Positions 1 through 64,000 of a stretch of 64,000 bases of DNA are shown piece after piece; the stretch's first letter is position 1; each line of letters starts with the position of its first letter. The translations under genes and the position numbers were made by a program. The DNA comes from Paraflavitalea soli (GTDB lineage Bacteria; Bacteroidota; Bacteroidia; Chitinophagales; Chitinophagaceae). Under the pieces are notes generated by a model. It was given only the letters and a program-made list of their open reading frames with translations, did no database searches and was not told the origin of the DNA. Where the stretch lies: positions 4,530,546 to 4,594,545 of the forward strand of contig NZ_CP032157.1 of the NCBI RefSeq assembly GCF_003555545.1. The letters run 5' to 3'.

Positions 1-245
1 CAAAATTCGTAACCATTCCTGGCACCACCCACATTGGCAGCGTGGTATAGTGGCTTTATGATGTCTGGATACCTGGCTTCGAATTCTTCGATAATTTTTC
101 TGGTACTATCAGTAGAACAATCTTCTCCAATAATTACTTCAACAGGGAAATTTGTTTTTTGCATGACAACACCTTCCAGGCATTGCCGGATGTACTTCTC
201 GTGGTTGTAAGTAATAATACAAACGGAAACTAATGGTAATCTCAT
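1..245 (-). CDS. Glycosyltransferase family 2, partial (3' end outside window)
   Basis: The reverse strand from 245 to the left edge reads an open frame whose first residues (MRLPLVSVCIITYNHEKYI) form the classic start of a GT-A fold GT2 enzyme, followed by a second strand ending VIIGEDCSTDST, the nucleotide-binding part of the fold. The C-terminal part lies outside the window, so neither the donor nor the acceptor can be inferred. It closely resembles the start of the second GT2 enzyme at 5428-6267, so the two are probably paralogues that add different sugars to the repeat unit of the polysaccharide made by this locus. It is the last visible gene of the minus-strand operon, 33 bp after the acetyltransferase gene. 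Family call is firm; substrate unknown. Confidence 0.85.
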   Translation of the reverse strand, partial: MRLPLVSVCIITYNHEKYIRQCLEGVVMQKTNFPVEVIIGEDCSTDSTRKIIEEFEARYPDIIKPLYHAANVGGARNGYEF

Positions 246-278
246 GGAACGAATTTTTATACATATTTCACGGTTTTA

Positions 279-827
279 TCAAACCTGATCAATTTCATTA
301 CCGGCATTGCTTAAATGCTCCTGATGTTCATACATGCTGCGGGTGAAGGTCATTTTCTCCAGCATCATTTCTTTATTGGTATCGTAGTATTCAGATTCCT
401 TTTTAAAGCCGGCTAATTTACCCAGGACGATAGCGGCTGTATTTTTGGAATTTACATGCACGTAAATCAAATCCAGCATGAGGTCATTGAATCCATAATC
501 AAAGATCATACAGATGGCTTCATAAGCTCTTTTCTTACCCCAATACTCCATCTCTCCAATAAAAACATGCATTTGTGCCTCTTTGTCCTGGATATCGGTC
601 AGGAAAATATTCCCAATGTATTTATTGTCGCCCTGCAGGCAGATGGCAAAACGTTTCTCCTGCTCCCGCTGAAGTACGTCATAGAGCCAGGCGGTTTCCA
701 TTTCGGGCGTAATGTATTTATCGGGCCTTGCGCCTGTAAACCGCCATATCCTGGGATTGTTGCGCCATTGATAGGAGATCAGGGCGTCCTGCACTACCAG
801 GGGCCTGATATAAACTGAAGGGTTCAT
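279..827 (-). CDS. GNAT-family (RimJ/RimL-like) N-acetyltransferase
   Basis: A 182-residue protein with the layout of the GNAT acetyltransferase_3 group: an N-terminal IRPLVVQDA strand, an aromatic-rich middle, a core strand with YIGNIFLTDI and a C-terminal IYVHVNSKNTAAIVLGKLAGF, the usual Asn-x-x-S-x-x-hydrophobic-x-K-x-GF pattern of acetyl-CoA binding and the last helix. It has no signal peptide and should be cytoplasmic. The start overlaps the stop of the gene upstream by 4 bp (824-827), so the two are translationally coupled. In polysaccharide loci such enzymes often N-acetylate an amino sugar made by a neighbouring aminotransferase; the DegT-type gene at 2494-3573 is a possible partner. 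That role is an inference. Confidence 0.8.
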   Translation of the reverse strand: MNPSVYIRPLVVQDALISYQWRNNPRIWRFTGARPDKYITPEMETAWLYDVLQREQEKRFAICLQGDNKYIGNIFLTDIQDKEAQMHVFIGEMEYWGKKRAYEAICMIFDYGFNDLMLDLIYVHVNSKNTAAIVLGKLAGFKKESEYYDTNKEMMLEKMTFTRSMYEHQEHLSNAGNEIDQV

Positions 828-1783
828 GGTAAATGTTTTATCAGCCTCACCATCCTTTCCATATCTCCCAGGTTGTATCGATGATCAATAGGAAGCGGTA
901 ATAAGTGGGCGGTTAATAATTTTTCGATCTCAAATCCAGGATGCTTTCTATCTTTTACATCTGTCCAGAAAGTGGGAATAAAGACATCCTGCTCGGCCAA
1001 TGACTTCCTGTTGGGGAACTTGTTCAGCAGCACAGGATAAACCATTGGCACACATTCATCGCAAGGCTCGGGCGGAAACAGGTGCTGTTCGGTGAAGACT
1101 GTATCCAGGTAGTTGTAATTGGCATATCTTATATCGATGACCTCCTCATAATTGATATGAGAAAGCAGGTACTCACTCAATTTGGACATACCGGCAATCT
1201 CAGGCCCGCAGAGCACTTCGTTTTCAAGAAAGGAAAGGTAGCCTTCCCTGGCATGGCCGTTGAAACGACTAACGAGGTGTGATACGATGTATTGTTCATT
1301 TTTTACAGCTGGCAGATTCGAATGAATATGATTAGGCATGTACAAATAAGAGCCATCCGGTACACCGAAATATTTACGGCAGGAGTTGAAGAACCAGGAC
1401 CTGCCATTCCCTTTCATAAAGAAGGCCTGTGTGCAATCCACGATCAGTTTGTCGCCATATTTCTCCGACAGGGTGCCAATGAATTCCCGTTTCACATCAA
1501 AATAATTGATGTACAGGAAATATTCGTTTGGGCTCAGGTCTGGTAATTCATCAGGTTCCAGTAAATGATTGATCTCGTAAAACAGGTAATTGGTGTTCGA
1601 TGCTTCAAATGAATCCAACAGCCCATTGCAGGTATAAAACGGAATGTATACCAAGGAAGGTTTTGTGAGCTGCAGGATATAATGTAATGAAGAACGGCCG
1701 CTTTTGAACGTATAAGGAGTATTGTGCCAGGAGAATGCTCCTTTGGGCAATTCCAGTCCATAATACCCGCCTATCGGATTCAT
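824..1783 (-). CDS. PLP-dependent transferase-like protein of the polysaccharide locus
   Basis: A 319-residue protein that looks like a shortened, divergent fold-type I PLP enzyme. It opens with GGYYGLELPKG, contains a segment resembling the substrate/PLP domain (GRSSLHYIL, then DCTQAFFMKG, comparable with the D-A-S-H/Q loop of DegT enzymes) and has SCRKYFGVPDGSYLY where aminotransferases carry the internal aldimine lysine. I recognise the general type from Bacteroidota surface polysaccharide clusters, where it sits beside WbqC-like and GNAT genes, but I do not know its reaction. It overlaps both neighbours by 4 bp (ATGA-type), so this three-gene block (WbqC, this protein, GNAT) is tightly coupled and may act as a module. 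Cytoplasmic, no membrane segment. Confidence 0.6.
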   Translation of the reverse strand: MNPIGGYYGLELPKGAFSWHNTPYTFKSGRSSLHYILQLTKPSLVYIPFYTCNGLLDSFEASNTNYLFYEINHLLEPDELPDLSPNEYFLYINYFDVKREFIGTLSEKYGDKLIVDCTQAFFMKGNGRSWFFNSCRKYFGVPDGSYLYMPNHIHSNLPAVKNEQYIVSHLVSRFNGHAREGYLSFLENEVLCGPEIAGMSKLSEYLLSHINYEEVIDIRYANYNYLDTVFTEQHLFPPEPCDECVPMVYPVLLNKFPNRKSLAEQDVFIPTFWTDVKDRKHPGFEIEKLLTAHLLPLPIDHRYNLGDMERMVRLIKHLP

Positions 1784-2493
1784 AGCAGATCGTATTCGTT
1801 CAGCATATCGATAATTTCAGCAGGATGATTAAACATCATCACATCGATGATAGAAAGCCCGGGAAGGAAACTGTTATTATTACACTGATCATATTCCCTT
1901 AAGCGGGGCTTTACGAAATGAAGGTGAATATTACTTTGGGCAAATCGCTGCTTGTCGTACAGTACCATTCCTCCCGGAGGATTATAATAGGCTGAGGCGC
2001 CCAGTTGCCCGCATATTTTCAAGGCCCAATCGCCTGTATCGAATACCCCTGAATAATCCAGGCCCAGTTCAGAAGACACTTCGATATTAAAAGGAATGCC
2101 GATATATGCGCAGACGGCCTGCATACAATGACCATTCAACCGGGTAATATTGGTCTCTTCTATTGACAGGCAATGGCAAAGCAATTGCCGTACAGCATTG
2201 TAATAGGGAGCTTTCTTTCGGTAATATTCAATTTGCCGGAGAATAGTCTTTTTCCAGTCGCCTCCTTCTACAGCTTTGATATGCCTGATGGGCTCCTGGC
2301 TTCTGTGCTTCGACACGGGCACTATTACGTATTGATACCCTTCCCCTTGTTTGAGTATCCTGTTGCGGTTGATCCATCCATGCCGGATGTATTGTACATC
2401 ATCACATAAAATAAAACGGTCAACGGCATTGATAAGCTGGAATTGCCCTATATAAGGAAAGAAGTAGGGCTGCATGATGGCTATCTTCATCAT
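1780..2493 (-). CDS. WbqC family protein
   Basis: The 237-residue product begins MMKIAIMQPYFFPYIGQFQL, followed by DRFILCDDVQYIRHGWINRN, the signature N-terminal block of the WbqC-like family. Members occur in O-antigen and capsule loci and are thought to take part in modifying amino sugars; no reaction has been firmly shown to my knowledge. Length fits the family. The start abuts the stop of the DegT aminotransferase gene directly (2493/2494), and the end overlaps the next gene by 4 bp. The DegT-WbqC-PLP-like-GNAT order suggests synthesis of an N-acylated amino sugar branch residue, which is an inference from context. Confidence 0.88.
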   Translation of the reverse strand: MMKIAIMQPYFFPYIGQFQLINAVDRFILCDDVQYIRHGWINRNRILKQGEGYQYVIVPVSKHRSQEPIRHIKAVEGGDWKKTILRQIEYYRKKAPYYNAVRQLLCHCLSIEETNITRLNGHCMQAVCAYIGIPFNIEVSSELGLDYSGVFDTGDWALKICGQLGASAYYNPPGGMVLYDKQRFAQSNIHLHFVKPRLREYDQCNNNSFLPGLSIIDVMMFNHPAEIIDMLNEYDLL

Positions 2494-3573
2494 TCAATAG
2501 TTCTGTGCCCGGTACAATATTCTTATTACAAAGTTTACCTCCTCCGACGTTAATTTATGGTGCATGGGCAAACACATGACCCGTTTTGAAACGCAAAGGC
2601 TGACGGGACAATCGTATTTGTCAACAAAATTTAAGGTATGCAGGGACGGAAAAAAATACCTCCTGGGATATATCAGGTTGGCATTGAGGTATAGCTCGAT
2701 CTTCCTGATCTGATCTTCTGTGGGAAGCAGGATAGGCAGATAGGCATAATTGTAGGTGGTGTTCTTTTGGATCACCTGGCATTGCTTGTCCAACCGCTCA
2801 AGGTTTTCTATATAATACAAATACAGCTCTTTTCGTTTGGCGAGTATTTCATCGGCATATTTGAGGTTGGCCAGTCCCATGGCGGCATGGAATTCAGAAT
2901 TCTTACCGTTGATGCCAACACAGGCAAAATTCTCAGGGCCATCAAAACCAAAATTCCTCATATAGGCCATTTTCCTGAGCAACTCAGGATCATTTGTAAA
3001 CACAGCACCGCCTTCTACGGTATGGAATATCTTGGTAGCATGAAAGCTGGTGGTGCTGATATCTCCGTATGAATAGACAGAACGTCCGTGGTACCTTGTT
3101 CCAAAACAATGGGAAGCATCATAGATCACCTTGAGGTTGTGTTTTTTGGCAATTTCATCAATGGCCAATATATCGCAGGGATTGCCAAATACATGGGTAG
3201 CCAGTATAGCGGAGGTTTCGGGTGTAATGGCTTCTTCGATCTTTTCCGCATCAATGTTAAGGGTGCCGGGATTGATGTCCACAAATACTGGTTTGCAGTT
3301 TTCCCACATGGCGCTGCTGGTGGTGGCAATAAAGGAGAAGGGGGTGGTAATGATCTGTCCTCTGAGCTCAAGGGCTCTGATGGCCAGTTGCAGCGCAATG
3401 GTGCCATTGGCCACATACAACAGGTGGGGTACTTCGAGGTACACTTTCAGCTTGAGTTCAAGCTCATTGACAAGGGGGCCATTATTGGTAAGCCATTGGC
3501 GCTGCCAGATATCCCTGATATAGGACTCATATTCCTCTACGGGTGGCAAGAATGGTTTGGTAACTGGTATCAT
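2494..3573 (-). CDS. DegT/DnrJ/EryC1/StrS family sugar aminotransferase
   Basis: A 359-residue fold-type I PLP enzyme with the full set of DegT/StrS landmarks. There is an N-terminal IPVTKPFLPPVEEY, the anchor ANGTIALQLAIRAL near residue 55, TTPFSFIATTSSAMW near 76, the PLP-binding YDASHCFGT near 151, and the aldimine lysine at about K181 within TSFHATKIFHTVEGG. These enzymes transfer an amino group from glutamate to a nucleotide-linked keto-sugar, here presumably a precursor of the exopolysaccharide. No 4,6-dehydratase is visible in the window, so the keto-sugar supplier must be elsewhere in the locus or genome. It lies 10 bp downstream of the ABC transporter gene and directly upstream of the WbqC gene. 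Confidence 0.93.
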   Translation of the reverse strand: MIPVTKPFLPPVEEYESYIRDIWQRQWLTNNGPLVNELELKLKVYLEVPHLLYVANGTIALQLAIRALELRGQIITTPFSFIATTSSAMWENCKPVFVDINPGTLNIDAEKIEEAITPETSAILATHVFGNPCDILAIDEIAKKHNLKVIYDASHCFGTRYHGRSVYSYGDISTTSFHATKIFHTVEGGAVFTNDPELLRKMAYMRNFGFDGPENFACVGINGKNSEFHAAMGLANLKYADEILAKRKELYLYYIENLERLDKQCQVIQKNTTYNYAYLPILLPTEDQIRKIELYLNANLIYPRRYFFPSLHTLNFVDKYDCPVSLCVSKRVMCLPMHHKLTSEEVNFVIRILYRAQNY

Positions 3574-3583
3574 GTGGTAAGTG

Positions 3584-5377
3584 TTAAAATGCCTGAAGGG
3601 ACACTAATTTTTTAAACCGGGAAGATTTGAATATCATTTCTTCAAATGTGCCGCAGGCGGAAACTTTACCCTGTTCAATCAGGTAGATGGTATCAGCCTG
3701 TTTGATGGTTGACAAGCGATGGGCGATCAACACCATGGTAAAATTGCCATACAACTTTTCAATGTTCTCCTGGATAATTTTTTCTGTTTCGGAATCGAGT
3801 GCGGAGGTAGCTTCATCGAAGATGAGTATCTCGGTATTCTTAAATAATTCACGGGCTATTGAAATGCGCTGCTTTTGGCCCCCGGATATCAGTATCCCAT
3901 TGTCACCCAGCCTGGACTGCTCTTTACCGGGTTGCGCACGCACAAATTCTTTCAAAGAGGCCATTTCCACTACTTTTTCAAAGCGTTTGATGTTTTCAGG
4001 AGTAGGATCGGCCCAAAAGGTGATATTGTTAAAAATAGTATCATTGAAGATCACAGATTCCTGGGATATATAACCAATCTTGTCCCTGTAGCTGTCCAGT
4101 TCTATGTCCTGCAATGCAACATCGTCTACCAGCAGTTCGCCACGAACAGGCATGATCAAACCTGCGATCATATTAGCGATGGTCGTTTTACCAGCCCCAC
4201 TCTCGCCAACCAGGGCCACTGTATTCTTTTTTGGGATGATAATATTTATACCATCGAGTACGGGGGTATTGTCATAATAAAAGGCCACATCGCGCAGAGT
4301 GATCTGTTTTCTGATGGCCACAAAGGGTGTGGAGCCTTTTACTTCCTGCAGAGACCCCATTTCTTCCAGCATAGAGGCTACAGCATTCATACCACCAATA
4401 TTTTCAATAAACCCCTGCCAATGGTTTTGTACTGTAACCAGGAAGCTCAATGCCCGGTAAAAAAGCAACAAACTCAAAATGATGGTGCTTAAGCTGGCCC
4501 CCATCCAGTTCAACTGCAGCAGGATCACCAAGGTGACCACTATAATGATCATGGGTTCTTTTACACTGGTAGTAATGGCATTCATATTGCCAATTTTCCG
4601 GTTGAGATGCTCAGCATCATTGATCACATATTTCAACTTACCTGCATAGCGACTAAAAGTATTGGTCGATTTGAGGTATTTGAAATACAAAGTGGTTTGG
4701 GACAGAAACCCATTAAAGTCACTTCCCTTCTTCGACAGTTCGACTGAAGCTCTCTTGGTAGCCTTATATATTTTCCGGTAAATGAGGTTGGATAAAGCAG
4801 CGCCAACACCCACCAGGAAGGCAAACTGGTAATTGGCCAGGAAAGCCAGGGCCATATAGGTAGCCAGCATAACAAAGGCCTGGGAAGCATCAAAATAGAA
4901 CTTCATGGTTTGGAACAGCCTTTGCACTTCTACGGTTAAAGTGTTCTGTATTTTACCGGCATCCATTTTTGAGAAGGCGGTATAGGATAATGATTGCAGG
5001 TTGTTGACGAGGCTAAATCGTATTTTTTTGATGAATAGCTGTCTTAGTTTGGCATAATAGCTGAGTTGCGCAAACCGCATCACTCCCTTGAGGGCAAACA
5101 ATATGACAAGGGCTATTAGAATGGTGGTTACGGTAAGGCTTAATCCCAGCCACTCTATAAGGTCAGTAAAATAATGAAGCTGCCCCAGTGACTGTTGTCC
5201 TGCCGTACTGCCGCTATCAGATACGGACTGCAACAAGGGTATGAACATGGCCAGCCCAATGCCATCCAGGCAACTGATCAATACACTTAAACCCAGGAAT
5301 ACCAATAACCTGTTGCCTACCACCTGGTAATAGAAGTTGAAATAGCCCCAAAAGCTATTCTTGTATTTTAGTTTCAC
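3584..5377 (-). CDS. ABC transporter, fused permease/ATPase (MsbA/flippase type)
   Basis: The 597-residue half-transporter has an N-terminal six-helix exporter domain (about residues 20-330) and a C-terminal ATPase. Walker A is GESGAGKTT (391-399), the signature is ISGGQKQR (about 497-504), Walker B is ILIFDEATSALD (about 517-528), and the H-loop lies in IAHRLSTI. It should work as a homodimer in the inner membrane. Its place inside the polysaccharide operon suggests that it flips a lipid-linked oligosaccharide, replacing a Wzx flippase; no Wzx or Wzy is visible in the window. A lipid or peptide exporter role cannot be excluded from sequence alone. Confidence 0.93.
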   Translation of the reverse strand: MKLKYKNSFWGYFNFYYQVVGNRLLVFLGLSVLISCLDGIGLAMFIPLLQSVSDSGSTAGQQSLGQLHYFTDLIEWLGLSLTVTTILIALVILFALKGVMRFAQLSYYAKLRQLFIKKIRFSLVNNLQSLSYTAFSKMDAGKIQNTLTVEVQRLFQTMKFYFDASQAFVMLATYMALAFLANYQFAFLVGVGAALSNLIYRKIYKATKRASVELSKKGSDFNGFLSQTTLYFKYLKSTNTFSRYAGKLKYVINDAEHLNRKIGNMNAITTSVKEPMIIIVVTLVILLQLNWMGASLSTIILSLLLFYRALSFLVTVQNHWQGFIENIGGMNAVASMLEEMGSLQEVKGSTPFVAIRKQITLRDVAFYYDNTPVLDGINIIIPKKNTVALVGESGAGKTTIANMIAGLIMPVRGELLVDDVALQDIELDSYRDKIGYISQESVIFNDTIFNNITFWADPTPENIKRFEKVVEMASLKEFVRAQPGKEQSRLGDNGILISGGQKQRISIARELFKNTEILIFDEATSALDSETEKIIQENIEKLYGNFTMVLIAHRLSTIKQADTIYLIEQGKVSACGTFEEMIFKSSRFKKLVSLQAF

Positions 5378-5427
5378 AGTTTAAATTAAGGTATGATGAA
5401 GGGTGTTAAAGGCTGGTTGATCTACTA

Positions 5428-6267
5428 TCAGAAAGTCAGGTAAAAAAGCATTAGGCGAAAACAATTCATAATCTCTTTCCGTTTCAGGAATATCTTGATG
5501 TAAAGAATTTCCCGCCGTCTTAATTCGCGCCTGATCTCTCTTTTCTGCTCCTTTTTAAAATAAGGAGAACGCTTCATGATCTTGCGGGTATAAATGGCTT
5601 GTTTGTATTTATCCAGCGCGGTTAGCCGGTTGTACAAGCCTCCCTCATGTTTCCGGTAACATCCTCCTACAAAGCCCAGCCGGGCGCCTCCGCCAAATCC
5701 TGAAAGCATGCCTACAATAAATGCATCTGTGCTTTTGATCTTATAGAACTCATCGGGGAAAAAATGCAGGCAGTTCCTGAAAACAAGCGAGAGGGTGGGA
5801 ACGAAAATGTGAAAGAAATCATTTCCCTTATAAAAAACAGTGTTGCCATCAGCAGCCTGCTGCTCCAGCAATATTCCATTCTGGTCAACTGTATTGATGG
5901 GATGGAAACACATAACACAGTCGGGGTTGTTTTCCAGGAAATCTATCTGCTGCTGCAACTTATCCGGATCGGTCCAATAATCATCGCCTTCACAAAGCGC
6001 GATGTATTTACCTGTACAGGCCTTCATGGTCCTGGTAAGGTTGTAGTTCTGCCCATAATTCCTGTCAGAAGGCAGCAACTTAATTTTATGGCTATGTTTT
6101 ACAGCCATTTCTTCACAAACCAACCTGGTGAGATCACCTGAGTGATCTTCTCCGATCACCAGTTGGACAGCAAAGGTTGTTTGCTGCATCATTACCCCCT
6201 CAATAGCCTGTCTGATATACCGTTCATGGCGGTATGTACTCATGCAAATACTAACTATGGGTTGCAT
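5428..6267 (-). CDS. Glycosyltransferase family 2
   Basis: A 279-residue GT-A enzyme. It opens with PIVSICMSTYRHERYI, the first beta strand and nucleotide site, followed by LVIGEDHSGD and the metal-binding region IALCEGDDYWTDPDK, in which the acidic DD pair acts as the DxD equivalent. The C-terminus is basic and lysine/arginine rich, as in peripheral membrane glycosyltransferases. It is closely similar to the partial GT2 at the left edge of the window. It probably adds a sugar to the lipid-linked repeat unit at the cytoplasmic face; donor and linkage are unknown. It sits between the chain-length/kinase gene and the ABC flippase gene. Confidence 0.92.
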   Translation of the reverse strand: MQPIVSICMSTYRHERYIRQAIEGVMMQQTTFAVQLVIGEDHSGDLTRLVCEEMAVKHSHKIKLLPSDRNYGQNYNLTRTMKACTGKYIALCEGDDYWTDPDKLQQQIDFLENNPDCVMCFHPINTVDQNGILLEQQAADGNTVFYKGNDFFHIFVPTLSLVFRNCLHFFPDEFYKIKSTDAFIVGMLSGFGGGARLGFVGGCYRKHEGGLYNRLTALDKYKQAIYTRKIMKRSPYFKKEQKREIRRELRRREILYIKIFLKRKEIMNCFRLMLFYLTF

Positions 6268-6344
6268 TCTACCTGAACATTTGCTTTTTAGGGTTATTGC
6301 TTTTATTATATGATCAGATAAGGTTTAGAGATGTATCTCCTTTG

Positions 6345-8705
6345 TCAGGCAATTTTTAAGTTAGTGCGTACTTTATTTTTCTTTTTCTTCATTTTATCCA
6401 TATCACCGTACCCATAGCCATATCCATGCACGTTGTTGAATCCTTCACCGGGTTTAATGCCATTAATGATCAAGGCAGGGCGCGGCAGTTTTTGGTCTTC
6501 GTACAAGCGGTTCATACGTACCAGCGATGACCGTAAAGAGTATTTGTGGCGTATGACAAAGAAGGATGAATCGGCCCATTTTCCCAGTGACAAAGCATCT
6601 GATACGGCTTCAATGGGAGGCGTATCCATCACAATAAAATCAAAATGCTGCCGGAGGTGATCAAAGAGCAGTTGCATACGGTTGCTCAATATGATCTCAC
6701 CGGGATTGGCGGGCAGCGGTGTGCCGGAGCTAATAAAAAACAGGTTTTCCGATTGCCCCACCGGTTGAATGATAGCCGCCATCTCAGCTTCACCTGCCAG
6801 GTAATTGGCCATACCGGTACTACTGTCAGCTCCTATATGGGCAGCCAGCGTGGGATTTCGAAGATCAAACTCTATCAATACGGTCTTTTTATTGGTAATA
6901 GCGAGGGTATTGGCCAGGTTGAGGCTAATAAAGCTTTTGCCTTCACCGCTGATGCCGGATGTGATCAACAATACTTTATTGGGTGCTCCCTGACTGAGGT
7001 AAGATATATTGGTACGCAAGGTCCTGAATTGCTCGGCCACAGGCGATACATTACCGGATTTCATGACCATCTCTTCATTCATCTTCCCCACATAAGCTAT
7101 TTCGCCGGCAATGGGTAAGGTAGTAGCCTTATAGATCTCAGCAGGTGTTTCAATCCTTTTATTCAGGAGAAACCTGATCATGATCACGGCAGCCGGAACA
7201 AGCAGTCCTGCTAAAAAAGCGGCTGCATAGATCAGGGAGGGTTTGGGGTCCTGCAACCCGTTGACCTTCCAGTCTACAATGCGCGAACCCAATATCCCGG
7301 AGGAGGCAAATTCAATATTTTTATCCTCTTTCTTCTGCAGCAAAAAGACATACAGGGATTGTTTTATATTCAACAAGCGATTCACCTGTATGTAATCTTT
7401 TTCTTTTTCGGGGAGGCTTACAAACCGGCCGGAGGTACTGCGTTCCTGGTTAGAAAGGAAGTTATTGCTGGTAGCCAGCTCCTGCCTCAGGCTGGCAATC
7501 CTGTTGATGATATTCCCTTTTGTATTTTCGAGTTTGGCGTTAATTGGTGGTAACCGCAAGTCGAGCGGAGCTCCTTGCTCCAATATGGTGGTTTTCTGAG
7601 AAACGAGGTCATTGTATTTGGCTACCAGGCTGGCCAGGTCTACATCCTGCAAACCGGGTACATTGATCCTCTCCTCCTTTCCATTAGCGGTATTAATATT
7701 TGTTTCAATGAGCTTCAACAGGCTTTCCTTGTAATCATTGTCACTCTTTTTGGTATCGATCGTAGTAAGGCTGGTCAGCAACTGGTTGGCGGAAGAAGAC
7801 ACATCATTGATCTTATTGCTGGCCTTAAAATTCCTGACATAATTTTCCTGGGTATTCAACTCTTCGTTCACGGTTAGGAGCCGGTTATCCAGGAATTCCA
7901 TTTCAGAACGAAGGGCTTTATTCTTGAAGATATAATTGGCCAGGTCGTATTTATAGATCAATACGTTGACGATCTGTTGGGCACGCTGGGGAATTTCATC
8001 CCGCATGACCACCTGCAACATGCCCATGCCTCCTTTGGGAACTTGTGAAACGGTGAGCCTGCCCAGGTAATTGGCGATAGCATTTTGCCTGTTTAAAAAT
8101 CTTACCTGCCATACCTTGTTTTGCTTAGCTTCCGGTGAATGGTTCAACTGCACCAACAGGGTATCGCCTTCTATGATCAATGGCTGCCCATACCATCCTT
8201 TGGATCTTCTTTTTTCGGCCTGGAGGGTGTAGGACTGGTCCTCCAGCACCAGGCTATAAAAGGGACTTTGTTTTTTGTTGTCCCTCTTCTTTATGGTTAC
8301 CACAAAAGGAAGCTGGTCAAGTGCAACTGGTTTATTTTGTATCCTGCCTTTGGTCGTCACTTCAACATCCAACTTCAAAGAGTCTACTACCTCTCCTATG
8401 AGGGAAGCAGATTGCAGTTTAAATATCTCGCCATTGATATCGGGATAGTTCCTGGCATTAGTGTTGCCGGTAGAAGAAAAAGGAGATCCGCCGAGTATGG
8501 TAGCGGCGTCGTTGGGGGGCTGTACCTGTATGAATGCAGCCACCTGGTATAGCGGCACGGCAAAACGCAGGTATGCGTAAGCCCCACCCACAAAGACAAT
8601 GACAGCCAGGATAAACCAGCAATAATTTTTTACTATTTTGGAAAGAAAGCGCCTTATATCAAAGCTGCTGCTACTTTCATTTCCATCCACGTACGTCTGT
8701 TCCAT
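6345..8705 (-). CDS. Wzc-type polysaccharide co-polymerase / tyrosine autokinase
   Basis: The 786-residue inner-membrane protein combines a Wzz-like chain-length domain with a cytoplasmic BY-kinase. Membrane helices lie at about residues 28-50 and 490-515; the long periplasmic part between them is partly coiled-coil. The kinase has Walker A SGISGEGKS (583-591), Walker A' VLIEFDLRNP (609-618) and Walker B FIVMDTPP (690-697). The C-terminal tail holds a GYGYGYG cluster followed by a lysine-rich stretch; BY-kinases phosphorylate such tyrosine clusters, although this one is short. It is expected to pair with the Wza-like lipoprotein encoded 14 bp upstream and to control polymer length and export. 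Confidence 0.95.
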   Translation of the reverse strand: MEQTYVDGNESSSSFDIRRFLSKIVKNYCWFILAVIVFVGGAYAYLRFAVPLYQVAAFIQVQPPNDAATILGGSPFSSTGNTNARNYPDINGEIFKLQSASLIGEVVDSLKLDVEVTTKGRIQNKPVALDQLPFVVTIKKRDNKKQSPFYSLVLEDQSYTLQAEKRRSKGWYGQPLIIEGDTLLVQLNHSPEAKQNKVWQVRFLNRQNAIANYLGRLTVSQVPKGGMGMLQVVMRDEIPQRAQQIVNVLIYKYDLANYIFKNKALRSEMEFLDNRLLTVNEELNTQENYVRNFKASNKINDVSSSANQLLTSLTTIDTKKSDNDYKESLLKLIETNINTANGKEERINVPGLQDVDLASLVAKYNDLVSQKTTILEQGAPLDLRLPPINAKLENTKGNIINRIASLRQELATSNNFLSNQERSTSGRFVSLPEKEKDYIQVNRLLNIKQSLYVFLLQKKEDKNIEFASSGILGSRIVDWKVNGLQDPKPSLIYAAAFLAGLLVPAAVIMIRFLLNKRIETPAEIYKATTLPIAGEIAYVGKMNEEMVMKSGNVSPVAEQFRTLRTNISYLSQGAPNKVLLITSGISGEGKSFISLNLANTLAITNKKTVLIEFDLRNPTLAAHIGADSSTGMANYLAGEAEMAAIIQPVGQSENLFFISSGTPLPANPGEIILSNRMQLLFDHLRQHFDFIVMDTPPIEAVSDALSLGKWADSSFFVIRHKYSLRSSLVRMNRLYEDQKLPRPALIINGIKPGEGFNNVHGYGYGYGDMDKMKKKKNKVRTNLKIA

Positions 8706-8719
8706 GAATATCTTTTTTG

Positions 8720-9523
8720 CTATTTGGTAAGTGTGAAGCCCAAGGTTACAATGCTCACCACCAGTGTAACGATGGAAGCCACCAGGCCAAAGTCTTCTCT
8801 GAATACAGAACTGCGCCTGGTTTGCACATAGATGACATCATTGGGCTTCATCTGGAAGAGCTGCTGATTGTACAAGAGGCTTTTATTGGTGAGGTCTAAT
8901 TTGGTAACGGATCGTTCTCCATTGTAATCCCGGTACAAATGGATATTGTACTTTTTAGCGCTGTTGGGAAGATCGCCTGCTGCTGCCAATGCTTCAAAGA
9001 CAGTTGTCTTAGCGCCTGTCAGGTTGAAAGTTCCGGGAGCGCGTACTTCGCCCAGCACGGTAATATTGAAAGTATTGAATTTCACATCTACGATCGGCTC
9101 TTTGAGGTAAGGACTTACCAGGGCAGTGAGCCTGGACTTTAATTGCCGGGAGGTCATGCCCTTCACTTCCATTTTACCAATAACTGGTATTTCAATGATG
9201 CCGAGGGGATCAACGGTATAACCCTGTGCAGGGGGCGCAACCGATGATTTGGACCCTCCGCCCGGTGTCATGGTTGCGCTGGTCTGTTTATTGAAGGGCG
9301 TTACAGCATCCTGGTCTTTGGCATTAAATTGAATATCCAGCACATCGCCTTTGTCAATCACTCTTTCTTCTTCTATCACTTTGGGCAGGTGGACGACCGT
9401 TGAGTCGGGCAGGTTATTGAAATAGTTAAGTTTCCGCGAGGGGGTGCAAGCCACCATACTTATTACCAGGGACAAAAACAGGATAAGCTGCAGCGGTATG
9501 GCAGAAGAAAGAGCTCTTTTCAT
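8720..9523 (-). CDS. Wza-type polysaccharide export lipoprotein
   Basis: I place the start at 9523 (MKRALSS), which gives a 267-residue precursor with a hydrophobic signal peptide and a lipobox LVISMVAC; the upstream in-frame methionine adds only a poor leader. The mature part has a poly_export domain (DKGDVLDIQF; YTVDPLGIIEIPVIGKMEVKG) and a SLBB-type domain (FNITVLGEVRAPGTFNL), ending in a hydrophobic helix (LVASIVTLVVSIVTLGFTL). This is the outer-membrane polysaccharide export channel type that pairs with Wzc. It is immediately upstream of the wzc-like gene. Confidence 0.94.
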   Translation of the reverse strand: MKRALSSAIPLQLILFLSLVISMVACTPSRKLNYFNNLPDSTVVHLPKVIEEERVIDKGDVLDIQFNAKDQDAVTPFNKQTSATMTPGGGSKSSVAPPAQGYTVDPLGIIEIPVIGKMEVKGMTSRQLKSRLTALVSPYLKEPIVDVKFNTFNITVLGEVRAPGTFNLTGAKTTVFEALAAAGDLPNSAKKYNIHLYRDYNGERSVTKLDLTNKSLLYNQQLFQMKPNDVIYVQTRRSSVFREDFGLVASIVTLVVSIVTLGFTLTK

Positions 9524-9555
9524 GGGGATCAATTTTATTTGAACAGAATACAATT

Positions 9556-10560
9556 TTACTTGCTTGATACAGGCTGGTGGCAGGAGTTTTTATACCAACT
9601 TGTTGCTATCTCTAATCCTTTTCTCACTTTAATGGCTGGCTGGTATCCGATCATTTGCCGGGCTTTACTGATGTCTGCCAGGCTGTGCTTTACATCGCCC
9701 TTTCTTTCATTTTTGTATACAGGTAAAAGCTCTGCATCGAGGATAGCACAAATATGCTCCCATAGTTCATTTAAGGTGGTAGCCTCTCCTACGGCAATAT
9801 TCAGCACTTCATGTTGTGCCAGTTCAGTGGCAAACAATGCCCTGATATTGGCCTGTACAGCATTTTCAACGAAGGTGAAATCGCGGCTGGTAGTTCCATC
9901 GCCATTGATGACGGGGCTTACATTTTTCAATGCGGCTTCTATGAACAAGGGTATTACGGCAGCATAAGGGCCTGCCGGATTTTGCCGGGGGCCGAATACG
10001 TTAAAGTAGCGGAGGCCAATGGTGTGGAAGCCATACAAAGCCGAACAGACGTCGGCATACAGCTCATTCACGTATTTGGTGACCGCATAGGGCGAAAGTG
10101 GTTTGCCTATAACCTGTTCTACTTTGGGCAATGCGGGATGATCGCCATAGGTACTGGAACTGGCAGCATATACCATCCGCCTGACGCCCGCATCCCTCGC
10201 TGCCATTAGTATGTTGAGGAAGCCACCAATATTCACTTCATTGGTAGTAACAGGATCATTAATTGATCGCGGTACCGATCCCAGTGCCGCCTGGTGGGAA
10301 AGATAATCGACCCCTTCCATTACTTTGCGGCAGGTTTCGGGATCCCGGATATCACCCTTCATTAGTTCGAAATTCGGCAAGTGGCTAAAACCTGCCAGGT
10401 TCTCCAGGGATCCAGTAGAAAAATTGTCCAGTACCCGGATATGTCCGGCGTTGTATTGTACCAGGTATTCAACGATGTTGGAGCCGATGAATCCCGCGCC
10501 GCCGGTAACCAGGAAGTTATAACCGGAGATATCTGTGGAATGAAATTGTTGATAGTTCAT
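9556..10560 (-). CDS. NAD-dependent UDP-HexNAc 4-epimerase (WbpP/TviC-like SDR)
   Basis: A 334-residue extended SDR. The NAD-binding motif GGAGFIG is at 20-26, the catalytic pair Y158/K162 lies in SPYAVTK, and a serine-rich AASSSTYGDHPALPK precedes it. The stretch STYGDHP...KPLSPYAVTKYVNELYADV followed by LRYFNVFGPRQNP matches my memory of the WbpP/TviC group, which interconverts UDP-GlcNAc and UDP-GalNAc (or the uronic acid forms). Its neighbour is a TviB/WbpO-like dehydrogenase, the usual partner for making UDP-GalNAcA, so the polymer probably contains a hexosaminuronic acid. The dehydrogenase reading frame is broken in this sequence. Substrate preference is inferred from resemblance. Confidence 0.9.
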   Translation of the reverse strand: MNYQQFHSTDISGYNFLVTGGAGFIGSNIVEYLVQYNAGHIRVLDNFSTGSLENLAGFSHLPNFELMKGDIRDPETCRKVMEGVDYLSHQAALGSVPRSINDPVTTNEVNIGGFLNILMAARDAGVRRMVYAASSSTYGDHPALPKVEQVIGKPLSPYAVTKYVNELYADVCSALYGFHTIGLRYFNVFGPRQNPAGPYAAVIPLFIEAALKNVSPVINGDGTTSRDFTFVENAVQANIRALFATELAQHEVLNIAVGEATTLNELWEHICAILDAELLPVYKNERKGDVKHSLADISKARQMIGYQPAIKVRKGLEIATSWYKNSCHQPVSSK

Positions 10561-10569
10561 AGAGGTGTT

Positions 10570-11855
10570 TTATAAGCGGGCATCTACCAATTCTTTATCC
10601 AGTACAGACTTTACGTCAAACAGGATACTGCGCCCATTGGATATTTTCTTGATCATTTCGTGGGTAAACTGCTGATGCGCCACGGTTACGATCACAGCGT
10701 CATAGTTGTTGCCGGCTGGCAATTCACGCAGGGTGGTAATGCAATACTCATGTTTAACCTCTATCGGATCGGCCCAGGGATCGTATACGTCTACATGTAT
10801 ATGGTATCCTTTCAGGTATTTAATGATGTCGATCACTTTTGTATTCCGTACATCGGGGCAGTTTTCCTTGAAGGTGATACCCATCACGAGGGCCTTGCTG
10901 CCAGCTACGGGTATCCCTTTCCTGATCATCATTTTTATAACTTCACTGGCTACATAGGCGCCCATCCCATCGTTTAACCGGCGGCCGGCCAGGATGATCT
11001 CCGGATGGTAGCCGGCTTCCAGGGCCTTTTGAGCGAGGTAGTAGGGATCAACACCGATACAATGGCCTCCTACGAGGCCGGGTTTAAAGGGCAGAAAGTT
11101 CCATTTGGTAGCTGCTGCTGCCAATACATCGCCTGTATCAATGCTTAAGCAATTGAATATCTTGGCCAGTTCATTGATAAAGGCAATATTGATATCCCGC
11201 TGGGCATTCTCAATTACTTTCGCAGCTTCTGCTACCTTGATGGAGGGCGCCAGGTGGGTACCTGCTATAATGATGCTGCCGTAGAGGTTATTAATAATGA
11301 GCGCTGCTTCCGGCGTAGACCCGGATGTAACCTTTTTTATTTTTGTGACCGTATGCTCTTTATCGCCCGGGTTGATGCGTTCGGGGAATAACCTACATAG
11401 AAGTCCTTATTGAAAGTAAGTCCCGATACTTTCTCCAACACCGGCACGCACTCTTCTTCAGTAGCACCTGGATAAACGGTAGACTCATAGATCACAATGT
11501 CTCCTTTTCTCAATACCCTGCCTACGGTAGTACTCGCCTTTTTGAGGGGTGTCAGATCGGGCCGGTTGTGTTTGTCAACAGGTGTAGGTACCGTAATTAT
11601 ATAGACATTGACATTCCACAGCATTTCGGGTTGGTTAGTGACAAATAACCCCGACAAATGATCGTTTTCTTCTTTCAATACTTCTTCCAGTTGATCGGTA
11701 CTGGTTTCGAGGGTACAATCAAGACCACCCCGTAAGTCGGTTACCCGTTTTTCATTAATATCAAAACCAACAACGGGGTATTTTTTGGCAAATTCCACAG
11801 CCAGGGGCAGGCCAACATAGCCCAGGCCAATAATGGCAATTTTATGTTCTTTCAT
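10570..11855 (-). pseudogene. UDP-N-acetylhexosamine dehydrogenase (TviB/WbpO-like), single-base frameshift
   Basis: Two reading frames together make one UDP-sugar dehydrogenase. The 5' part (to about 11337) has KIAIIGLGYVGLPLAVEFAKK and TVPTPVDKHNRPDLTPL, then loses the family sequence after FYVGYSP and stops soon after. The expected continuation [18 protein letters not shown] is present in the +1 frame and runs without a stop into [19 protein letters not shown], which holds the catalytic cysteine, and to the end at 10570. One extra base in the G tract at 11383-11386 (four C on the coding strand, five needed) would restore about 428 residues, the normal family length. It could be a sequencing error, a recent null mutation or a homopolymer phase switch. 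An alternative start lies at 11876. Confidence 0.9.
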
Positions 11856-11912
11856 ACTTATTTTTGCTATTTGCACAGTCTGTGCAGGATGGAGAAATCG
11901 AAAATTGCTATA

Positions 11913-12407
11913 CTATTTTATCAGATTGGCTTTGTCTATTTCGGCAGTCATGGAGAAGCCCAGTGAGGGGAGCAATACTTTTACTGTTTTATGTTTTACT
12001 TCGAGTACATCACCTTCCAGGGTCATTAAGGGTCCGCTAATAATTCTTACGCGGTCGTTGACGTTGAACTCCATTCTTTCCAGCCGGATATTCCTGTATT
12101 CATTGAGGAAATGTTTGATGGTATCAATTTCTTCGTCCCTGATAATGGCGGGTTTACCCAGGTAGTTTACAAAATTAAGCACGCCACTTACCTGTTTCAC
12201 TACCGCCTGCTCTTTTTCGGGTACACGTACAAATACATACGATTTAAAGAGTGGCTCCATGATAATCTTCTTTCGGTCACTCCACTTACGTTGTATTCTT
12301 TGTAAAGGGCAATAATGTTCTATGCCATGCATAGCAAGCAATCCGGCCACTTTCTTTTCCCAGAAGGGTTTGGTATACAAGGCATACCATTGCACGCCTG
12401 TTCTCAT
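11913..12407 (-). CDS. UpxY-like transcription antiterminator (NusG paralogue)
   Basis: I set the start at 12407 (MRTGVQWYALYTKPFWEKK), giving 164 residues; the 5' extension would read through a repeated leader element. The protein has a NusG N-terminal domain (WYALYTKPFWEKKVAGLL; KSYVFVRVPEKE) and a C-terminal KOW domain (NDRVRIISGPLMTLEGDVLEV). Specialised NusG proteins encoded first in Bacteroidota capsule operons (UpxY) keep RNA polymerase from terminating in the leader of their own operon. Its position as the first gene, with a leader of over 400 bp in front, fits that role. It is followed 57 bp later by the dehydrogenase gene. Confidence 0.92.
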   Translation of the reverse strand: MRTGVQWYALYTKPFWEKKVAGLLAMHGIEHYCPLQRIQRKWSDRKKIIMEPLFKSYVFVRVPEKEQAVVKQVSGVLNFVNYLGKPAIIRDEEIDTIKHFLNEYRNIRLERMEFNVNDRVRIISGPLMTLEGDVLEVKHKTVKVLLPSLGFSMTAEIDKANLIK

Positions 12408-12830
12408 AATGCTAAAATTATTAAACAGATGATGTGTAGGCACAAAGCTTCGCTCCCCCCTGTCACACAGGCGTTTTGAGTAAAAAAGCTTCGCTTTCCC
12501 CTGTCACAACAGGAGATGTTAAATAGACATGATGAACTGAATCAACCAGAGACTACTCCACCTGCAAAGTGGTTAGTTGTACTGAATTGCGGATAATAAT
12601 CGTTTTACTGCTTTAGAAGCAGTAGCATGTACTGAGAATGTGCGGCAAAGAATAACAGACGCGGAATCGGGCTATTCAAAAGGGTGCGGAATGAGATCAG
12701 TTTGAAGGAACATGCGTAATCAAATGAAACGAGAGGATATTAGAGAGGATAATTGGCAAAAATGTCGTGAGCGTAAAGGTGCAATGTTTTTTTTCCTCTT
12801 TTTTTTCCATTAATCTCCATTAATTACTAC
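12408..12830 (-). promoter_or_regulatory. Leader region of the exopolysaccharide operon
   Basis: This 423-bp stretch has no plausible coding frame and lies upstream of the antiterminator gene. It is the natural place for the operon promoter and the nascent-RNA target of an UpxY-type protein. Its promoter-proximal half carries homopurine/pyrimidine runs (for example AAAAAAAAGAGG read on the minus strand near 12800), and its distal end contains the duplicated hairpin element at 12444-12513. I could not identify a convincing -33/-7 promoter. Role is inferred from position and operon type. Confidence 0.5.
12444..12513 (-). repeat. Duplicated hairpin element in the antiterminator leader
   Basis: Two near-identical units start at 12444-12471 and 12485-12513, 41 bp apart. 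Read on the minus strand, each unit has a small hairpin with CCTGT and ACAGG arms, then a run of G, then AGC-GAA-GCT, a triloop hairpin with flanking A and T. In the promoter-proximal copy the second hairpin is followed by six T, resembling a very weak terminator. A structured leader is expected for UpxY-regulated operons, but these units could also be a generic dispersed repeat. Confidence 0.55.
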
Positions 12831-14069
12831 TCACAATGATATTGATTCTGATCTATTCAACTGCATGTCAAATTCTCTGAAATAAACAAAGCCTGTTTTT
12901 TTGATCAGGTATTGAATTTGTTCATTCACTTCCTTCCTTATTGTAGCCTTGGGAAACAAGCTACGCTTGAGGAAGAGCAGGTAAAAGGAAAGGTAATCAT
13001 GCAACAATACAGGCAATGGTTTTTCATTCAATTCAACGAACAGAGAGAGGGCTCTTTTAGTACTGATGTGATTTGAAAAGTATCCACTCATCAATTTCAA
13101 AATACCCAGATGAGTGATGAATTCATCCTGAAGGCAACCGGTAAGTGAAGAAGGTTTTATCTCATCACTGTTCAATATTTCCCATGAACGACCAAATTCA
13201 CCGGCCAGCAGTAAGGCATCGCCTACCAGGTAGCCAGCACAATAACATGATTTGGCATGAGACGACCAGATATCGAAATCAGCCAGATCACCTTTAATAG
13301 AGTCTGCATTGTTATGGTCCTTTTTCCCCATTACCTGGTTAAAGACCAATACCGCATAGTAGCGGTCAACCATTAATGGATGGAAGGTCATTATTTCAGA
13401 TTGCCTGAATGCCTGGAGCAGGTTAAAATACTTTTGGAACAGGGTGGTATGGGCTGTCAGGAAATAGCGGTAACAATATAGTATGTAAGCAAAAAACTTC
13501 TGCTCCCGGTTGTGGGCATTCAACAGGTAATACTGAAGCCCATCGCCATACACACTATCGAGGGCATCCACATTTACAAATTGTTCAAAAAAGAACTTTC
13601 GCCCGAATACGCTCGGTGACATAGCACAATATATTTCTGCTGCCAGTTGCCTGTCATCGGCCATTAAGCTGGCGATATTCTTTATTACCTGCAGGATACC
13701 CGGCTCTATATTGTCTTCCGGATTGATCTGGGAGAAAACGGATACTATGAACCTGGAAGTGAAAGTAGAATTGACCTGGTCAGCATTCTTTTCAGCATTC
13801 AGCATTTCAAATTCAGCAAATGATTTGTACCCCACAAAACAGGCTAGTGTATCTAATGTATGTATGGAAGGATTGAAGCCAGTGTGGATGATGCCAAAAA
13901 AACGGTTCAAGGTTTGGGAGGATAGGTACTCTCCTGTTATTTGCTGGATCTCATGTTGCAATTGCTGTATATGGGAAGAGGTACTGCAATTGAGGTTCAG
14001 TTTAATTCTGATAAGTCGCTTCAATAGCGGCAAAGCATTTTCATTGACAGCAGTTCGTTTCCTGGCCAT
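12831..14069 (-). CDS. Putative HTH-like regulatory protein, function unknown
   Basis: I choose the start at 14069 (MARKRTAVNENALP), giving 412 residues. The first 90 residues resemble an XRE-like helix-turn-helix: GEYLSSQTLNRFFGI, then NPSIHTLDTLACFVGYKSFAEFE, a pattern I associate with conserved N-terminal domains in Chitinophagaceae proteins. The rest is rich in aromatic and leucine residues and looks all-helical, perhaps TPR-like, with no signal peptide or membrane segment. It lies directly upstream of the polysaccharide operon in the same direction, separated by the 423-bp leader, so it may control that operon or simply precede it. No enzyme motif is visible. Confidence 0.6.
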   Translation of the reverse strand: MARKRTAVNENALPLLKRLIRIKLNLNCSTSSHIQQLQHEIQQITGEYLSSQTLNRFFGIIHTGFNPSIHTLDTLACFVGYKSFAEFEMLNAEKNADQVNSTFTSRFIVSVFSQINPEDNIEPGILQVIKNIASLMADDRQLAAEIYCAMSPSVFGRKFFFEQFVNVDALDSVYGDGLQYYLLNAHNREQKFFAYILYCYRYFLTAHTTLFQKYFNLLQAFRQSEIMTFHPLMVDRYYAVLVFNQVMGKKDHNNADSIKGDLADFDIWSSHAKSCYCAGYLVGDALLLAGEFGRSWEILNSDEIKPSSLTGCLQDEFITHLGILKLMSGYFSNHISTKRALSLFVELNEKPLPVLLHDYLSFYLLFLKRSLFPKATIRKEVNEQIQYLIKKTGFVYFREFDMQLNRSESISL

Positions 14070-14392
14070 GGTAAGGCTTTTAACAGAGATCTTGTTAACA
14101 ACCAACTTTTCAAGACTTGAAATTATTACACGTAAGTAACGGAGTAAGTAGGTAATCCAAAGGAAGAATTGAGCTTATGCTGGCGGCAAAGTAGATAAAA
14201 TACCGGATTAAATAAAATATTTATATAATGGATTATACTTAGAAGTCCTATTTTTTGATCTATCTGGACTCCCGATCTCAATAAGAAGTAATTACTACCT
14301 TATTGCAGATGGATGCCCGCTGAAACCAGGGGGGTGTAATTACGGCATAGGAAGGGGTTGATCGCGACATCATTTCTCCTTATTTTTGGTTT
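14070..14392. other. Intergenic region between divergent regulatory genes
   Basis: About 320 bp separate the start of the HTH-like protein (minus) from the start of the GlxA/AraC-type regulator (plus). The region is AT-rich around 14200-14250 and must hold the promoters of both genes, but I see no clear palindrome, repeat or small gene in it. Confidence 0.6.
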
Positions 14393-15370
14393 ATGAAACA
14401 TTTATCCATCCTCGTGCCTGAAGGGGCTATGCTGGGGGCCGTTGAAGGTCCGCTCAAGCTGTTTACAGAAGTGAATGGGTTATTGAGGAATATGGACAGG
14501 GCACCCTTGTTTAATATTCAGTTGGTTGGACTTACACCTGAGATCAAGCTTAACAATGGCTTGTTTACCGTACACGCTGAGCTTACGATAAAGGATAAGG
14601 TAAAAACGGACCTGGTGCTGGTCCCCGCTGTAAGCGGCGATCTGGCCAAGGCAGTGGAAATAAACAAGGCCTTTATTCCCTGGATACAGCAGCAATATAA
14701 AGGCGGTGCAGAGATTGCCAGCCTTTGCCTGGGGGCCTTCCTGCTGGCCTCTACAGGTTTATTAACGGGTAAGAAATGCGCTACGCACTGGTTGGCAGCT
14801 ACTGCCTTTAGGCAAATGTTTCCGGAAGTGACCCTGGTACCAGATAAGATCATCACGGATGAGCAGGGTATTTACTCCAGTGGCGGCGCTTACTCCTACC
14901 TCAACCTCGTACTGTATATCATTGAAAAATATGCAGGCCGTGATGTAGCGATCCTTTGTTCCAAAGTATTTGAAATAGAGATTGACCGTGGCAGTCAATC
15001 GCCCTTCATTATGTTCAACGGGCAAAAGGAACACGAAGACGAGCCCATTAAAAAAGCTCAAGTATTTATAGAACAGAACTTCCAGGACAAGATCACAGTG
15101 GAACAGCTGGCGGGCATGTTTGCCATGGGACGCCGGAACCTGGAACGCCGGTTCAAGAAAGCGACTTCCAACACGGTTGTGGAATATATACAGCGTGTAA
15201 AGATCGAGGCTGCCAAGCTGAGCCTGGAATCTTCGCGCGAAAATGTAAATGAGGTCATGTACAAGGTAGGTTATTCAGATAACAAGGCTTTCCGTACGAC
15301 CTTTAAAAAGCTGACGGGCCTCTCACCTGTACAATACCGTAATAAATATAACCGGCCCGCCCTGGCGTAA
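14393..15370 (+). CDS. GlxA family transcriptional regulator (DJ-1/PfpI domain + AraC HTH)
   Basis: The 325-residue protein has an N-terminal DJ-1/PfpI-like domain (about 1-195), including ASLCLGAFLLASTGLLTGKKCATHW, the nucleophile-elbow region with a cysteine, and a C-terminal AraC double HTH (about 215-320) with ITVEQLAGMFAMGRRNLERRFKK and NVNEVMYKVGYSDNKAFRTTFKKLTGLSPVQYR. Such regulators sense small molecules through the N-terminal domain, which is usually not an active amidase. It is transcribed alone, converging on the nagB fusion gene with 91 bp between stops. Nothing in the window links it to a particular target. Confidence 0.93.
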   Translation: MKHLSILVPEGAMLGAVEGPLKLFTEVNGLLRNMDRAPLFNIQLVGLTPEIKLNNGLFTVHAELTIKDKVKTDLVLVPAVSGDLAKAVEINKAFIPWIQQQYKGGAEIASLCLGAFLLASTGLLTGKKCATHWLAATAFRQMFPEVTLVPDKIITDEQGIYSSGGAYSYLNLVLYIIEKYAGRDVAILCSKVFEIEIDRGSQSPFIMFNGQKEHEDEPIKKAQVFIEQNFQDKITVEQLAGMFAMGRRNLERRFKKATSNTVVEYIQRVKIEAAKLSLESSRENVNEVMYKVGYSDNKAFRTTFKKLTGLSPVQYRNKYNRPALA

Positions 15371-15461
15371 GTTTTTAATCCCTACAATAACCGGAGCAAC
15401 GATCTATTGAAAAAATAAGTTTCTACCGATATCTCCCGGAATCATTGCCCTTGAAGTGGTC

Positions 15462-17384
15462 TTAATATTCCCATTTCACAAATGCCTCCATAGCGGCATA
15501 CTCAGCCAGGCCCAGCAAATTGTACAGGTCGGCAGTGGCTTTGTTGCGTTCTTTTGCCCGCTGCCAAAACTCCCGGCTATCACTGCCCTGGAAAACAACG
15601 CCATCTTTCTGTGACTGGTGCTTGAAGATACCAGTACGCTTTTTCAATACCTGATCGGGGCTAAGGGGCACGGCCATTTCAATTTGGTGAATATCCCATT
15701 CGGCCCAGGCGCCTTTGTATAACCACAACCAGCAATCCTTCATATACGTTTCGCTCCTTAATCGTTTCATTGCCTCCAGAATGGCATCCAGGCAAACTTT
15801 GTGGGTGCCATGCGGATCGGCCAGATCGCCAGCGGCATATACCTGGTGCGGTTTTATTTTTTCGATCAATTGCTTAGTAAGGAGATAATCTTCTTCGCCC
15901 AGCGGCTTCTTCTCTACCTGCCCTGTTTCATAAAAAGGAAGGTTCATAAAATGAATACGCTCTTCCGGCACTCCTGTAAAACGACAGGTATTCAATGCCT
16001 CTCCCCGCCTGATAATACCTTTTACATACCGCAACTCTTCAATATCCTTTTCGCCTTTGGCTTTCTCCTGTAAAAAGCGGGCAGCTTTTTTATAAATAGC
16101 ATCAGCCTCTTTATTGGATATACCAAACTGCTGGTTAAAGTCTGTCACAAACCGGATGAACCGGAATGCCTCATCATCGGCTACCGCAATATTCCCAGAG
16201 GTTTGATAGGCCACATGCACTTCATGTCCCTGATCTACCAGGCGTTGGAAAGTGCCACCCATGGATATGATGTCATCGTCGGGATGGGGGCTGAACAACA
16301 ATACTCTTTTTTGAACAGGCATGGCCCGCTCAGGGCGGTTGGTATCATCAGCACCGGGTTTGCCTCCCGGCCATCCTGTAATGGTATGCTGTAGCCAATT
16401 GAATACTTCAATATTGATATCATAAGCCTGCCCGTATAAAACAAGCAGATCACTCAGGCCATTTTCATTGTAGTCATTGTTGGTGAGTTTGAGAATGGGT
16501 TTCTGCAGACTAACGGCCAGGTGGGTCACGGCTTTCTTGATCATGCCCCTGTCCCACATCACCTGGTCGATGAGCCAGGGTGTTTTGTTGCGGGTCAATT
16601 CACCGGCGCAGGCATCATCCATCATAAACTTTACCTGGCCATGGGCCTGCAACCAGGAAGCAGGCACAAATTCTGTAACGGGCCCTTCCACGGCCTGACG
16701 TACGATGGCGGCTTTGTTTTCTCCCCAGGCCAGCAATATAATTTTACGCGCCTTCATGATGGTGCCAATGCCCATGGTAATGGCCTTCTTAGGCACATTG
16801 GCAATACCACCAAATTCTGCAGCAGCATCCATGCGGGTGGCCATGTCGAGGGTGATAAGCCTGGTAACAGAACTGCTATGAGAACCCGGTTCATTAAACC
16901 CGATATGCCCATTGCGGCCAATACCCAATAACTGGAAGTCGATGCCGCCTGCATCGGCAATCATTGTTTCATATTGTTCACCATGGCTCCTTACCAGCTC
17001 TGTTGGTATGCTGCCATCGGGTATATGACAATTGGCCTGGTCAATATCAATATGGTTGAACAGGTTCTCCTGCATGAAATGCCGGTATCCCTGTACAGCC
17101 CCGGGCTGCATGGGAAAATATTCATCGAGGTTGAAAGTGGTGACGTTCTTGAAACTGAGCCCTTCTTCACGATGCAGGCGGATCAGTTCTTTGTATACGC
17201 GCTTAGGGGTGGAACCGGTAGCGAGGCCCAATACCGCCCGCTCTCCTTTGGCTTGCTTATCACGAATGAGTTGTGCTATTTCATAAGCTGCCTGTAAAGA
17301 AGCGGCAGCGGGAGAAGCATATTGTTCTACGGGGATCTTTTCAAAACTGATATGCCTGCTTTTGGCTGTTGTAGTGGTAACCAT
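15462..17384 (-). CDS. nagB: Glucosamine-6-phosphate deaminase fused to PIG-L/LmbE-type deacetylase domain
   Basis: The start at 17384 (MVTTTTAKSRHISFEKIP) gives 640 residues; an upstream start would add residues unlike the family. The N-terminal part (about 1-290) is NagB: LGLATGSTPKRVYKELI, TTFNLDEYFPM with the general-base aspartate, and LGIGRNGHIGFNEPGS with the ring-opening histidine. The C-terminal part (about 365-620) is PIG-L/LmbE-like, with VLLFSPHPDDDIISMGGTF providing the H-P-D-D metal site and DPHGTHK a further ligand. NagB converts GlcN-6-P to fructose-6-P and ammonia; the second domain may deacetylate GlcNAc-like substrates. This fusion is common in Bacteroidota. It ends the glycan cluster and marks amino-sugar catabolism as its probable output. 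Confidence 0.93.
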   Translation of the reverse strand: MVTTTTAKSRHISFEKIPVEQYASPAAASLQAAYEIAQLIRDKQAKGERAVLGLATGSTPKRVYKELIRLHREEGLSFKNVTTFNLDEYFPMQPGAVQGYRHFMQENLFNHIDIDQANCHIPDGSIPTELVRSHGEQYETMIADAGGIDFQLLGIGRNGHIGFNEPGSHSSSVTRLITLDMATRMDAAAEFGGIANVPKKAITMGIGTIMKARKIILLAWGENKAAIVRQAVEGPVTEFVPASWLQAHGQVKFMMDDACAGELTRNKTPWLIDQVMWDRGMIKKAVTHLAVSLQKPILKLTNNDYNENGLSDLLVLYGQAYDINIEVFNWLQHTITGWPGGKPGADDTNRPERAMPVQKRVLLFSPHPDDDIISMGGTFQRLVDQGHEVHVAYQTSGNIAVADDEAFRFIRFVTDFNQQFGISNKEADAIYKKAARFLQEKAKGEKDIEELRYVKGIIRRGEALNTCRFTGVPEERIHFMNLPFYETGQVEKKPLGEEDYLLTKQLIEKIKPHQVYAAGDLADPHGTHKVCLDAILEAMKRLRSETYMKDCWLWLYKGAWAEWDIHQIEMAVPLSPDQVLKKRTGIFKHQSQKDGVVFQGSDSREFWQRAKERNKATADLYNLLGLAEYAAMEAFVKWEY

Positions 17385-17456
17385 AATAATGATGATTTTG
17401 GGGATTGACATGCAGCGGCCTGTCAAAGGGGATTTCGACAATCTCCCTTAGAACAG

Positions 17457-17486
17457 GGTGAGCCGCCCTTCAGAGGGCGACCCACG
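17457..17486. repeat. REP-like palindrome, copy 1 (short loop)
   Basis: An imperfect inverted repeat with arms like GTGAGCCGCCCT and AGGGCGACCCAC around a 2-4 nt loop. The arms match those of the copies at 19551 and 26704. It lies between the DUF4434-like gene and nagB, where it could form a stable mRNA hairpin. Confidence 0.7.
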
Positions 17487-17550
17487 CTTTGACAAGCATA
17501 TGCTGCTAATTCTTTTCTTAGCTAAACAAGGTGGATGAGTTAACCCAGGT

Positions 17551-18483
17551 TTACACCAGTCCGATATATTCTTTATACCGGTTGTACAAATGTCCCGCCT
17601 GCAAATAAGCTGACTGGGGACTCATGAAATGAGAAAACTCAAATGTGATGGCTTTATCGTAACCCGCCCGTTTCGCTGCTTCCAGCTTGAGGCGTAATTT
17701 CTCAAACTTAATAGGTAGAAACTTGATGGGCATATCCCTGTCGAAGCTTTCGGCATTGGTCCAGCATTGCAGGCCAAACTGATGGGCCATCTTTTTATTG
17801 ACGGCAAAAAAATCATCCAGTTCATGGTAATCAATATGACCATCCTGGAAAGCCACGGCATCCACGGCGCCCTGTATACCGGCGAATATTTCACTCCACT
17901 CCTGCTCATGCTCTTTCAGGGAGACAGCCTCCTCTTTGGTTAAGGTAGAAGTAACAGCCATCACGGCTTTCTTTCCGTCGATCCAGGGCGATATCAGGGT
18001 GGGCAATCCATTGCTTACCTGTTTGCATTGCAGCCCCAATGTCCTGAAAGCTTCGGTAGCGCCTTTCGTCTTGCGACTTATCTCCATGCTGAGGTACCAG
18101 CCACTGAAACTTTTATGATGGCCATATTGTCTCCATACTTCATCGATCACAAAACGGTTGCTGTCAATTTCATGCTGCATAAGACCGGTATCCCAGTATT
18201 TGCCGCTGTCATACAGGCCGAAATAGAATTGCATATCCAATTCATCGGCCAATTGGAGGAACAACTCCACCAGATCGACAGGAGGTTTATAACAATTGTG
18301 TTCTTTGATGAGGTATTCGGAGGGATAGGTAATAAACTTCCTGTAGCCACTGCGGATGAGAATGACGGTATCAATGCCAATGGCTTTCATGTGCTCAAAA
18401 TCTTTACGCCATTCTTTGACACCCCAATTCTGGTGGGGAATATCATGACTGATCTCGTCCAGGAAGGTTCCGGTGATTTTCAT
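17551..18483 (-). CDS. DUF4434-like TIM-barrel protein (putative glycoside hydrolase)
   Basis: The start at 18483 (MKITGTFLDEISHDIPHQNWG) gives 310 residues; the longer frame reads through a repeat. The N-terminal block (NWGVKEWRKDFEHMKAIGIDTVILIRSGY) and the later GWYLSMEISRK, VDAVAFQDGHID and AITFEFSHFMSPQSA fit the DUF4434 type, a TIM-barrel domain related to glycoside hydrolases. Acidic residues at strand ends (E of YLSMEI, D of AFQDGH, E of FEFSHF) are candidate catalytic groups. There is no signal peptide, so it would act in the cytoplasm, unlike most enzymes of this cluster. It lies 166 bp upstream of nagB. Substrate unknown. Confidence 0.75.
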   Translation of the reverse strand: MKITGTFLDEISHDIPHQNWGVKEWRKDFEHMKAIGIDTVILIRSGYRKFITYPSEYLIKEHNCYKPPVDLVELFLQLADELDMQFYFGLYDSGKYWDTGLMQHEIDSNRFVIDEVWRQYGHHKSFSGWYLSMEISRKTKGATEAFRTLGLQCKQVSNGLPTLISPWIDGKKAVMAVTSTLTKEEAVSLKEHEQEWSEIFAGIQGAVDAVAFQDGHIDYHELDDFFAVNKKMAHQFGLQCWTNAESFDRDMPIKFLPIKFEKLRLKLEAAKRAGYDKAITFEFSHFMSPQSAYLQAGHLYNRYKEYIGLV

Positions 18484-18510
18484 GTACTCTATTTTATAAA
18501 ACGTTAAGGG

Positions 18511-18600
18511 TTGCCTCCCGCTTATTGCGGGACAAGCTCTACAGGGCAAAAGAAATTAACTACATTCATTTCTACAAAGCGGTAACCCCTAAAGGGGTAT
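18511..18600. repeat. Dispersed hairpin repeats between esterase and DUF4434-like genes
   Basis: This gap holds a hairpin with CCCGC and GCGGG arms (18517-18532), followed by GACAAGCTCT, and then CTACAAAGCGG followed by CCCCTAAAGGGG (18572-18597). Both pieces recur in the tandem repeat block at 59700-59945, so they are mobile or dispersed repeat units and not gene-specific sites. Another CCCGC/GCGGG hairpin follows at about 18621-18636. Confidence 0.65.
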
Positions 18601-18655
18601 AACAGCCCTTCGACAAGCTCAGTCCCGCAAGGCGGGATAAACTCTGACAGGATGA

Positions 18656-19525
18656 TTATTCTTCTTTTTTAACCACTATATGTGCTGTTGGAAAGCTGAA
18701 GCCCTGCACCACGGTTTTCATGAACTCGTCCATTTCTTTAAACTTCCTGAACATATAGTTGCTCACTTCGTGGCCCTTACCTTCATAGGTGTACAAAACG
18801 ACGGGCCAATTCCTTTTCTGCATTTCTTCATATAAGGTATGGGCGCCAAACATCATCATCCAGCCTGCGTCAACGGCCTTGCAAAAGCGATGTGCAGCAG
18901 TACCATAAGGCACCAGCTGATCGTTGGTACCATGCATCAGGAATAAAGGTAGTGGCGGACAGGCATCGATGTTATTGATGTCGAGCACAGCCCCTGAAAA
19001 CGACAGGGCGCCTGCATAAGGAAAGGGCTTATAGTTCTTGTCGCCTTTTCTTACAAAAGGATTGTATACCAGGTTGAGAATGGCTTCTGCACCTGCACTA
19101 CTGCCGGCAATGAAAAGCTTAGTAGTATCAACCTGTAAAGCAGCAGCATGGCTTGTCAGGTATTTGGTGGCATCGGCGGCATCCTCTGCTGCCAGGCGGA
19201 TGGCTTTGAGTTTTTCAGGGGTAGCGGTCTCACAGCCAAAGCTTTTGCCTTTCAGGTACAAGCGGTACTTAATCACGAACACTGAATAGCCCAGTTTGGT
19301 CAATCCATCGGCCATGGGCGTTTGGTTGGCAGGATCGCCACCGGTAAAAGCGCCGCCGTGCACAAACAGTACGGATATACCATTGGGTGTACCCTTGGGT
19401 TTGTATTGGTCTACCCACAATGTATCCTGGTCTTTAATTGCATAGGTGAGGCGCGGCACCTGCTGGCCCTGTGCCAAACAAGGAGCCAGGGTGACTATGA
19501 ATACGCTTACTAAGAGTGGTCGCAT
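18656..19525 (-). CDS. Secreted alpha/beta-hydrolase (esterase)
   Basis: I place the start at 19525 (MRPLLVSVFIVTLAPCLAQG), giving 289 residues with a signal peptide; the longer frame reads through a palindromic repeat. The fold is that of HSL/BD-FAE-like carboxylesterases: oxyanion motif HGGAF at 56-60, nucleophile S143 in GSSAG, and likely triad partners D202 (HGTND) and H252 (GKGHE). It should act in the periplasm or at the surface and remove acyl groups from a glycan or an aromatic ester. It is one of five ester- or phosphoester-cleaving enzymes in this cluster. Substrate unknown. Confidence 0.88.
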   Translation of the reverse strand: MRPLLVSVFIVTLAPCLAQGQQVPRLTYAIKDQDTLWVDQYKPKGTPNGISVLFVHGGAFTGGDPANQTPMADGLTKLGYSVFVIKYRLYLKGKSFGCETATPEKLKAIRLAAEDAADATKYLTSHAAALQVDTTKLFIAGSSAGAEAILNLVYNPFVRKGDKNYKPFPYAGALSFSGAVLDINNIDACPPLPLFLMHGTNDQLVPYGTAAHRFCKAVDAGWMMMFGAHTLYEEMQKRNWPVVLYTYEGKGHEVSNYMFRKFKEMDEFMKTVVQGFSFPTAHIVVKKEE

Positions 19526-19550
19526 AACAAGGATATTTTTGTTTTCAGTT

Positions 19551-19654
19551 AAAGGTGAGCCGCCCTGCAGCCCGCACTTTGCCACCCGCAGGGCGACCCA
19601 CCTTTGACTTCGCAGAGTCGCTCTCGCAGCTGCACTGCAGAACGACCCACCTTA
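19551..19654. repeat. REP-like palindrome, copy 2, with an extra half-site
   Basis: Left arm 19551-19568 and right arm 19587-19604 pair at 16 of 18 positions (AAAGGTG...CGCCCTGC against GCAGGGCGACCCACCTTT). A small hairpin GACTTCGCAGAGTC follows, then an additional right-arm copy at 19637-19654. It lies between two genes of one operon, downstream of an SGNH gene. Confidence 0.75.
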
Positions 19655-19657
19655 AAC

Positions 19658-20341
19658 TTACAAATACTTTTTCTTCTTCAGGTAATCTACCCACAGTACG
19701 TAGGCAGCTGGTCTTACATGAATACCATCGGCGGTGTATTCCTTCTTCAGGTCACCATTGGCATCGGCAAATACCTCATGCAGGTTGATGTAGGTAAGCT
19801 TGTATTTGTCGGCCAGCTGGCGGATGCCAATATTGAGCTGCAGGATACTGTCTTTTTTATTTTTCAGGTAAGCGGCAGTAGTCAGTGGTTCGTACAAAGG
19901 CAATACGCTTTGCACATACAAGGTCGTTTTGGGAGAATTGGTCCGGATATAATTAATGATGCGCTCGTAATTGTTCAGGATCACTTCTTTGGGAAGGGCT
20001 CTGCTGAGGTCGTTGATACCGATGAGCAGGAATACTTTTTTAGGAGCGGCTTTCACTACCATGTCGAGTCGGGCCAGTACGCCAAAAGTATTATCGCCCC
20101 CGATGCCCCGGTTCATTATTTTCTGGCCGGGGAGCAATTCGCTCCAGTTGCCCCGCTCGGTAATGCTATTGCCCAGGAATACGATGCCTTTCTGCTGAAG
20201 GGGCAGGGTATTGAACAATTCCATTCTGCCCTGATAATAGGTATTGTTGTAACTGCTGTCAATCTTCTTTTCAGGCTGTTGTGCCAAAGATGTAATAGCC
20301 ATGAAGAGAAAGCCGGCAAGAAAATAAGTGCGTTTATTCAT
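19658..20341 (-). CDS. Secreted SGNH/GDSL hydrolase (paralogue 1 of 3)
   Basis: A 227-residue precursor with the signal peptide MNKRTYFLAGFLFMAITSLA. Block I is FLGNSIT with catalytic S59; block II NRGIGGDN supplies the oxyanion glycine; block III LLIGINDLS supplies the asparagine; block V ADGIHVRPAAY supplies the Asp/His pair. Small enzymes of this type deacylate sugars (sialate or xylan acetyl groups, platelet-activating-factor-like esters). It is closely similar to the products of 20426-21100 and 22971-23669 and shares their N-terminal DSSY-N-YY motif. Its place in a glycan cluster suggests removal of O-acetyl groups, an inference. Confidence 0.92.
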   Translation of the reverse strand: MNKRTYFLAGFLFMAITSLAQQPEKKIDSSYNNTYYQGRMELFNTLPLQQKGIVFLGNSITERGNWSELLPGQKIMNRGIGGDNTFGVLARLDMVVKAAPKKVFLLIGINDLSRALPKEVILNNYERIINYIRTNSPKTTLYVQSVLPLYEPLTTAAYLKNKKDSILQLNIGIRQLADKYKLTYINLHEVFADANGDLKKEYTADGIHVRPAAYVLWVDYLKKKKYL

Positions 20342-20354
20342 ACATGTTTTTTTA

Positions 20355-20382
20355 AAGCTGCGAGCTTTGAGCTGCGAGCAAA
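20355..20382. repeat. Heptameric GAGCTNN array, copy A (4 units)
   Basis: Four consecutive 7-bp units follow the pattern GAGCTNN. The first unit begins AAGCT instead of GAGCT and the last is GAGCAAA. It lies in the 84-bp gap between two SGNH genes. Related arrays are at 25104, 39678 and 47798, all in the same orientation in the window. Confidence 0.85.
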
Positions 20383-20425
20383 TACGGCTTTTGTTACGAT
20401 TTCGCTTTGCGAAGCTAACATTGCA

Positions 20426-21100
20426 TTACAAATATTTTTCCTTTTTCAGGTAATTGGCCCACAAGATATAGGCTGCCTGTTTCAGGTGCAGTCCATCGGT
20501 GGTAAGGTCCCTCCTTAACTGTCCGTTGTCATCTACAAATACGGGATGCAGATCGATATAGGGACAATCATATTTAGCTGCCACAGCCTTCATGCGCTCA
20601 TTCAACTGATTTATTTTGCTGTTGGTGATCTTCACATAAATATTGGCCAGTACAGATTCTGTAACAGGCAATACGCTTTGGAAATACAATTTGGTACGGG
20701 GGGATACAGCTTTTACTTTGGCTGCTATCCGTTCATAATTGTTCACGATATAATCAATGGGGGTACCCCGTTTAATATCGTTGACCCCGATGGTTAAGAA
20801 TATCTTGCGGGGCTTGATGGCCAGTACCTGGTCCAGCCGGGCATATACACCAAAGGAGTTGTCACCACTGATACCCCGGTTGATCACCTGCTCACCGGGC
20901 AACACTTCGGCCCAGGCTCCCACCTCGGTAATGCTATTGCCCAGGAAGACGATGCTTTTCTTAATGGGATGCAGGCTATCAAAGTACTTCACCCGCTCTA
21001 CATAATATCCATTGGCATAACTGCTATCGCTTGATGCATCAGTTTGCGCGCTCAAAGTGCCGGTGACCAACACCAGGCTGGCTACTAAAAATAGTTTCAT
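20426..21100 (-). CDS. Secreted SGNH/GDSL hydrolase (paralogue 2 of 3)
   Basis: The start at 21100 (MKLFLVASLVLVTGTLSAQ) gives a 224-residue precursor with a clear signal peptide and sits 1 bp after the symporter stop. Catalytic S56 is in FLGNSIT; NRGISGDN, LTIGVNDIK and TDGLHLKQAAY supply the other SGNH residues. It is paralogous to the genes on either side of the symporter. Three similar copies in one cluster suggest different acyl positions or acyl types on one glycan, or dosage. Confidence 0.92.
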   Translation of the reverse strand: MKLFLVASLVLVTGTLSAQTDASSDSSYANGYYVERVKYFDSLHPIKKSIVFLGNSITEVGAWAEVLPGEQVINRGISGDNSFGVYARLDQVLAIKPRKIFLTIGVNDIKRGTPIDYIVNNYERIAAKVKAVSPRTKLYFQSVLPVTESVLANIYVKITNSKINQLNERMKAVAAKYDCPYIDLHPVFVDDNGQLRRDLTTDGLHLKQAAYILWANYLKKEKYL

Positions 21101-21101
21101 A

Positions 21102-22961
21102 TTATACGGCAGTAATTTTAAGACGATCATACCAGGTGAATTTTAAAATGATTATACAGGCCACCCAAATGCCCACAGCAGTGAAGCCATAACTAAAATA
21201 GCCAAACACAAAGAATACGGGCATGATCACCATACTCATTTGCCAGCAGATACCTACCAGCACGTTCAGCATATCCCACTTAAACTGGCGGTTGGGTTCA
21301 AAGGCAGGATTCACCTGCTGCACCCAATTGAGTACAGGTTTCCAGAAACCCCATGGCCGGGTGTTGGCATAAAAAGTTTCCAGTACTTTTTTATCGGGGA
21401 TGGGTGTGAGGAGGCATCCAATCACACTGGCCGACATAGACAATACCAGGATGATAAAAAAGGAAATGAGGGTACCGATACCACTACCAAACAGGTCCTT
21501 GTACTCCGTAAAATAATTGGTGCTTAACCAGGCCATTAGTTTAGGAACAAACGTGGCAGACAATAATCCAGCCAACATACCGGCAAAATAACCATAGCCA
21601 TTAAAGCGCCACCAGATCCATTTCAATACATTGGCGGCGGCATAACCACCATAGAGGGCAGAAGATATCCATAAGGTGAGTGAACTGAGCGAATCGGCAA
21701 ACAAGCCAAAGAAACAGCCAATAGCGATTATGGCAATGGAGGTGAGGTAACTGCATTTCACATAGTGGCGGGGTGATTCATGGGGTCTGAAATACTTCTT
21801 GTAAAAATCATTGACCAGGTAGGCAGGCGCTGCATTCACAAAAGCAGAGAAAGCGCTCATGAAGGAAGCCAGCAAGCCGGCGAGCACAATACCACGAATA
21901 CCGGCAGGCAGGTAATTACTCACTACCTGGCTGAGGATCACTTCAAAGTCGGGCTTTGCCTGGCCCTGCAAAGTGGGCATGAAATTATTGAAAGCTATGA
22001 GGGTGAGGGCGCTCACCATCATGAATAGGGGGATATACAAAACGAGGTTGGTGAATCCTGAAAGTTTAGCTGCTTCCCAGGGCTTTTTGGCGCTGAGGAT
22101 ACGTTGCATATCAAACCCTGGTACGGGGCCAGCCAGGCTGGCAAAGATGCCCTTACCAATCATCATCAACACCAGGGCACCAAACCATATGAATCCATCT
22201 TCTTCTACCTTCTGGCTGGCCTGCGCAAAATTATCCCAGTTCACATTCAACTTCCACTCGGGCCAGAAAGAAGCCCATCCCTGCGGCAGACGCTGGTGCA
22301 GGCTGTCATAATCTACTCCCTTCACGGCAAATACCACCACGAGGATACAGCTCACCACTAGGATACCATATTGCAGTACTTCGGTAGCGACCACACTGTA
22401 CATACCGCCCTTCACTGTATATAGGGTAGTCAGGGTCACAATGATCAAAGCATAGGTTTGCGGACTGGTGAGCAAGGCATTGGAAAGATCCCAGGGGAGA
22501 ATGTTGGAAGCAAATTTTCCAATACCCACGAATACATATCCAATAAAACCGATCACGCTCACGATGGCAAAGATCACCACGATCATATGGGCCAGCCTTC
22601 CGCCCCTGTCGTCACCAAATCGTTTGATGATCCAATCGGCGCCGGTCATGGCATTGCTTCGCCGTATCCAGATGGCCAGGAATACCATTACAAATATCTG
22701 GTTCCAGATAGGCCATAACCAGGGCAGCCAGGCAGCTTTGAAACCATAGATAAACAAGAGGGCTACATAAAATGCAGTACCGCTCACATCAAACATACCG
22801 CTGCTGTTGCTAAATCCCAGCCAGTACCATTTGATATTGTTATCACCCAGAAAATAAGACTGGATATTCTTAGATGCTTTTTTAGATATCCAGAATCCCA
22901 GGCCGATAATGACCAGCAGGTACAGTAAAATGATGATGATGTCTAAGGTGGAGAGATTCAT
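21102..22961 (-). CDS. Sodium:solute symporter (SSS family)
   Basis: The 619-residue protein has the SSS N-terminus (LSTLDIIIILLYLLVIIGLGFWISKKASKN), the QSYFLGDNNIKWY loop and many hydrophobic helices to the end, roughly 13-15 membrane spans. The family couples sodium entry to uptake of sugars, sialic acids and other small solutes. Placed between SGNH esterase genes and downstream of the SusCD genes, it is the obvious inner-membrane importer for the monosaccharide or small glycan released in the periplasm. It is 9 bp downstream of paralogue 3 and 1 bp upstream of paralogue 2. The carried solute cannot be read from the sequence; an amino sugar is the best guess from context. Confidence 0.93.
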   Translation of the reverse strand: MNLSTLDIIIILLYLLVIIGLGFWISKKASKNIQSYFLGDNNIKWYWLGFSNSSGMFDVSGTAFYVALLFIYGFKAAWLPWLWPIWNQIFVMVFLAIWIRRSNAMTGADWIIKRFGDDRGGRLAHMIVVIFAIVSVIGFIGYVFVGIGKFASNILPWDLSNALLTSPQTYALIIVTLTTLYTVKGGMYSVVATEVLQYGILVVSCILVVVFAVKGVDYDSLHQRLPQGWASFWPEWKLNVNWDNFAQASQKVEEDGFIWFGALVLMMIGKGIFASLAGPVPGFDMQRILSAKKPWEAAKLSGFTNLVLYIPLFMMVSALTLIAFNNFMPTLQGQAKPDFEVILSQVVSNYLPAGIRGIVLAGLLASFMSAFSAFVNAAPAYLVNDFYKKYFRPHESPRHYVKCSYLTSIAIIAIGCFFGLFADSLSSLTLWISSALYGGYAAANVLKWIWWRFNGYGYFAGMLAGLLSATFVPKLMAWLSTNYFTEYKDLFGSGIGTLISFFIILVLSMSASVIGCLLTPIPDKKVLETFYANTRPWGFWKPVLNWVQQVNPAFEPNRQFKWDMLNVLVGICWQMSMVIMPVFFVFGYFSYGFTAVGIWVACIIILKFTWYDRLKITAV

Positions 22962-22970
22962 GATCGGGGA

Positions 22971-23669
22971 TTACAATAGTTTTTGTTGTTTTAAATAGTT
23001 CACCCAGGCCTGGTAACCGAGGCCTGAGAGGTGCAGCCCATCGTAGGTATAGCGGGCATCCAGTTGTTCCCGGGCATCGAGCAGCTGTCCGTATACGGAC
23101 ACATACTTTACCTGCAGCTCTGCCGCCATGCTTTGCAAGGCCCTGTTCAATTCCTGTATCTGCTCATTGGTGCCGGAATAGTATTGGCGGCCAATCAACT
23201 GGTTATTGATGGGAAATACGCTCTGCACATAGATACTGGTGCCGGGTGATCGCCGCTGCACTTCGAGGATGATCTTTTTGTAATTGTCTACAATATTGAC
23301 TACGGGTATCTTTTTATTGATATCGTTGGTGCCGATCAGTATGAAGAGTTTCCTGGGATCATGGCGCAGCACCTCATCGAGCCTGGCGCGTAGGCCATAG
23401 GTATTATCACCGGCAATGCCGCGATTGATGGCCTTCCTAAAGTTGAGCAGTTCGGCCCAATCGCCCCAGTCGGTGATGCTATCGCCCCAAAATACAATGG
23501 CCTTCTTTACGGGCATCAATTGCTGAAAGTAAGCCACCCGGCTATCGTATAAATAATTGTGGTAGGAACTATCCACGGCCTGGGCCTGTATCTTACTCGC
23601 TGCACACAGGGAAAAGCAGCTTACCACAGCTGCCATCCTTAACACGGTATAGGGTCTTTCTAACTTCAT
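22971..23669 (-). CDS. Secreted SGNH/GDSL hydrolase (paralogue 3 of 3)
   Basis: A 232-residue precursor with a signal peptide ending near SKIQAQ. Catalytic S64 lies in FWGDSIT, which keeps the GDS form, unlike the GNS of the other two copies. NRGIAGDN, ILIGTNDIN and YDGLHLSGLGY complete the SGNH set. It shares the DSSY motif near the mature N-terminus with paralogues 1 and 2 and precedes the symporter gene by 9 bp. Likely role: periplasmic deacylation of the imported sugar or oligosaccharide. Confidence 0.92.
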   Translation of the reverse strand: MKLERPYTVLRMAAVVSCFSLCAASKIQAQAVDSSYHNYLYDSRVAYFQQLMPVKKAIVFWGDSITDWGDWAELLNFRKAINRGIAGDNTYGLRARLDEVLRHDPRKLFILIGTNDINKKIPVVNIVDNYKKIILEVQRRSPGTSIYVQSVFPINNQLIGRQYYSGTNEQIQELNRALQSMAAELQVKYVSVYGQLLDAREQLDARYTYDGLHLSGLGYQAWVNYLKQQKLL

Positions 23670-23697
23670 ACAACTATTTTCCAGGTCAGTTTGAATA

Positions 23698-25095
23698 TTA
23701 TGTCTTCCACATCCATCCCCGCTTTGTGAACCAAACGGTCACTATCGAAACAATAGCGGTAAACAAAATGCCACTTAAAAACCCGGTGAACGCGCTTTGC
23801 TGCATACCTGTGTATAAAGTCATGGCACCAGTCAGGTGCAGCAAGGGCAGCAACAACAGGTTGCCGGTTACATAGGCCACCATGGGATTTCTGCCATTGA
23901 GGCTCAGGTAATGGACGATACGCTCTCCGATGCCGGTAAACTGAAAGCCATAAAAAGCGATCAACATAAAAAAGGCCAGTCCGCCGGTTACCAGGTAGTA
24001 ACTAAAGGTGGAGGGGTCTTTTTTAATGCCTCCTTCATAAGATTCAAAGAAAAGTCCCAACAACAACAGGAATGTTCCGGCTTTAAAAAATGCCATCAAT
24101 AAAGGTTCATGGTGCTTTTTCTCTTTTTTCAGGCAAACATATATCAGCCCGCAAAGTGCAGCCGTGAGGATAAGATTGATCAAAAGATGCCGGCCGAAGA
24201 GCAATATTACATTGATTACGATAATAGCAAAGGATAAAAAAGCAATCAGGCCAGTACTCGTTCTTCCTGTATCGTCTTTGGAGAAGTTGTGCTGGGTTTT
24301 ATACTTCAGTAACCAGTCGCCAGCCAGGGTACCGGGCAGGATGATAAACAGGTATTTGAGGTAGTAAAATTTATACATCCAGGGGATGGGCGACCATTGC
24401 AACAGCCTGTCATTCCAGGAACCTGCTTCTTTGGCGCCCAGTATTACACCCATCAGAAAAAGCAGGAATCCCATGCGCAACCAGGGATTTTCTTTGGTAA
24501 ACCACCAGATGAGGGTACCAAAGAAGGCCATATTGCCCAGCACAATAATAATGATATCACTCCTGTTGAGGGAAAAACCCTGTCCATCTTTAAATGGAAG
24601 CAGGGACAACATCGTGCCGGCAGCTACAAAAGCCAGTACACGGATTGCCATAAACAATTTTGTGTGCTGCTGGCCCGCGGGTTTATAAAATTGAAAGAAA
24701 AGCAACACAAAGGCTATCACTGAAAGGAGATAATAGATAGGGTACGGATCGCTGCTCATCATACCAGCACGGGCATGCACGGTAAAGAGGGCAAAGAATA
24801 CGAGCAATATATATCGTCTGCCAGCTATCCAAAGCACAGACAGAAAGCTGGTTCCTTCTTTTAGTTTTTTATTCAAAGCCAGGGGAATGGCAGCCCCCAT
24901 GCTAAAAAGAAAAAAGGGAAATACAAGGTCAACCCAGGTAATGCCAGGCAAAGTTGGTATGAAGGTATGGCCGGGCGGAGGCGTTTGGGCATGGTACATC
25001 CAGGCAGGCAGAATGCCAAAGGCAATACTGCTGGAAAGCACCATGGCCAGTATGGCCAGGCCTCTTAAGGCGTCTAAACTATTGTTGCGTTGCAT
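23698..25095 (-). CDS. DUF5009/HGSNAT-like membrane acyltransferase
   Basis: The 465-residue polytopic protein begins QRNNSLDALRGLAILAMVLSSS, the start of the DUF5009/acyltransferase-3-like group that includes heparan-alpha-glucosaminide N-acetyltransferase. It continues with about ten or eleven membrane helices, and WVDLVFPFFLFSMGAAIPLAL is typical. HGSNAT-type enzymes carry acetyl groups across the membrane to a glucosamine on the other side. In this cluster it could N-acetylate an amino sugar in the periplasm before uptake, which would fit the NagB and AGE genes. Catalytic histidine not identified. No signal peptide apart from the first helix. Confidence 0.82.
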   Translation of the reverse strand: MQRNNSLDALRGLAILAMVLSSSIAFGILPAWMYHAQTPPPGHTFIPTLPGITWVDLVFPFFLFSMGAAIPLALNKKLKEGTSFLSVLWIAGRRYILLVFFALFTVHARAGMMSSDPYPIYYLLSVIAFVLLFFQFYKPAGQQHTKLFMAIRVLAFVAAGTMLSLLPFKDGQGFSLNRSDIIIIVLGNMAFFGTLIWWFTKENPWLRMGFLLFLMGVILGAKEAGSWNDRLLQWSPIPWMYKFYYLKYLFIILPGTLAGDWLLKYKTQHNFSKDDTGRTSTGLIAFLSFAIIVINVILLFGRHLLINLILTAALCGLIYVCLKKEKKHHEPLLMAFFKAGTFLLLLGLFFESYEGGIKKDPSTFSYYLVTGGLAFFMLIAFYGFQFTGIGERIVHYLSLNGRNPMVAYVTGNLLLLPLLHLTGAMTLYTGMQQSAFTGFLSGILFTAIVSIVTVWFTKRGWMWKT

Positions 25096-25103
25096 TGTCG
25101 AAT

Positions 25104-25145
25104 AAGCTTTGAGCTGTGAGCTACGAGCTTCGAGCCTTTCGCTTC
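25104..25145. repeat. Heptameric GAGCTNN array, copy B (6 units)
   Basis: Six 7-bp units: AAGCTTT, then four GAGCNNN-type units, then a decayed TCGCTTC. It fills the gap between the phosphoesterase and DUF5009 genes. Same family and orientation as the arrays at 20355, 39678 and 47798. Confidence 0.8.
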
Positions 25146-25183
25146 GAATAGCTTTTGTTTGTAGGACTCAGCACATTCCCTGG

Positions 25184-26653
25184 TTACTTCAGTTCAATCT
25201 CTTCTTTATATTTATTCCCAAACCTGTCTGTCACTTCAATCCTTGCCGTAGTAGCCTGGGGCGATGGAGTAGCAAAAAAGAGGTGGTCGGTCAAAAGCGG
25301 CCGTGCCCAGGGATATTTTGCCGGACGGTTGGGTCCCGTAAGGAAAGCCACCACGCTGGCATCGTAATCCGTTTCCTGGCGCATGGCACCTTTGTATACC
25401 CCATCTTCATACCACTCCACCTTCCAGGCATTATCCTGGTTCCAAACATTTACTGCTATATCGTTGGGCTTATTTTTATACGCGCCTTTGTTGTACACCT
25501 TCATTTGGTAATCCTTGCCCTCCCCTACTGTCTTGTAGTACCAGCTCACACTGTCGCCATTGATGGTATACACACCATAACCCCGGGGTGTTCCATCGCC
25601 GCACAGGGGACTGATCCACCAGGTGCCGCATACAGCGGCGTGAATATGTTCGTAGATATTATCGTGAATGATGTTTTCGTTGTAATGGGTATGACCGGTG
25701 AGAAAATGGGCCTGGAAGGGCTTTAATAATTTGTACAGGAATTTCCTGTTGACGGTTACGTCACCGGGATGGTCCGTAGCGGCTTTGGTTCTGGCCTTTT
25801 CATTAGTATAGGCAGAAATATGCATGGACACAAATACCAGGGCGCCTGATTTTACACTACGCAGGTCCTGCTCCAGCCACTTGAATTGCTTTTCAGTTAT
25901 ATAGCCCATGTAATTGTAGCCATCGGAATAATAGAACACATTGTCCAGCACGATGTAGTGTGCCTTGCCCCGGTTGAAGGAGTACCAGGTAGGACCCATG
26001 CTTTTGCGGAAGGTGCTGTCGGATTGTTCGTCTGTACGCACATTGATGTCCATATCGTGGTTGCCCAATACCTGGAAGAAAGGAACGCCTGTTTCTTTGA
26101 TAGCCTTCCTGTATTCGGGTATGATGGGTGGCGCATCCCACGACAGGTCGCCGGCAGCAATACCATGTACCGGCGCATCTTTGGATAATTGCATGGCAAG
26201 CGCTCTCGTATCGGGTACAGCCGTAGTCAATAGTTGATTAGCCTCCTCCTGGTTATTGATCTGCGGATCGGCCCATACCAGGGCATAATGCTTCAGATCG
26301 TCCTGCTTCATTTTGCGCAATACAAAATGCGCGGTGAACACACCATTGACAGGCTTTATCTCTTTATAAAAGAGGGCCATATTATCTGCCGCGGGTATTT
26401 CATAACCCGCGGGAATGGTAATGTATACAAACATTGCCTCGCGGGTGCTTTCCAGGCGGTATTCACCAGCCTGGCTGGTCCATACGATATTGGCGCCGTC
26501 GGTCACTGCCACCTGCGGTAATGGCTTTCCATTGCTATCAGTAACCTTTCCTTTTAGCAGTACATGAACGGAGGGTGACTTAGCCTGAGCAAAGACACCA
26601 ACAGCCCCCGTCAGGAGTAGCACCATTAAATATATTGACCTTAAATACCTCAT
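25184..26653 (-). CDS. Secreted calcineurin-like phosphoesterase
   Basis: A 489-residue protein with a signal peptide (MRYLRSIYLMVLLLTGAVGVFAQ), an N-terminal beta-sandwich of carboxypeptidase-regulatory type (KGKVTDSNGKPLPQVAVTDG, about 34-110) and a metallophosphoesterase core. Metal-binding motifs are WADPQ (128-131), AGDLSWD (167-173), GNHD (197-200), SMHIS (276-280) and GHTH (320-323). The C-terminal part (about 370-489) is another beta-rich domain. It should cleave a phosphoester outside the cytoplasm; phosphorylated glycans or teichoic-type polymers are candidate substrates. Its place among esterases supports a role in stripping substituents from a glycan. Confidence 0.9.
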   Translation of the reverse strand: MRYLRSIYLMVLLLTGAVGVFAQAKSPSVHVLLKGKVTDSNGKPLPQVAVTDGANIVWTSQAGEYRLESTREAMFVYITIPAGYEIPAADNMALFYKEIKPVNGVFTAHFVLRKMKQDDLKHYALVWADPQINNQEEANQLLTTAVPDTRALAMQLSKDAPVHGIAAGDLSWDAPPIIPEYRKAIKETGVPFFQVLGNHDMDINVRTDEQSDSTFRKSMGPTWYSFNRGKAHYIVLDNVFYYSDGYNYMGYITEKQFKWLEQDLRSVKSGALVFVSMHISAYTNEKARTKAATDHPGDVTVNRKFLYKLLKPFQAHFLTGHTHYNENIIHDNIYEHIHAAVCGTWWISPLCGDGTPRGYGVYTINGDSVSWYYKTVGEGKDYQMKVYNKGAYKNKPNDIAVNVWNQDNAWKVEWYEDGVYKGAMRQETDYDASVVAFLTGPNRPAKYPWARPLLTDHLFFATPSPQATTARIEVTDRFGNKYKEEIELK

Positions 26654-26703
26654 TATTTGATGCTTCTTTTTCCTACTTCGTTAGCTTACATGAACCGCCT
26701 TTA

Positions 26704-26758
26704 GAAGGTGGGCCGCCCTGCCGCGCAGCCATGCGGGACTGCAGGGCGACTCACCTTT
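26704..26758. repeat. REP-like palindrome, copy 3
   Basis: Arms at 26704-26721 and 26741-26758 pair at 15 of 18 positions around a 19-nt loop, and match the arms of copy 2 at 19551. It lies between the TIM-barrel lipoprotein gene and the phosphoesterase gene. Confidence 0.75.
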
Positions 26759-26793
26759 TAGTCTTAGCCTTCAGCCCTGGCGGATGCTGTATC

Positions 26794-26821
26794 CTAACAG
26801 CTAATACCTAATGGCTAATTC
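26794..26821. repeat. Heptameric CTAATNN array
   Basis: Four consecutive 7-bp units of the form CTAAYNN (CTAACAG, CTAATAC, CTAATGG, CTAATTC) end 1 bp before the stop codon of the TIM-barrel lipoprotein gene. The architecture, five fixed and two free bases, is the same as that of the GAGCTNN arrays although the sequence differs. Confidence 0.65.
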
Positions 26822-26822
26822 C

Positions 26823-28226
26823 TTAATTCTTTATTCCATCCTTGATAGCATCCCATAAAGGTTGCTTGAGTCTATTGTATTGCGGGGCATACACGTGCAC
26901 CACATCAAACAGCATGATACCGCCGGATGTGTTGTTGAGTATGTACTTGATAGCCCTGGATATTTCTCCTTTGTTGGGCCAGTCTACATTACCCATGTCG
27001 ATACTGGCGTATAAAGGCATCTTGTTCTTAGTGATGTATTTGGTGCCGTTGATAGACCCTTCCACACTCCACCAATGGTATTTGAGATTGGCCGTGGCGG
27101 CATTTTCAGACAACAGAATCTGAGTGAAGTAGTTGCCCGTCATCAGCAGGTCAAGCTGCTCGGCATAACCGTTCTCATTGTATCCGGGATAAGCCCAGTC
27201 AAAGCGGATCTCCTGGTCATTAAATGGATCGTAGTCCTGGCTGGCCCAGTTGACGCCTACCTGGTAATAAGTAGTGTACCAGGCGCCCACGTACACGCCA
27301 AAACTTACATTCGGCTTCACACTCTTAACGGCAGCACGGGCTTTTTTGAAGAAGTCGTGGATAACACTGGTGCGGTAGATCAACCATTTTTTATAATACT
27401 TACCGGTGGTAGCTGGTAATACCTGTCCGCTGGATGTTTTCCAGGTCGTCACAATATCCGTCGGGAACTTCATGTTGGCCGCATCGGCATCATTGTACTT
27501 GTCCTGCAGGAATTTGATGAACTGGGCTTTGCTGAAATCGGAGAAGTCGGCATCGATATCGGTGTAGCGGGCATAGTCGAGGATCATACCGTCGATATCA
27601 TACTTACCTACGATCTCTTTTACAATATTGAGGGCACGTTCCTGCACAACGGGCTGAGCAGGATTTACAAACGCATTGCGCCCGGTAGAAGTAACGGGTA
27701 CACGGTTGCCATTTACATCGCAAACAATGCTTTCATATTGTTTGAAAGCAGGATCGTCGAATACCTTACCGATCTGGCGGTTGCCATCACCCTCTACCAT
27801 GGTAACGATAGAGGTATATATCTTGAAGCTGCGTTTACGGGCTTCCTTGATCATATACCCTACATAATCCACGCCGTCGGGCAAAGATTTGCCATCCAGG
27901 GTAGTAAGTTGTTTGGTATAAGCGCTGGGGTACATGGTATAACCGGTACTGCCTTTTACATCGATCACCAGTCCGGTAACACCCGACTGTTGCAAGGTGT
28001 CCAGCACTTTCTTCAGTTCTGTCGTATCATTCAATCTTCCGTAGGTACCAAAGACATTGGAGCGGGCGTCTACCCAGGCTATTACATTCCGGCCTGGTTT
28101 TGTCACAACGGTGGTATCTTCCGGCGGTGTAGTAGGCGGGCCTCCACCTGAATCTGATTTTTTACAGGCCACCGACATGACCACGCAGGTCAGGATCAGG
28201 CAGGGATAAAAAAGAGAAGGTTTCAT
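26823..28226 (-). CDS. TIM-barrel lipoprotein, family 10-like/GHL-type putative glycoside hydrolase
   Basis: The 467-residue lipoprotein has a lipobox (VVMSVAC, cysteine about 21) and a proline/threonine linker. A TIM barrel follows, starting RNVIAWVDARSNVFG, with VTGLVIDVKGSTGYTMYPS, KIYTSIVTMVEGDGNR and DIDGMILDYARY, where an aspartate closes a strand as in GH10-like hydrolases of the GHL/DUF187 type. FDWAYPGYNENGY and PLYASIDMGNVDW are later strands. The lipid anchor and its location just downstream of susCD suggest it works at the outer membrane. Activity on a polysaccharide is likely but not shown by the sequence. Confidence 0.78.
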   Translation of the reverse strand: MKPSLFYPCLILTCVVMSVACKKSDSGGGPPTTPPEDTTVVTKPGRNVIAWVDARSNVFGTYGRLNDTTELKKVLDTLQQSGVTGLVIDVKGSTGYTMYPSAYTKQLTTLDGKSLPDGVDYVGYMIKEARKRSFKIYTSIVTMVEGDGNRQIGKVFDDPAFKQYESIVCDVNGNRVPVTSTGRNAFVNPAQPVVQERALNIVKEIVGKYDIDGMILDYARYTDIDADFSDFSKAQFIKFLQDKYNDADAANMKFPTDIVTTWKTSSGQVLPATTGKYYKKWLIYRTSVIHDFFKKARAAVKSVKPNVSFGVYVGAWYTTYYQVGVNWASQDYDPFNDQEIRFDWAYPGYNENGYAEQLDLLMTGNYFTQILLSENAATANLKYHWWSVEGSINGTKYITKNKMPLYASIDMGNVDWPNKGEISRAIKYILNNTSGGIMLFDVVHVYAPQYNRLKQPLWDAIKDGIKN

Positions 28227-28267
28227 TATGGACAGTTTAGTTGATAGAAGAATTCGGTCAGCTGCTG

Positions 28268-28324
28268 GTTACAGGTGGCAGGAGGGTGATGGTTACCACT
28301 GGCCTACAACCTGTAACTGGCAAC
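28268..28324. repeat. Inverted repeat with period-7 AAC units
   Basis: GTTACAGGT at 28268-28276 pairs perfectly with ACCTGTAAC at 28309-28317. The right side continues as heptads with AAC in fixed phase (CTACAAC, CTGTAAC, TGGCAAC at 28304-28324). It lies between the DUF5018-like gene and the TIM-barrel lipoprotein gene and has no T run, so it is more probably a repeat than a terminator. Confidence 0.5.
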
Positions 28325-28334
28325 AGTTAATCCA

Positions 28335-30008
28335 TTAAGGTGCATAGTTGGTAAACTCATGGGCCATGATGCCGCCATTGGTCAGCAGCATGTACACCTG
28401 CATACGCTCCCGGTTGTTGGAGTATCCCACAGCGATATCGGCAGTACCATTACCATTGGCAGTGCCGGTAAAGGTGGGAGATGTAAATACGTTCAAAGCT
28501 GAATAGTTGGGATCAGTAGGTGGCAGCCCCATCATCGATGTTTTGGTAACATCAAAGAGTGCTATCTGCACCTGGTTCAGGTCATAGGAATTAATATATT
28601 TTACGATCGACAGGTAATTGGCATTGTTGAACCTGTTGTAAGCGGTAGGCATGGTGAATACTACGGGGTAAGGCAGTGTTAATGCGGCCATTCTTTCGTG
28701 GGTAGTACCATTTACCAGGGCTACTTCAAACTGGTAATTAATGAAATAGTCAGCATTGGCACTTGTTCCGATGGGCTGGGCTTCTGCATAATAACCCATG
28801 AATACGGAGGAACCACCGGTCACTGATTTATACGTGATCACTTCAGGTGTCTGGCTTACGGCTGCGCCGTTCACAATTCGCCATTTGTAGATAACAGCCG
28901 ATTGTCCGGCAGGCGCCATGATCACAGCATCCTTCGTAAGGTCGCCATACACGTTTACTCTTCTGCCTACACCACCATCGCCGGTGATAGCAGTGGGATT
29001 GTTGTTGGTCCACTCTACCAGTTTTGCGGGTGCTGCATCATCCACATCATTGTACCGGTACAAAGTGAACTTGCTGTTTTTAGGCGCCCAGGAGCAGGCG
29101 AGGATGTGATCGGCTGTGTCGCTGATCACCTGGAAATTGGTAGCGGTGAAGGGATTGTACATATCCTTAATGTAAGCCCCGGTAAAGCGGTTGAATACGC
29201 TGAATTTGGCAGGGGTGGTCCTCCTGGTCAATACCAGGTTATCGCCGCTTACAGCGAGACACACTTCGTTGTTGGCGGTAAATCCAAGTTCAGCACCGGC
29301 CTTTGTCCACAGTTTCCTGTTGATACCTGCACCATAAGCCAGTTTGACGGGCTCTATTGCACGCAGGGTATAAGTCTTCGCTTTATTGTCTATTCCTGTC
29401 ACGGTGAAAGGAACATTCTGAGAAAGGTTTACAGAGGCGCCATAAGTAACAGAAGCTTTGGAATGCTTATTGATCTCATAAGTGAGGGTAGCGTTGGACA
29501 CGTCGGTACCGGGCAGCACATAAAATAATATTTCATTGGCCTGGACCACGCCGTCTACTGCTTCGGTAGTACCACCAGCGGTAAATTCAATACGGGCACT
29601 GGTTACAGAAACATCGCCTACTTTCTTCGCAACGATCACATATTTGGATTGTGCACCATTACCTGCTGTTACGGTAATCTCCAGGGGCTTACTGAGGTCT
29701 ACCACATTGCCCAGGGTTGGGCTCATGGTAGCATCGGTGGGGATGGTAGCTCTCAGGATAAGCTTTGTAATGTCTACTTCCTTATCGAAGTCTGGTGGGA
29801 AATACCAGGGAATATCGAAATAGATGGTATCGTTGTTGGGGCTGTAACGGGCATCAAACAGGCGATCGCCGCCTTTACCTACGGTAGTAACATAAATATC
29901 ACTGAGGGTGCTTTGTTCTTTCCGGATCACGGGATCTGCCTTGCGGCAGGCAGAGAATAGCCCTGCGGTGCAAGCAGCTGTTATTAAGAATAAATAAATC
30001 TTTTTCAT
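28335..30008 (-). CDS. DUF5018-like surface glycan-binding lipoprotein (SusE position)
   Basis: From MKKIYLFLITAACTAGLFSAC (start 30008, an alternative at 30017) this is a 557-residue lipoprotein with lipobox LFSAC. Two successive DUF5018-like beta domains are visible: VDITKLILRATIPTDATMSP...TVTAGNGAQSKYVI and ARIEFTAGG...YVLPGTDVSNATLTYEI...TVTGIDNKAKTYTL. A larger beta-rich, propeller-like C-terminal part follows. Such proteins encoded next to SusC/SusD are thought to bind glycan at the cell surface. It is 46 bp downstream of the susD-like gene. Confidence 0.82.
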   Translation of the reverse strand: MKKIYLFLITAACTAGLFSACRKADPVIRKEQSTLSDIYVTTVGKGGDRLFDARYSPNNDTIYFDIPWYFPPDFDKEVDITKLILRATIPTDATMSPTLGNVVDLSKPLEITVTAGNGAQSKYVIVAKKVGDVSVTSARIEFTAGGTTEAVDGVVQANEILFYVLPGTDVSNATLTYEINKHSKASVTYGASVNLSQNVPFTVTGIDNKAKTYTLRAIEPVKLAYGAGINRKLWTKAGAELGFTANNEVCLAVSGDNLVLTRRTTPAKFSVFNRFTGAYIKDMYNPFTATNFQVISDTADHILACSWAPKNSKFTLYRYNDVDDAAPAKLVEWTNNNPTAITGDGGVGRRVNVYGDLTKDAVIMAPAGQSAVIYKWRIVNGAAVSQTPEVITYKSVTGGSSVFMGYYAEAQPIGTSANADYFINYQFEVALVNGTTHERMAALTLPYPVVFTMPTAYNRFNNANYLSIVKYINSYDLNQVQIALFDVTKTSMMGLPPTDPNYSALNVFTSPTFTGTANGNGTADIAVGYSNNRERMQVYMLLTNGGIMAHEFTNYAP

Positions 30009-30054
30009 GTAATTCATTTTACTGGTTTAGCATGTGAGATGACAACTCACGGTT

Positions 30055-31761
30055 CTACCATCCTTTGATTTGTGTAAGGGCTGTGTTGACCTGCAGTTCA
30101 CCAACGGGAATAGGGATATAGTACAGGGCTGGTGTAAACTGCCTGTTCACATTATCGCAAGGCACTACTTCATATTTGAAGCTTGCGCCGGAAGGCGTAA
30201 CCTTATGACCGGTAAACTTTACATTATTCAACACGGTGTGCGCTTTGCGCCAGCGGCGAAGGTCCCAGTAACGATGTCCTTCGAAGGCCAGTTCAACGAT
30301 GCGCTCATGTTCTACGGCGGTCATCAATTGTGCCGTATTGCTGGCAGCTGTATTGGGCAAACCTCGTTTATTGCGCAGGGCATTCAATGCGTCCTGTGCG
30401 CCAGTAACATCGTTGAGCTTCGCTTTGGCTTCCGCCTGTATCAGTAGCACTTCTGCATAACGCAGCTCGATCCAGCTTTGTACGCTCTTATTCACCACAA
30501 AATTGTTGACAGCTGGGTTCAGCATCTTTTTGATGTAGTATCCGGTAACTGTTTTACGCGGCTCGGTAGTTACTGCATATTCAGTAAAACCTTCAGCCAC
30601 ATTATCCGGTGTGGTATTGATGGTACGGCCTTTCCAGGAAGCGCCATTGTACAATATAGATGCATAGAACCTTGGTTCACGGTTAGCATAAGGGCTGGCA
30701 GCCTGGGTAGTATTGCTCCAGGAGAACTTAGAGCCGTCGCTCATTTCAAATTCATTCACCAGTTCGGCTGTAGGTACACCATACACCAGGCATTGACCCG
30801 GGGCATCGGCAGGAGGTGCAAAACCCAGATCGAGGTTATGGGTAAGCTGTGGCGCTACAAAGTCAAGCTTAAATACTGCTTCCTTAGTATTCTTATTGGT
30901 AAAGATGTTGTTGAAGTCGGTTTCCAGTGCATAATAACCTTCATTGGCCAGGTCTACTACTGCTTTGGCTGCATTGGCGGCATTCTGGTAATAGGTTTGT
31001 GCATTGCCGGCTGATACACCGGTCAGCGCATCCTGGTTAAATTGTTTCTTATCGTTCTCTGCAATGGAAGCAGCGTAGATCCAGGTGCGGGCCAGCATTC
31101 CATAAGCAGCACCTTTGGTGGCCCTGCCGGTGCGGGCTGCATCCCATTGTTTGGGCAGGTTCTCCGCAGCATAGGCAAAATCAGCGGCGATGAATTTCCA
31201 GCAGTCCTCTTCAGCAGCACGCTGGTGATTGGTAGTAAGGTACTGGCCTATATTATCCAATAATACCACGCTGCCATGCAGCTTTACCAGCCAGAAATAA
31301 ACATATCCGCGGATAAAACGTGCCTCTGCCTCGTATTGCTTTTTGCCTGTTTCATCTACCTTGGCATATTTGGCCAGACCGTCTAAGAACTCATTCAAGC
31401 GGCGGATACGGGTATACCCGGATTGCCAATAGTTCAACTGGGGGCCAGCCGCGTTTACGCGGGAGGCATCGGTAGCCAGGATATTAACGGTACCATTACC
31501 AGAAACGGTAGAGGTATATTTTTCAATATCACTCAATGCATCGGTAGCATTGTCATAACCAATGGGGAATACGCCAAACTGGAAGGTCTTGAACTCACTG
31601 TACATGCCATTCACATACAGTTCCATATTGGCCGGGTTGCTCCATACCGCCTCTTCCGTATACCGGTCGGTGGGCATAATATCTACTTTACAGCTCTGCA
31701 CAGCTACTACAATGCCTGCTGCCAGTAAGGTCTTTTTTATGATAGAAAATGAAATGCTCAT
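30055..31761 (-). CDS. SusD/RagB family nutrient-binding lipoprotein
   Basis: A 568-residue lipoprotein (signal MSISFSIIKKTLLAAGIVVAVQSC). The mature part shows the SusD_RagB layout: DIMPTDRYTEEAVWSNPANMELYVNGMY near the N-terminus, TPR-like helices with LARTWIYAAS, and the C-terminal signature LNALRNKRGLP...ERIVELAFEGHRYWDLRRWRKAHTVL, ending YYIPIPVGELQVN. SusD proteins form the lid of the SusC channel and deliver glycan to it. It is encoded 17 bp after the susC-like gene. Confidence 0.97.
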   Translation of the reverse strand: MSISFSIIKKTLLAAGIVVAVQSCKVDIMPTDRYTEEAVWSNPANMELYVNGMYSEFKTFQFGVFPIGYDNATDALSDIEKYTSTVSGNGTVNILATDASRVNAAGPQLNYWQSGYTRIRRLNEFLDGLAKYAKVDETGKKQYEAEARFIRGYVYFWLVKLHGSVVLLDNIGQYLTTNHQRAAEEDCWKFIAADFAYAAENLPKQWDAARTGRATKGAAYGMLARTWIYAASIAENDKKQFNQDALTGVSAGNAQTYYQNAANAAKAVVDLANEGYYALETDFNNIFTNKNTKEAVFKLDFVAPQLTHNLDLGFAPPADAPGQCLVYGVPTAELVNEFEMSDGSKFSWSNTTQAASPYANREPRFYASILYNGASWKGRTINTTPDNVAEGFTEYAVTTEPRKTVTGYYIKKMLNPAVNNFVVNKSVQSWIELRYAEVLLIQAEAKAKLNDVTGAQDALNALRNKRGLPNTAASNTAQLMTAVEHERIVELAFEGHRYWDLRRWRKAHTVLNNVKFTGHKVTPSGASFKYEVVPCDNVNRQFTPALYYIPIPVGELQVNTALTQIKGW

Positions 31762-31778
31762 AAAGTCAGAATTGTTAA

Positions 31779-34700
31779 TTAGAAAGTAATGTTTACGCCT
31801 CCTGAATACATGCGTTGTTGTGGATAGAATCCATTGTTCACGTTGGGCATTTCAGGATCGAGGTATTTCAACTTATCCCAGGTGATGAGGTTGAAACCGG
31901 ATACATAGAAACGTATCTGCTGCACTTTTACCCTGTTGAGCAAGCGGGCAGGGATCGTATAACCCAATTGCGCTGATTTCAGGCGCAGGTAAGAACCATC
32001 CCTGATCCAACCGGAGTTGGAGTGGGCATTGTTGGCAGAAAGGGGGGCTTTGTAAGCAGTAAGGCGCGGAAACTTTGCATTGGGATTATCTGGCGTCCAG
32101 GAATCCTCTACGAGGAAGTAAGGAGAGTTACCATAACCATAGAAGGTTTTGGTAAACGGTGTATTATCGTCTACTCCACTGGTACCACTGGAACCCTCAT
32201 AAGTACCGGCCAGGTTTACATTGGCCAGTGCCGCACCCTGGAACAGGGCAGAGAAATCAAAACCTCCGTAGCGTACATCAAGGTTCAAGCCATACATCAA
32301 CTCGGGCAGGTTGCTGCGACCTACAAAGGTCATGTCTTCTGCGCGGGTAAGACGGCCATCGCCATTCAGGTCGCGGTATTTAAAATAACCGGGGGCCACT
32401 ACACCACCACTGGGAGAAGTACCATTGGCTGCTTCCTCCCAGGTTTGGTACATACCATCGGCTATGAAGCCCAGTTTTTCACCGATGCTTCTGCCTACCC
32501 TGCGCTGCCAGGCTGGTAAGCCAGCAGCTTCATTAAAGCGGATGATCTTATTCTTGGCCCAGTTCAGATTGGCCGTGATACCATATTGTACTTTGTTGAT
32601 GGTATTGCGGTGCCTGATCTGCAGGTCAAAGCCACGGTTGTCTACTACACCATAGTTAATGCTGGCGGGATAATAACCTCCCAAAGATGGAGGGTACAGG
32701 TCGCCGGGATTGTTGAGGATATCTTTGGTGGTCTTATAGAACCATTCAAAATCAAAACCCAATAAGCCATTCCACAACACTGATTCGAAACCTACATTGG
32801 TAATAGTAGAGGTCTCCCAGCGAATGTTCACATTGGGCGGGTTGCTGGTAAACAAAGCAGATACGGGTTGACCGCCGATCACTACCACGGGACTGGTGGT
32901 GAGGGAGTAAGTTTGCAGGTAGGCAAAACGGCTATTACCATCATTACCTGCACGACCTATAGAACCTTTCAGTTTCAGGAAACTAACTGTTTTGGAGAGA
33001 TCATCGAAGAATGCTTCTTTACTGATCACCCAGCCAGCACCTACGGCAGGAAACAGGTCCCAACGGTTGGCGGGTAAAAAGTTTACGGAGCCGTCATAAC
33101 GGCTGGCGATCTCCACCAGGTATTTGTCTTTGTAAGCATAGTTGACACGGGCTACCAGACCAGCTCTTGAATCATCAATATTGCTGGAGCCGGTAGGGGC
33201 TATCTGGTATTCAGTAGCCTTGCTGCCATAATCAATTTCATGCAGGTCGGTCAATGCAAAATTGCTGGCGCCTGTAGAGAATACATTTGATTTTTGTTGA
33301 GACCATTCATACAATACCAGGGCATTGATGGTATGATCGCCCAGTTGTTTGCTATAGGTAATGCTGGGCTGGAATGTTTTGCGGTTGTATTGGCTGTAAG
33401 ACTGGCGGAGGGTAGTACGCGTAATGCCAGGCAGGGTATTGATCTCGGTATAATTACCACTTACCTGATCGCGGCTACGGCCCATGAGGGTATAAGGTGT
33501 TAACCAGCTTTTGTTTTCGGTACTGCTTTTATCATAGGCAGCCAGCAATTTCAACTCCAGGCCTTTAACCCAGGGCACTTTTACTTTAAAAGTGATATTA
33601 CCCTGGAATACGTTGGTTTGCGCTTGCTGGTAACCAGATTGCTCCACAGAAGCAACGGGGTTCACCCAGCCGGCATTGCTGTTGTAGCCAACAGGCAGAC
33701 CATTGGGCGCATACATGGGCATATTGGGCAGCATACGCACAGCCTGGTAAAAGGGGTTGAGGTAGGCTGTATTGTCGGGAGAAATACCGGGGGTATTGGT
33801 GAGTTGCTGACGCAGGCCCAGGTCGAGGGCTACGGAGAATACATCATTCAATTCAGCATCGAGGTTGGAGCGCACATTGTACCGTTTGAAACCGGTATTC
33901 TTTATCACGCCATCCTGGTCGAGCATACCAGCGGAAGTAAAATACTTTACCTTGTCGGTACCGCCCCGCACAGTGATGTTGTGGCTTTGTGTTAAGCTGG
34001 TGTTTCCGACCAGTTGATCCAGCCAATCGGTATTACCCAACAGTGGATTGGTATTGGTACCATTCCTTACTTCATCAATTTGTTTCTGGGTATATACATA
34101 AGGCACCGGGCTGGCGCCTGTGTGATCGAGGTAATCATTGTCCATATCAGTTCCCTTATTGTACCATTCCATATAATCCGGACCGTTCAGGAACTTGGGG
34201 AAACGGGTATTCTGGTTAAGGGTAACGGCACCATCATAACTGATTACCGGCTTTCCGCTTTTACCGCGTTTGGTAGTAATGAGGATGATACCATTGGCTG
34301 CCTGCAAACCATACACGGCTGTAGAAACGGCATCTTTCAATATGGTGATGCTCTCAATTTCATTGGGATCGAGGTTACTGAAAGAGGGACGTTGTACGTT
34401 ATCAATAATAACCAATGGGCCCTGGTTGGCTCCATAAGTACCCACACCTCTGATACGCAGGGCTGCGTCATCGGCGCCGGGGCGGCCTGACTGTTGCAAA
34501 GAGGTAACGCCTGGTATCCGGCCGGCAATCAGGTTGGTGACGTTCATCGTAGGCGCCTGCTTCAGCTGGTCGCCGCTGATCTGGGCCACAGAACCAACTA
34601 CATTGCCTTTCTTCTGGCGGCCATAAGCCACCACTACCACTTCATCGAGGTCTTTCAAATTCTTTTCGAGGGTGAGCTTCAACTGTTCGCCAGCTTTGGC

Positions 34701-34988
34701 AGTAACAGTAACAGGCATATAACCTGTCATAGAGACCACCAGGATCACTCTTTCTGCAGTAACGGGCAATGAAAATTTGCCAAACGCATCGGAGGAAGTA
34801 CCCTGGGTAGTGCCTTTAATGATCACAGATACACCGGTAAGGGGAAGTCCATCGGAAGAAGTGATGGTCCCTGAAACCGGCTGGGTTTGGCCAAACGATA
34901 AAAGATGGCAGGCCAGAAAGAATGCGAGCAGCCAGCTACTGCGCCCTGCAAACAATTGATACCGGAATAGTCTCATATACAACTGCAT
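31779..34988 (-). CDS. SusC/RagA TonB-linked outer-membrane transporter
   Basis: The 1069-residue protein (perhaps starting at the methionine four codons in) has a signal peptide ending near LSFGQ and a carboxypeptidase-regulatory-like domain (VSGTITSSDGLPLTGVSVIIKG). A TonB box-like VVVVAYG near 118 is followed by a plug with the RagA signatures LRIRGVGTYGANQGPLVIID and ESITILKDAVSTAVYGLQAANG. The long beta barrel ends in F (YSGGVNITF). It imports glycan fragments through the outer membrane with TonB energy, together with the SusD protein. No FecR/anti-sigma pair is nearby, so control by the ROK protein at 38412 is more likely than by an ECF sigma factor. Confidence 0.97.
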   Translation of the reverse strand: MQLYMRLFRYQLFAGRSSWLLAFFLACHLLSFGQTQPVSGTITSSDGLPLTGVSVIIKGTTQGTSSDAFGKFSLPVTAERVILVVSMTGYMPVTVTAKAGEQLKLTLEKNLKDLDEVVVVAYGRQKKGNVVGSVAQISGDQLKQAPTMNVTNLIAGRIPGVTSLQQSGRPGADDAALRIRGVGTYGANQGPLVIIDNVQRPSFSNLDPNEIESITILKDAVSTAVYGLQAANGIILITTKRGKSGKPVISYDGAVTLNQNTRFPKFLNGPDYMEWYNKGTDMDNDYLDHTGASPVPYVYTQKQIDEVRNGTNTNPLLGNTDWLDQLVGNTSLTQSHNITVRGGTDKVKYFTSAGMLDQDGVIKNTGFKRYNVRSNLDAELNDVFSVALDLGLRQQLTNTPGISPDNTAYLNPFYQAVRMLPNMPMYAPNGLPVGYNSNAGWVNPVASVEQSGYQQAQTNVFQGNITFKVKVPWVKGLELKLLAAYDKSSTENKSWLTPYTLMGRSRDQVSGNYTEINTLPGITRTTLRQSYSQYNRKTFQPSITYSKQLGDHTINALVLYEWSQQKSNVFSTGASNFALTDLHEIDYGSKATEYQIAPTGSSNIDDSRAGLVARVNYAYKDKYLVEIASRYDGSVNFLPANRWDLFPAVGAGWVISKEAFFDDLSKTVSFLKLKGSIGRAGNDGNSRFAYLQTYSLTTSPVVVIGGQPVSALFTSNPPNVNIRWETSTITNVGFESVLWNGLLGFDFEWFYKTTKDILNNPGDLYPPSLGGYYPASINYGVVDNRGFDLQIRHRNTINKVQYGITANLNWAKNKIIRFNEAAGLPAWQRRVGRSIGEKLGFIADGMYQTWEEAANGTSPSGGVVAPGYFKYRDLNGDGRLTRAEDMTFVGRSNLPELMYGLNLDVRYGGFDFSALFQGAALANVNLAGTYEGSSGTSGVDDNTPFTKTFYGYGNSPYFLVEDSWTPDNPNAKFPRLTAYKAPLSANNAHSNSGWIRDGSYLRLKSAQLGYTIPARLLNRVKVQQIRFYVSGFNLITWDKLKYLDPEMPNVNNGFYPQQRMYSGGVNITF

Positions 34989-35021
34989 TGGTTAAAAAGG
35001 AGGTTTAGAATTTAGTACCGG

Positions 35022-36884
35022 TTATTCCAGGCTACCTGAAATAGTGATTGACTTCTCGAAAGGATGAAGGTATTTATCGAGCAATACAGCAACAGACCGT
35101 CTGTTGAGTGTATGGCTGCCAGTATCAAGGGGAAGGTTTAGGGAAGCAATGCGCAGGTCATCGATCGCTTGTCTTTCTGTGATCTCCAATCCCGTTGCTT
35201 TGAGTATCTTGATCAGTTCGGTCACAGTGAGCATCTCACCGGAAGCCGCCCAATAAGTTTGTAAGGCGGGATAATATAAACGAAGGCCTTGCACCAGTTC
35301 ATAAGCACTGATGGGTTGTTCCGGATAAAACCAGGTTTGATTGGCCCACATATAAGGCACACCTGTTCCTTTCAGTATACCGGTAGCGCCTATTTTCTGG
35401 ATAACACTAAACTGAGGATCGGCAGCAGGTACATCGATAAACGGCATGATGTATCCATTGGCTTTCAGCAACTGTGCCTGTACATCGCGCACATGTAGTT
35501 GTGCCGGCTGTTTGTATTGCTGTATACAAAGGGCGGCCATCATGCCGGCTGCCTGTCCCAGTTGCAGCACCACGGGCTGCAGGCGTGTAGCGCCATTGAC
35601 CATATTGGTAACGCTGATGCTTTTCTCTGCTACGATGAGCCCCTCTATATCCCGGGGAATGAGGCTGCCCATAGGTACATTGTAAGAGGGTACTTTAATT
35701 TTTACAAAATCAATAGCAGGGGCGGCAGGGTTTTTCAGGTGATGGTGATCAATGGTATAATCGCCTACGGCAATACCTGTACGGTAAAGTGCTTCTTTGC
35801 TGTCGTAAGGACGGGCAATATGGTTGACGGTAAATGTGACGAGTCCTTTCAGGCGCCGTGACTCCCGGTGATAAGGGATCATGGGCAGCTTATCCTTTGT
35901 AGGAAACTCATCATCGGCCAGGCCCAGGTTTTTATAACCCAGGGATGTTTGCAGGTAATACACGAAGTGCAGGGTGTGCAGTTTAGCCTGTTTTAATAAC
36001 TCTTCGCGCTGGGCAGGTGTTTTCTCCACCAGGTTGAGGTAGATATCGTTGCCGCACTTGGGCCAGTTGATCATGTACTTATTACCTGGCAGGCGGCCAT
36101 ACTGCATCATGCGGTAACAATTGTTTTGCGGACTATCGAAAGAAGCGGGATCACTTACATCGCAGGAGCAGCCAAACTCGCTTGCATTGTATCCTTCGGG
36201 CTTAGGAATGGTTTTATCAGCTCCTTTACCATAATCTTTCAGTACGGCTACATAGGTAAGGTCCTGTATAATATCATTGGCTTTTTCGGGAGCCAGTTCT
36301 TCACCGGTATCATGACGGCTATCCATTCCTACGGAATAACGGGCGCCGGCTGCGGCCATTACATCTCCCTGTTCCGTAGCATCAATTAAGATAGGAGCTT
36401 GTACGGTGAGTTGTTTCTTTCCCTGGCTGATGGTTACGATCCATTGGCCCTGTTCACGTTTCACCGTAAGCCACCGTGCTGCAAACCATATTTGTAATTT
36501 CTTTTCGGCGGCTGCCATTTGCTGCAACAGCTTGTTGCCTACATGGGGTTCGAATAAAGTATTGCTTACCCAGCCGGTGGCTACGGAATCGGGACCGCCA
36601 TAATGTTTATAGAGCAGTTGTCTGAATTCGCCCCAAAGGCCGGCAGGCATGCGGTGATTGCCGTCGATAGCAGATACACCGGCGGAAGTGAGCATACCGC
36701 CCAGCCAGTTTGTTTCTTCGATGATCAATGTGTTGACGCCCATCCTGGCAGCCTGTATGCCTGCTGTGGTGCCACTGGCTCCCCCACCAATGATCAACAC
36801 CTCTGTGTTAAAGGTCTGTTGCGCCTGCAACTGTACACTACAGGCCAGTAAGACAAACAGTACGTAATTGATCTTACCTCTCAT
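35022..36884 (-). CDS. Secreted FAD-dependent oxidoreductase with C-terminal repeat region
   Basis: I set the start at 36884 (MRGKINYVLFVLLACSVQLQAQ), giving 620 residues with a signal peptide; longer starts spoil it. The FAD motif is EVLIIGGGASGTTAGIQAARMG, followed by NWLGGMLTSAGVSAIDGNHR and IDATEQGDVMAAAGARYSVG, typical of the FAD_oxidored family. The C-terminal 130 residues (GATGILKGTGVPYMWANQTW, SAYELVQGL, NRRSVAVLLDKYLHPF) resemble SLH-like helical repeats. Members are often encoded in Bacteroidota glycan loci, but their substrate is unknown. It lies second in the operon, between the AGE epimerase and susC. Confidence 0.85.
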   Translation of the reverse strand: MRGKINYVLFVLLACSVQLQAQQTFNTEVLIIGGGASGTTAGIQAARMGVNTLIIEETNWLGGMLTSAGVSAIDGNHRMPAGLWGEFRQLLYKHYGGPDSVATGWVSNTLFEPHVGNKLLQQMAAAEKKLQIWFAARWLTVKREQGQWIVTISQGKKQLTVQAPILIDATEQGDVMAAAGARYSVGMDSRHDTGEELAPEKANDIIQDLTYVAVLKDYGKGADKTIPKPEGYNASEFGCSCDVSDPASFDSPQNNCYRMMQYGRLPGNKYMINWPKCGNDIYLNLVEKTPAQREELLKQAKLHTLHFVYYLQTSLGYKNLGLADDEFPTKDKLPMIPYHRESRRLKGLVTFTVNHIARPYDSKEALYRTGIAVGDYTIDHHHLKNPAAPAIDFVKIKVPSYNVPMGSLIPRDIEGLIVAEKSISVTNMVNGATRLQPVVLQLGQAAGMMAALCIQQYKQPAQLHVRDVQAQLLKANGYIMPFIDVPAADPQFSVIQKIGATGILKGTGVPYMWANQTWFYPEQPISAYELVQGLRLYYPALQTYWAASGEMLTVTELIKILKATGLEITERQAIDDLRIASLNLPLDTGSHTLNRRSVAVLLDKYLHPFEKSITISGSLE

Positions 36885-37010
36885 TTTCGTATGATTTTTC
36901 GTTGTTGCCATGCAGCTATCGTCAGCGTGGCAATAGAGAATTAGCAATCGTTAATAATGTGTACGTCCCGACCTTTGAACCTTTTTTCAACTCACCTGAC
37001 TACCGGCCTG

Positions 37011-38264
37011 TTAGCCTGGCAGTTTATCTGCATCTGCATTTGCTTCTACGGCTTCCCATGTTTTCCAAACCTGGTACAGGGAACGGGGAATATGAAAACA
37101 TCCTTTCCATTTTCCACCTTTCAGATCCAGCAACACTTCTCCTCTCCTGTTGAGGTAACCAAACCATTCGCCATACTGCTCATCGCGGAAGTGCTGCCAG
37201 GTATACTGATGTACTTTCTTAAACCATTTCAGGCAGCGTTCATCGCCTGTTAATTCAAATCCTTTGGCCAGGGCTACGAGGGCTTCTACATGCACCCACC
37301 ATAGTTTCTGGTCCCATTCCAATTGCTGCGGGGGATTGCCCAGTACATCTTTGAAATAATAAATACCACCAAATTCCTTATCCCATCCATACTCCAGGGT
37401 GTGCAGCATGATATCGCAGGCTTTTTGTATGAGGGTTTTATCTTTCATGCGCCTGCCGAGGTCCATGATGAACCACATGGCTTCTATGGTATGTCCAGGA
37501 TTTATTAACCTGCCTTCAAAGCTGTTGGAGAATGAACCATCGGGGTGAACACTTTCCAGGATCAATCCATACTGAGGCTGGTAAAACACTTCCATCACTT
37601 CATGAATGACGGTAGGTATGAATTCATTTACCCGGCCTGCTCCCAACAAGTGTTCCAGTTCAAGGGATAGGTTGCAGAGGATCATGGGCAGGCTAAAGCC
37701 TTTCAGCAGCCTTGTGCCCGGATACGCTTTATTATAGATTCCTTTCCAGTTGTCTTTCCTGCGGAGGATGTTCTCAAAAGTATCAACGGCTATTTGTTTA
37801 TAGCGGTCATTGGGACTGGCTTTGTCGAGGGAAGCGAATCCCATGGCGGCAAAGCAGTCGCTGAAAATATTATAAGGTTGTGTGAGTGGCTTTCCTTCTG
37901 CATTGAGGGAGAAATACCAGTTGCCGGCCGTAGCATCACGCCCATACTTTTCCATGAAAGCGGCGCCGTGCAGGGCCATATCGAGCCATTCCTGCTTTTG
38001 GGCTACATTATTATACATATAGCTAAAGCACCACACCTGCCTGCCTTGCAGCCACATGAACTTATCGGTATCATACACGCTGCCATCCCGCCGTAAACAG
38101 GTAAAAAAACCGCCATTTTTCTCATCTCTGCTGTGTTTTAGCCAGAAAGGCAACACATTATCTACCAATTCATCGCGATACAGGGCTGCATAGGAACTAT
38201 AAAGCAGCCCATTCTCAGCAGGTAACTCTTCTGTCAGGCTTTCATTTCTAACATCCGACGCCAT
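37011..38264 (-). CDS. AGE-family epimerase (N-acylglucosamine 2-epimerase-like)
   Basis: A 417-residue cytoplasmic protein with the (alpha/alpha)6 AGE layout: FWLKHSRDEKNGGFFTCL, DKFMWLQGRQVWCFSYMY, YNIFSDCFAAMG, INPGHTIEAMWFIMDLGRR with a likely catalytic histidine, and KLWWVHVEALVAL. The K-x-x-WLQGRQVW pattern fits renin-binding-protein-type GlcNAc/ManNAc 2-epimerases well, but mannose-type or cellobiose 2-epimerases share the fold and cannot be excluded. Bacteroides fragilis uses a NanE epimerase of related type to turn ManNAc into GlcNAc before ROK-kinase phosphorylation. It is the first gene of the 15-gene operon and divergent from the ROK regulator gene. Confidence 0.88.
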   Translation of the reverse strand: MASDVRNESLTEELPAENGLLYSSYAALYRDELVDNVLPFWLKHSRDEKNGGFFTCLRRDGSVYDTDKFMWLQGRQVWCFSYMYNNVAQKQEWLDMALHGAAFMEKYGRDATAGNWYFSLNAEGKPLTQPYNIFSDCFAAMGFASLDKASPNDRYKQIAVDTFENILRRKDNWKGIYNKAYPGTRLLKGFSLPMILCNLSLELEHLLGAGRVNEFIPTVIHEVMEVFYQPQYGLILESVHPDGSFSNSFEGRLINPGHTIEAMWFIMDLGRRMKDKTLIQKACDIMLHTLEYGWDKEFGGIYYFKDVLGNPPQQLEWDQKLWWVHVEALVALAKGFELTGDERCLKWFKKVHQYTWQHFRDEQYGEWFGYLNRRGEVLLDLKGGKWKGCFHIPRSLYQVWKTWEAVEANADADKLPG

Positions 38265-38301
38265 AAATCCTTTGTATTATTAATTTGTTTTACTTTCGCA
38301 G

Positions 38302-38331
38302 GTAAATTTAATAATTAATTTATTAAACAAA
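38302..38331 (-). promoter_or_regulatory. Candidate promoter of the glycan operon with embedded operator
   Basis: On the minus strand a TTTG (38328-38331) is followed after 17 bp by TAAATTTA (38303-38310), close to the Bacteroidota -33 TTTG / -7 TANNTTTG promoter. The 17-bp spacer together with part of the -7 is a perfect inverted repeat (38307-38327) with arms TTTAATAA and TTATTAAA around 5 bp. A repressor bound there would cover the promoter. The ROK protein encoded next door is the natural candidate. Confidence 0.6.
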
Positions 38332-38411
38332 CACAATTAATAAATATTTTTATTAGAATAGTTCATTTATCACATACTTATTATTTAAACCCTATTCGCT
38401 TATCTTAGTTA

Positions 38412-39674
38412 ATGAAAAAACTTTATCCCGATCAGGCTATGGTAATCAAACAAAGCATATTTGAAATATTCTCTGAGGAAAACACCTCAGGCGTGGCTTA
38501 TAAGAACAAGTCGTTTAAGAGAGCTATTATTAACCACCTGGATCAAACGGGTAATACAACTATTACCGACCTGGCGCAGGAGCTAAACATCAGTGTACCT
38601 AAGATCACCAGTCTGATCAATGAGCTGATCACCGATGGACTGGTGCAGGATGATGGCAAGGAAGATTCGAAAGGGGGTGGCCGCAAGGCCAACCTGTATG
38701 GGCTGGTAGCCGATTCAGCCTTCTTTCTGGGGGTAGATGTAAAACACTACTATATTAATATTGGCCTGCTGGATTTCAAGAAGAACCTGGTAAAGCAGGA
38801 AATGCATGTGCCTTATTTATTGGTCAATACCAAGGAGGCATTTGATCAGCTGGTGAAGATCATCCAAACCTTTATTGCCAATCTGCCGGAAGAGCACCGC
38901 AATATCCTGGCGCTTTGCCTGAACCTGTCGGGCCGTATCAACAGTGAGAATGGCTATAGCTACAGCTTCTTCCATTTTCACGAAGAACCACTCAGCGCTA
39001 CGATTGAGAAGATCACGGGCATCCGTACTTTCCTGGAAAACGATTCGAGGGCGATGGCCTATGGAGAGTTTCACAATGGGCTGGTGCGGGAGGAGAAGAA
39101 TGTATTGTTTGTCAATATGGACTACGGCATTGGCTTGGGTATTATGATCGACGGGCAGATCTACCGGGGCAAATCGGGCTTTGGCGGAGAGTTTGGTCAT
39201 ATCCCTTTATTTGCCAATGAGATCATTTGTCATTGTGGGAAGAAAGGATGTCTGGAGACGGAAGCTTCCGGACAGGCACTGATCCGCCTGTTCAGGGAAA
39301 AGATAGAACAGGGCTCTTCTTCGGCATTAATGCAGAAAAACAAATTGCCGGAAAAACTGCAGCTGACAGACATTATACAGGCTGCTAAAAATGAAGATGT
39401 GCTGTGTATTGAACTGATCGCTGAGATCGGCGAAAAGATCGGGCGGGGTATATCGGTGCTCATCAATATCTTTAATCCCGAGCTGGTGATACTGGGCGGC
39501 ATACTGGCCGAAACCGGTGATTATATACGGCTACCCATCCGCAGCGCCCTCAATAAATACTCCCTGAGCCTGGTTAATAATGACACGCAACTGCATATGT
39601 CTAAGTTGCAGGAAAAGGCCGGCGTTATTGGCGGATGCCTTATTGCGAGGGACAAGCTGCTGTCGGTGAAATAG
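38412..39674 (+). CDS. ROK family transcriptional regulator (NagC/XylR-like)
   Basis: The 420-residue protein has an N-terminal winged HTH (KRAIINHLDQTGNTTITDLAQELNISVPKITSLINELITDGLV, about 35-80) and a ROK sugar-kinase-like domain with FVNMDYGIGLGIMIDG, GEFGHIPL and the zinc motif CHCGKKGCLE. DNA-binding ROK proteins repress sugar genes and release DNA on binding their sugar or sugar phosphate. It is divergent from the AGE epimerase gene across 147 bp that carry a perfect palindrome. A kinase activity cannot be ruled out: D/G-rich phosphate-binding sequences remain, though the N-terminal ATP-binding D-x-G-x-T motif is replaced by GVDVKHYYINIG. Confidence 0.93.
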   Translation: MKKLYPDQAMVIKQSIFEIFSEENTSGVAYKNKSFKRAIINHLDQTGNTTITDLAQELNISVPKITSLINELITDGLVQDDGKEDSKGGGRKANLYGLVADSAFFLGVDVKHYYINIGLLDFKKNLVKQEMHVPYLLVNTKEAFDQLVKIIQTFIANLPEEHRNILALCLNLSGRINSENGYSYSFFHFHEEPLSATIEKITGIRTFLENDSRAMAYGEFHNGLVREEKNVLFVNMDYGIGLGIMIDGQIYRGKSGFGGEFGHIPLFANEIICHCGKKGCLETEASGQALIRLFREKIEQGSSSALMQKNKLPEKLQLTDIIQAAKNEDVLCIELIAEIGEKIGRGISVLINIFNPELVILGGILAETGDYIRLPIRSALNKYSLSLVNNDTQLHMSKLQEKAGVIGGCLIARDKLLSVK

Positions 39675-39677
39675 TAC

Positions 39678-39712
39678 AAGCTTCGAGCTGCGAGCTATGA
39701 GCAGCGAGCCAA
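39678..39712. repeat. Heptameric GAGCTNN array, copy C (5 units)
   Basis: Five 7-bp units start 3 bp after the stop codon of the ROK gene: AAGCTTC, three GAGCNNN units and a terminal GAGCCAA. The first and last units match those of copy D at 47798 in type (AAGC- start, GAGCCAA end), which suggests an element with defined ends. Confidence 0.85.
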
Positions 39713-39772
39713 AGACAATAAGAACATGCGGTCTACAGATTAAAAATATAGGTTAAAGCATAATAAAGAAGC

Positions 39773-39828
39773 TTAATTATTAAATATACTTACTAAATTC
39801 GCAATGGTTAATAAAAATATTATTTAAC
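39773..39828 (+). promoter_or_regulatory. Candidate second ROK operator/promoter upstream of the 39849 gene
   Basis: The sequence at 39773-39789 matches 16 of 17 bases of the operator/-7 region in front of the AGE epimerase gene, in the same orientation relative to the downstream gene. An imperfect inverted repeat with GTTAATAA and TTATTTAAC arms follows at 39807-39828. AT-rich sequence makes chance matches easier, so this remains a candidate. Confidence 0.45.
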
Positions 39829-39848
39829 TAACCTACCATTGCACACTC

Positions 39849-41048
39849 ATGATTAAAAACGTATTAAAGCATGCAGGTTGCCTGCCCCTCCTGCTTATTG
39901 GCAGCCTGGCTACAACCCTCCCCGCTCAAGCCCAGGAAATCAGCCCCGACCTCAGCAAACGCATTCTGGCTACTGCACAAGGCAATATTGTAGAATTGCC
40001 CGGACTCCTGACGGAAAAATTTCAGCAAATAGGCTACCGGAAGATCGTACTTCCGGGACCGCAGTATCTTATATCAGATGATCCTGAATATATCCGTGTG
40101 CCAGAGGCGATCGCTTTGCGTGAAGCGGTAGAGCCAGGTACGGTAAGGTTGTATGTATACAATGTAAACGGCGTGAAAGAGCCGGCGAAAATAGAGACCA
40201 GGATCGCTGCTGTTATAAAAAATACAGGTAAGGGCGACATGCGTTTAAAGATGTTGAAATACTCCTCTCAAAAGCCTACTACCAATTATTTCCAGGCAGG
40301 TAAGCAGGGATTAGCGGATTTCTTTGCCGCTACTCCACAAACTACGGTGCGCATTATTAAACCGGGTAAGTCGATTGCCATTGATCCTGCCCAGGAGAAG
40401 TATGTAGCTAAATATGACGAACTGGTACATGGCTTCTATGAATTCCTGATCGATCAGCCTGGCGAAATAAGCGTACTGCAAACTGATACGAAAACACCGG
40501 TAACTGTAGCTGTAGACCGTATTAAAACGATACTGCCTTTTAAGGGCAACAATGCCGGACGTGGTACATTTGGCGTATCCAATTATAGTGTATTAACGCA
40601 GGAAACCCTTGATACTAAGAATGGCATCCGGCAGATCATTATGGCCGATGGCAATATAGACCCCTGGGTAATGGGTAAGGAATATACCAGCGGGCAGGTA
40701 GCTGGGCTGGCCGGTAACTATGGTGTCATGTACCAGGTAGAAATGAAATGGAAAAGTACCGATGGTCGTGGATTGGCATTGGTGACCTGGAACTCGCGCG
40801 CGGATAATGGCCAATGGTGTGGCGGCATGGCCAATACGATGGTGGTAAGCAAGGGTAAGTTTAAAGAAGGTATTATACAATTGCCTGCAGACCGGTTGAT
40901 CACTAAAAAGAATCCGGAAGCGATCCTGGTGCAGGTATTTCCACCTGCAGCGAATGGAGAAGAACAAACGATCCGTTTTACTTATTCACCGCCCGGCGCT
41001 TCCTGTCTTCCTACCCCACTTGTGTTTATTCCCGTGGATATGAAGTAA
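39849..41048 (+). CDS. Secreted protein of unknown function
   Basis: A 399-residue protein with a signal peptide (MIKNVLKHAGCLPLLLIGSLATTLPAQA). I do not recognise a family. The mature part begins EISPDLSKRILATAQGNIVEL and looks beta-rich, with two halves: one with RLYVYNVNGVKEPAKIETRIAAVIKN and phosphate/basic-type turns, and a second with VMYQVEMKWKSTDGRGLALVTWNSR and DNGQWCGGMANTMVV. The ending FIPVDMK and the strand pattern suggest a secreted binding or structural protein. It lies downstream of the ROK gene in the same direction, has its own AT-rich upstream region resembling the ROK-controlled promoter, and is followed by a strong terminator. Confidence 0.75.
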   Translation: MIKNVLKHAGCLPLLLIGSLATTLPAQAQEISPDLSKRILATAQGNIVELPGLLTEKFQQIGYRKIVLPGPQYLISDDPEYIRVPEAIALREAVEPGTVRLYVYNVNGVKEPAKIETRIAAVIKNTGKGDMRLKMLKYSSQKPTTNYFQAGKQGLADFFAATPQTTVRIIKPGKSIAIDPAQEKYVAKYDELVHGFYEFLIDQPGEISVLQTDTKTPVTVAVDRIKTILPFKGNNAGRGTFGVSNYSVLTQETLDTKNGIRQIIMADGNIDPWVMGKEYTSGQVAGLAGNYGVMYQVEMKWKSTDGRGLALVTWNSRADNGQWCGGMANTMVVSKGKFKEGIIQLPADRLITKKNPEAILVQVFPPAANGEEQTIRFTYSPPGASCLPTPLVFIPVDMK

Positions 41049-41060
41049 AGTTGCAAAAGT

Positions 41061-41104
41061 ATAAAAGCGAAATGGCCTGCCGGTGCGGGCCATTTCGCTT
41101 TTAT
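41061..41104 (+). terminator. Strong hairpin terminator
   Basis: A perfect 17-bp stem (41061-41077 with 41088-41104) closes a 10-nt loop. The outer stem is A/T-rich and the inner part is GC, so on the plus strand the stem ends in a TTTT run. It lies 12 bp after the stop of the secreted-protein gene and may serve both strands. Confidence 0.9.
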
Positions 41105-41158
41105 GTGGCGCGTCGCTCCTTCATTCATCCATATTGTATTCTATATTGATTCGAGTAT

Positions 41159-41244
41159 CTTAGGGTCATCCTTGGGTCATCTTAGGGTTTTCCTGGGGTT
41201 CTTATAGGGTTTGAACCCTAAGAAAAACTCAGGATAACCTGAAG
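41159..41244. repeat. 11-bp periodic array folding into an inverted repeat
   Basis: Five units of 11 bp of the type CTTAGGGTYWT run from 41159 to 41213. They meet the perfect palindrome TAGGGTTTGAACCCTA at 41205-41220, and at least two further degenerate units continue on the opposite strand to about 41244. The block lies between two converging genes. Confidence 0.65.
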
Positions 41245-41311
41245 AAGAGCGACCGAATACCTGGAAATACCCGAATGAAGAGAGGAGGAACAAAGGTGCC
41301 AATGTCGCTTC

Positions 41312-42538
41312 TTACGGGCATCCTCTTGGCTTATCCCGCATATACAATTTACTCTTCTCACCAAATGCCCGTCCAGGTTCGTTGGCATGCCGGGCATCGA
41401 GGGCCCGGAGGTCTGTTTCGAGACGCATCAGTTGACTTAATTGGGTAGACAGGCAGCCTAGTCGCCCGCGGGCTTTTTCGTTGCCATGCTGTGCCTTACA
41501 AATCTCAACTTTGGTGGAAAGTATATTCTCCTGTACCACGGCGAGGGGATCCATAAAGCTGGCCATACTACGTTGTGCATTGCTGTTTGGCTGGTTGGTA
41601 TTGCCAGCCCGGGCCTGCCGGAGGGCCTCTTCCTGTTTATTGGCTTGTTCCTTTTTGAAGCTGATCAAGGCTGCCCGCTCATTGGCACAAGTACCGCTGA
41701 CACTCGCAGACGCACGGTCCAGCTTTTCTTTTTCTTTTTGGAGATTGGCTGCCTTCTGGTTAAAGAATGTTTCTTCGCGCTCGACAAACTGGGCTGTATT
41801 GAGACAGGTATGCGTGACCTCCATATTTGTTATCCGGCAGCTATAGCCCGTAGTTCGGAACTCGGTAATGACATACAACCCTTCATCGGTCTGCAGATAC
41901 CCCACCCCAAGATTCCCCAGAAACTTCCGGGGATGTATTTTTTCGGGGAACCGATCGCCAAACAGGTACCAGGTCATATCGGGATTGGTCGAAAACCGGT
42001 AGGCCATAGCAGTCATTCTTCCGTTGCAATAAGATTCGGTCGAGTTCTTTCGCTGCAAGTCGACGGCTCCCGTAAACATACCTGCCATCTGTTGATAAGG
42101 ATTGCGGTTGGAATTGCCAGTCGTCACCCATTTTTCGATGGTGTTATTTTTCCCTTTGTTATTGTGGTAATGGTATGTATTGCCTGTCATGCTCATGACC
42201 TGGAAGGAAAAATCAGCCAGCTCGGGGAACAGTATGTTAACAAGGCCATCTTCATGAGGTGGCAAAAGTCCGATCACCCCGGTAGATGCATTGACGAACA
42301 TACATTGTTCCGCCATCTTACCAGGTGTGGTGATCTTCAGGTCGAACTCCATATTGAAACATAAGGGTTGTTCATGTGGTACTATCATACGCGGCCCGGT
42401 GCTGCCGGTCAATACAGGCGCCTGCCTGACAGCCGATCGCCACCGAAAGATAGCTACGCTATCCCTGCGATCACCTTGAGCAGATGCGCCACCGGCAATG
42501 GACACGATGAGTAAAGCAACCAGTAATAGTTTTTTCAT
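41312..42538 (-). CDS. Secreted protein of unknown function with coiled-coil region
   Basis: A 408-residue protein with a signal peptide (MKKLLLVALLIVSIAGGASAQ). The first half (about 25-255) is beta-rich and mentions no family I know; it has scattered cysteines (PLCFNMEF, EQCMFVN, ESYCNG, YSCRIT, HTCLN). The second half (about 260-400) is a lysine/glutamate-rich coiled coil (FFNQKAANLQKEKEKLDRAS; ERAALISFKKEQANKQEEALRQA), ending in RGCP. It is 10 bp downstream of the OmpA-family gene, so the two form an operon and probably work together in the envelope. Confidence 0.75.
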   Translation of the reverse strand: MKKLLLVALLIVSIAGGASAQGDRRDSVAIFRWRSAVRQAPVLTGSTGPRMIVPHEQPLCFNMEFDLKITTPGKMAEQCMFVNASTGVIGLLPPHEDGLVNILFPELADFSFQVMSMTGNTYHYHNNKGKNNTIEKWVTTGNSNRNPYQQMAGMFTGAVDLQRKNSTESYCNGRMTAMAYRFSTNPDMTWYLFGDRFPEKIHPRKFLGNLGVGYLQTDEGLYVITEFRTTGYSCRITNMEVTHTCLNTAQFVEREETFFNQKAANLQKEKEKLDRASASVSGTCANERAALISFKKEQANKQEEALRQARAGNTNQPNSNAQRSMASFMDPLAVVQENILSTKVEICKAQHGNEKARGRLGCLSTQLSQLMRLETDLRALDARHANEPGRAFGEKSKLYMRDKPRGCP

Positions 42539-42548
42539 GACTGGCAGT

Positions 42549-43865
42549 TTATAGTTTTACAAATTCCACCCGGCGGTTCTTTCCTTTTCCTTCTGCATTG
42601 TTATTACTCGCTACTGGTTGTGATTCTCCCTTGCCGTCGGTTTGTATCCTGAGACCGGCAACGGCATAATTTTCGGTGATATAGGTTTTCACAGCGAGCG
42701 CCCGGCGTTGTGAAAGCGTGAGATTGGCTGCACCATCACCGTCACTGTCTGTATGTCCGATAATCCTGATCTTCAAAGCAGGGTTCTTTTGCATGGCATC
42801 ACCCAATTGGTTAATGATGGAAAAAGATTCCTTTTTGATCCGGTCGCTATTCACATCAAATAATATATCATTGGTGACGGCCCTGCCCACTTCCATCAAC
42901 TGGTCGACCAGCAGACTACGTTCATCTGTATCTGCAGATGCGATCCTGATATTACCAACGAACATGCCGGTTTCAGAAGCAGGTATGATCGCATTGTTAT
43001 TCAGGAAAAAGGTGTTGCGCATACCATCGGTCAGTGCTTTTGGCAGGTCGATCACTTTGCTGTCATTGAGGTACAGTCGTATACGTGATTTATTGACTGC
43101 GATGGCCACATGCAGTACTTTATTGACAAATGACGTAAGGGGGAAGTTGCTCTTGTTGCCGATAATATCATTTCCCAGCCCATACTCCAGCGTTTTACCA
43201 TCTGCTTCTGTATATCTGTGCAGGTTGATAAAGAAGCGGTCTTTATAGAACATATCTTCCTTTAAAATATCTTTCACCTGGCTGAGGCCAAACTGGATGA
43301 AGGGGGTAGTCCGGCCACCTTCAGACCGAAGGAAAAGATCAAATTCGATGGTGCAGTCTTCGGGAAGCTGTTTTTTAATTACTGGCACGATCACACAATT
43401 ATGCACCACATCGAGCCACTTTCCGTTCTCCCCATCAATGGTGACAATCTTTCCGCTGCCATTGGTATTCCATTGGGCGGGAAAATCGCCCATCCTGTCT
43501 TTTGTAAAGTGATCTTCGAATATTACGCTTTCCCCGGGCACAAAATCACTGCCGCCGCTTACAGCAGGGGCTCCGCCGCCACGGTTGCTGTTACCTGCAG
43601 CCCCGGTACCAGTGCTATTGCCTTTTGTGTCAGTTGTGGCAACATCAGGGTTATTACCAGTGTTTTTGTTCTTCTTTTTGAAGATATTGCCTATTGCCCT
43701 GCCGGTTTTATCAAAAGCTGAGTCAAGTCCTTTATCTATTGAAGCATCCACCCGGTTATTGGCTTTATCTTTTGCTCTTTGCTCTACGCGTTTGGGAACA
43801 GGTGTCTGCGCCTGTTGCGTCAAAAAACTGACCAATAATAAGTGCAGGATGATGAGGCGTTTCAT
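42549..43865 (-). CDS. OmpA-family envelope protein
   Basis: The 438-residue protein has a signal peptide (MKRLIILHLLLVSFLTQQAQ) and a basic, low-complexity region rich in N/G/T (about 60-105). A lectin-like beta-sandwich follows (about 110-310; SVIFEDHFTKDRMGDFPAQWN), then a C-terminal OmpA domain (about 325-438) with ILFDVNSDRI, IRIIGHTDSDGDGAANLTLSQRRALAV and the final GKGKNRRVEFVKL. OmpA domains bind peptidoglycan. The middle domain is of the type found in carbohydrate-binding or gliding-related proteins. The gene starts an operon with the coiled-coil protein; an 18-bp palindrome lies about 50 bp upstream. Confidence 0.9.
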   Translation of the reverse strand: MKRLIILHLLLVSFLTQQAQTPVPKRVEQRAKDKANNRVDASIDKGLDSAFDKTGRAIGNIFKKKNKNTGNNPDVATTDTKGNSTGTGAAGNSNRGGGAPAVSGGSDFVPGESVIFEDHFTKDRMGDFPAQWNTNGSGKIVTIDGENGKWLDVVHNCVIVPVIKKQLPEDCTIEFDLFLRSEGGRTTPFIQFGLSQVKDILKEDMFYKDRFFINLHRYTEADGKTLEYGLGNDIIGNKSNFPLTSFVNKVLHVAIAVNKSRIRLYLNDSKVIDLPKALTDGMRNTFFLNNNAIIPASETGMFVGNIRIASADTDERSLLVDQLMEVGRAVTNDILFDVNSDRIKKESFSIINQLGDAMQKNPALKIRIIGHTDSDGDGAANLTLSQRRALAVKTYITENYAVAGLRIQTDGKGESQPVASNNNAEGKGKNRRVEFVKL

Positions 43866-43913
43866 AATGGTGGTTATTTACCCCAAACCTACCCTGAACG
43901 CTGAACAACAGCA

Positions 43914-43931
43914 ACTACATGATCATGTAGT
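43914..43931. promoter_or_regulatory. Perfect 18-bp palindrome upstream of the ompA-like gene
   Basis: ACTACATGATCATGTAGT is a perfect palindrome with 9-bp arms and no spacer, lying 49-66 bp upstream of the ompA-like start codon on the minus strand. It may be a dimeric regulator site, or part of a terminator for the upstream gene, which ends at 43967; it has no T tract. Confidence 0.45.
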
Positions 43932-43966
43932 GCAATAGTGGGATAATAGCAGTCTGCCCCACTCAT

Positions 43967-45373
43967 TTAGTAATTGTCCAGCCAGGACTTTCCCAGGTGC
44001 AAGTAATTTTTCAACCTGGGCATAAAAGCCGGGTCCAATGACCTCAGGTAAATAAACTCTTTAGCTGCCTCTGTTTGAACAATACCAGGATCTGAAGCTC
44101 CATTGGCTAAGATGGAAAAGAGATCATCCGTAAACTGATCTTCTTCCTCCTTATTTCGTTCCCAAATAAAGGGTTTGAAGATTGGATTATTTATTTTTAA
44201 TAAACTTACGATGAGTTGCAAGTCAACTATTACTTCGATATAACTTATGATAACAGGTCTGATTTTTTCTGTATCATAGGTATTGTCCTCACTAAAGTTG
44301 ATCATGTCGCCATATGCCTCCCCTACTGTAAGAAAAATACCTAGCAAACGGGTTACCGGTAAAGGATAAGAAGACCGGGGGCTATTCAGATAAAGTCTTT
44401 TATTTTCCATCAAAAGGACCACTAGGCCGATACTTAACAGGATAGTTCTCAATATAGCAGCATGATCATTTAGATAAATAATAGATTCCGATCCAATATT
44501 TCCATAAGCCTGTTGCAGTTTATTCCTGTAGTCGCGAAAGCGTTTATTTTCCTGACGCTCCGTATCCCAGTTCAAATGAAATAACAGGGAACTGGCCAGT
44601 GCATCAGCGCCCATTTCGAAATACTTTGTAGCAGTTGCATCATCCAACGGGGTATTCTCCCCATTTTCATTTAAAGAAAAATCTGATGTATCACCGCGTT
44701 GGGCTGCCAGATAGTCTATATGTCCAAGCATCCAGTGGGCCTGCTCGTGGAGCATGGCCCATTGGGCCGACAGTTCTGCTATCAGGTCAAACTGGAATAA
44801 GCGCCAGGGAGCTATCGGAATACCTGCTGTTAACAATTGGGCATGGGCATCTCCCAGGGCTACTATTGACCCGTAATTCAAAAACCTATCGGCATGATCG
44901 GGGCCTATGAGGAAAAAGGGATTTGCGATACTAAGCTCTCCTGTGGGGGTGCGTTGGGTAAAAAATGACTTCGTACACAAACATTTGCCCAATAGATCTT
45001 CTACAGCGAGGATGAGGCCTATATTAATTTCAATGGTTGGCTCTTCTTGTTTCCATTCTTTGATAACAGCAGCGTTTATATTCAGCTTAGGGCTGATGTT
45101 TATTTTTGTGGCAGGTTGTAATTCGAACGCATCCTTCTCCTGGTTTAACAATTCTATCCATCCCGCTATCTTCTGGTTGTAATCATTTGTTACTATGTCA
45201 AGAAAGGAGGTCTTGCTTTTTTTGCCTTTCTCCCAATCATGCAGATCATATGCCTTGATGCCTGTATAGGATGATTGCTCTAATTCGGCCAACAGTGAAT
45301 TGGCGATACTGAGTGACCCGATCCTATGGGCAATCCCTTTGCGTATATTGCTGAAATATTGATTTTTAGGCAT
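43967..45373 (-). CDS. HEXXH metallopeptidase-like protein, function unknown
   Basis: I put the start at 45373 (MPKNQYFSNIRKGIAHR), giving 468 residues; the upstream extension reads through the terminator of the previous operon. A zincin motif H209-E210-x-x-H213 (LHEQAHWMLGH) is followed 40 residues later by EMGADALA, the ExxAD pattern that supplies the third ligand in many gluzincins. This resembles domesticated phage- or toxin-type peptidases, or ImmA-like proteins. One hydrophobic helix (ILLSIGLVVLLM) lies near residue 360. There is no signal peptide. It stands alone between two operons. Peptidase activity is inferred from the motif only. Confidence 0.7.
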   Translation of the reverse strand: MPKNQYFSNIRKGIAHRIGSLSIANSLLAELEQSSYTGIKAYDLHDWEKGKKSKTSFLDIVTNDYNQKIAGWIELLNQEKDAFELQPATKINISPKLNINAAVIKEWKQEEPTIEINIGLILAVEDLLGKCLCTKSFFTQRTPTGELSIANPFFLIGPDHADRFLNYGSIVALGDAHAQLLTAGIPIAPWRLFQFDLIAELSAQWAMLHEQAHWMLGHIDYLAAQRGDTSDFSLNENGENTPLDDATATKYFEMGADALASSLLFHLNWDTERQENKRFRDYRNKLQQAYGNIGSESIIYLNDHAAILRTILLSIGLVVLLMENKRLYLNSPRSSYPLPVTRLLGIFLTVGEAYGDMINFSEDNTYDTEKIRPVIISYIEVIVDLQLIVSLLKINNPIFKPFIWERNKEEEDQFTDDLFSILANGASDPGIVQTEAAKEFIYLRSLDPAFMPRLKNYLHLGKSWLDNY

Positions 45374-45416
45374 ACTTAAAGATAGTAAGCAGGTACTAAA
45401 GTAGGGAATAGCCAAC

Positions 45417-45448
45417 AAAGGCCGTCTCTTATGTTGGAGACGGCCTTT
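45417..45448 (-). terminator. Hairpin terminator at the end of the second glycan operon
   Basis: A perfect 12-bp GC-rich stem (45417-45428 with 45437-45448) closes an 8-nt loop, 26 bp beyond the stop of the FAD-oxidoreductase gene. The T run is short on the minus strand and better on the plus strand, so the hairpin may be bidirectional. Confidence 0.85.
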
Positions 45449-45473
45449 TCTTTGATTATAGTTTCCCAATCAA

Positions 45474-47759
45474 TTATTTGTAACAGCGTACTGCAAAAAT
45501 GGCGGCTGGCACCTGGGCGGAAGGGTGCTCCACTTCAATGACCAACTTACTTGTATTGACCGGCTTTTCGAAGCTGATGCGGTTATGAGTCTGATAATTC
45601 TCTTTCTTTTCCGCAATGATATTACCAGCTTCATCTTTTATGCGGTAATTCCGGATGCAAAAAGGCATGGCGGATTCGGGATGCTGCATCAATACGGATT
45701 CCATGGGGTGATCGTAATCGGTATCAAAGAACAGGTCGATATGGTTGATGGAGCGGGGGGTATTCCAACTTACCGTAAGTGCAGGAGCCTCATCGGTCCA
45801 GTTGGCCACCCAGGCATTGGGTTGGGTAGTGGGCCTATCGACACCATTGCGGATATTCTCAGCTTTAAAGACAGGCAGTCCCGCCGGATATTTGAAAGCA
45901 ATATTATGTCCTTCGGGCCGGCGTTGGGGACACCAGAATTCGAAAGCATCCATGCCTATGTCTTCCGGCGGTGTTTGCTTGCCGAAATTGGAAACGGCCT
46001 TGTTCACGCTGTTAAATACAGATAACAAACCGGTGACGCGCTTCTCTGAATAATGAAGCTGTACCTGTGGATTCTTGATAAATGTAATAAAGGCATAACG
46101 CTGCTCCTGGAGTATTGCATCAAACTTTACCTGCATACAATTTCTGCCGGGATGAATATCGAGCACCTGTGTAGCCACGGTGATATCGGGTGTATGATTG
46201 GCAGACTTACTGCTGATGCGCAGTTCCACCTGCAGCGTAGTGGTGGTCTCTGCCTGTGCATGAAAGACGAAGGGCTCTATCTTTCCCTGTTGCAGGGGCA
46301 CCATCTGTGCTACAGAAAGCAGTAAGGGCTTCAGCAGGTTGCTTTCAGGCAATTCCTGCAATACCAGTTCACTGGATGCTGTAATAGTTGCAGTCTGTAC
46401 CAGGTCTTCTTTCTCTTCCAGTTTCAACCCAGGAATATATTGCCCGGTTTTCATTAAGCGTTGTTGCAGCTGTGTGATGTATTTCTGGCTGAGGATAGCG
46501 GCCGGTAGTATATTCTTTTCCCGGCATAGGGCTGCTGCCATGCCCACGGCCTGCGATGCATACGCTGCGGTAGCCATTACGCGGGTAGAGCCAAAAGCCA
46601 CGTGCGAAGCACTGATCAAACGGCCACCCAGGAAAAGATTGGTAATATTCTTACTGTATAAGCTGCGGTAAGGGATCTGGTAAATACCCTTGCTATGCCA
46701 TTGGTTGCAACCCGGTTTTTCGCTGAACACACCATCGGCAGGATGAAGGTCGATGGACCAGCCGCCGTAAGCCACGGCATCTTCCTGCAGGCGTTGTTCT
46801 ACAATATCCTGCTGTATCATCATGTAATCGCCTTCAAAACGGCGGCTTTCTCTTTTACCGGGAATGGTACCTACCCATTCGAGGGTGAGGTTGGCGGCTT
46901 CGGGAAAATTGCCGGAGTTCTTGATGTAATTCCAAATGCCGTACACTACTTTCCACAATTCCCATTTGATGAGTTCGGTATCATGCACGGTATCCAGCCT
47001 GCCGCCATATTCTATCCACCATAATTTGCAACCAAAATCCTGTGCATTGAATGATTTAAAGCGGGGAATCTCCTTGATATCCTGGAGAGCAAAAGAAGGA
47101 GCTGTGTAGGTAACGGGCCGGCCGGTATCCTTGCTGTAGAAATACAAGGTATGTCCCAGCAGTTCGCCGTATTCCTCTGTAGGAGCAAACTTTTCACCAA
47201 ACTCTTCCTTGCTTTCAGCTCCCATGCGGAAAGCGGCTCCCGCGAGGAAACCCACTACCCCATCGCCCGAAGCATCACAAAATAAGGGAGCTGACAATAG
47301 GTATTCTGTCTGGTTCTGGCTGCAAAATGCTTTTACAGCTTGTATGGTAGTAGCGTCTTTCTTTTCTACGTCATAGACTGCTGTATTCAACAGCAGGGTA
47401 ATATTGGGTTCACTCACCACTTTATCCAATAGAATGGTATCAAATATAACGGGATTGCCTTCGGCGTTGCGATAAGTATTTTCCACGAGTATCTCATCAA
47501 CCACGCCACCTTCCCTGGCCCAGCGGTTGTTGTTGCCCATATGAGAAGTAGCTCCCAATATCCACAAGCGCACTTCGCTACTGGAATTACCCCCCAGTAC
47601 GGGCCTGTCCTGCACCAATACCACTTTACTACCCTGGCGGGCAGCGGTAATGGCACAGCATACGCCTGAAAGGCCACCGCCTGTTACGATCAGGTCTGCC
47701 TCTATTTTCCTGTTTACAAATGAGCGTTTACTGTTTCCGTTGTTTTCCAATTTCATCAT
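45474..47759 (-). CDS. FAD-dependent oxidoreductase with C-terminal beta-sandwich domain
   Basis: A 761-residue protein of the FAD_oxidored family: DLIVTGGGLSGVCCAITAARQGSKVVLVQDRPVLGGNSSSEVR (about 23-66), CDASGDGVVGFLAGAAFRMG, and SRRFEGDYMMIQQDI. Residues beyond about 480 form beta-rich domains of galactose-binding type (TLQVELRISSKS; PSAQVPAAIFAVRC at the end). Unlike the homologue at 35022, it shows no signal peptide; it starts with a polar stretch, so it may be cytoplasmic or exported by another route. It is the last gene of the second glycan operon. Substrate unknown; oxidation of a sugar or polyol is a guess. Confidence 0.85.
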   Translation of the reverse strand: MMKLENNGNSKRSFVNRKIEADLIVTGGGLSGVCCAITAARQGSKVVLVQDRPVLGGNSSSEVRLWILGATSHMGNNNRWAREGGVVDEILVENTYRNAEGNPVIFDTILLDKVVSEPNITLLLNTAVYDVEKKDATTIQAVKAFCSQNQTEYLLSAPLFCDASGDGVVGFLAGAAFRMGAESKEEFGEKFAPTEEYGELLGHTLYFYSKDTGRPVTYTAPSFALQDIKEIPRFKSFNAQDFGCKLWWIEYGGRLDTVHDTELIKWELWKVVYGIWNYIKNSGNFPEAANLTLEWVGTIPGKRESRRFEGDYMMIQQDIVEQRLQEDAVAYGGWSIDLHPADGVFSEKPGCNQWHSKGIYQIPYRSLYSKNITNLFLGGRLISASHVAFGSTRVMATAAYASQAVGMAAALCREKNILPAAILSQKYITQLQQRLMKTGQYIPGLKLEEKEDLVQTATITASSELVLQELPESNLLKPLLLSVAQMVPLQQGKIEPFVFHAQAETTTTLQVELRISSKSANHTPDITVATQVLDIHPGRNCMQVKFDAILQEQRYAFITFIKNPQVQLHYSEKRVTGLLSVFNSVNKAVSNFGKQTPPEDIGMDAFEFWCPQRRPEGHNIAFKYPAGLPVFKAENIRNGVDRPTTQPNAWVANWTDEAPALTVSWNTPRSINHIDLFFDTDYDHPMESVLMQHPESAMPFCIRNYRIKDEAGNIIAEKKENYQTHNRISFEKPVNTSKLVIEVEHPSAQVPAAIFAVRCYK

Positions 47760-47797
47760 TATCCGGATTAAGAATTATTGATAAGGTTTTATAATAC

Positions 47798-47832
47798 AAG
47801 CCACGAGCTATGAGCTGCGAGCTACGAGCCAA
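47798..47832. repeat. Heptameric GAGCTNN array, copy D (5 units)
   Basis: Five 7-bp units: AAGCCAC, three GAGCTNN units and GAGCCAA. It lies between the GH2 and FAD-oxidoreductase genes and has the same end units and orientation as copy C. Confidence 0.85.
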
Positions 47833-47871
47833 TACAATATTTTTACCTGGGTTGCCCACTTTCTTTTTGTC

Positions 47872-49878
47872 TTACTTTAAAGTTTTACTTACTGCTGTGA
47901 ATCCGCCAGGCTTTACTAATGATACTTTTACACCTTCCTTTTCGGTAGTCGCTGAAAGTGGTATCACCACCTCCTGCCGTTCGCCGGGTTTTAAGGTTTT
48001 CAGCTTTACCAGGGCATCACCATATTGTAACTGGTAATTGCGCAGGGTATAAGCGGGAAAGTTGGCGCGTGTGGTAACAGCCACGGTTATTCTGCCTGCT
48101 TCGCGCTTTACGACTTCCAATATGGCGGGTGCAAATTCTTCCTGCAGGTAAGTATAACTCTCGCGCAATTCACGGGCTGGTGTTACCAGGCCCCAGGCCC
48201 GGTAACCATCGGCATCGGTGCCGGGAAAACGGCTTTGGTAATCATTCAAGGTCCATACAGAAGCGCCCACTAAATAATCACATTGCCTGAAGGCTTCCAT
48301 GGCACTTTTGAAGTAGGCAACACGCGCCGCTTCATTGCCGGCATTAAAACGGGTACCAAACTCACTGATGTAAATGGGCTTGTTGGGATATATTGCATGT
48401 ACCTTTTGCAGGAGCTTTAAATGATTGCCGTAGATATTGGCGCAAATGAAATCCACATACTGTGATGCTTCGTCTTCGGGCTTCTGAACATAATCGCGGA
48501 ACACGGTGTAGCTGGCAAAGGTGATGAGACGGGTTGTATCAATGGTCTTCACAAATGTGCTCATGTCGCGGACCCAGGCCTGGCCTTCTTTGGTTTGCGC
48601 CTGAAATTCATTGCCCAGGCTATACGCAATGATGGAGGGATGATTCCAGTCGCGCTCCATCATTTCTTTCATCTGTGCCTGGAATTTGGCGCGCATCAGG
48701 GGATCGGCCATTTGCCCTGGAGTCATTTGCCAGTTGCCGGCCTCGGCAATGATCAACAGTCCATTTTTATCGGCCCAATTCAACAGGCTTTCAGAAACGG
48801 GATAATGACTAATACGGGAAAACTCCATGCTACCTTGCCTGATGAGGGACAGGTCTTTCACCAATATGCTATCCGGGTCGATGGAACCATAGCCGGGATA
48901 ATCCAATGGCCGGTTACAACCTCCCATGCGAATGGGCTCACCATTCAATAACAGCTGGGTACCCTTCACCTGTATGCTGCGAATACCGAAGGATTTGTTC
49001 ATTGTATCCCTGCCTGCGATTACTTCTGCCCTGTACAGGTGGGGCTCATCGGGATACCAGCGCTTAACAGCCGCTGCCGGCAGTACTCCCTCCAGCACTA
49101 AGGGCGTACTGCTGCTGGCGGGCACAGCCGTAACTACGGGTTTAAATTTAATGTCGATCTTCTGACCACCATAATAAATATTGGCAGTCAGCAAAGTTTG
49201 TGCAGGCTGTGCAGTAAGGTTATTGACAAATGCCCTGATCCTGATGCGGGCATCTCCTTTTGACTGTTGGGGTTCGGCAATGACCTGGGCCTTTTGTATG
49301 AATACCTCCGGACGTACGATCAGATGCACGGGTCTTGTAATACCACCATAATTCATCCAGGCATATAGCTGTGAATGATCGGTCCGTGAAAAAGTATCAG
49401 CCGTTTTGGCGCCGGGAATGGTGGTGGTATCCCACTCGTTGTTGACAGAGATTGCCAGGATATTCTTAGCCTGCAGGAGGTCTGTTACATCCAGTTCAAA
49501 AGGGGTATAACCACCTTCATGGGAGCCAGCTTTTTTGCCATTCAACCATATTGTTGTTTTATAGAATACTGCTTCAAATTGCAGGAAGGCCCGGTGGCCC
49601 TGCGGCACTGCAGTTGCCTGGAAGTTCTTAAAGTACCAGGCGGCTCCTGTATAATAGAAGTAACGTTTGTCAACTGAAAAACTATGCGGTACCTGTACCT
49701 TATCATAACCATTGATAACAAAATCCGTAGCATACCAACGGTTGACCTCTCCTACTTTCACAGGGTCGAGTGTGAAGTTCCAGGCGCCATTGAGTGAAAT
49801 GCGTGATTGGCTTTGTGCTGCTGTCAGCAAAGGCAATATTAATAAGAGGAGGCTATGTACTAATTTCATGTTCCGCAT
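47872..49878 (-). CDS. Glycoside hydrolase family 2 (beta-glucuronidase/galactosidase type)
   Basis: A 668-residue precursor with a signal peptide ending near LLTAAQ (an alternative start three codons in). The N-terminal sugar-binding domain (about 25-195) holds VPHSFSVD and LNGKKAGSHEGGYTPFELDVT. An immunoglobulin-like domain (about 195-305) precedes the TIM barrel (about 305-590). The acid/base is E424 in SLGNEFQ, and the nucleophile E506 in ISEFG. MNYGGITRPV resembles the beta-glucuronidase branch, but galactosidase or mannosidase activity is possible. It should act on oligosaccharides in the periplasm together with the GH97 enzyme and the unknown paralogues. Confidence 0.93.
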   Translation of the reverse strand: MRNMKLVHSLLLLILPLLTAAQSQSRISLNGAWNFTLDPVKVGEVNRWYATDFVINGYDKVQVPHSFSVDKRYFYYTGAAWYFKNFQATAVPQGHRAFLQFEAVFYKTTIWLNGKKAGSHEGGYTPFELDVTDLLQAKNILAISVNNEWDTTTIPGAKTADTFSRTDHSQLYAWMNYGGITRPVHLIVRPEVFIQKAQVIAEPQQSKGDARIRIRAFVNNLTAQPAQTLLTANIYYGGQKIDIKFKPVVTAVPASSSTPLVLEGVLPAAAVKRWYPDEPHLYRAEVIAGRDTMNKSFGIRSIQVKGTQLLLNGEPIRMGGCNRPLDYPGYGSIDPDSILVKDLSLIRQGSMEFSRISHYPVSESLLNWADKNGLLIIAEAGNWQMTPGQMADPLMRAKFQAQMKEMMERDWNHPSIIAYSLGNEFQAQTKEGQAWVRDMSTFVKTIDTTRLITFASYTVFRDYVQKPEDEASQYVDFICANIYGNHLKLLQKVHAIYPNKPIYISEFGTRFNAGNEAARVAYFKSAMEAFRQCDYLVGASVWTLNDYQSRFPGTDADGYRAWGLVTPARELRESYTYLQEEFAPAILEVVKREAGRITVAVTTRANFPAYTLRNYQLQYGDALVKLKTLKPGERQEVVIPLSATTEKEGVKVSLVKPGGFTAVSKTLK

Positions 49879-49907
49879 TCTTTATAGGTTAGGTTTTATG
49901 GTACTTC

Positions 49908-52757
49908 TTACTTTTTATCGCCCAGGACCACTGATTCACTTTTCACTTCTCTACCATCGACAGCTGTGAGTAACAAATAAAACGGGATAGGCTGTCCGCT
50001 ATCAACCGGTACCGTAAATTCAAAGGGATAGGCATTGTCATCCATCCGTACTTCTTTACCGGCAGCGGTGGTGCAGATCAGGGAAGCCTGTTTGTATTTG
50101 TTGTCATCATCTTCCAGGTACACATACAAGCGACGGCTGTATTGGCCCAGGTTAAACAGCATAGCATGTGCATTGCCAGTCTTCAACTTTACATAATCAT
50201 GGCTTGTGGCAATACGGCTTGTATCCAATATCTTTTGCTGGAAAGATGATCGTATGGCTGTTCTTTCCAGCGCAACAGCTGTCAAGCCGTTGGCAGGCAC
50301 GGTGATGGTAAAGCTGCTGTCTTTAAGTCCCTTCAACAGTTTACCTGTGAACGTAGTAACAGTGCTCTTGCTGTTGAACCTTACCCAGGATGGATTGATG
50401 GTTACGGTAGCTGTGACTGGTTTACCGGATTGGTTGGTGAATGCCAGTAACAGCTTATCGTCCTTTCGGGCAGCTATATAATTCAATTCGGTATTGTCCA
50501 TGTGCAGCAGGCGGGCCGGCATCCACAATTGCACCTTGCTTTCGCTATAGAAGTGTCCTTTTTGTGCGCCATAGAGGTTGTTTTGCAGGTAGGCATATCC
50601 TTCCATGTATTCGTACGGGAAACTGATCTTTCCATTGCTGCGCACAAAGGCATCAGTGACCAGGTAATCGAGCAACATGGATGCCATGGGCAAAATATGG
50701 TTGTAATGAAAAGAATTTACGCTCTGGTCTTTGTGCTCATGTAACGGGAAATCGACTTTTTCATAGGCGGTCGTTCTTTCTGTATTAATATGATAACCTG
50801 GGAAACTCCTATAGCGCCCTATGATGGATGCCTTTGCTACATTCATGAGGAAAGTATCGCGGGTATAATAACCAATCCGCAACATCCAGGGTGCATAGTT
50901 GGCCATAAAGATGCCCCGGTGACCGGTGGAGGTACCGGATGATTCGGGGGTAAGGCCCATTTCTGACAAGCGCCAGGCGGGAGCCTGCTCTTCGGGATAA
51001 TACATTTGTTGGTGGCCTTTGGACTTGAGGTACCAGTACATGGGGGCTTTGCCTCCTTTGTTCACGGTGATCAAACTATCGGGTATCACAGGGCACATCC
51101 AGGTGAACATGGTATATTGACGGGCTCCCTGACGGGCTGCTTCGAGGTAGCGTTTGTCCTGAGTAAGCTCGTACAATTGCAGGAACTCTATCCATCGCCC
51201 GGTAAACGTAGGCCAGAAAAAATAGCTGCCCTGCATGGGATCGTTGAAACCGGTTTGCGGTTGTGTGATCCTTTCGGCCAGGTATTCATTGGCTTTGGTG
51301 ACAGCGGCCTGCAAATAGTTTTTATCGCCGGTAGCCTGGTAGAGGTACATGGCATTGATCCAGTTATTACCTTTCTCTTTGGTATCGAGGTTGCGTATAC
51401 GTGCAAAGTTGAATTCCTTCTGCGCCATCAGCAGGTAGAAATCATTTTTCTTACTGAATATATTGTACAAGGCTACCAGTTCGGATAAGGGCGCTATCGG
51501 TCCTTTTAACTTCCGGGAAGGACTTTGGATCTTTTGGGTACTATCGAGACTGAAGAGGAATTTTTCCCGCGACAGCATAAATTCCATGAGGGGATAAGCC
51601 CGCTTTTCAAACATTAGGGAATCATCTCTTACCAGGGCCAGTTCTAAGGGGTTGAGGCTGGATACATTCTTAACAGCACCTGGTACATCGGTAGAATAAG
51701 CACAACCTTTCAGGCTGTCAATAAACCAGGCATACTGCGACAGGGAATAATCCACCATATTGTCCAGGGCGGCATTGAGGGAGGCAATATCATTGTGGCG
51801 GTAATCTTTAAAACCGAATATCTGCTGGGCAATATTCTGGTAAGTGTCATTAACAGACTGCGGCCCGGCAACCAGGTAGAAAGAAAATTCAAATGTATCA
51901 CCGGGTTTCATTTGAGATAAATAGCCGCCGGGCATGGGTGCGTAAACCTGTGGCTGCAGCTGTTTCTGTTGGTTCAGCAGGGATACACCAAAGCGACTGT
52001 TGGGCAGCATAGGCAATGGCTGAAAGGGAATCTCCTTTGGTGCTGCCAATACACCAATGGTATTGACGCCATCATTGACCATGGTAGCGGGCAGGGTGGC
52101 CATGAAGGCGGGGGTAAGGTAAGCCGCATCGGGGATGCGCTTTTCCTGCCATATCAATGGCTGCCAGAGGGCAGCGGCTTTTTCCGGCGCCAGGGAAGGG
52201 GCGCCGGTATAGCCCACACTATAAAAACCTGGCCGTAAAGGCCGCAAAGAATACTGCAAAAGTGGGTACGGCTTTGCAGTTGTCAAAAGATAGACGGATA
52301 GTTTGAACGAGGGGGATTCAGGAATATTGAAAAAAACGGTGTCTCCTTTTCTATAGGCGCCGGTGGCTTTCACTTCGGTCCTTTCACCGGCGTTGAAAAT
52401 GTTGGCGGTTCTCCATTCAGCTTTAGTTCTAAGGATGCGGTCATCAAACCCATCACCTGCTACGGATGCATTGACCTTCTTTTGTACAAAATCGGCCTTG
52501 CTGCTGTCCTGCACTTTCCAGGTAAGTACATTGTATTCTACTTTTTTAATACCGGCGGGCTTCAGGGCCATGCCGGGATCAAGGGCATTGTACAATACCA
52601 CAAAAGAAGGGGAGAAAATATAACTGCGTTGTCCGCTCTTAATGATCACATCGGTTTGTCCGGCCGGAATGCTCACCTGTACCTGGCTGTGTGCGATACC
52701 CACCAACAGGCAACACTGCATCATGCTCAACATATACCAGGCTTTTCTATTCGGCAT
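49908..52757 (-). CDS. Secreted putative (alpha/alpha)-barrel glycan enzyme of unknown family (paralogue C)
   Basis: The start at 52757 (MPNRKAWYMLSMMQCCLLVGIAHSQ) gives 949 residues with a signal peptide; it lies 4 bp after the GH97 stop. A beta-sandwich N-terminal part (about 25-340) is followed by a helical part (about 340-750) of repeated helix pairs (YLLMAQKEFNFARI, WINAMYLYQATGDKNYLQAAVTKANEYLA, YLEAARQGARQYTMF), as in six- or seven-hairpin toroids. The stretch NYAPWMLRIGYYTRDTFLMN...LLDYLVTDAFVRSNGKISFPYEYMEGYAYLQN is shared with the products of 56266 and 59957. A C-terminal beta domain is similar to those of glycosidases. I do not recognise a named family; a glycosidase or lyase is likely. 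Confidence 0.75.
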   Translation of the reverse strand: MPNRKAWYMLSMMQCCLLVGIAHSQVQVSIPAGQTDVIIKSGQRSYIFSPSFVVLYNALDPGMALKPAGIKKVEYNVLTWKVQDSSKADFVQKKVNASVAGDGFDDRILRTKAEWRTANIFNAGERTEVKATGAYRKGDTVFFNIPESPSFKLSVYLLTTAKPYPLLQYSLRPLRPGFYSVGYTGAPSLAPEKAAALWQPLIWQEKRIPDAAYLTPAFMATLPATMVNDGVNTIGVLAAPKEIPFQPLPMLPNSRFGVSLLNQQKQLQPQVYAPMPGGYLSQMKPGDTFEFSFYLVAGPQSVNDTYQNIAQQIFGFKDYRHNDIASLNAALDNMVDYSLSQYAWFIDSLKGCAYSTDVPGAVKNVSSLNPLELALVRDDSLMFEKRAYPLMEFMLSREKFLFSLDSTQKIQSPSRKLKGPIAPLSELVALYNIFSKKNDFYLLMAQKEFNFARIRNLDTKEKGNNWINAMYLYQATGDKNYLQAAVTKANEYLAERITQPQTGFNDPMQGSYFFWPTFTGRWIEFLQLYELTQDKRYLEAARQGARQYTMFTWMCPVIPDSLITVNKGGKAPMYWYLKSKGHQQMYYPEEQAPAWRLSEMGLTPESSGTSTGHRGIFMANYAPWMLRIGYYTRDTFLMNVAKASIIGRYRSFPGYHINTERTTAYEKVDFPLHEHKDQSVNSFHYNHILPMASMLLDYLVTDAFVRSNGKISFPYEYMEGYAYLQNNLYGAQKGHFYSESKVQLWMPARLLHMDNTELNYIAARKDDKLLLAFTNQSGKPVTATVTINPSWVRFNSKSTVTTFTGKLLKGLKDSSFTITVPANGLTAVALERTAIRSSFQQKILDTSRIATSHDYVKLKTGNAHAMLFNLGQYSRRLYVYLEDDDNKYKQASLICTTAAGKEVRMDDNAYPFEFTVPVDSGQPIPFYLLLTAVDGREVKSESVVLGDKK

Positions 52758-52761
52758 AGAA

Positions 52762-54627
52762 TTATTCACTTTTGATTTGGATAACCAGGCCGCCGGTAGC
52801 AGGCAGGTTAAACTGATTGCTGTATTTATTGTGTACGTTTTGCTCCGTGGCAGCAAATCCTGCATCCTTCGGAGCATCTGATACGATATATGCTTTGTAC
52901 TTTTTTTGTTTGGCCAGGAAGGAGGTCTGCAATGTAAACGCAGTTGCACTGTCTGTTCCATTGATCACTGCTATATACCAATCCTTTCCTTTACGCCGTG
53001 CAAATGCAGCGAGCTGGCCTATTTTACTGCCCGGTAATACGATGGTCTCGTCCCAGGTAACGGGTAATGTTTTTAATAAAGGAAGAATGGGTTGATACAC
53101 CGGATCGTTAAGAAGGGTGATGGGATTTTCTGCGATACACTGAAAGGGTGAATTGAACAGGTAAAGCAGGGCGAGCTGATGGGTGTAGGTAGTATTGGCT
53201 TTGTTGCTAAAGAAGCCCGGTGTGTAATCTCCATGGCCACAAAGAAAGCGGGTGAAGGGCAAAGCGGCATTGTGCCAGGCAGGGATTGGTTCTTTCATGA
53301 TGTTGAGCTCCATGCCACGGATGCCTTCACGCGTCATTTCATTGGGCCATGTCTTGCTTTCACCGGTGGGCGCCTGGCAACCATGAAAGTTGACCATCAG
53401 TTTTCTTTTGGCAGTGGCTTCCAGGAATCCCAGCTCAAAATCAATGAGGTCTTTGGCCTCACTGTTCATAAAGTCTGTTTTAACACCTGCGGCCCCGGCC
53501 ATCTGTACACTGTCGAGGAAGTTATTGCGCTGTATGGTATCTCTTATATCTTTTGAATGCTTCCACACCCAAACCTTCACCTTCCTTGTAGCAGCATAAG
53601 CGCAAAGCTCCTGCAGCTGCTGCCACTTGTTGGGCCATTTGGTTTCCCAACCTTCATCGATCATGGTATATTGGAACTGTAATGCGGCAGCGGCATCAAT
53701 GAATTTTCTTTCCTCTGCCGGCTCCATGTAGTGTTCATTGCGGGTGATCCAGCTCCATACGGATTTGCCGGGTTGTATATAGCTTGTTTCAGCAAAGAGG
53801 CTGGTATTGGGTGCGGGATTAAGGTCCTCAATCACCTGGTTATTGACGAGCTCCTGCAGGTTATTGGCATATAGCACAACGCGCCAAGGAGATTGTAATT
53901 TACCGTTGACAGCAAATCCTGCCGGACCTTCTGTAAAATTTACCTGCAGGGTATTATTGCCAATGGCCTTCAGGCGCATACCGCTGTAATCAGCGAGCGC
54001 CGCTTCTGTAACCACGATGTATTTTTTGGAAGGCAATTGGATCACCAATGGCTTTCCCTGTATGGCACCCTGGGAAGAAACAAGCGGCAATTTCTCTATG
54101 GCTGTTTGTTGCCACAGACCAGCATAGGACTTGAGTTTCCAATCGCTGTTCCTTTCAAAATACCATACGGATGAGCTGGCGGGAATCTTAAAGGAAGTTA
54201 ATTCCTCCTTCACCAGTTGGTGACCAGTTCCTGCCGGTATATACCGGAAAGCGCAGCCATTGTCGAACAACCTGAACTCGATGGTATCCTGTACTGCTTT
54301 GCTCCGAATGGTAATTATATATACTGTACAATGATTGGTAGCGAACTGACTATTGATTCGGGAGGGGAGCGTTTCGGTAATGGTATACTTACGAGCAATG
54401 GTTATATTATCAACGCCTGTTCCCACCTGGCGGTGATCTGTTTGTAATCCCAGGTAAGCAGGTTCGAGCAATATATGCTTACCAGCAGCCAGCTGGTACA
54501 TGAGCTTGCCCTGCTGTATATACAGGGATGCCTGTACTTTTTTATGAGGGCTTTGCAACAGCAGGTTATCTGCCGCACTGAGCAAGTAAGAAGAGAGCAA
54601 ATAACATATGGTAAGCACGAGTCGCAT
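52762..54627 (-). CDS. Glycoside hydrolase family 97
   Basis: The start at 54627 (MRLVLTICYLLSSYLLSAADN) gives 621 residues with a signal peptide; the longer frame reads through repeats. The N-terminal beta-supersandwich (about 22-275) includes ELTSFKIPASSSVWY; the TIM barrel carries YTMIDEGWETKW and GVKTDF with D385 where retaining GH97 alpha-galactosidases have their nucleophile. NFHGCQAPTGESKTWPNEMTREGIRGME, with E440 a candidate acid/base, follows. The inverting SusB-type glucosidases use glutamates instead, so a retaining alpha-galactosidase-like activity is the better guess. Calcium-dependent, periplasmic. Confidence 0.95.
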   Translation of the reverse strand: MRLVLTICYLLSSYLLSAADNLLLQSPHKKVQASLYIQQGKLMYQLAAGKHILLEPAYLGLQTDHRQVGTGVDNITIARKYTITETLPSRINSQFATNHCTVYIITIRSKAVQDTIEFRLFDNGCAFRYIPAGTGHQLVKEELTSFKIPASSSVWYFERNSDWKLKSYAGLWQQTAIEKLPLVSSQGAIQGKPLVIQLPSKKYIVVTEAALADYSGMRLKAIGNNTLQVNFTEGPAGFAVNGKLQSPWRVVLYANNLQELVNNQVIEDLNPAPNTSLFAETSYIQPGKSVWSWITRNEHYMEPAEERKFIDAAAALQFQYTMIDEGWETKWPNKWQQLQELCAYAATRKVKVWVWKHSKDIRDTIQRNNFLDSVQMAGAAGVKTDFMNSEAKDLIDFELGFLEATAKRKLMVNFHGCQAPTGESKTWPNEMTREGIRGMELNIMKEPIPAWHNAALPFTRFLCGHGDYTPGFFSNKANTTYTHQLALLYLFNSPFQCIAENPITLLNDPVYQPILPLLKTLPVTWDETIVLPGSKIGQLAAFARRKGKDWYIAVINGTDSATAFTLQTSFLAKQKKYKAYIVSDAPKDAGFAATEQNVHNKYSNQFNLPATGGLVIQIKSE

Positions 54628-54687
54628 TGGGTTCAAATTTAATGCCTTGGGATGCCTGCGGGCAAGGCTTTTCCGCTTAAAAACCAA

Positions 54688-54719
54688 TGGGAATGTTCCC
54701 AATTTGCGGGAATGTTCCC
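54688..54719 (-). promoter_or_regulatory. Pair of TGGGAAcaTTCCCA palindromes upstream of the GH97 gene
   Basis: A complete 14-bp palindrome lies at 54688-54701 and a 12-bp version (GGGAATGTTCCC) at 54708-54719, 19 bp apart, 60-90 bp upstream of the GH97 start and inside the operon. The form, with a central dinucleotide and GGGAA half-sites, is like operators of the LacI family. No LacI-type gene is in the window. Confidence 0.5.
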
Positions 54720-54740
54720 AAGAAATACAAGCCCCTTTAG

Positions 54741-54774
54741 AGTCCGAAAGTCCGGAAGTCGGAAAGTCCGGAAG
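54741..54774. repeat. 8-bp tandem array GTCCGGAA
   Basis: Four units of the form GTCSGRAA, starting at 54742, repeat with period 8, in the gap between the SGNH esterase and GH97 genes. It is a further short-period array in this intergenic family, but with an 8-bp period. Confidence 0.7.
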
Positions 54775-54832
54775 CAAAACCTTCATCAGGCTGCCAAATG
54801 ACAAGTGAGGCTTCGACAAGCCCCTGACATTT

Positions 54833-56251
54833 TTATTTTGGCAGTGCCTCGCCTCGTATGAGGATCTTACCGAGATACAGCACGGTCCTGTCGTATTTGG
54901 CAGGATTGGCGGTGATATCAGCCAGTTGGCTTTCGCCCAGTATCTTCCGCTTATCAGACTTTACGGGCGATAGCTTTATGGTAACGGTATGTTCACCGGG
55001 TACAACTTTGATACATTCAAACTGGCCACGGTAGCGGTTATTACAAAAAGGCCCAAACCTGTTTACTAACTCAGAGCCGTCGGTATCTGTTACAGTGGAT
55101 ATGCGTGTACCAGCCAGCACCGGTGACAGTTTAACCGGTTTACCATCTACTTCTACAGCGAGTTGCCCTACTTCGGGGCCGCCGATATCGAAAAAGCCGA
55201 ACATATTGCCTTTGAACCGGAATGTAAAAGAGGCGCCAGGTTGTTCGGTTTTCATGATATAAGGAAACCAGGGAGCAAACTGTTTCAGGAATGTACTGTC
55301 GTTGGGATTGATCCGGTTCCATCCACTGCTGAATGCAGCCAGCTCTGCAGGTGCATACATATGAGCATTCTCCCAGTTATCGGCAAGGAGTGGCGCCGGT
55401 AATACATGTTTGCGTGAAAGGGCCTTCTTTTGCAGGGTAAGCATGCTTCTGGCAATGGCGCCCACATACAGATCGCCGCCCTCAGGAAGGGGGTGTGCGC
55501 CATCATTTGAAAAAATGATCTTGCCGGGAATGGTTTTACTATCGGAGCGCCAGACCAGCTTTCCTTCCTGTACCATCAAAGCTGGCTGCACACCCAGGTG
55601 AATAGATGGGATACCGTAGTAATCGGCCAGTTCTTCCAGTCCGCGTACATTATCCGGCACCTTTCCTGCCGTATAGATGGCATGTTGTTCATGGTGGATG
55701 GTGTACAGCAGGCAAATGTCAATAGTGGGATCAAATTCCCATATCTGCCTGATGATACCTTCCATGCCTTCGCGGTAAGCGCCGTTGACGGCAAATTCAA
55801 CGAATATGATATCAGGGTGGTATTGCAATAGCTGTTCGTGCAGGCGACAGGCTCCCAAATCGGTACCGGTTCCGGATATACCGGCATTGATGGCTTTCAT
55901 GGGAACATTAGGGTACAGGGATTGAATGTACCTGGCAGTTCGTGTACGATAGCCATATACAGCCTGTGTAATGCTGCCTCCTATAAAGCCCATGGTAATG
56001 GATTTGCCTGCAGCAGCTTTGTGAAAGAAGTTGGGCAGGCCATTACGCACAGTACATTCCCTGCTATTGTCAAATTCAAGCGGTTTTATAACGGGTATAT
56101 CGGCTGCGGCGGGATCAAAAAACAGCGGTGAAGCTCCTCCCTGTGAGGCAGCCCTTAGCCGTTCTTCATATGTTCCCTCTGCTTTGTTGCCCTGAGCAAA
56201 AGCGCTAGCAGCAACAAGCAGTGCCAGGGATAAAAACAAATAATTACGCAT
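54833..56251 (-). CDS. Two-domain secreted SGNH hydrolase
   Basis: A 472-residue precursor with the signal peptide MRNYLFLSLALLVAASAFAQ. The SGNH domain (about 75-275) has catalytic S93 in MGFIGGSITQ, NAGISGTGTDLG as block II, VEFAVNGA with N156 as block III, and SNDGAHPLPEGG with D250 and H253. The C-terminal part (about 280-472) is a beta-sandwich (FTFRFKGNMFGFFDIGGPEVGQLAVEVDGKP; CIKVVPGEHTVTIKL), possibly a carbohydrate-binding or jelly-roll domain like that of acetyl xylan esterases. It differs from the short SGNH proteins of the first cluster. It sits between the CBM-bearing paralogue and GH97. Likely deacylation of a glycan. Confidence 0.9.
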   Translation of the reverse strand: MRNYLFLSLALLVAASAFAQGNKAEGTYEERLRAASQGGASPLFFDPAAADIPVIKPLEFDNSRECTVRNGLPNFFHKAAAGKSITMGFIGGSITQAVYGYRTRTARYIQSLYPNVPMKAINAGISGTGTDLGACRLHEQLLQYHPDIIFVEFAVNGAYREGMEGIIRQIWEFDPTIDICLLYTIHHEQHAIYTAGKVPDNVRGLEELADYYGIPSIHLGVQPALMVQEGKLVWRSDSKTIPGKIIFSNDGAHPLPEGGDLYVGAIARSMLTLQKKALSRKHVLPAPLLADNWENAHMYAPAELAAFSSGWNRINPNDSTFLKQFAPWFPYIMKTEQPGASFTFRFKGNMFGFFDIGGPEVGQLAVEVDGKPVKLSPVLAGTRISTVTDTDGSELVNRFGPFCNNRYRGQFECIKVVPGEHTVTIKLSPVKSDKRKILGESQLADITANPAKYDRTVLYLGKILIRGEALPK

Positions 56252-56265
56252 ACTATGGTTACTTT

Positions 56266-59200
56266 TTATTCAAATTCAATAGGTACTTCCCGGGACTTAC
56301 CATCGGCCGTCGTCAACTGCACTACTCCCTTCACGGGCTGGCCGGCCTTTACTTTGTAGAATGACCATTCGTAGGGGTAGGTATTCTTTGTAATGGTTTG
56401 TGTATTGAAAGTGGCCGATACACCAGCACCTTCTATGGGTGCTGCTTCCAGGTAACCATAAATAGAGTCCCAGCCAAAAGGGCTGCGTATTCTGAAAACA
56501 AAACATTTACCCCAGGGAGCACCCAGGTCAATGACCTTCATGCCATTAGTGACAGGTGGCAGCTTTGTATTTACAGGTTTGGCCGCAAGGGGGAATGACA
56601 AGGCAGTAAGTCCTTTTGCCTGCAGGGCTACCTTGATACTCCTGTTTTTCATGGAAACAGTTTCCCGTTTGGTGGTTGTACCATTGTACTGGCTGGCAGT
56701 TGTGGCATCTGTTACGGGCACATCCTGGCCCAATGTGATATTGGCCTGCACAGTGGCTTGTTCTTCATTGAGCAGGAGGACCCAGAATCGGTCATCAGAA
56801 ATGGCGGTTACATAATTCACTTCGGGTTTGTCGATGGTCACCAATCCTTTCTTCATCCACAGGCTTGCGGTTGCATCACCAAATACGGTTCCTTTGCCAG
56901 CGCCGAATACGCGGTTGTTGAACCAAACGAAACCATCCTGTTTTCCATAAGGGAACTGTACTTTGCCATTGGAACGCTGGATAGCTCCGGTGATCATATA
57001 ATCGAGGGTAAAGGCCAGGTGGGGAGGAATATGGTGATAGTAAATAGAACTTACATCGGGACCTTTGTAAGGAAAATCAGGCTGCAAGGTGATATCAGTA
57101 AACCCTGTGGCATAATAACCGGGGTAATTGGTAAAGCGACCAATCACCGCATTACGGGCATAGGTCTCAAATATCTTTTTATGATTGTACTGGTACAAGC
57201 GCAACAGATGGGGCGCCCAGTTGGACATAAAAACTGGGTGGGAAGCCCTATCCGGACTAAAATAGGTGAAGGGTTGTTCAAAGCCCAATCCTACAGGTGA
57301 TACCAGGGCTTGTGGCACCTGCTTTTCAGAGGCATCGCCTTGCACCCGGGGAAATCCCAGCCGGTATTTTTTATCACCCTTCCACCATAGGGTGGTATTG
57401 CCTTCATACCGGTTGCCTGGATGAATGGTTTGCAAGGAGTCTTTTACCTGTGGAAAAGAGCGTATGCCGGCCAGGGTATGGTAAGCGGAAGCATTGGCTG
57501 CCTGTAAGAACCGGTCTTCTTTTGTTACATCATACAAATCTGTGAGGTCCCACCAATAGGCATAGAAAGCTGCGTTATAGAATGGTAGTCTTGATAAAGG
57601 TTTTGTGAGGTTGCCGTTTACCTGGGTGGCTATGAACTGATCGGCATGGGCTTTGGCAGCGGTCAACCATTTTTCTTCTTTGGTCAATCGCCAGGCGGCC
57701 AGCTCCTGCGACCAGGCCGGCACTTCTACGGAATAACCTTTTGCAGCACGAATAGCAGCGTTGGGTAAGGCAATATCCATGAGCCAGGGATTGGCTTCTC
57801 CCAAGAGCTGATACAAGCCTTCAAAATAGTTGGTGGTAAACTGTGATCCATATGGGCTGAACTGGAGGGACTTTTTATCGCTGTTGAAAGGGGTGCCTGA
57901 TACTGCTTTGGCCCAGCGAAAACCACTGCGTGATAAAGTGTATTCAATAGTGGGCAGGGCACGGGTAATATAGAAATCCTCATCGCGGCTTATAACGGCT
58001 GCCGATACAATAGCCAATGGCGCTGCCTGTACTACGGTAGGCACCACGGCCGGATTGGCTTCAATATCATAAAATCCTTTGAGCTGTGGATCCCATCCTG
58101 CAGACACTTCATTTTTGACCAGGTCGATCATATTAAAAGCAGCGGTTGTAAGAGAGGCGGTATGCTGGGAGCGATAATCCTTTACTTTATATAAGCTGTC
58201 AGAAACATATTCCAACACTTCATTCCATCCACCAGCCATGGCCCCAATCACAAACTCTCTTTGGATGGTTTGGCCGGCTGTGAGCTTTGAATCATTGAAT
58301 CCCAATACGGGAGCAAAGGCCACCGGCTGCACCCGGTTGACCTCGTTCTTAATGCTAAAACCCATGGGGCTATTCCAGCCATCGCCCCAGGCCAGGGGAA
58401 ATGTACTGGCTTTACCGCTCGCAAAAGAGCTGAACAGCCCTGCGCCTGTTTTTGTTTCGGCAATAGCTACGGGCTGTGGCATCATGCCCGAAGGCAAGAG
58501 AACAGGCTGCGGCGACAACCGACGGTATTGGAACATAGGTGGTAACTGTACATTGGTGACGCTATCAGCCGACATGCTTTGAAAAGCAGCTACGCCCATG
58601 CTATAATAACCTCCCTTAGTGGGCTTGTATTGCAGGGAGACGGTCAGGTGCTTTGCCCCGGCATTGAGGGTCCAAATGCCTTGCAATACCTGTTCACCAC
58701 CTACTGTATAATTTACGGCAATGGTATGGCTGTTCACCTGCTTCGCTGATACGGGTACAGCTTCTGTTACCACACCAGCGAGGAAGGGATTGAGGGTATT
58801 ATCTGTTTCTAATATGGAGTACTCTTTACCGTTATTGGTAAAAGCGGTTAAACCAATGGAACCATTCCAGGAAGGGAAGAAATTACCAAAACCGGGTTGG
58901 GGGTCATCGCTGCGAATAATAAATACTTTATGGTCTTCCCGCCGGGCATCCATGCTGATCCAGCGGCCCTTTTGTTTGATCTCTGTTTTAGCGGCCAGTC
59001 TTTTGACGGGGTTACCGGGTATGGTTGCCTCCACAAAACGGAGGCGCACCTGATCGTTGGTAATAGCCGCTACGGTCGCAGCACCTGGGCCAGTATTGGC
59101 CAATGGTAACACCGGATATTTTACAGGTGAAGCTTGTTGTGCCACGGGTTTGATCCTGTAAGCAGCCAGCGCGGCCAGTGTTTGGGCATTGGGATCAAAT

Positions 59201-59682
59201 CCTTCTACGGCTGATAATACGATGGCATCACAACGGCCAAAATTGCCCCGGCTGTCGTTGAGCCGGATGACGGTTTCACCGGCACTGAGTGTTGCCTGGC
59301 CTACCTTTTCCCAATAAAATCCTGCTTTACCATGCCTGCCTGATTCTTCCATGGGTTGTTCATTCACCAGCAGGCGGAACAGCCGTGTGCCGGGCCGGTC
59401 GGCAGGAAAGTCGGCGGAGCGTACCCACACCGCATAGGTACCCGCTTGTTTCACAGGTATCACGGTGAGGGCATCCACGGCTTTGGTCTTACCGGATAAC
59501 ACACGAAGTATCTGGTTACCCGAAAAACCTTTGCCGCCTTCCTGTTCTACTACCCACCCTCCTTTGAACTGGAAGTCTTCTGCTTCTATAAAGTAGTTGT
59601 TTTGTTGGGCAAGGGCGGTGTTGCCGGCCATTGTGCAACAAAGAAGGACGTTTAAGAGAAAATATTTATAAGATGATATCAT
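56266..59682 (-). CDS. Secreted CBM plus putative (alpha/alpha)-barrel glycan enzyme (paralogue B)
   Basis: A 1138-residue precursor with signal peptide MISSYKYFLLNVLLCC...ALAQ. Residues about 28-160 form a galactose-binding-like module (YFIEAEDFQFKGGW; GTYAVWVRSADF; FRLLVNEQPM; RLNDSRGNFGRCDAIVLS). A beta-rich region (about 200-470), a helical toroid-like region (about 480-900) and a C-terminal beta domain follow. The segment MSNWAPHLLRLYQYNH...AVIGRFTNYPGYY...LDYMITGAIQRSNGKVQFPYGKQDGF matches paralogues A (59957) and C (49908). No catalytic pair is evident to me. An exo-acting glycosidase or lyase on a substituted glycan is the likeliest role. It follows the symporter fusion by 274 bp that hold the 52-bp repeats. 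Confidence 0.75.
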   Translation of the reverse strand: MISSYKYFLLNVLLCCTMAGNTALAQQNNYFIEAEDFQFKGGWVVEQEGGKGFSGNQILRVLSGKTKAVDALTVIPVKQAGTYAVWVRSADFPADRPGTRLFRLLVNEQPMEESGRHGKAGFYWEKVGQATLSAGETVIRLNDSRGNFGRCDAIVLSAVEGFDPNAQTLAALAAYRIKPVAQQASPVKYPVLPLANTGPGAATVAAITNDQVRLRFVEATIPGNPVKRLAAKTEIKQKGRWISMDARREDHKVFIIRSDDPQPGFGNFFPSWNGSIGLTAFTNNGKEYSILETDNTLNPFLAGVVTEAVPVSAKQVNSHTIAVNYTVGGEQVLQGIWTLNAGAKHLTVSLQYKPTKGGYYSMGVAAFQSMSADSVTNVQLPPMFQYRRLSPQPVLLPSGMMPQPVAIAETKTGAGLFSSFASGKASTFPLAWGDGWNSPMGFSIKNEVNRVQPVAFAPVLGFNDSKLTAGQTIQREFVIGAMAGGWNEVLEYVSDSLYKVKDYRSQHTASLTTAAFNMIDLVKNEVSAGWDPQLKGFYDIEANPAVVPTVVQAAPLAIVSAAVISRDEDFYITRALPTIEYTLSRSGFRWAKAVSGTPFNSDKKSLQFSPYGSQFTTNYFEGLYQLLGEANPWLMDIALPNAAIRAAKGYSVEVPAWSQELAAWRLTKEEKWLTAAKAHADQFIATQVNGNLTKPLSRLPFYNAAFYAYWWDLTDLYDVTKEDRFLQAANASAYHTLAGIRSFPQVKDSLQTIHPGNRYEGNTTLWWKGDKKYRLGFPRVQGDASEKQVPQALVSPVGLGFEQPFTYFSPDRASHPVFMSNWAPHLLRLYQYNHKKIFETYARNAVIGRFTNYPGYYATGFTDITLQPDFPYKGPDVSSIYYHHIPPHLAFTLDYMITGAIQRSNGKVQFPYGKQDGFVWFNNRVFGAGKGTVFGDATASLWMKKGLVTIDKPEVNYVTAISDDRFWVLLLNEEQATVQANITLGQDVPVTDATTASQYNGTTTKRETVSMKNRSIKVALQAKGLTALSFPLAAKPVNTKLPPVTNGMKVIDLGAPWGKCFVFRIRSPFGWDSIYGYLEAAPIEGAGVSATFNTQTITKNTYPYEWSFYKVKAGQPVKGVVQLTTADGKSREVPIEFE

Positions 59683-59701
59683 ATTTGATAATTAATCGTC
59701 G

Positions 59702-59945
59702 CTTTGGGCGGCCCCTAAAGGGGCTAAATACACTTTCGATACGTGGTGCTACAAAGCGGGGGTACCTAAAGGCACCCAAAAACAAAATCTCGTTTAATTG
59801 CTACGAAGCGGCGGGACCTAAAGGCCCCGAAAAACAAGTCCGCGTTTAATTGCTACCAAGCGGCGGCCTCCCGCTATTGCGGGACAAGCTCTAAAGGGGC
59901 TAAATACACTGGTGCTTCGTGGTGCTACCAAGCGGTCTTGCCTAA
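59702..59945. repeat. 52-bp tandem repeat block with hairpin cores
   Basis: Units beginning CTACNAAGCGG start at 59749, 59801, 59853 and 59925 (steps 52, 52 and 72 bp). Each contains a small palindrome around CCTAAAGG, and the longer one has an inserted CCCGC/GCGGG hairpin. CTAAAGGGGCTAAATACACT occurs at 59715 and again at 59891. A single relative lies at 18572. The block fills the gap between two genes of one operon. Confidence 0.8.
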
Positions 59946-59956
59946 TAGCACCAGTT

Positions 59957-62900
59957 CTATTGGTAACTAATCTCAATTACTTGTATCCCATAAGCAGGTA
60001 TGGACAGGGGCCAGTTGTTGGTGTTTGTCAGCATTGTTCTTTTACCACTGGCATTGATTGACCAGGCAGTTTTGGGTTGTATGATTGCATTGTTCAGCAC
60101 TTTATTGTAATCTACCTTAATGGTCGTCTGCAGCACCTGATCATCATCGTTCAATACAATGAGGAATAACTTTTTATTGGTAGAATCAATCGCTCCGTAA
60201 TAATCCAGGTATGGGCTGGCGGTTTGCAACAGGCCTTCTTTCAATAAGAGTTGAGCCTTGTTGCCATAAATGGTACCTGCTGCAAAACCATAGCTTTGGT
60301 GCGGGCCTACCTTGGGAGTAATAAATCCACGGGGGAAGGTCACTTTGCCAGCAGACCGCAGTTCGGCTTCTGCCAACAGGTAATCGGTGATCCATCCAAT
60401 CTGCCACCAGGCATGGTGGGGATAAGGCCCTGCACCCTTGTTCATGGTATTCCAGTAATAAGAAGCCACGCTGGTGGCAGGGTCTACAAAGGCATCGCGG
60501 CCCAGGGCGGCAGCACGTGCCATGGTAAGGAATAATGAATCGCGGGTAAGGGAGAACATGCGAATAAACATACCGGCATGACTGGCCAACAAGATAGGAC
60601 CGTGTTTAGTGGCAGAACCAATGCTACCGCCATGCTCAAAGCTCAAACCTACCTGGCTGATCTCCCAGTCCTGGCGCAACATACCACCTGCTGTCTTTTG
60701 CGTACGGCCTGGGATAGGATGTGTGTAAACAGCAGTAGTATACAATTTGGCAGTGGTAATAGCGGCCTGCAGGTATTGTTGGTTTTTCGTTATCTCATAC
60801 AGATCAAGTAAGGCCTGAGCGCTCTGACCGGTAGCGAAGTCGGGCGCAAAACGTGTATCGCCACACACACCGGTGAAGCGGCCTCTTTTTACAGCATTGG
60901 AAATATACCATTCGGCTCCTTTGATGGCGCCTTGCAAATACTTCTTATCGCCCAGCAATTTATAAGCAATAACGAGCCCATAGAAAGTAGGACGCAGGTC
61001 TTCCACTTCCGTAAACAATGGCTGGTGTGTAATGTGGTCGTAAGCCACCTGCCATCTGCCATCGCTACCCATCCATGCCAGCAACTTGTCGGCTGCCAGC
61101 TTCAATTCGCGTTTTAAAGCGGTATCGCCGGGATTGAAGAGTAAGATATTGCCAACATCCATCAACACGTAGTAAGTAGTACCGATCGGTTCCACATAGG
61201 GCCCCCACTCTTCGGTAAACTTTTTGCTTTTAGGGAGGTAATACTGTCCGGCTGCTGCTCCATGGAAAAAGCCTGGCCTGTTATCCTGCTGTGTGATCTT
61301 GAAATTGCGTGCATAAGGCAGGCGGGTTTGCTGTAATACAGGGTCGTTGGTGATGCGGGCCAGCATCCACATGGCGCCATAGTCGGCGTTCTTGATGGCA
61401 TCGCCATCACCACCATATACGCCACCCAAATAATCCTGCGCCCCAATGGTAAGGCCCTGGTATTGTTCTTTACGCCATTTAGAAGTACTGTCATCCACCA
61501 CATATCTATGCATGGATAATATACGATTGGTGAGGGATTGTTTTGTTTCTTTTAAGGCGAGAAAATCTTTTAGCCTGTAAATATCATTCACAGCATGTTT
61601 GTATACGGTATACCAATCTGCAGATTGTACAGTGTACCGGAAATTGAAGGTGGTTGATTCGCCTGCTTTCAGGAAAGATCCACGCTGGCCCAATACAGGA
61701 TGCCAGACAGTGGGTGTTAATTGGGCCTGCCTGTTCATTAAGGACAGACCAAGTTGCCAGGTACTTTGTGTGCTGTTCTTATCTTCCCATGGATCACGGC
61801 CCATGCCAGACCCGGGTATCACGGCAAGGGTAAGACCTTGTTTTGTGCTGATGAGGGGCGCCAGGGTGGATGCAGAACGTTCACGACTAACGACAGGCTT
61901 ATCTGGAATACCTTGCCCATAGGCAAAAGCTTTGATGAAATTCGATTCTATGGCATTGCCCTGGAAATGACCGGGTACCATTCCCCAGCTGAGTTCTTTT
62001 TTATCAACAATGGCGAGGGAAGGGGAAGCTATGGAGTAATAACCATCTTTCCTGGCAGTTAATGTGATGGTCACCAGGATATCCTGGTTGTATTGGGAAT
62101 CCATACGCCAGGTGGACCTTACACTCGCTTCCCTGGTTTCCTGCAGGAAGGACAATTCATCATTAGCAGATTGTACTGCTGCCGGATAAAAGCGGGTGGC
62201 CTCGCCCACTGTGTTCATGGCAACGGGTGAGGTGGCTTCTGCCCAAACAGGAATGGTATAGCGATAGTGTGCCTCCGGAAATATTACTTGTTTTCCTGCG
62301 GCATCATATATTGGCTGGGGTATAGAATCAGGCTTTTGCTGTGTAAATAAGATGGTATATTCTCCACTGGCGCCGGTCATAGGGATCCAGGCGGCACCTT
62401 TCTTTACAGACAGTTGTTGCAGTTGCCATCCGCTGGCGCTTTTGTTCCATTGTAATCGTACAGCAGCAGAAGAAAGGGTTGCTTTGTTACCCGTGATCTT
62501 TTGTGCGGTGGCCTTGTTGGTTGGCAACATGCATCCCAAGACTAAGCACAGTAGCAAGGCAGCAGCAGGCAGCTTCACTTTCCTGGCTGCGCTGAAGGGG
62601 ATCAGTGCACATACGAGGATAACAGCAGCAATGCCTGCCACTACCCCTCCGCCTGAAGCGGTGAGCAAACTCAATATGAACAGCAATACGGCTATAAAGG
62701 CCAGGGAGAAGGCGATGACCTGCAGGCCAAATTTATTTTGCTTCTTTATTTCGAATGTCTCTTCTTCGGTAGCTTGTAAGGCATTCTCTTTTCGTTGGAT
62801 CTTGCGTTGTTGATACAATGCATAATCCTCATTGTGTAGTCCTTTGTAGCGCGCGTACAGTTCATACGCTGCCAACATGAGGAAGGGCAAGCCTACGCCT

Positions 62901-64000
62901 ACCAGCATTTCTGTAGCACGGCTGAGTTTATATCCCATGGTGAGTGGCAATATCACCTTGCAAACGATGTTGACAGAAAGGCTGACGAGGGTGATAAAAA
63001 TAGTGGCCTTGCCGGTGAGCCGTTTGGAAAACAATGCCCAGATGGGTGGAGCCAGGAGGGGACCTCCTGTAATGGCGCCAATGCTTAAAGTAAATTCTAC
63101 GATGCCGCCAATATAAGGAACGATCAGGGCGATGCCGATCATACCCAGTCCAAAGAACCAGGAAGAGATGCGGGCCACGCTCATTAATTTTTTATCAGAC
63201 GCTCTGGGATTAACGGAGCCCTTATAAATATCATTGGTAAATACAGCGGATACTACGTTGAGGGCCGTATTGGCGGAAGCGGAAGTGGAGAAATACATAC
63301 CTGTAAGGATAAGGCCCATGAGGCCAGCCGGCAATACGTGCTTACAGATCATGAGGTAGGCATTCTCTGTATCCAGCCCGGATAAGGAGGGGTTGATGGT
63401 CTTGTATACCATGGGCGGCAGCATCCATAAAATGGGACTGATGATGTAGAGACCAGCAAAGAGGTAAGCTACTTTCGATGCAGACTTTGGTGTGTCTACA
63501 CTGGTGTATCGTTGTACAAAAGTCCAGTTGCCGCCAATATAAAAGATATGGTAGAGTGCAAAAGCCAGTATAAACCCCCAGGTATATTCTCCATTGACGA
63601 GTTTGAAAAATCCCTGTGGCGCTTGTTCCAGGAAGTGATTGGCACCACCGGCGGCTTTAAATGCCAATGGCAATATAATGAGGATGGCGGCGGTAAGGAT
63701 CACAAACTGCAGGATATCGGTCACCATTACAGCCCACAGACCGCCAACAGCGGTATAGGCAATCATGAATAAACCAAGTACAATGGTAACAGGTATCAAC
63801 GGAAATCCTAATGAGGAGCCTACCAGCTTAGCTACGGAATACAATACAGAACCCTTGATGAACAAGGATACCAACATAAAGATGTAGATATAACTTTTTT
63901 GCACCCCGGCGCCGAGCCTTTCGCGGATAAACTCAGCGGCAGTCAGATTGCCGGTAGCTTTCCATTTGGGTGCCAGGTAGAGGCCAGTGATGAGGCCACC
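59957..64000 (-). CDS. Sodium:solute symporter fused to extracytoplasmic putative glycan enzyme (paralogue A), 5' partial
   Basis: The frame stays open to the right edge, so the true start is outside; the edge-proximal residues (LAPKWKATGNLTAAEFIRERLGAG) are a typical SSS loop. Counting from the GTG at 63904, SSS helices fill about 1-350, two further helices lie at 393-438, and a stretch at 441-468 (KLPAAALLLCLVLGCMLPTN, then KATAQ) looks like a lipoprotein signal peptide. The remaining 850 residues match paralogues B and C: beta domain, helical toroid with GVYGGDGDAIKNADYGAMW, and PHHAWWQIGWITDYLLAEAELRSAGKVTFPRGF. A GTG codon preceded by AGGAAA lies exactly where a separate secreted protein would start (about 62576). 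No stop separates the parts. Confidence 0.85.
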   Translation of the reverse strand, partial: GGLITGLYLAPKWKATGNLTAAEFIRERLGAGVQKSYIYIFMLVSLFIKGSVLYSVAKLVGSSLGFPLIPVTIVLGLFMIAYTAVGGLWAVMVTDILQFVILTAAILIILPLAFKAAGGANHFLEQAPQGFFKLVNGEYTWGFILAFALYHIFYIGGNWTFVQRYTSVDTPKSASKVAYLFAGLYIISPILWMLPPMVYKTINPSLSGLDTENAYLMICKHVLPAGLMGLILTGMYFSTSASANTALNVVSAVFTNDIYKGSVNPRASDKKLMSVARISSWFFGLGMIGIALIVPYIGGIVEFTLSIGAITGGPLLAPPIWALFSKRLTGKATIFITLVSLSVNIVCKVILPLTMGYKLSRATEMLVGVGLPFLMLAAYELYARYKGLHNEDYALYQQRKIQRKENALQATEEETFEIKKQNKFGLQVIAFSLAFIAVLLFILSLLTASGGGVVAGIAAVILVCALIPFSAARKVKLPAAALLLCLVLGCMLPTNKATAQKITGNKATLSSAAVRLQWNKSASGWQLQQLSVKKGAAWIPMTGASGEYTILFTQQKPDSIPQPIYDAAGKQVIFPEAHYRYTIPVWAEATSPVAMNTVGEATRFYPAAVQSANDELSFLQETREASVRSTWRMDSQYNQDILVTITLTARKDGYYSIASPSLAIVDKKELSWGMVPGHFQGNAIESNFIKAFAYGQGIPDKPVVSRERSASTLAPLISTKQGLTLAVIPGSGMGRDPWEDKNSTQSTWQLGLSLMNRQAQLTPTVWHPVLGQRGSFLKAGESTTFNFRYTVQSADWYTVYKHAVNDIYRLKDFLALKETKQSLTNRILSMHRYVVDDSTSKWRKEQYQGLTIGAQDYLGGVYGGDGDAIKNADYGAMWMLARITNDPVLQQTRLPYARNFKITQQDNRPGFFHGAAAGQYYLPKSKKFTEEWGPYVEPIGTTYYVLMDVGNILLFNPGDTALKRELKLAADKLLAWMGSDGRWQVAYDHITHQPLFTEVEDLRPTFYGLVIAYKLLGDKKYLQGAIKGAEWYISNAVKRGRFTGVCGDTRFAPDFATGQSAQALLDLYEITKNQQYLQAAITTAKLYTTAVYTHPIPGRTQKTAGGMLRQDWEISQVGLSFEHGGSIGSATKHGPILLASHAGMFIRMFSLTRDSLFLTMARAAALGRDAFVDPATSVASYYWNTMNKGAGPYPHHAWWQIGWITDYLLAEAELRSAGKVTFPRGFITPKVGPHQSYGFAAGTIYGNKAQLLLKEGLLQTASPYLDYYGAIDSTNKKLFLIVLNDDDQVLQTTIKVDYNKVLNNAIIQPKTAWSINASGKRTMLTNTNNWPLSIPAYGIQVIEISYQ

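Follow-up and report, generated by a model that had tools for sequence, protein, structure and literature searches.

A sodium:solute symporter joined through an internal signal peptide to a predicted periplasmic enzyme: a putative natural polyprotein in Paraflavitalea soli

The fusion gene and its surroundings

The window analysed here, a stretch of 64,000 nucleotides from Paraflavitalea soli, ends within a single minus-strand open frame that runs from position 64000 to 59957 and continues beyond the window end; in the one-contig 8.44 Mb genome the complete gene comprises 1430 codons with an ATG start (L009 203-4495). A preliminary description of this DNA had proposed that one frame joins a sodium:solute symporter (SSS) to an enzyme, and the complete, uninterrupted gene bears this out, as does the Pfam SSF match, which covers residues 3-331 of the part inside the window at 84.1 bits against a gathering score of 22.8. 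NCBIfam sss reached 137.7 bits on the window fragment, below its cut-off of 184, and a structure model of the SSS part of a second fusion, from Niastella sp. OAS944, retrieved SGLT, vSGLT and SiaT as its top PDB folds. The junction, too, agrees with that description, with a GTG (62578-62576), an AGGAAA (62584-62579) and a lipobox-like VLGC; a segment ending in ATA↓Q follows, where the arrow marks a candidate cleavage site (Table 1).

Table 1. Features of the fusion gene and of the gene run to which it belongs (window coordinates)
Feature	Position	Strand	Basis
SSS-signal peptide-enzyme fusion gene	59957..64000	-	Single open frame; 5' 83 codons outside the window
SSS part, through last helix	62591..64000	-	Pfam SSF E 1.2e-23; SSS-fold PDB matches for Niastella SSS model
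AARKVK, positively charged transporter tail, putative n-region of the internal signal peptide; contains in-frame GTG (62576-62578)	62573..62590	-	Split relatives
Hydrophobic h-region, 16 residues, with lipobox-like VLGC	62525..62572	-	Sequence; limits drawn by eye
c-region PTNKATA↓Q with a candidate site for signal peptidase I (62504/62503)	62501..62524	-	[A/G]↓Q in 4/4 fusions; Q-rule (parts of PMC5837995); low matrix score
Exported enzyme domain (predicted), 848 residues: beta-sandwich, helical barrel, C-terminal beta domain	59960..62503	-	AlphaFold2, Foldseek; all Pfam scores below cut-off
Stand-alone distant paralog of the enzyme, 1138 aa	56266..59682	-	21% identity over 869 columns, E 3e-21
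GDSL-like esterase gene, same gene run	54833..56251	-	Pfam PF13472
GH97 glycosidase gene, same gene run	52762..54819	-	Pfam PF10566, PF14508, PF14509
Second distant paralog, 1017 aa as listed	49908..52961	-	22% identity over 653 columns, E 7e-25
GH2 glycosidase gene, same gene run	47872..49878	-	Pfam PF02836, PF02837, PF00703

The enzyme domain was modelled with AlphaFold2 over 59960-62500 (pLDDT 91.9), and its helical barrel is probably an (alpha/alpha)6 barrel: the 50 Foldseek PDB matches listed are mostly (alpha/alpha)6-barrel enzymes (polysaccharide lyase BACCELL_00875, GH65, phosphorylases, GH127) and include GH97 chains, but their TM-scores by query length are at most 0.30. Assignment to GH88 or GH127 by Pfam fell short of the gathering scores (18.5 bits against 26.6, and 16.5 against 24.9), with weak matches to these families in 18 and 16 of 23 relatives, respectively, and a search for the identity of the enzyme among the sequences of solved structures gave nothing usable (best E 0.025).

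Beyond the window, SusC-like and SusD-like genes (judged by eye) lie 5' of the fusion gene, accompanied upstream by a gene for a DUF5017 protein and, on the opposite strand, one for a LacI-type regulator, and the whole run looks like a glycan-use gene cluster. The two stand-alone proteins of this run, earlier described as further copies of the same domain, turned out to be distant paralogs (Table 1), of which the second probably starts near 52733 rather than at its listed start. No second close copy of the enzyme domain was found in the organism's own genome, where the best match elsewhere is 29% identical, with an additional 81-residue stretch at 39%. In many relatives the transporter gene directly adjoins the enzyme gene, upstream or downstream, an adjacency that supports a joint task.

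Distribution and history of the fusion

Within the source genus, represented by five genomes, the frame is fused in three (G000, G001 and G003, the latter two fusions being 86% and 85% identical to the first) and replaced by adjacent separate genes in two (G002, G004). Across the family, 32 of 294 genomes gave a match at E ≤1e-60, and the only unbroken full-length frames among the matches listed were again those of G000, G001 and G003; in G019, SSS and enzyme lie in the same frame with a single TAA between them. The order, sampled through 396 genomes that partly overlap the family set, yielded 24 matches and no further fusion. Among the best 80 of 278 relatives in genome contigs, one SSS fusion was present, that of Niastella sp. 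OAS944 (L064); in ten genomes of its genus there was one fused gene, two split pairs, one distant transporter only (45%) and six cases with no match, and no fusion occurred in six genomes from the genus of G227. The matches listed for 80 genomes of the phylum, which do not include the window's own gene, contain at least three SSS frames longer than 800 aa: a G620 frame of 1161 aa, attributed to an overlapping upstream frame judged spurious, a second G620 frame of 886 aa, recognised on reading as a Kelch-SSS fusion, and a Kelch-SSS frame of the organism's own genome.

The origin of the junction is apparent from the split relatives, in which the order is SSS tail, stop, start, signal peptide and enzyme. 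Their SSS genes carry ..RAARKVKL.. or a similar motif and stop there or within about 25 residues, and their enzymes possess an own start codon, a hydrophobic stretch and then an [AGS]↓Q site, found by script in 87 of 100 rows. Comparison with these genes shows that the transporter stop, the intervening bases and the enzyme's own start have been lost in the fusions. The four junctions read AARKVK-LPAAALLLCLVLGCML-PTNKATA↓QK in G000, AARKVK-LQPTTAVLCILIGCGL-FTNKSTA↓QT in G001, AARKVK-VPVAALVSLIMMGLLL-PQAEATA↓QT in G003 and SKKFKIKTVSK-VIATVLLAAVM-PYGMQG↓QQ in Niastella. Judged by its sequence pattern, the enzyme's signal peptide survives at both junction types; the earlier proposal that the two parts are truly fused and that the signal peptide is kept between them is supported, with the enzyme predicted to be periplasmic beside its transporter.

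A tree of 28 chosen enzyme domains (LG+G4, with two outgroup branches flagged as long) places the Niastella fusion, with full support, as the sister of a split Longitalea pair and groups the three genus fusions in a clade of their own, which requires two state changes. Constraining the four fusions together was rejected (p-AU 3.4e-148, lnL lower by 139), and a 104-row tree, built from the rows that passed a skip list and a score threshold, contained the same two fusion clades. The simplest history is apparently one of two independent gains, and one gain followed by two splits, a history of three changes that is also compatible with the tree test, may be the alternative.

Membrane topology and the internal signal peptide

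The structure alignment comprised 51 of the 80 genome-contig loci plus the window, and a further alignment 42 of the 64 SSS rows. Mean hydropathy over 42 relatives displays 15 hydrophobic segments, two of them touching, and in the Niastella SSS part as modelled by AlphaFold2 the helices were grouped by eye into 15 membrane units, with short helices set aside. According to parts of a published account (PMC7918813), SSS N-termini lie outside; with 15 spans, the transporter is therefore predicted to end in the cytoplasm, in agreement with the placing of K/R residues, 11 in the loop that leads to segment 14 and a cluster following segment 15. An enzyme attached to this predicted inside end would need the retained hydrophobic segment to reach the outside.

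These predictions suggest how the enzyme could still be exported after two adjacent genes of a glycan-use cluster, for an SSS symporter and a secreted enzyme, had merged into one. The charged tail of the transporter would act as the n-region of the enzyme's old signal peptide, which, on the topology above, would be taken up by the Sec channel as segment 16, bringing the enzyme to the periplasm. There signal peptidase I would probably cut at [A/G]↓Q, leaving the transporter intact and the enzyme soluble in the periplasm. Such products would arise in equal numbers from each translation event, and the enzyme would be made only together with the transporter. That the gene encodes a natural polyprotein of this kind, with the tail as n-region, export through the signal peptide and probable cleavage, we consider somewhat better than an even proposition.

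A natural control is provided by fusions behind an exported partner. In the Niastella genome, the GH97 gene of the cluster continues into the equivalent of the 1017-aa paralog of the window. Its product is 68% identical to the window GH97 (618 columns) and then 74% identical to the paralog from residue 116 of the latter, and it lacks the paralog's signal peptide. In Parapedobacter tibetensis the partner of GH97 is the enzyme itself, and here too the join contains no hydrophobic segment. GH97 being exported, an inner signal is unnecessary in these proteins. An internal signal peptide thus occurs in neither of two fusions behind GH97 and in both transporter-fusion clades, numbers that are small. 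This amounts to a natural experiment on gene fusions that respect membrane topology: within one gene cluster of Niastella sp. OAS944, one fusion kept and one dropped the internal signal peptide, each matching the side on which its first partner is expected to end.

The segment itself evolves rapidly. Comparison of the three genus members gives a dN of 0.58-0.84 for the h-region and 0.05-0.06 for the transporter. A point against the polyprotein reading is that the mature enzyme, too, is fast-changing at its start, with 0.14-0.26 over its first 60 residues and 0.09-0.10 in the remainder; dS is at least 1.3 in the transporter and most of the enzyme, which is near saturation. Over its 16 columns the h-region has undergone at least 18 amino-acid changes, none of them to K, R, D, E or H, although its limits were drawn visually with these very sequences in view, a choice that biases the count of charges toward zero. 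Under a simple model, the neutral probability of no charged change is 0.011 counting stops and about 0.03 without them. The h-region seems, on this pattern, to be held apolar without keeping its letters, as in a signal peptide.

The evidence for cleavage is mixed. All four fusions have a recognisable n-, h- and c-region with [A/G]↓Q, the usual signal-peptidase-I exit of Bacteroidota, in which a small residue at -1 and a Gln at +1 agree with the Q-rule; given the single origin of the three genus fusions, this represents at best two independent cases. The consulted portion of the Q-rule study (PMC5837995) describes most signal-peptidase-I substrates of Bacteroidetes as exposing a Gln that becomes pyroglutamate and does not extend pyroglutamate testing to inner-membrane proteins. 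A cleavage matrix was built from 87 split relatives, that is, 100 rows less the 13 in which the script found no [AGS]↓Q; duplicate genomes and the GH97 fusion were excluded, some same-genome pairs from two collections were kept, and the script's site lies beyond the evident one in no fewer than three rows (L092, L095, L099). Against this matrix the split relatives score 4.3-14.3 (median 10.9) and the three genus sites 4.7, 5.3 and 6.9, the Niastella site is absent from the six best windows of its protein and scores at most 4.4, and higher scores occur at other windows inside the fused proteins. The matrix scores do not favour strong cleavage. Taken with the conserved exit motif, the balance leans modestly towards a cut, signal peptidase I being likely to act at the internal site.

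Competing explanations and relation to known systems

The main rival, which we regard as possible yet rather doubtful, is an uncut tether, in which the former signal peptide stays in place as helix 16 for good and the enzyme, bound to its transporter, feeds it directly. The low cleavage-site scores agree with such a tether, as do the 16 apolar residues of the three genus members, a stretch that could span the membrane if uncut, and direct feeding would supply a functional reason for fusing. Against it, the segment changes in the manner of a signal peptide, unlike a transporter helix, the retained segment of the Niastella model is a helix of only 11 residues at low confidence (mostly pLDDT <50), and the +1 Gln, of use only after cleavage, is kept in all four fusions.

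Two further readings single out particular letters of the junction and are rejected as general explanations, since the features on which they depend fail across the four fusions. A lipoprotein, in which the lipobox-like Cys is lipidated, signal peptidase II cuts and the enzyme becomes membrane-anchored, is quite improbable: the lipobox-like VLGC of G000 and the better LIGC of G001 speak for it, but the Cys is missing from the G003 and Niastella fusions (present in two of four) and a Cys is found as well within the hydrophobic stretch of several split relatives that have a plain A↓Q exit. Still less probable is initiation at the internal GTG, which had been suggested to yield a separate secreted enzyme alongside the long form. 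The GTG is in frame behind a purine run (AGGAAA), recurs in G001 and has an in-frame counterpart two codons on in G003; that second codon, however, would give a signal peptide without a charged n-region, and the AGGAAA abuts the GTG with zero spacing, too close for an ordinary ribosome-binding site. At the site itself, GTG stands in two of four fusions, GTA in G003 and TTT in Niastella, whose fusion offers no ATG, GTG or TTG from the last transporter helix to the middle of the hydrophobic segment, and in split relatives the codon encodes the Val in the tail with which the transporter itself ends (..AARKVK..). The suggestion is accordingly not upheld, the codon being an unconserved part of the transporter tail.

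An assembly or sequencing error or a decayed gene has a negligible chance of being correct: two genes do prevail in most of the relatives examined, as the preliminary description had anticipated for that case, but the fusion is common to three of five genus genomes and recurs elsewhere in the tree, which marks it as derived and not an error, and the low enzyme dN at near-saturated dS and the 47-69% identity maintained between fused and split enzymes refute the idea.

The fullest form of the preferred polyprotein reading, to which we give an even chance, is that of a twice-evolved natural polyprotein in which the transporter tail doubles as n-region, signal peptidase I splits the chain into a putative sugar transporter and a periplasmic enzyme at 1:1, and an inner signal peptide is dropped behind a partner ending outside and kept behind one ending inside.

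A search of titles and abstract openings in the literature found no description of an SSS-signal peptide-enzyme fusion. The nearest relatives are Kelch (NanM, N-acetylneuraminate epimerase)-SSS fusions, one of them in the same genome (L010 114-2687), which likewise combine a carbohydrate enzyme, a signal peptide and an SSS. There the enzyme is N-terminal and an ordinary N-terminal signal peptide suffices, since the SSS N-terminus is already outside, whereas in the present fusion it is C-terminal and predicted to lie inside without the extra segment. The FbcH cytochrome b/c1 precursor of Bradyrhizobium likewise unites a polytopic membrane protein with an exported one, signal peptidase cutting at the signal peptide inside the chain; FbcH belongs to a respiratory complex of Proteobacteria and its cleavage is shown, whereas that of the present fusion is predicted. 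If the chain is cut, a nutrient-uptake case would join the few known signal-peptidase-processed bacterial polyproteins; if it is not, the enzyme would be placed on its transporter. CbrA-type SSS sensor kinases, as presented in parts of PMC7918813, also carry a domain behind an SSS transporter, theirs serving signalling and not being an exported enzyme. With the Q-rule substrates of signal peptidase I, as described in parts of PMC5837995, the fusions share a small residue followed by Gln, the difference being that the signal is here internal, after 15 predicted helices, and not N-terminal.

Split and fused arrangements

In the relative G019 (locus L035), the genes for the SSS transporter and the enzyme, the exported domain of the window's SSS fusion, share a reading frame and are separated by one TAA and four codons, an arrangement that offers a picture of the pre-fusion state. 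Niastella sp. OAS944 carries an SSS fusion and a GH97-paralog fusion in one cluster, the latter having lost its inner signal peptide, and the GH97-enzyme join of Parapedobacter tibetensis is without a hydrophobic segment. The Kelch/NanM-SSS fusion has its enzyme part at the N-terminus, and the extension in Chitinophaga japonensis matches CelD_N (cellulase Ig-like) weakly, under the cut-off.

Fusions, variants and gene groups (L, loci with their own coordinates; G, genomes)
Feature	Coordinates	Source
GH97 + counterpart of window 1017-aa paralog, one gene	L167 4216-8787	Niastella sp. OAS944 (G591)
GH97 + enzyme, one gene	L110 8150-12535	Parapedobacter tibetensis
Kelch/NanM-SSS fusion	L010 114-2687 = G000:C1 246613-249186	Same genome as window
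Enzyme with C-terminal extension	L097 9905-14428	Chitinophaga japonensis
FAD_oxidored, GlcNAc 2-epimerase and ROK genes, grouped	35022-39674	Window

Other genes of the window

With its start as listed, the 1017-aa paralog, a distant stand-alone relative of the enzyme, runs into the GH97 gene (window 52733-52961); a signal-peptide-bearing start probably lies near 52733. The FAD_oxidored, GlcNAc 2-epimerase and ROK group resembles an amino-sugar or sialic-acid cluster.
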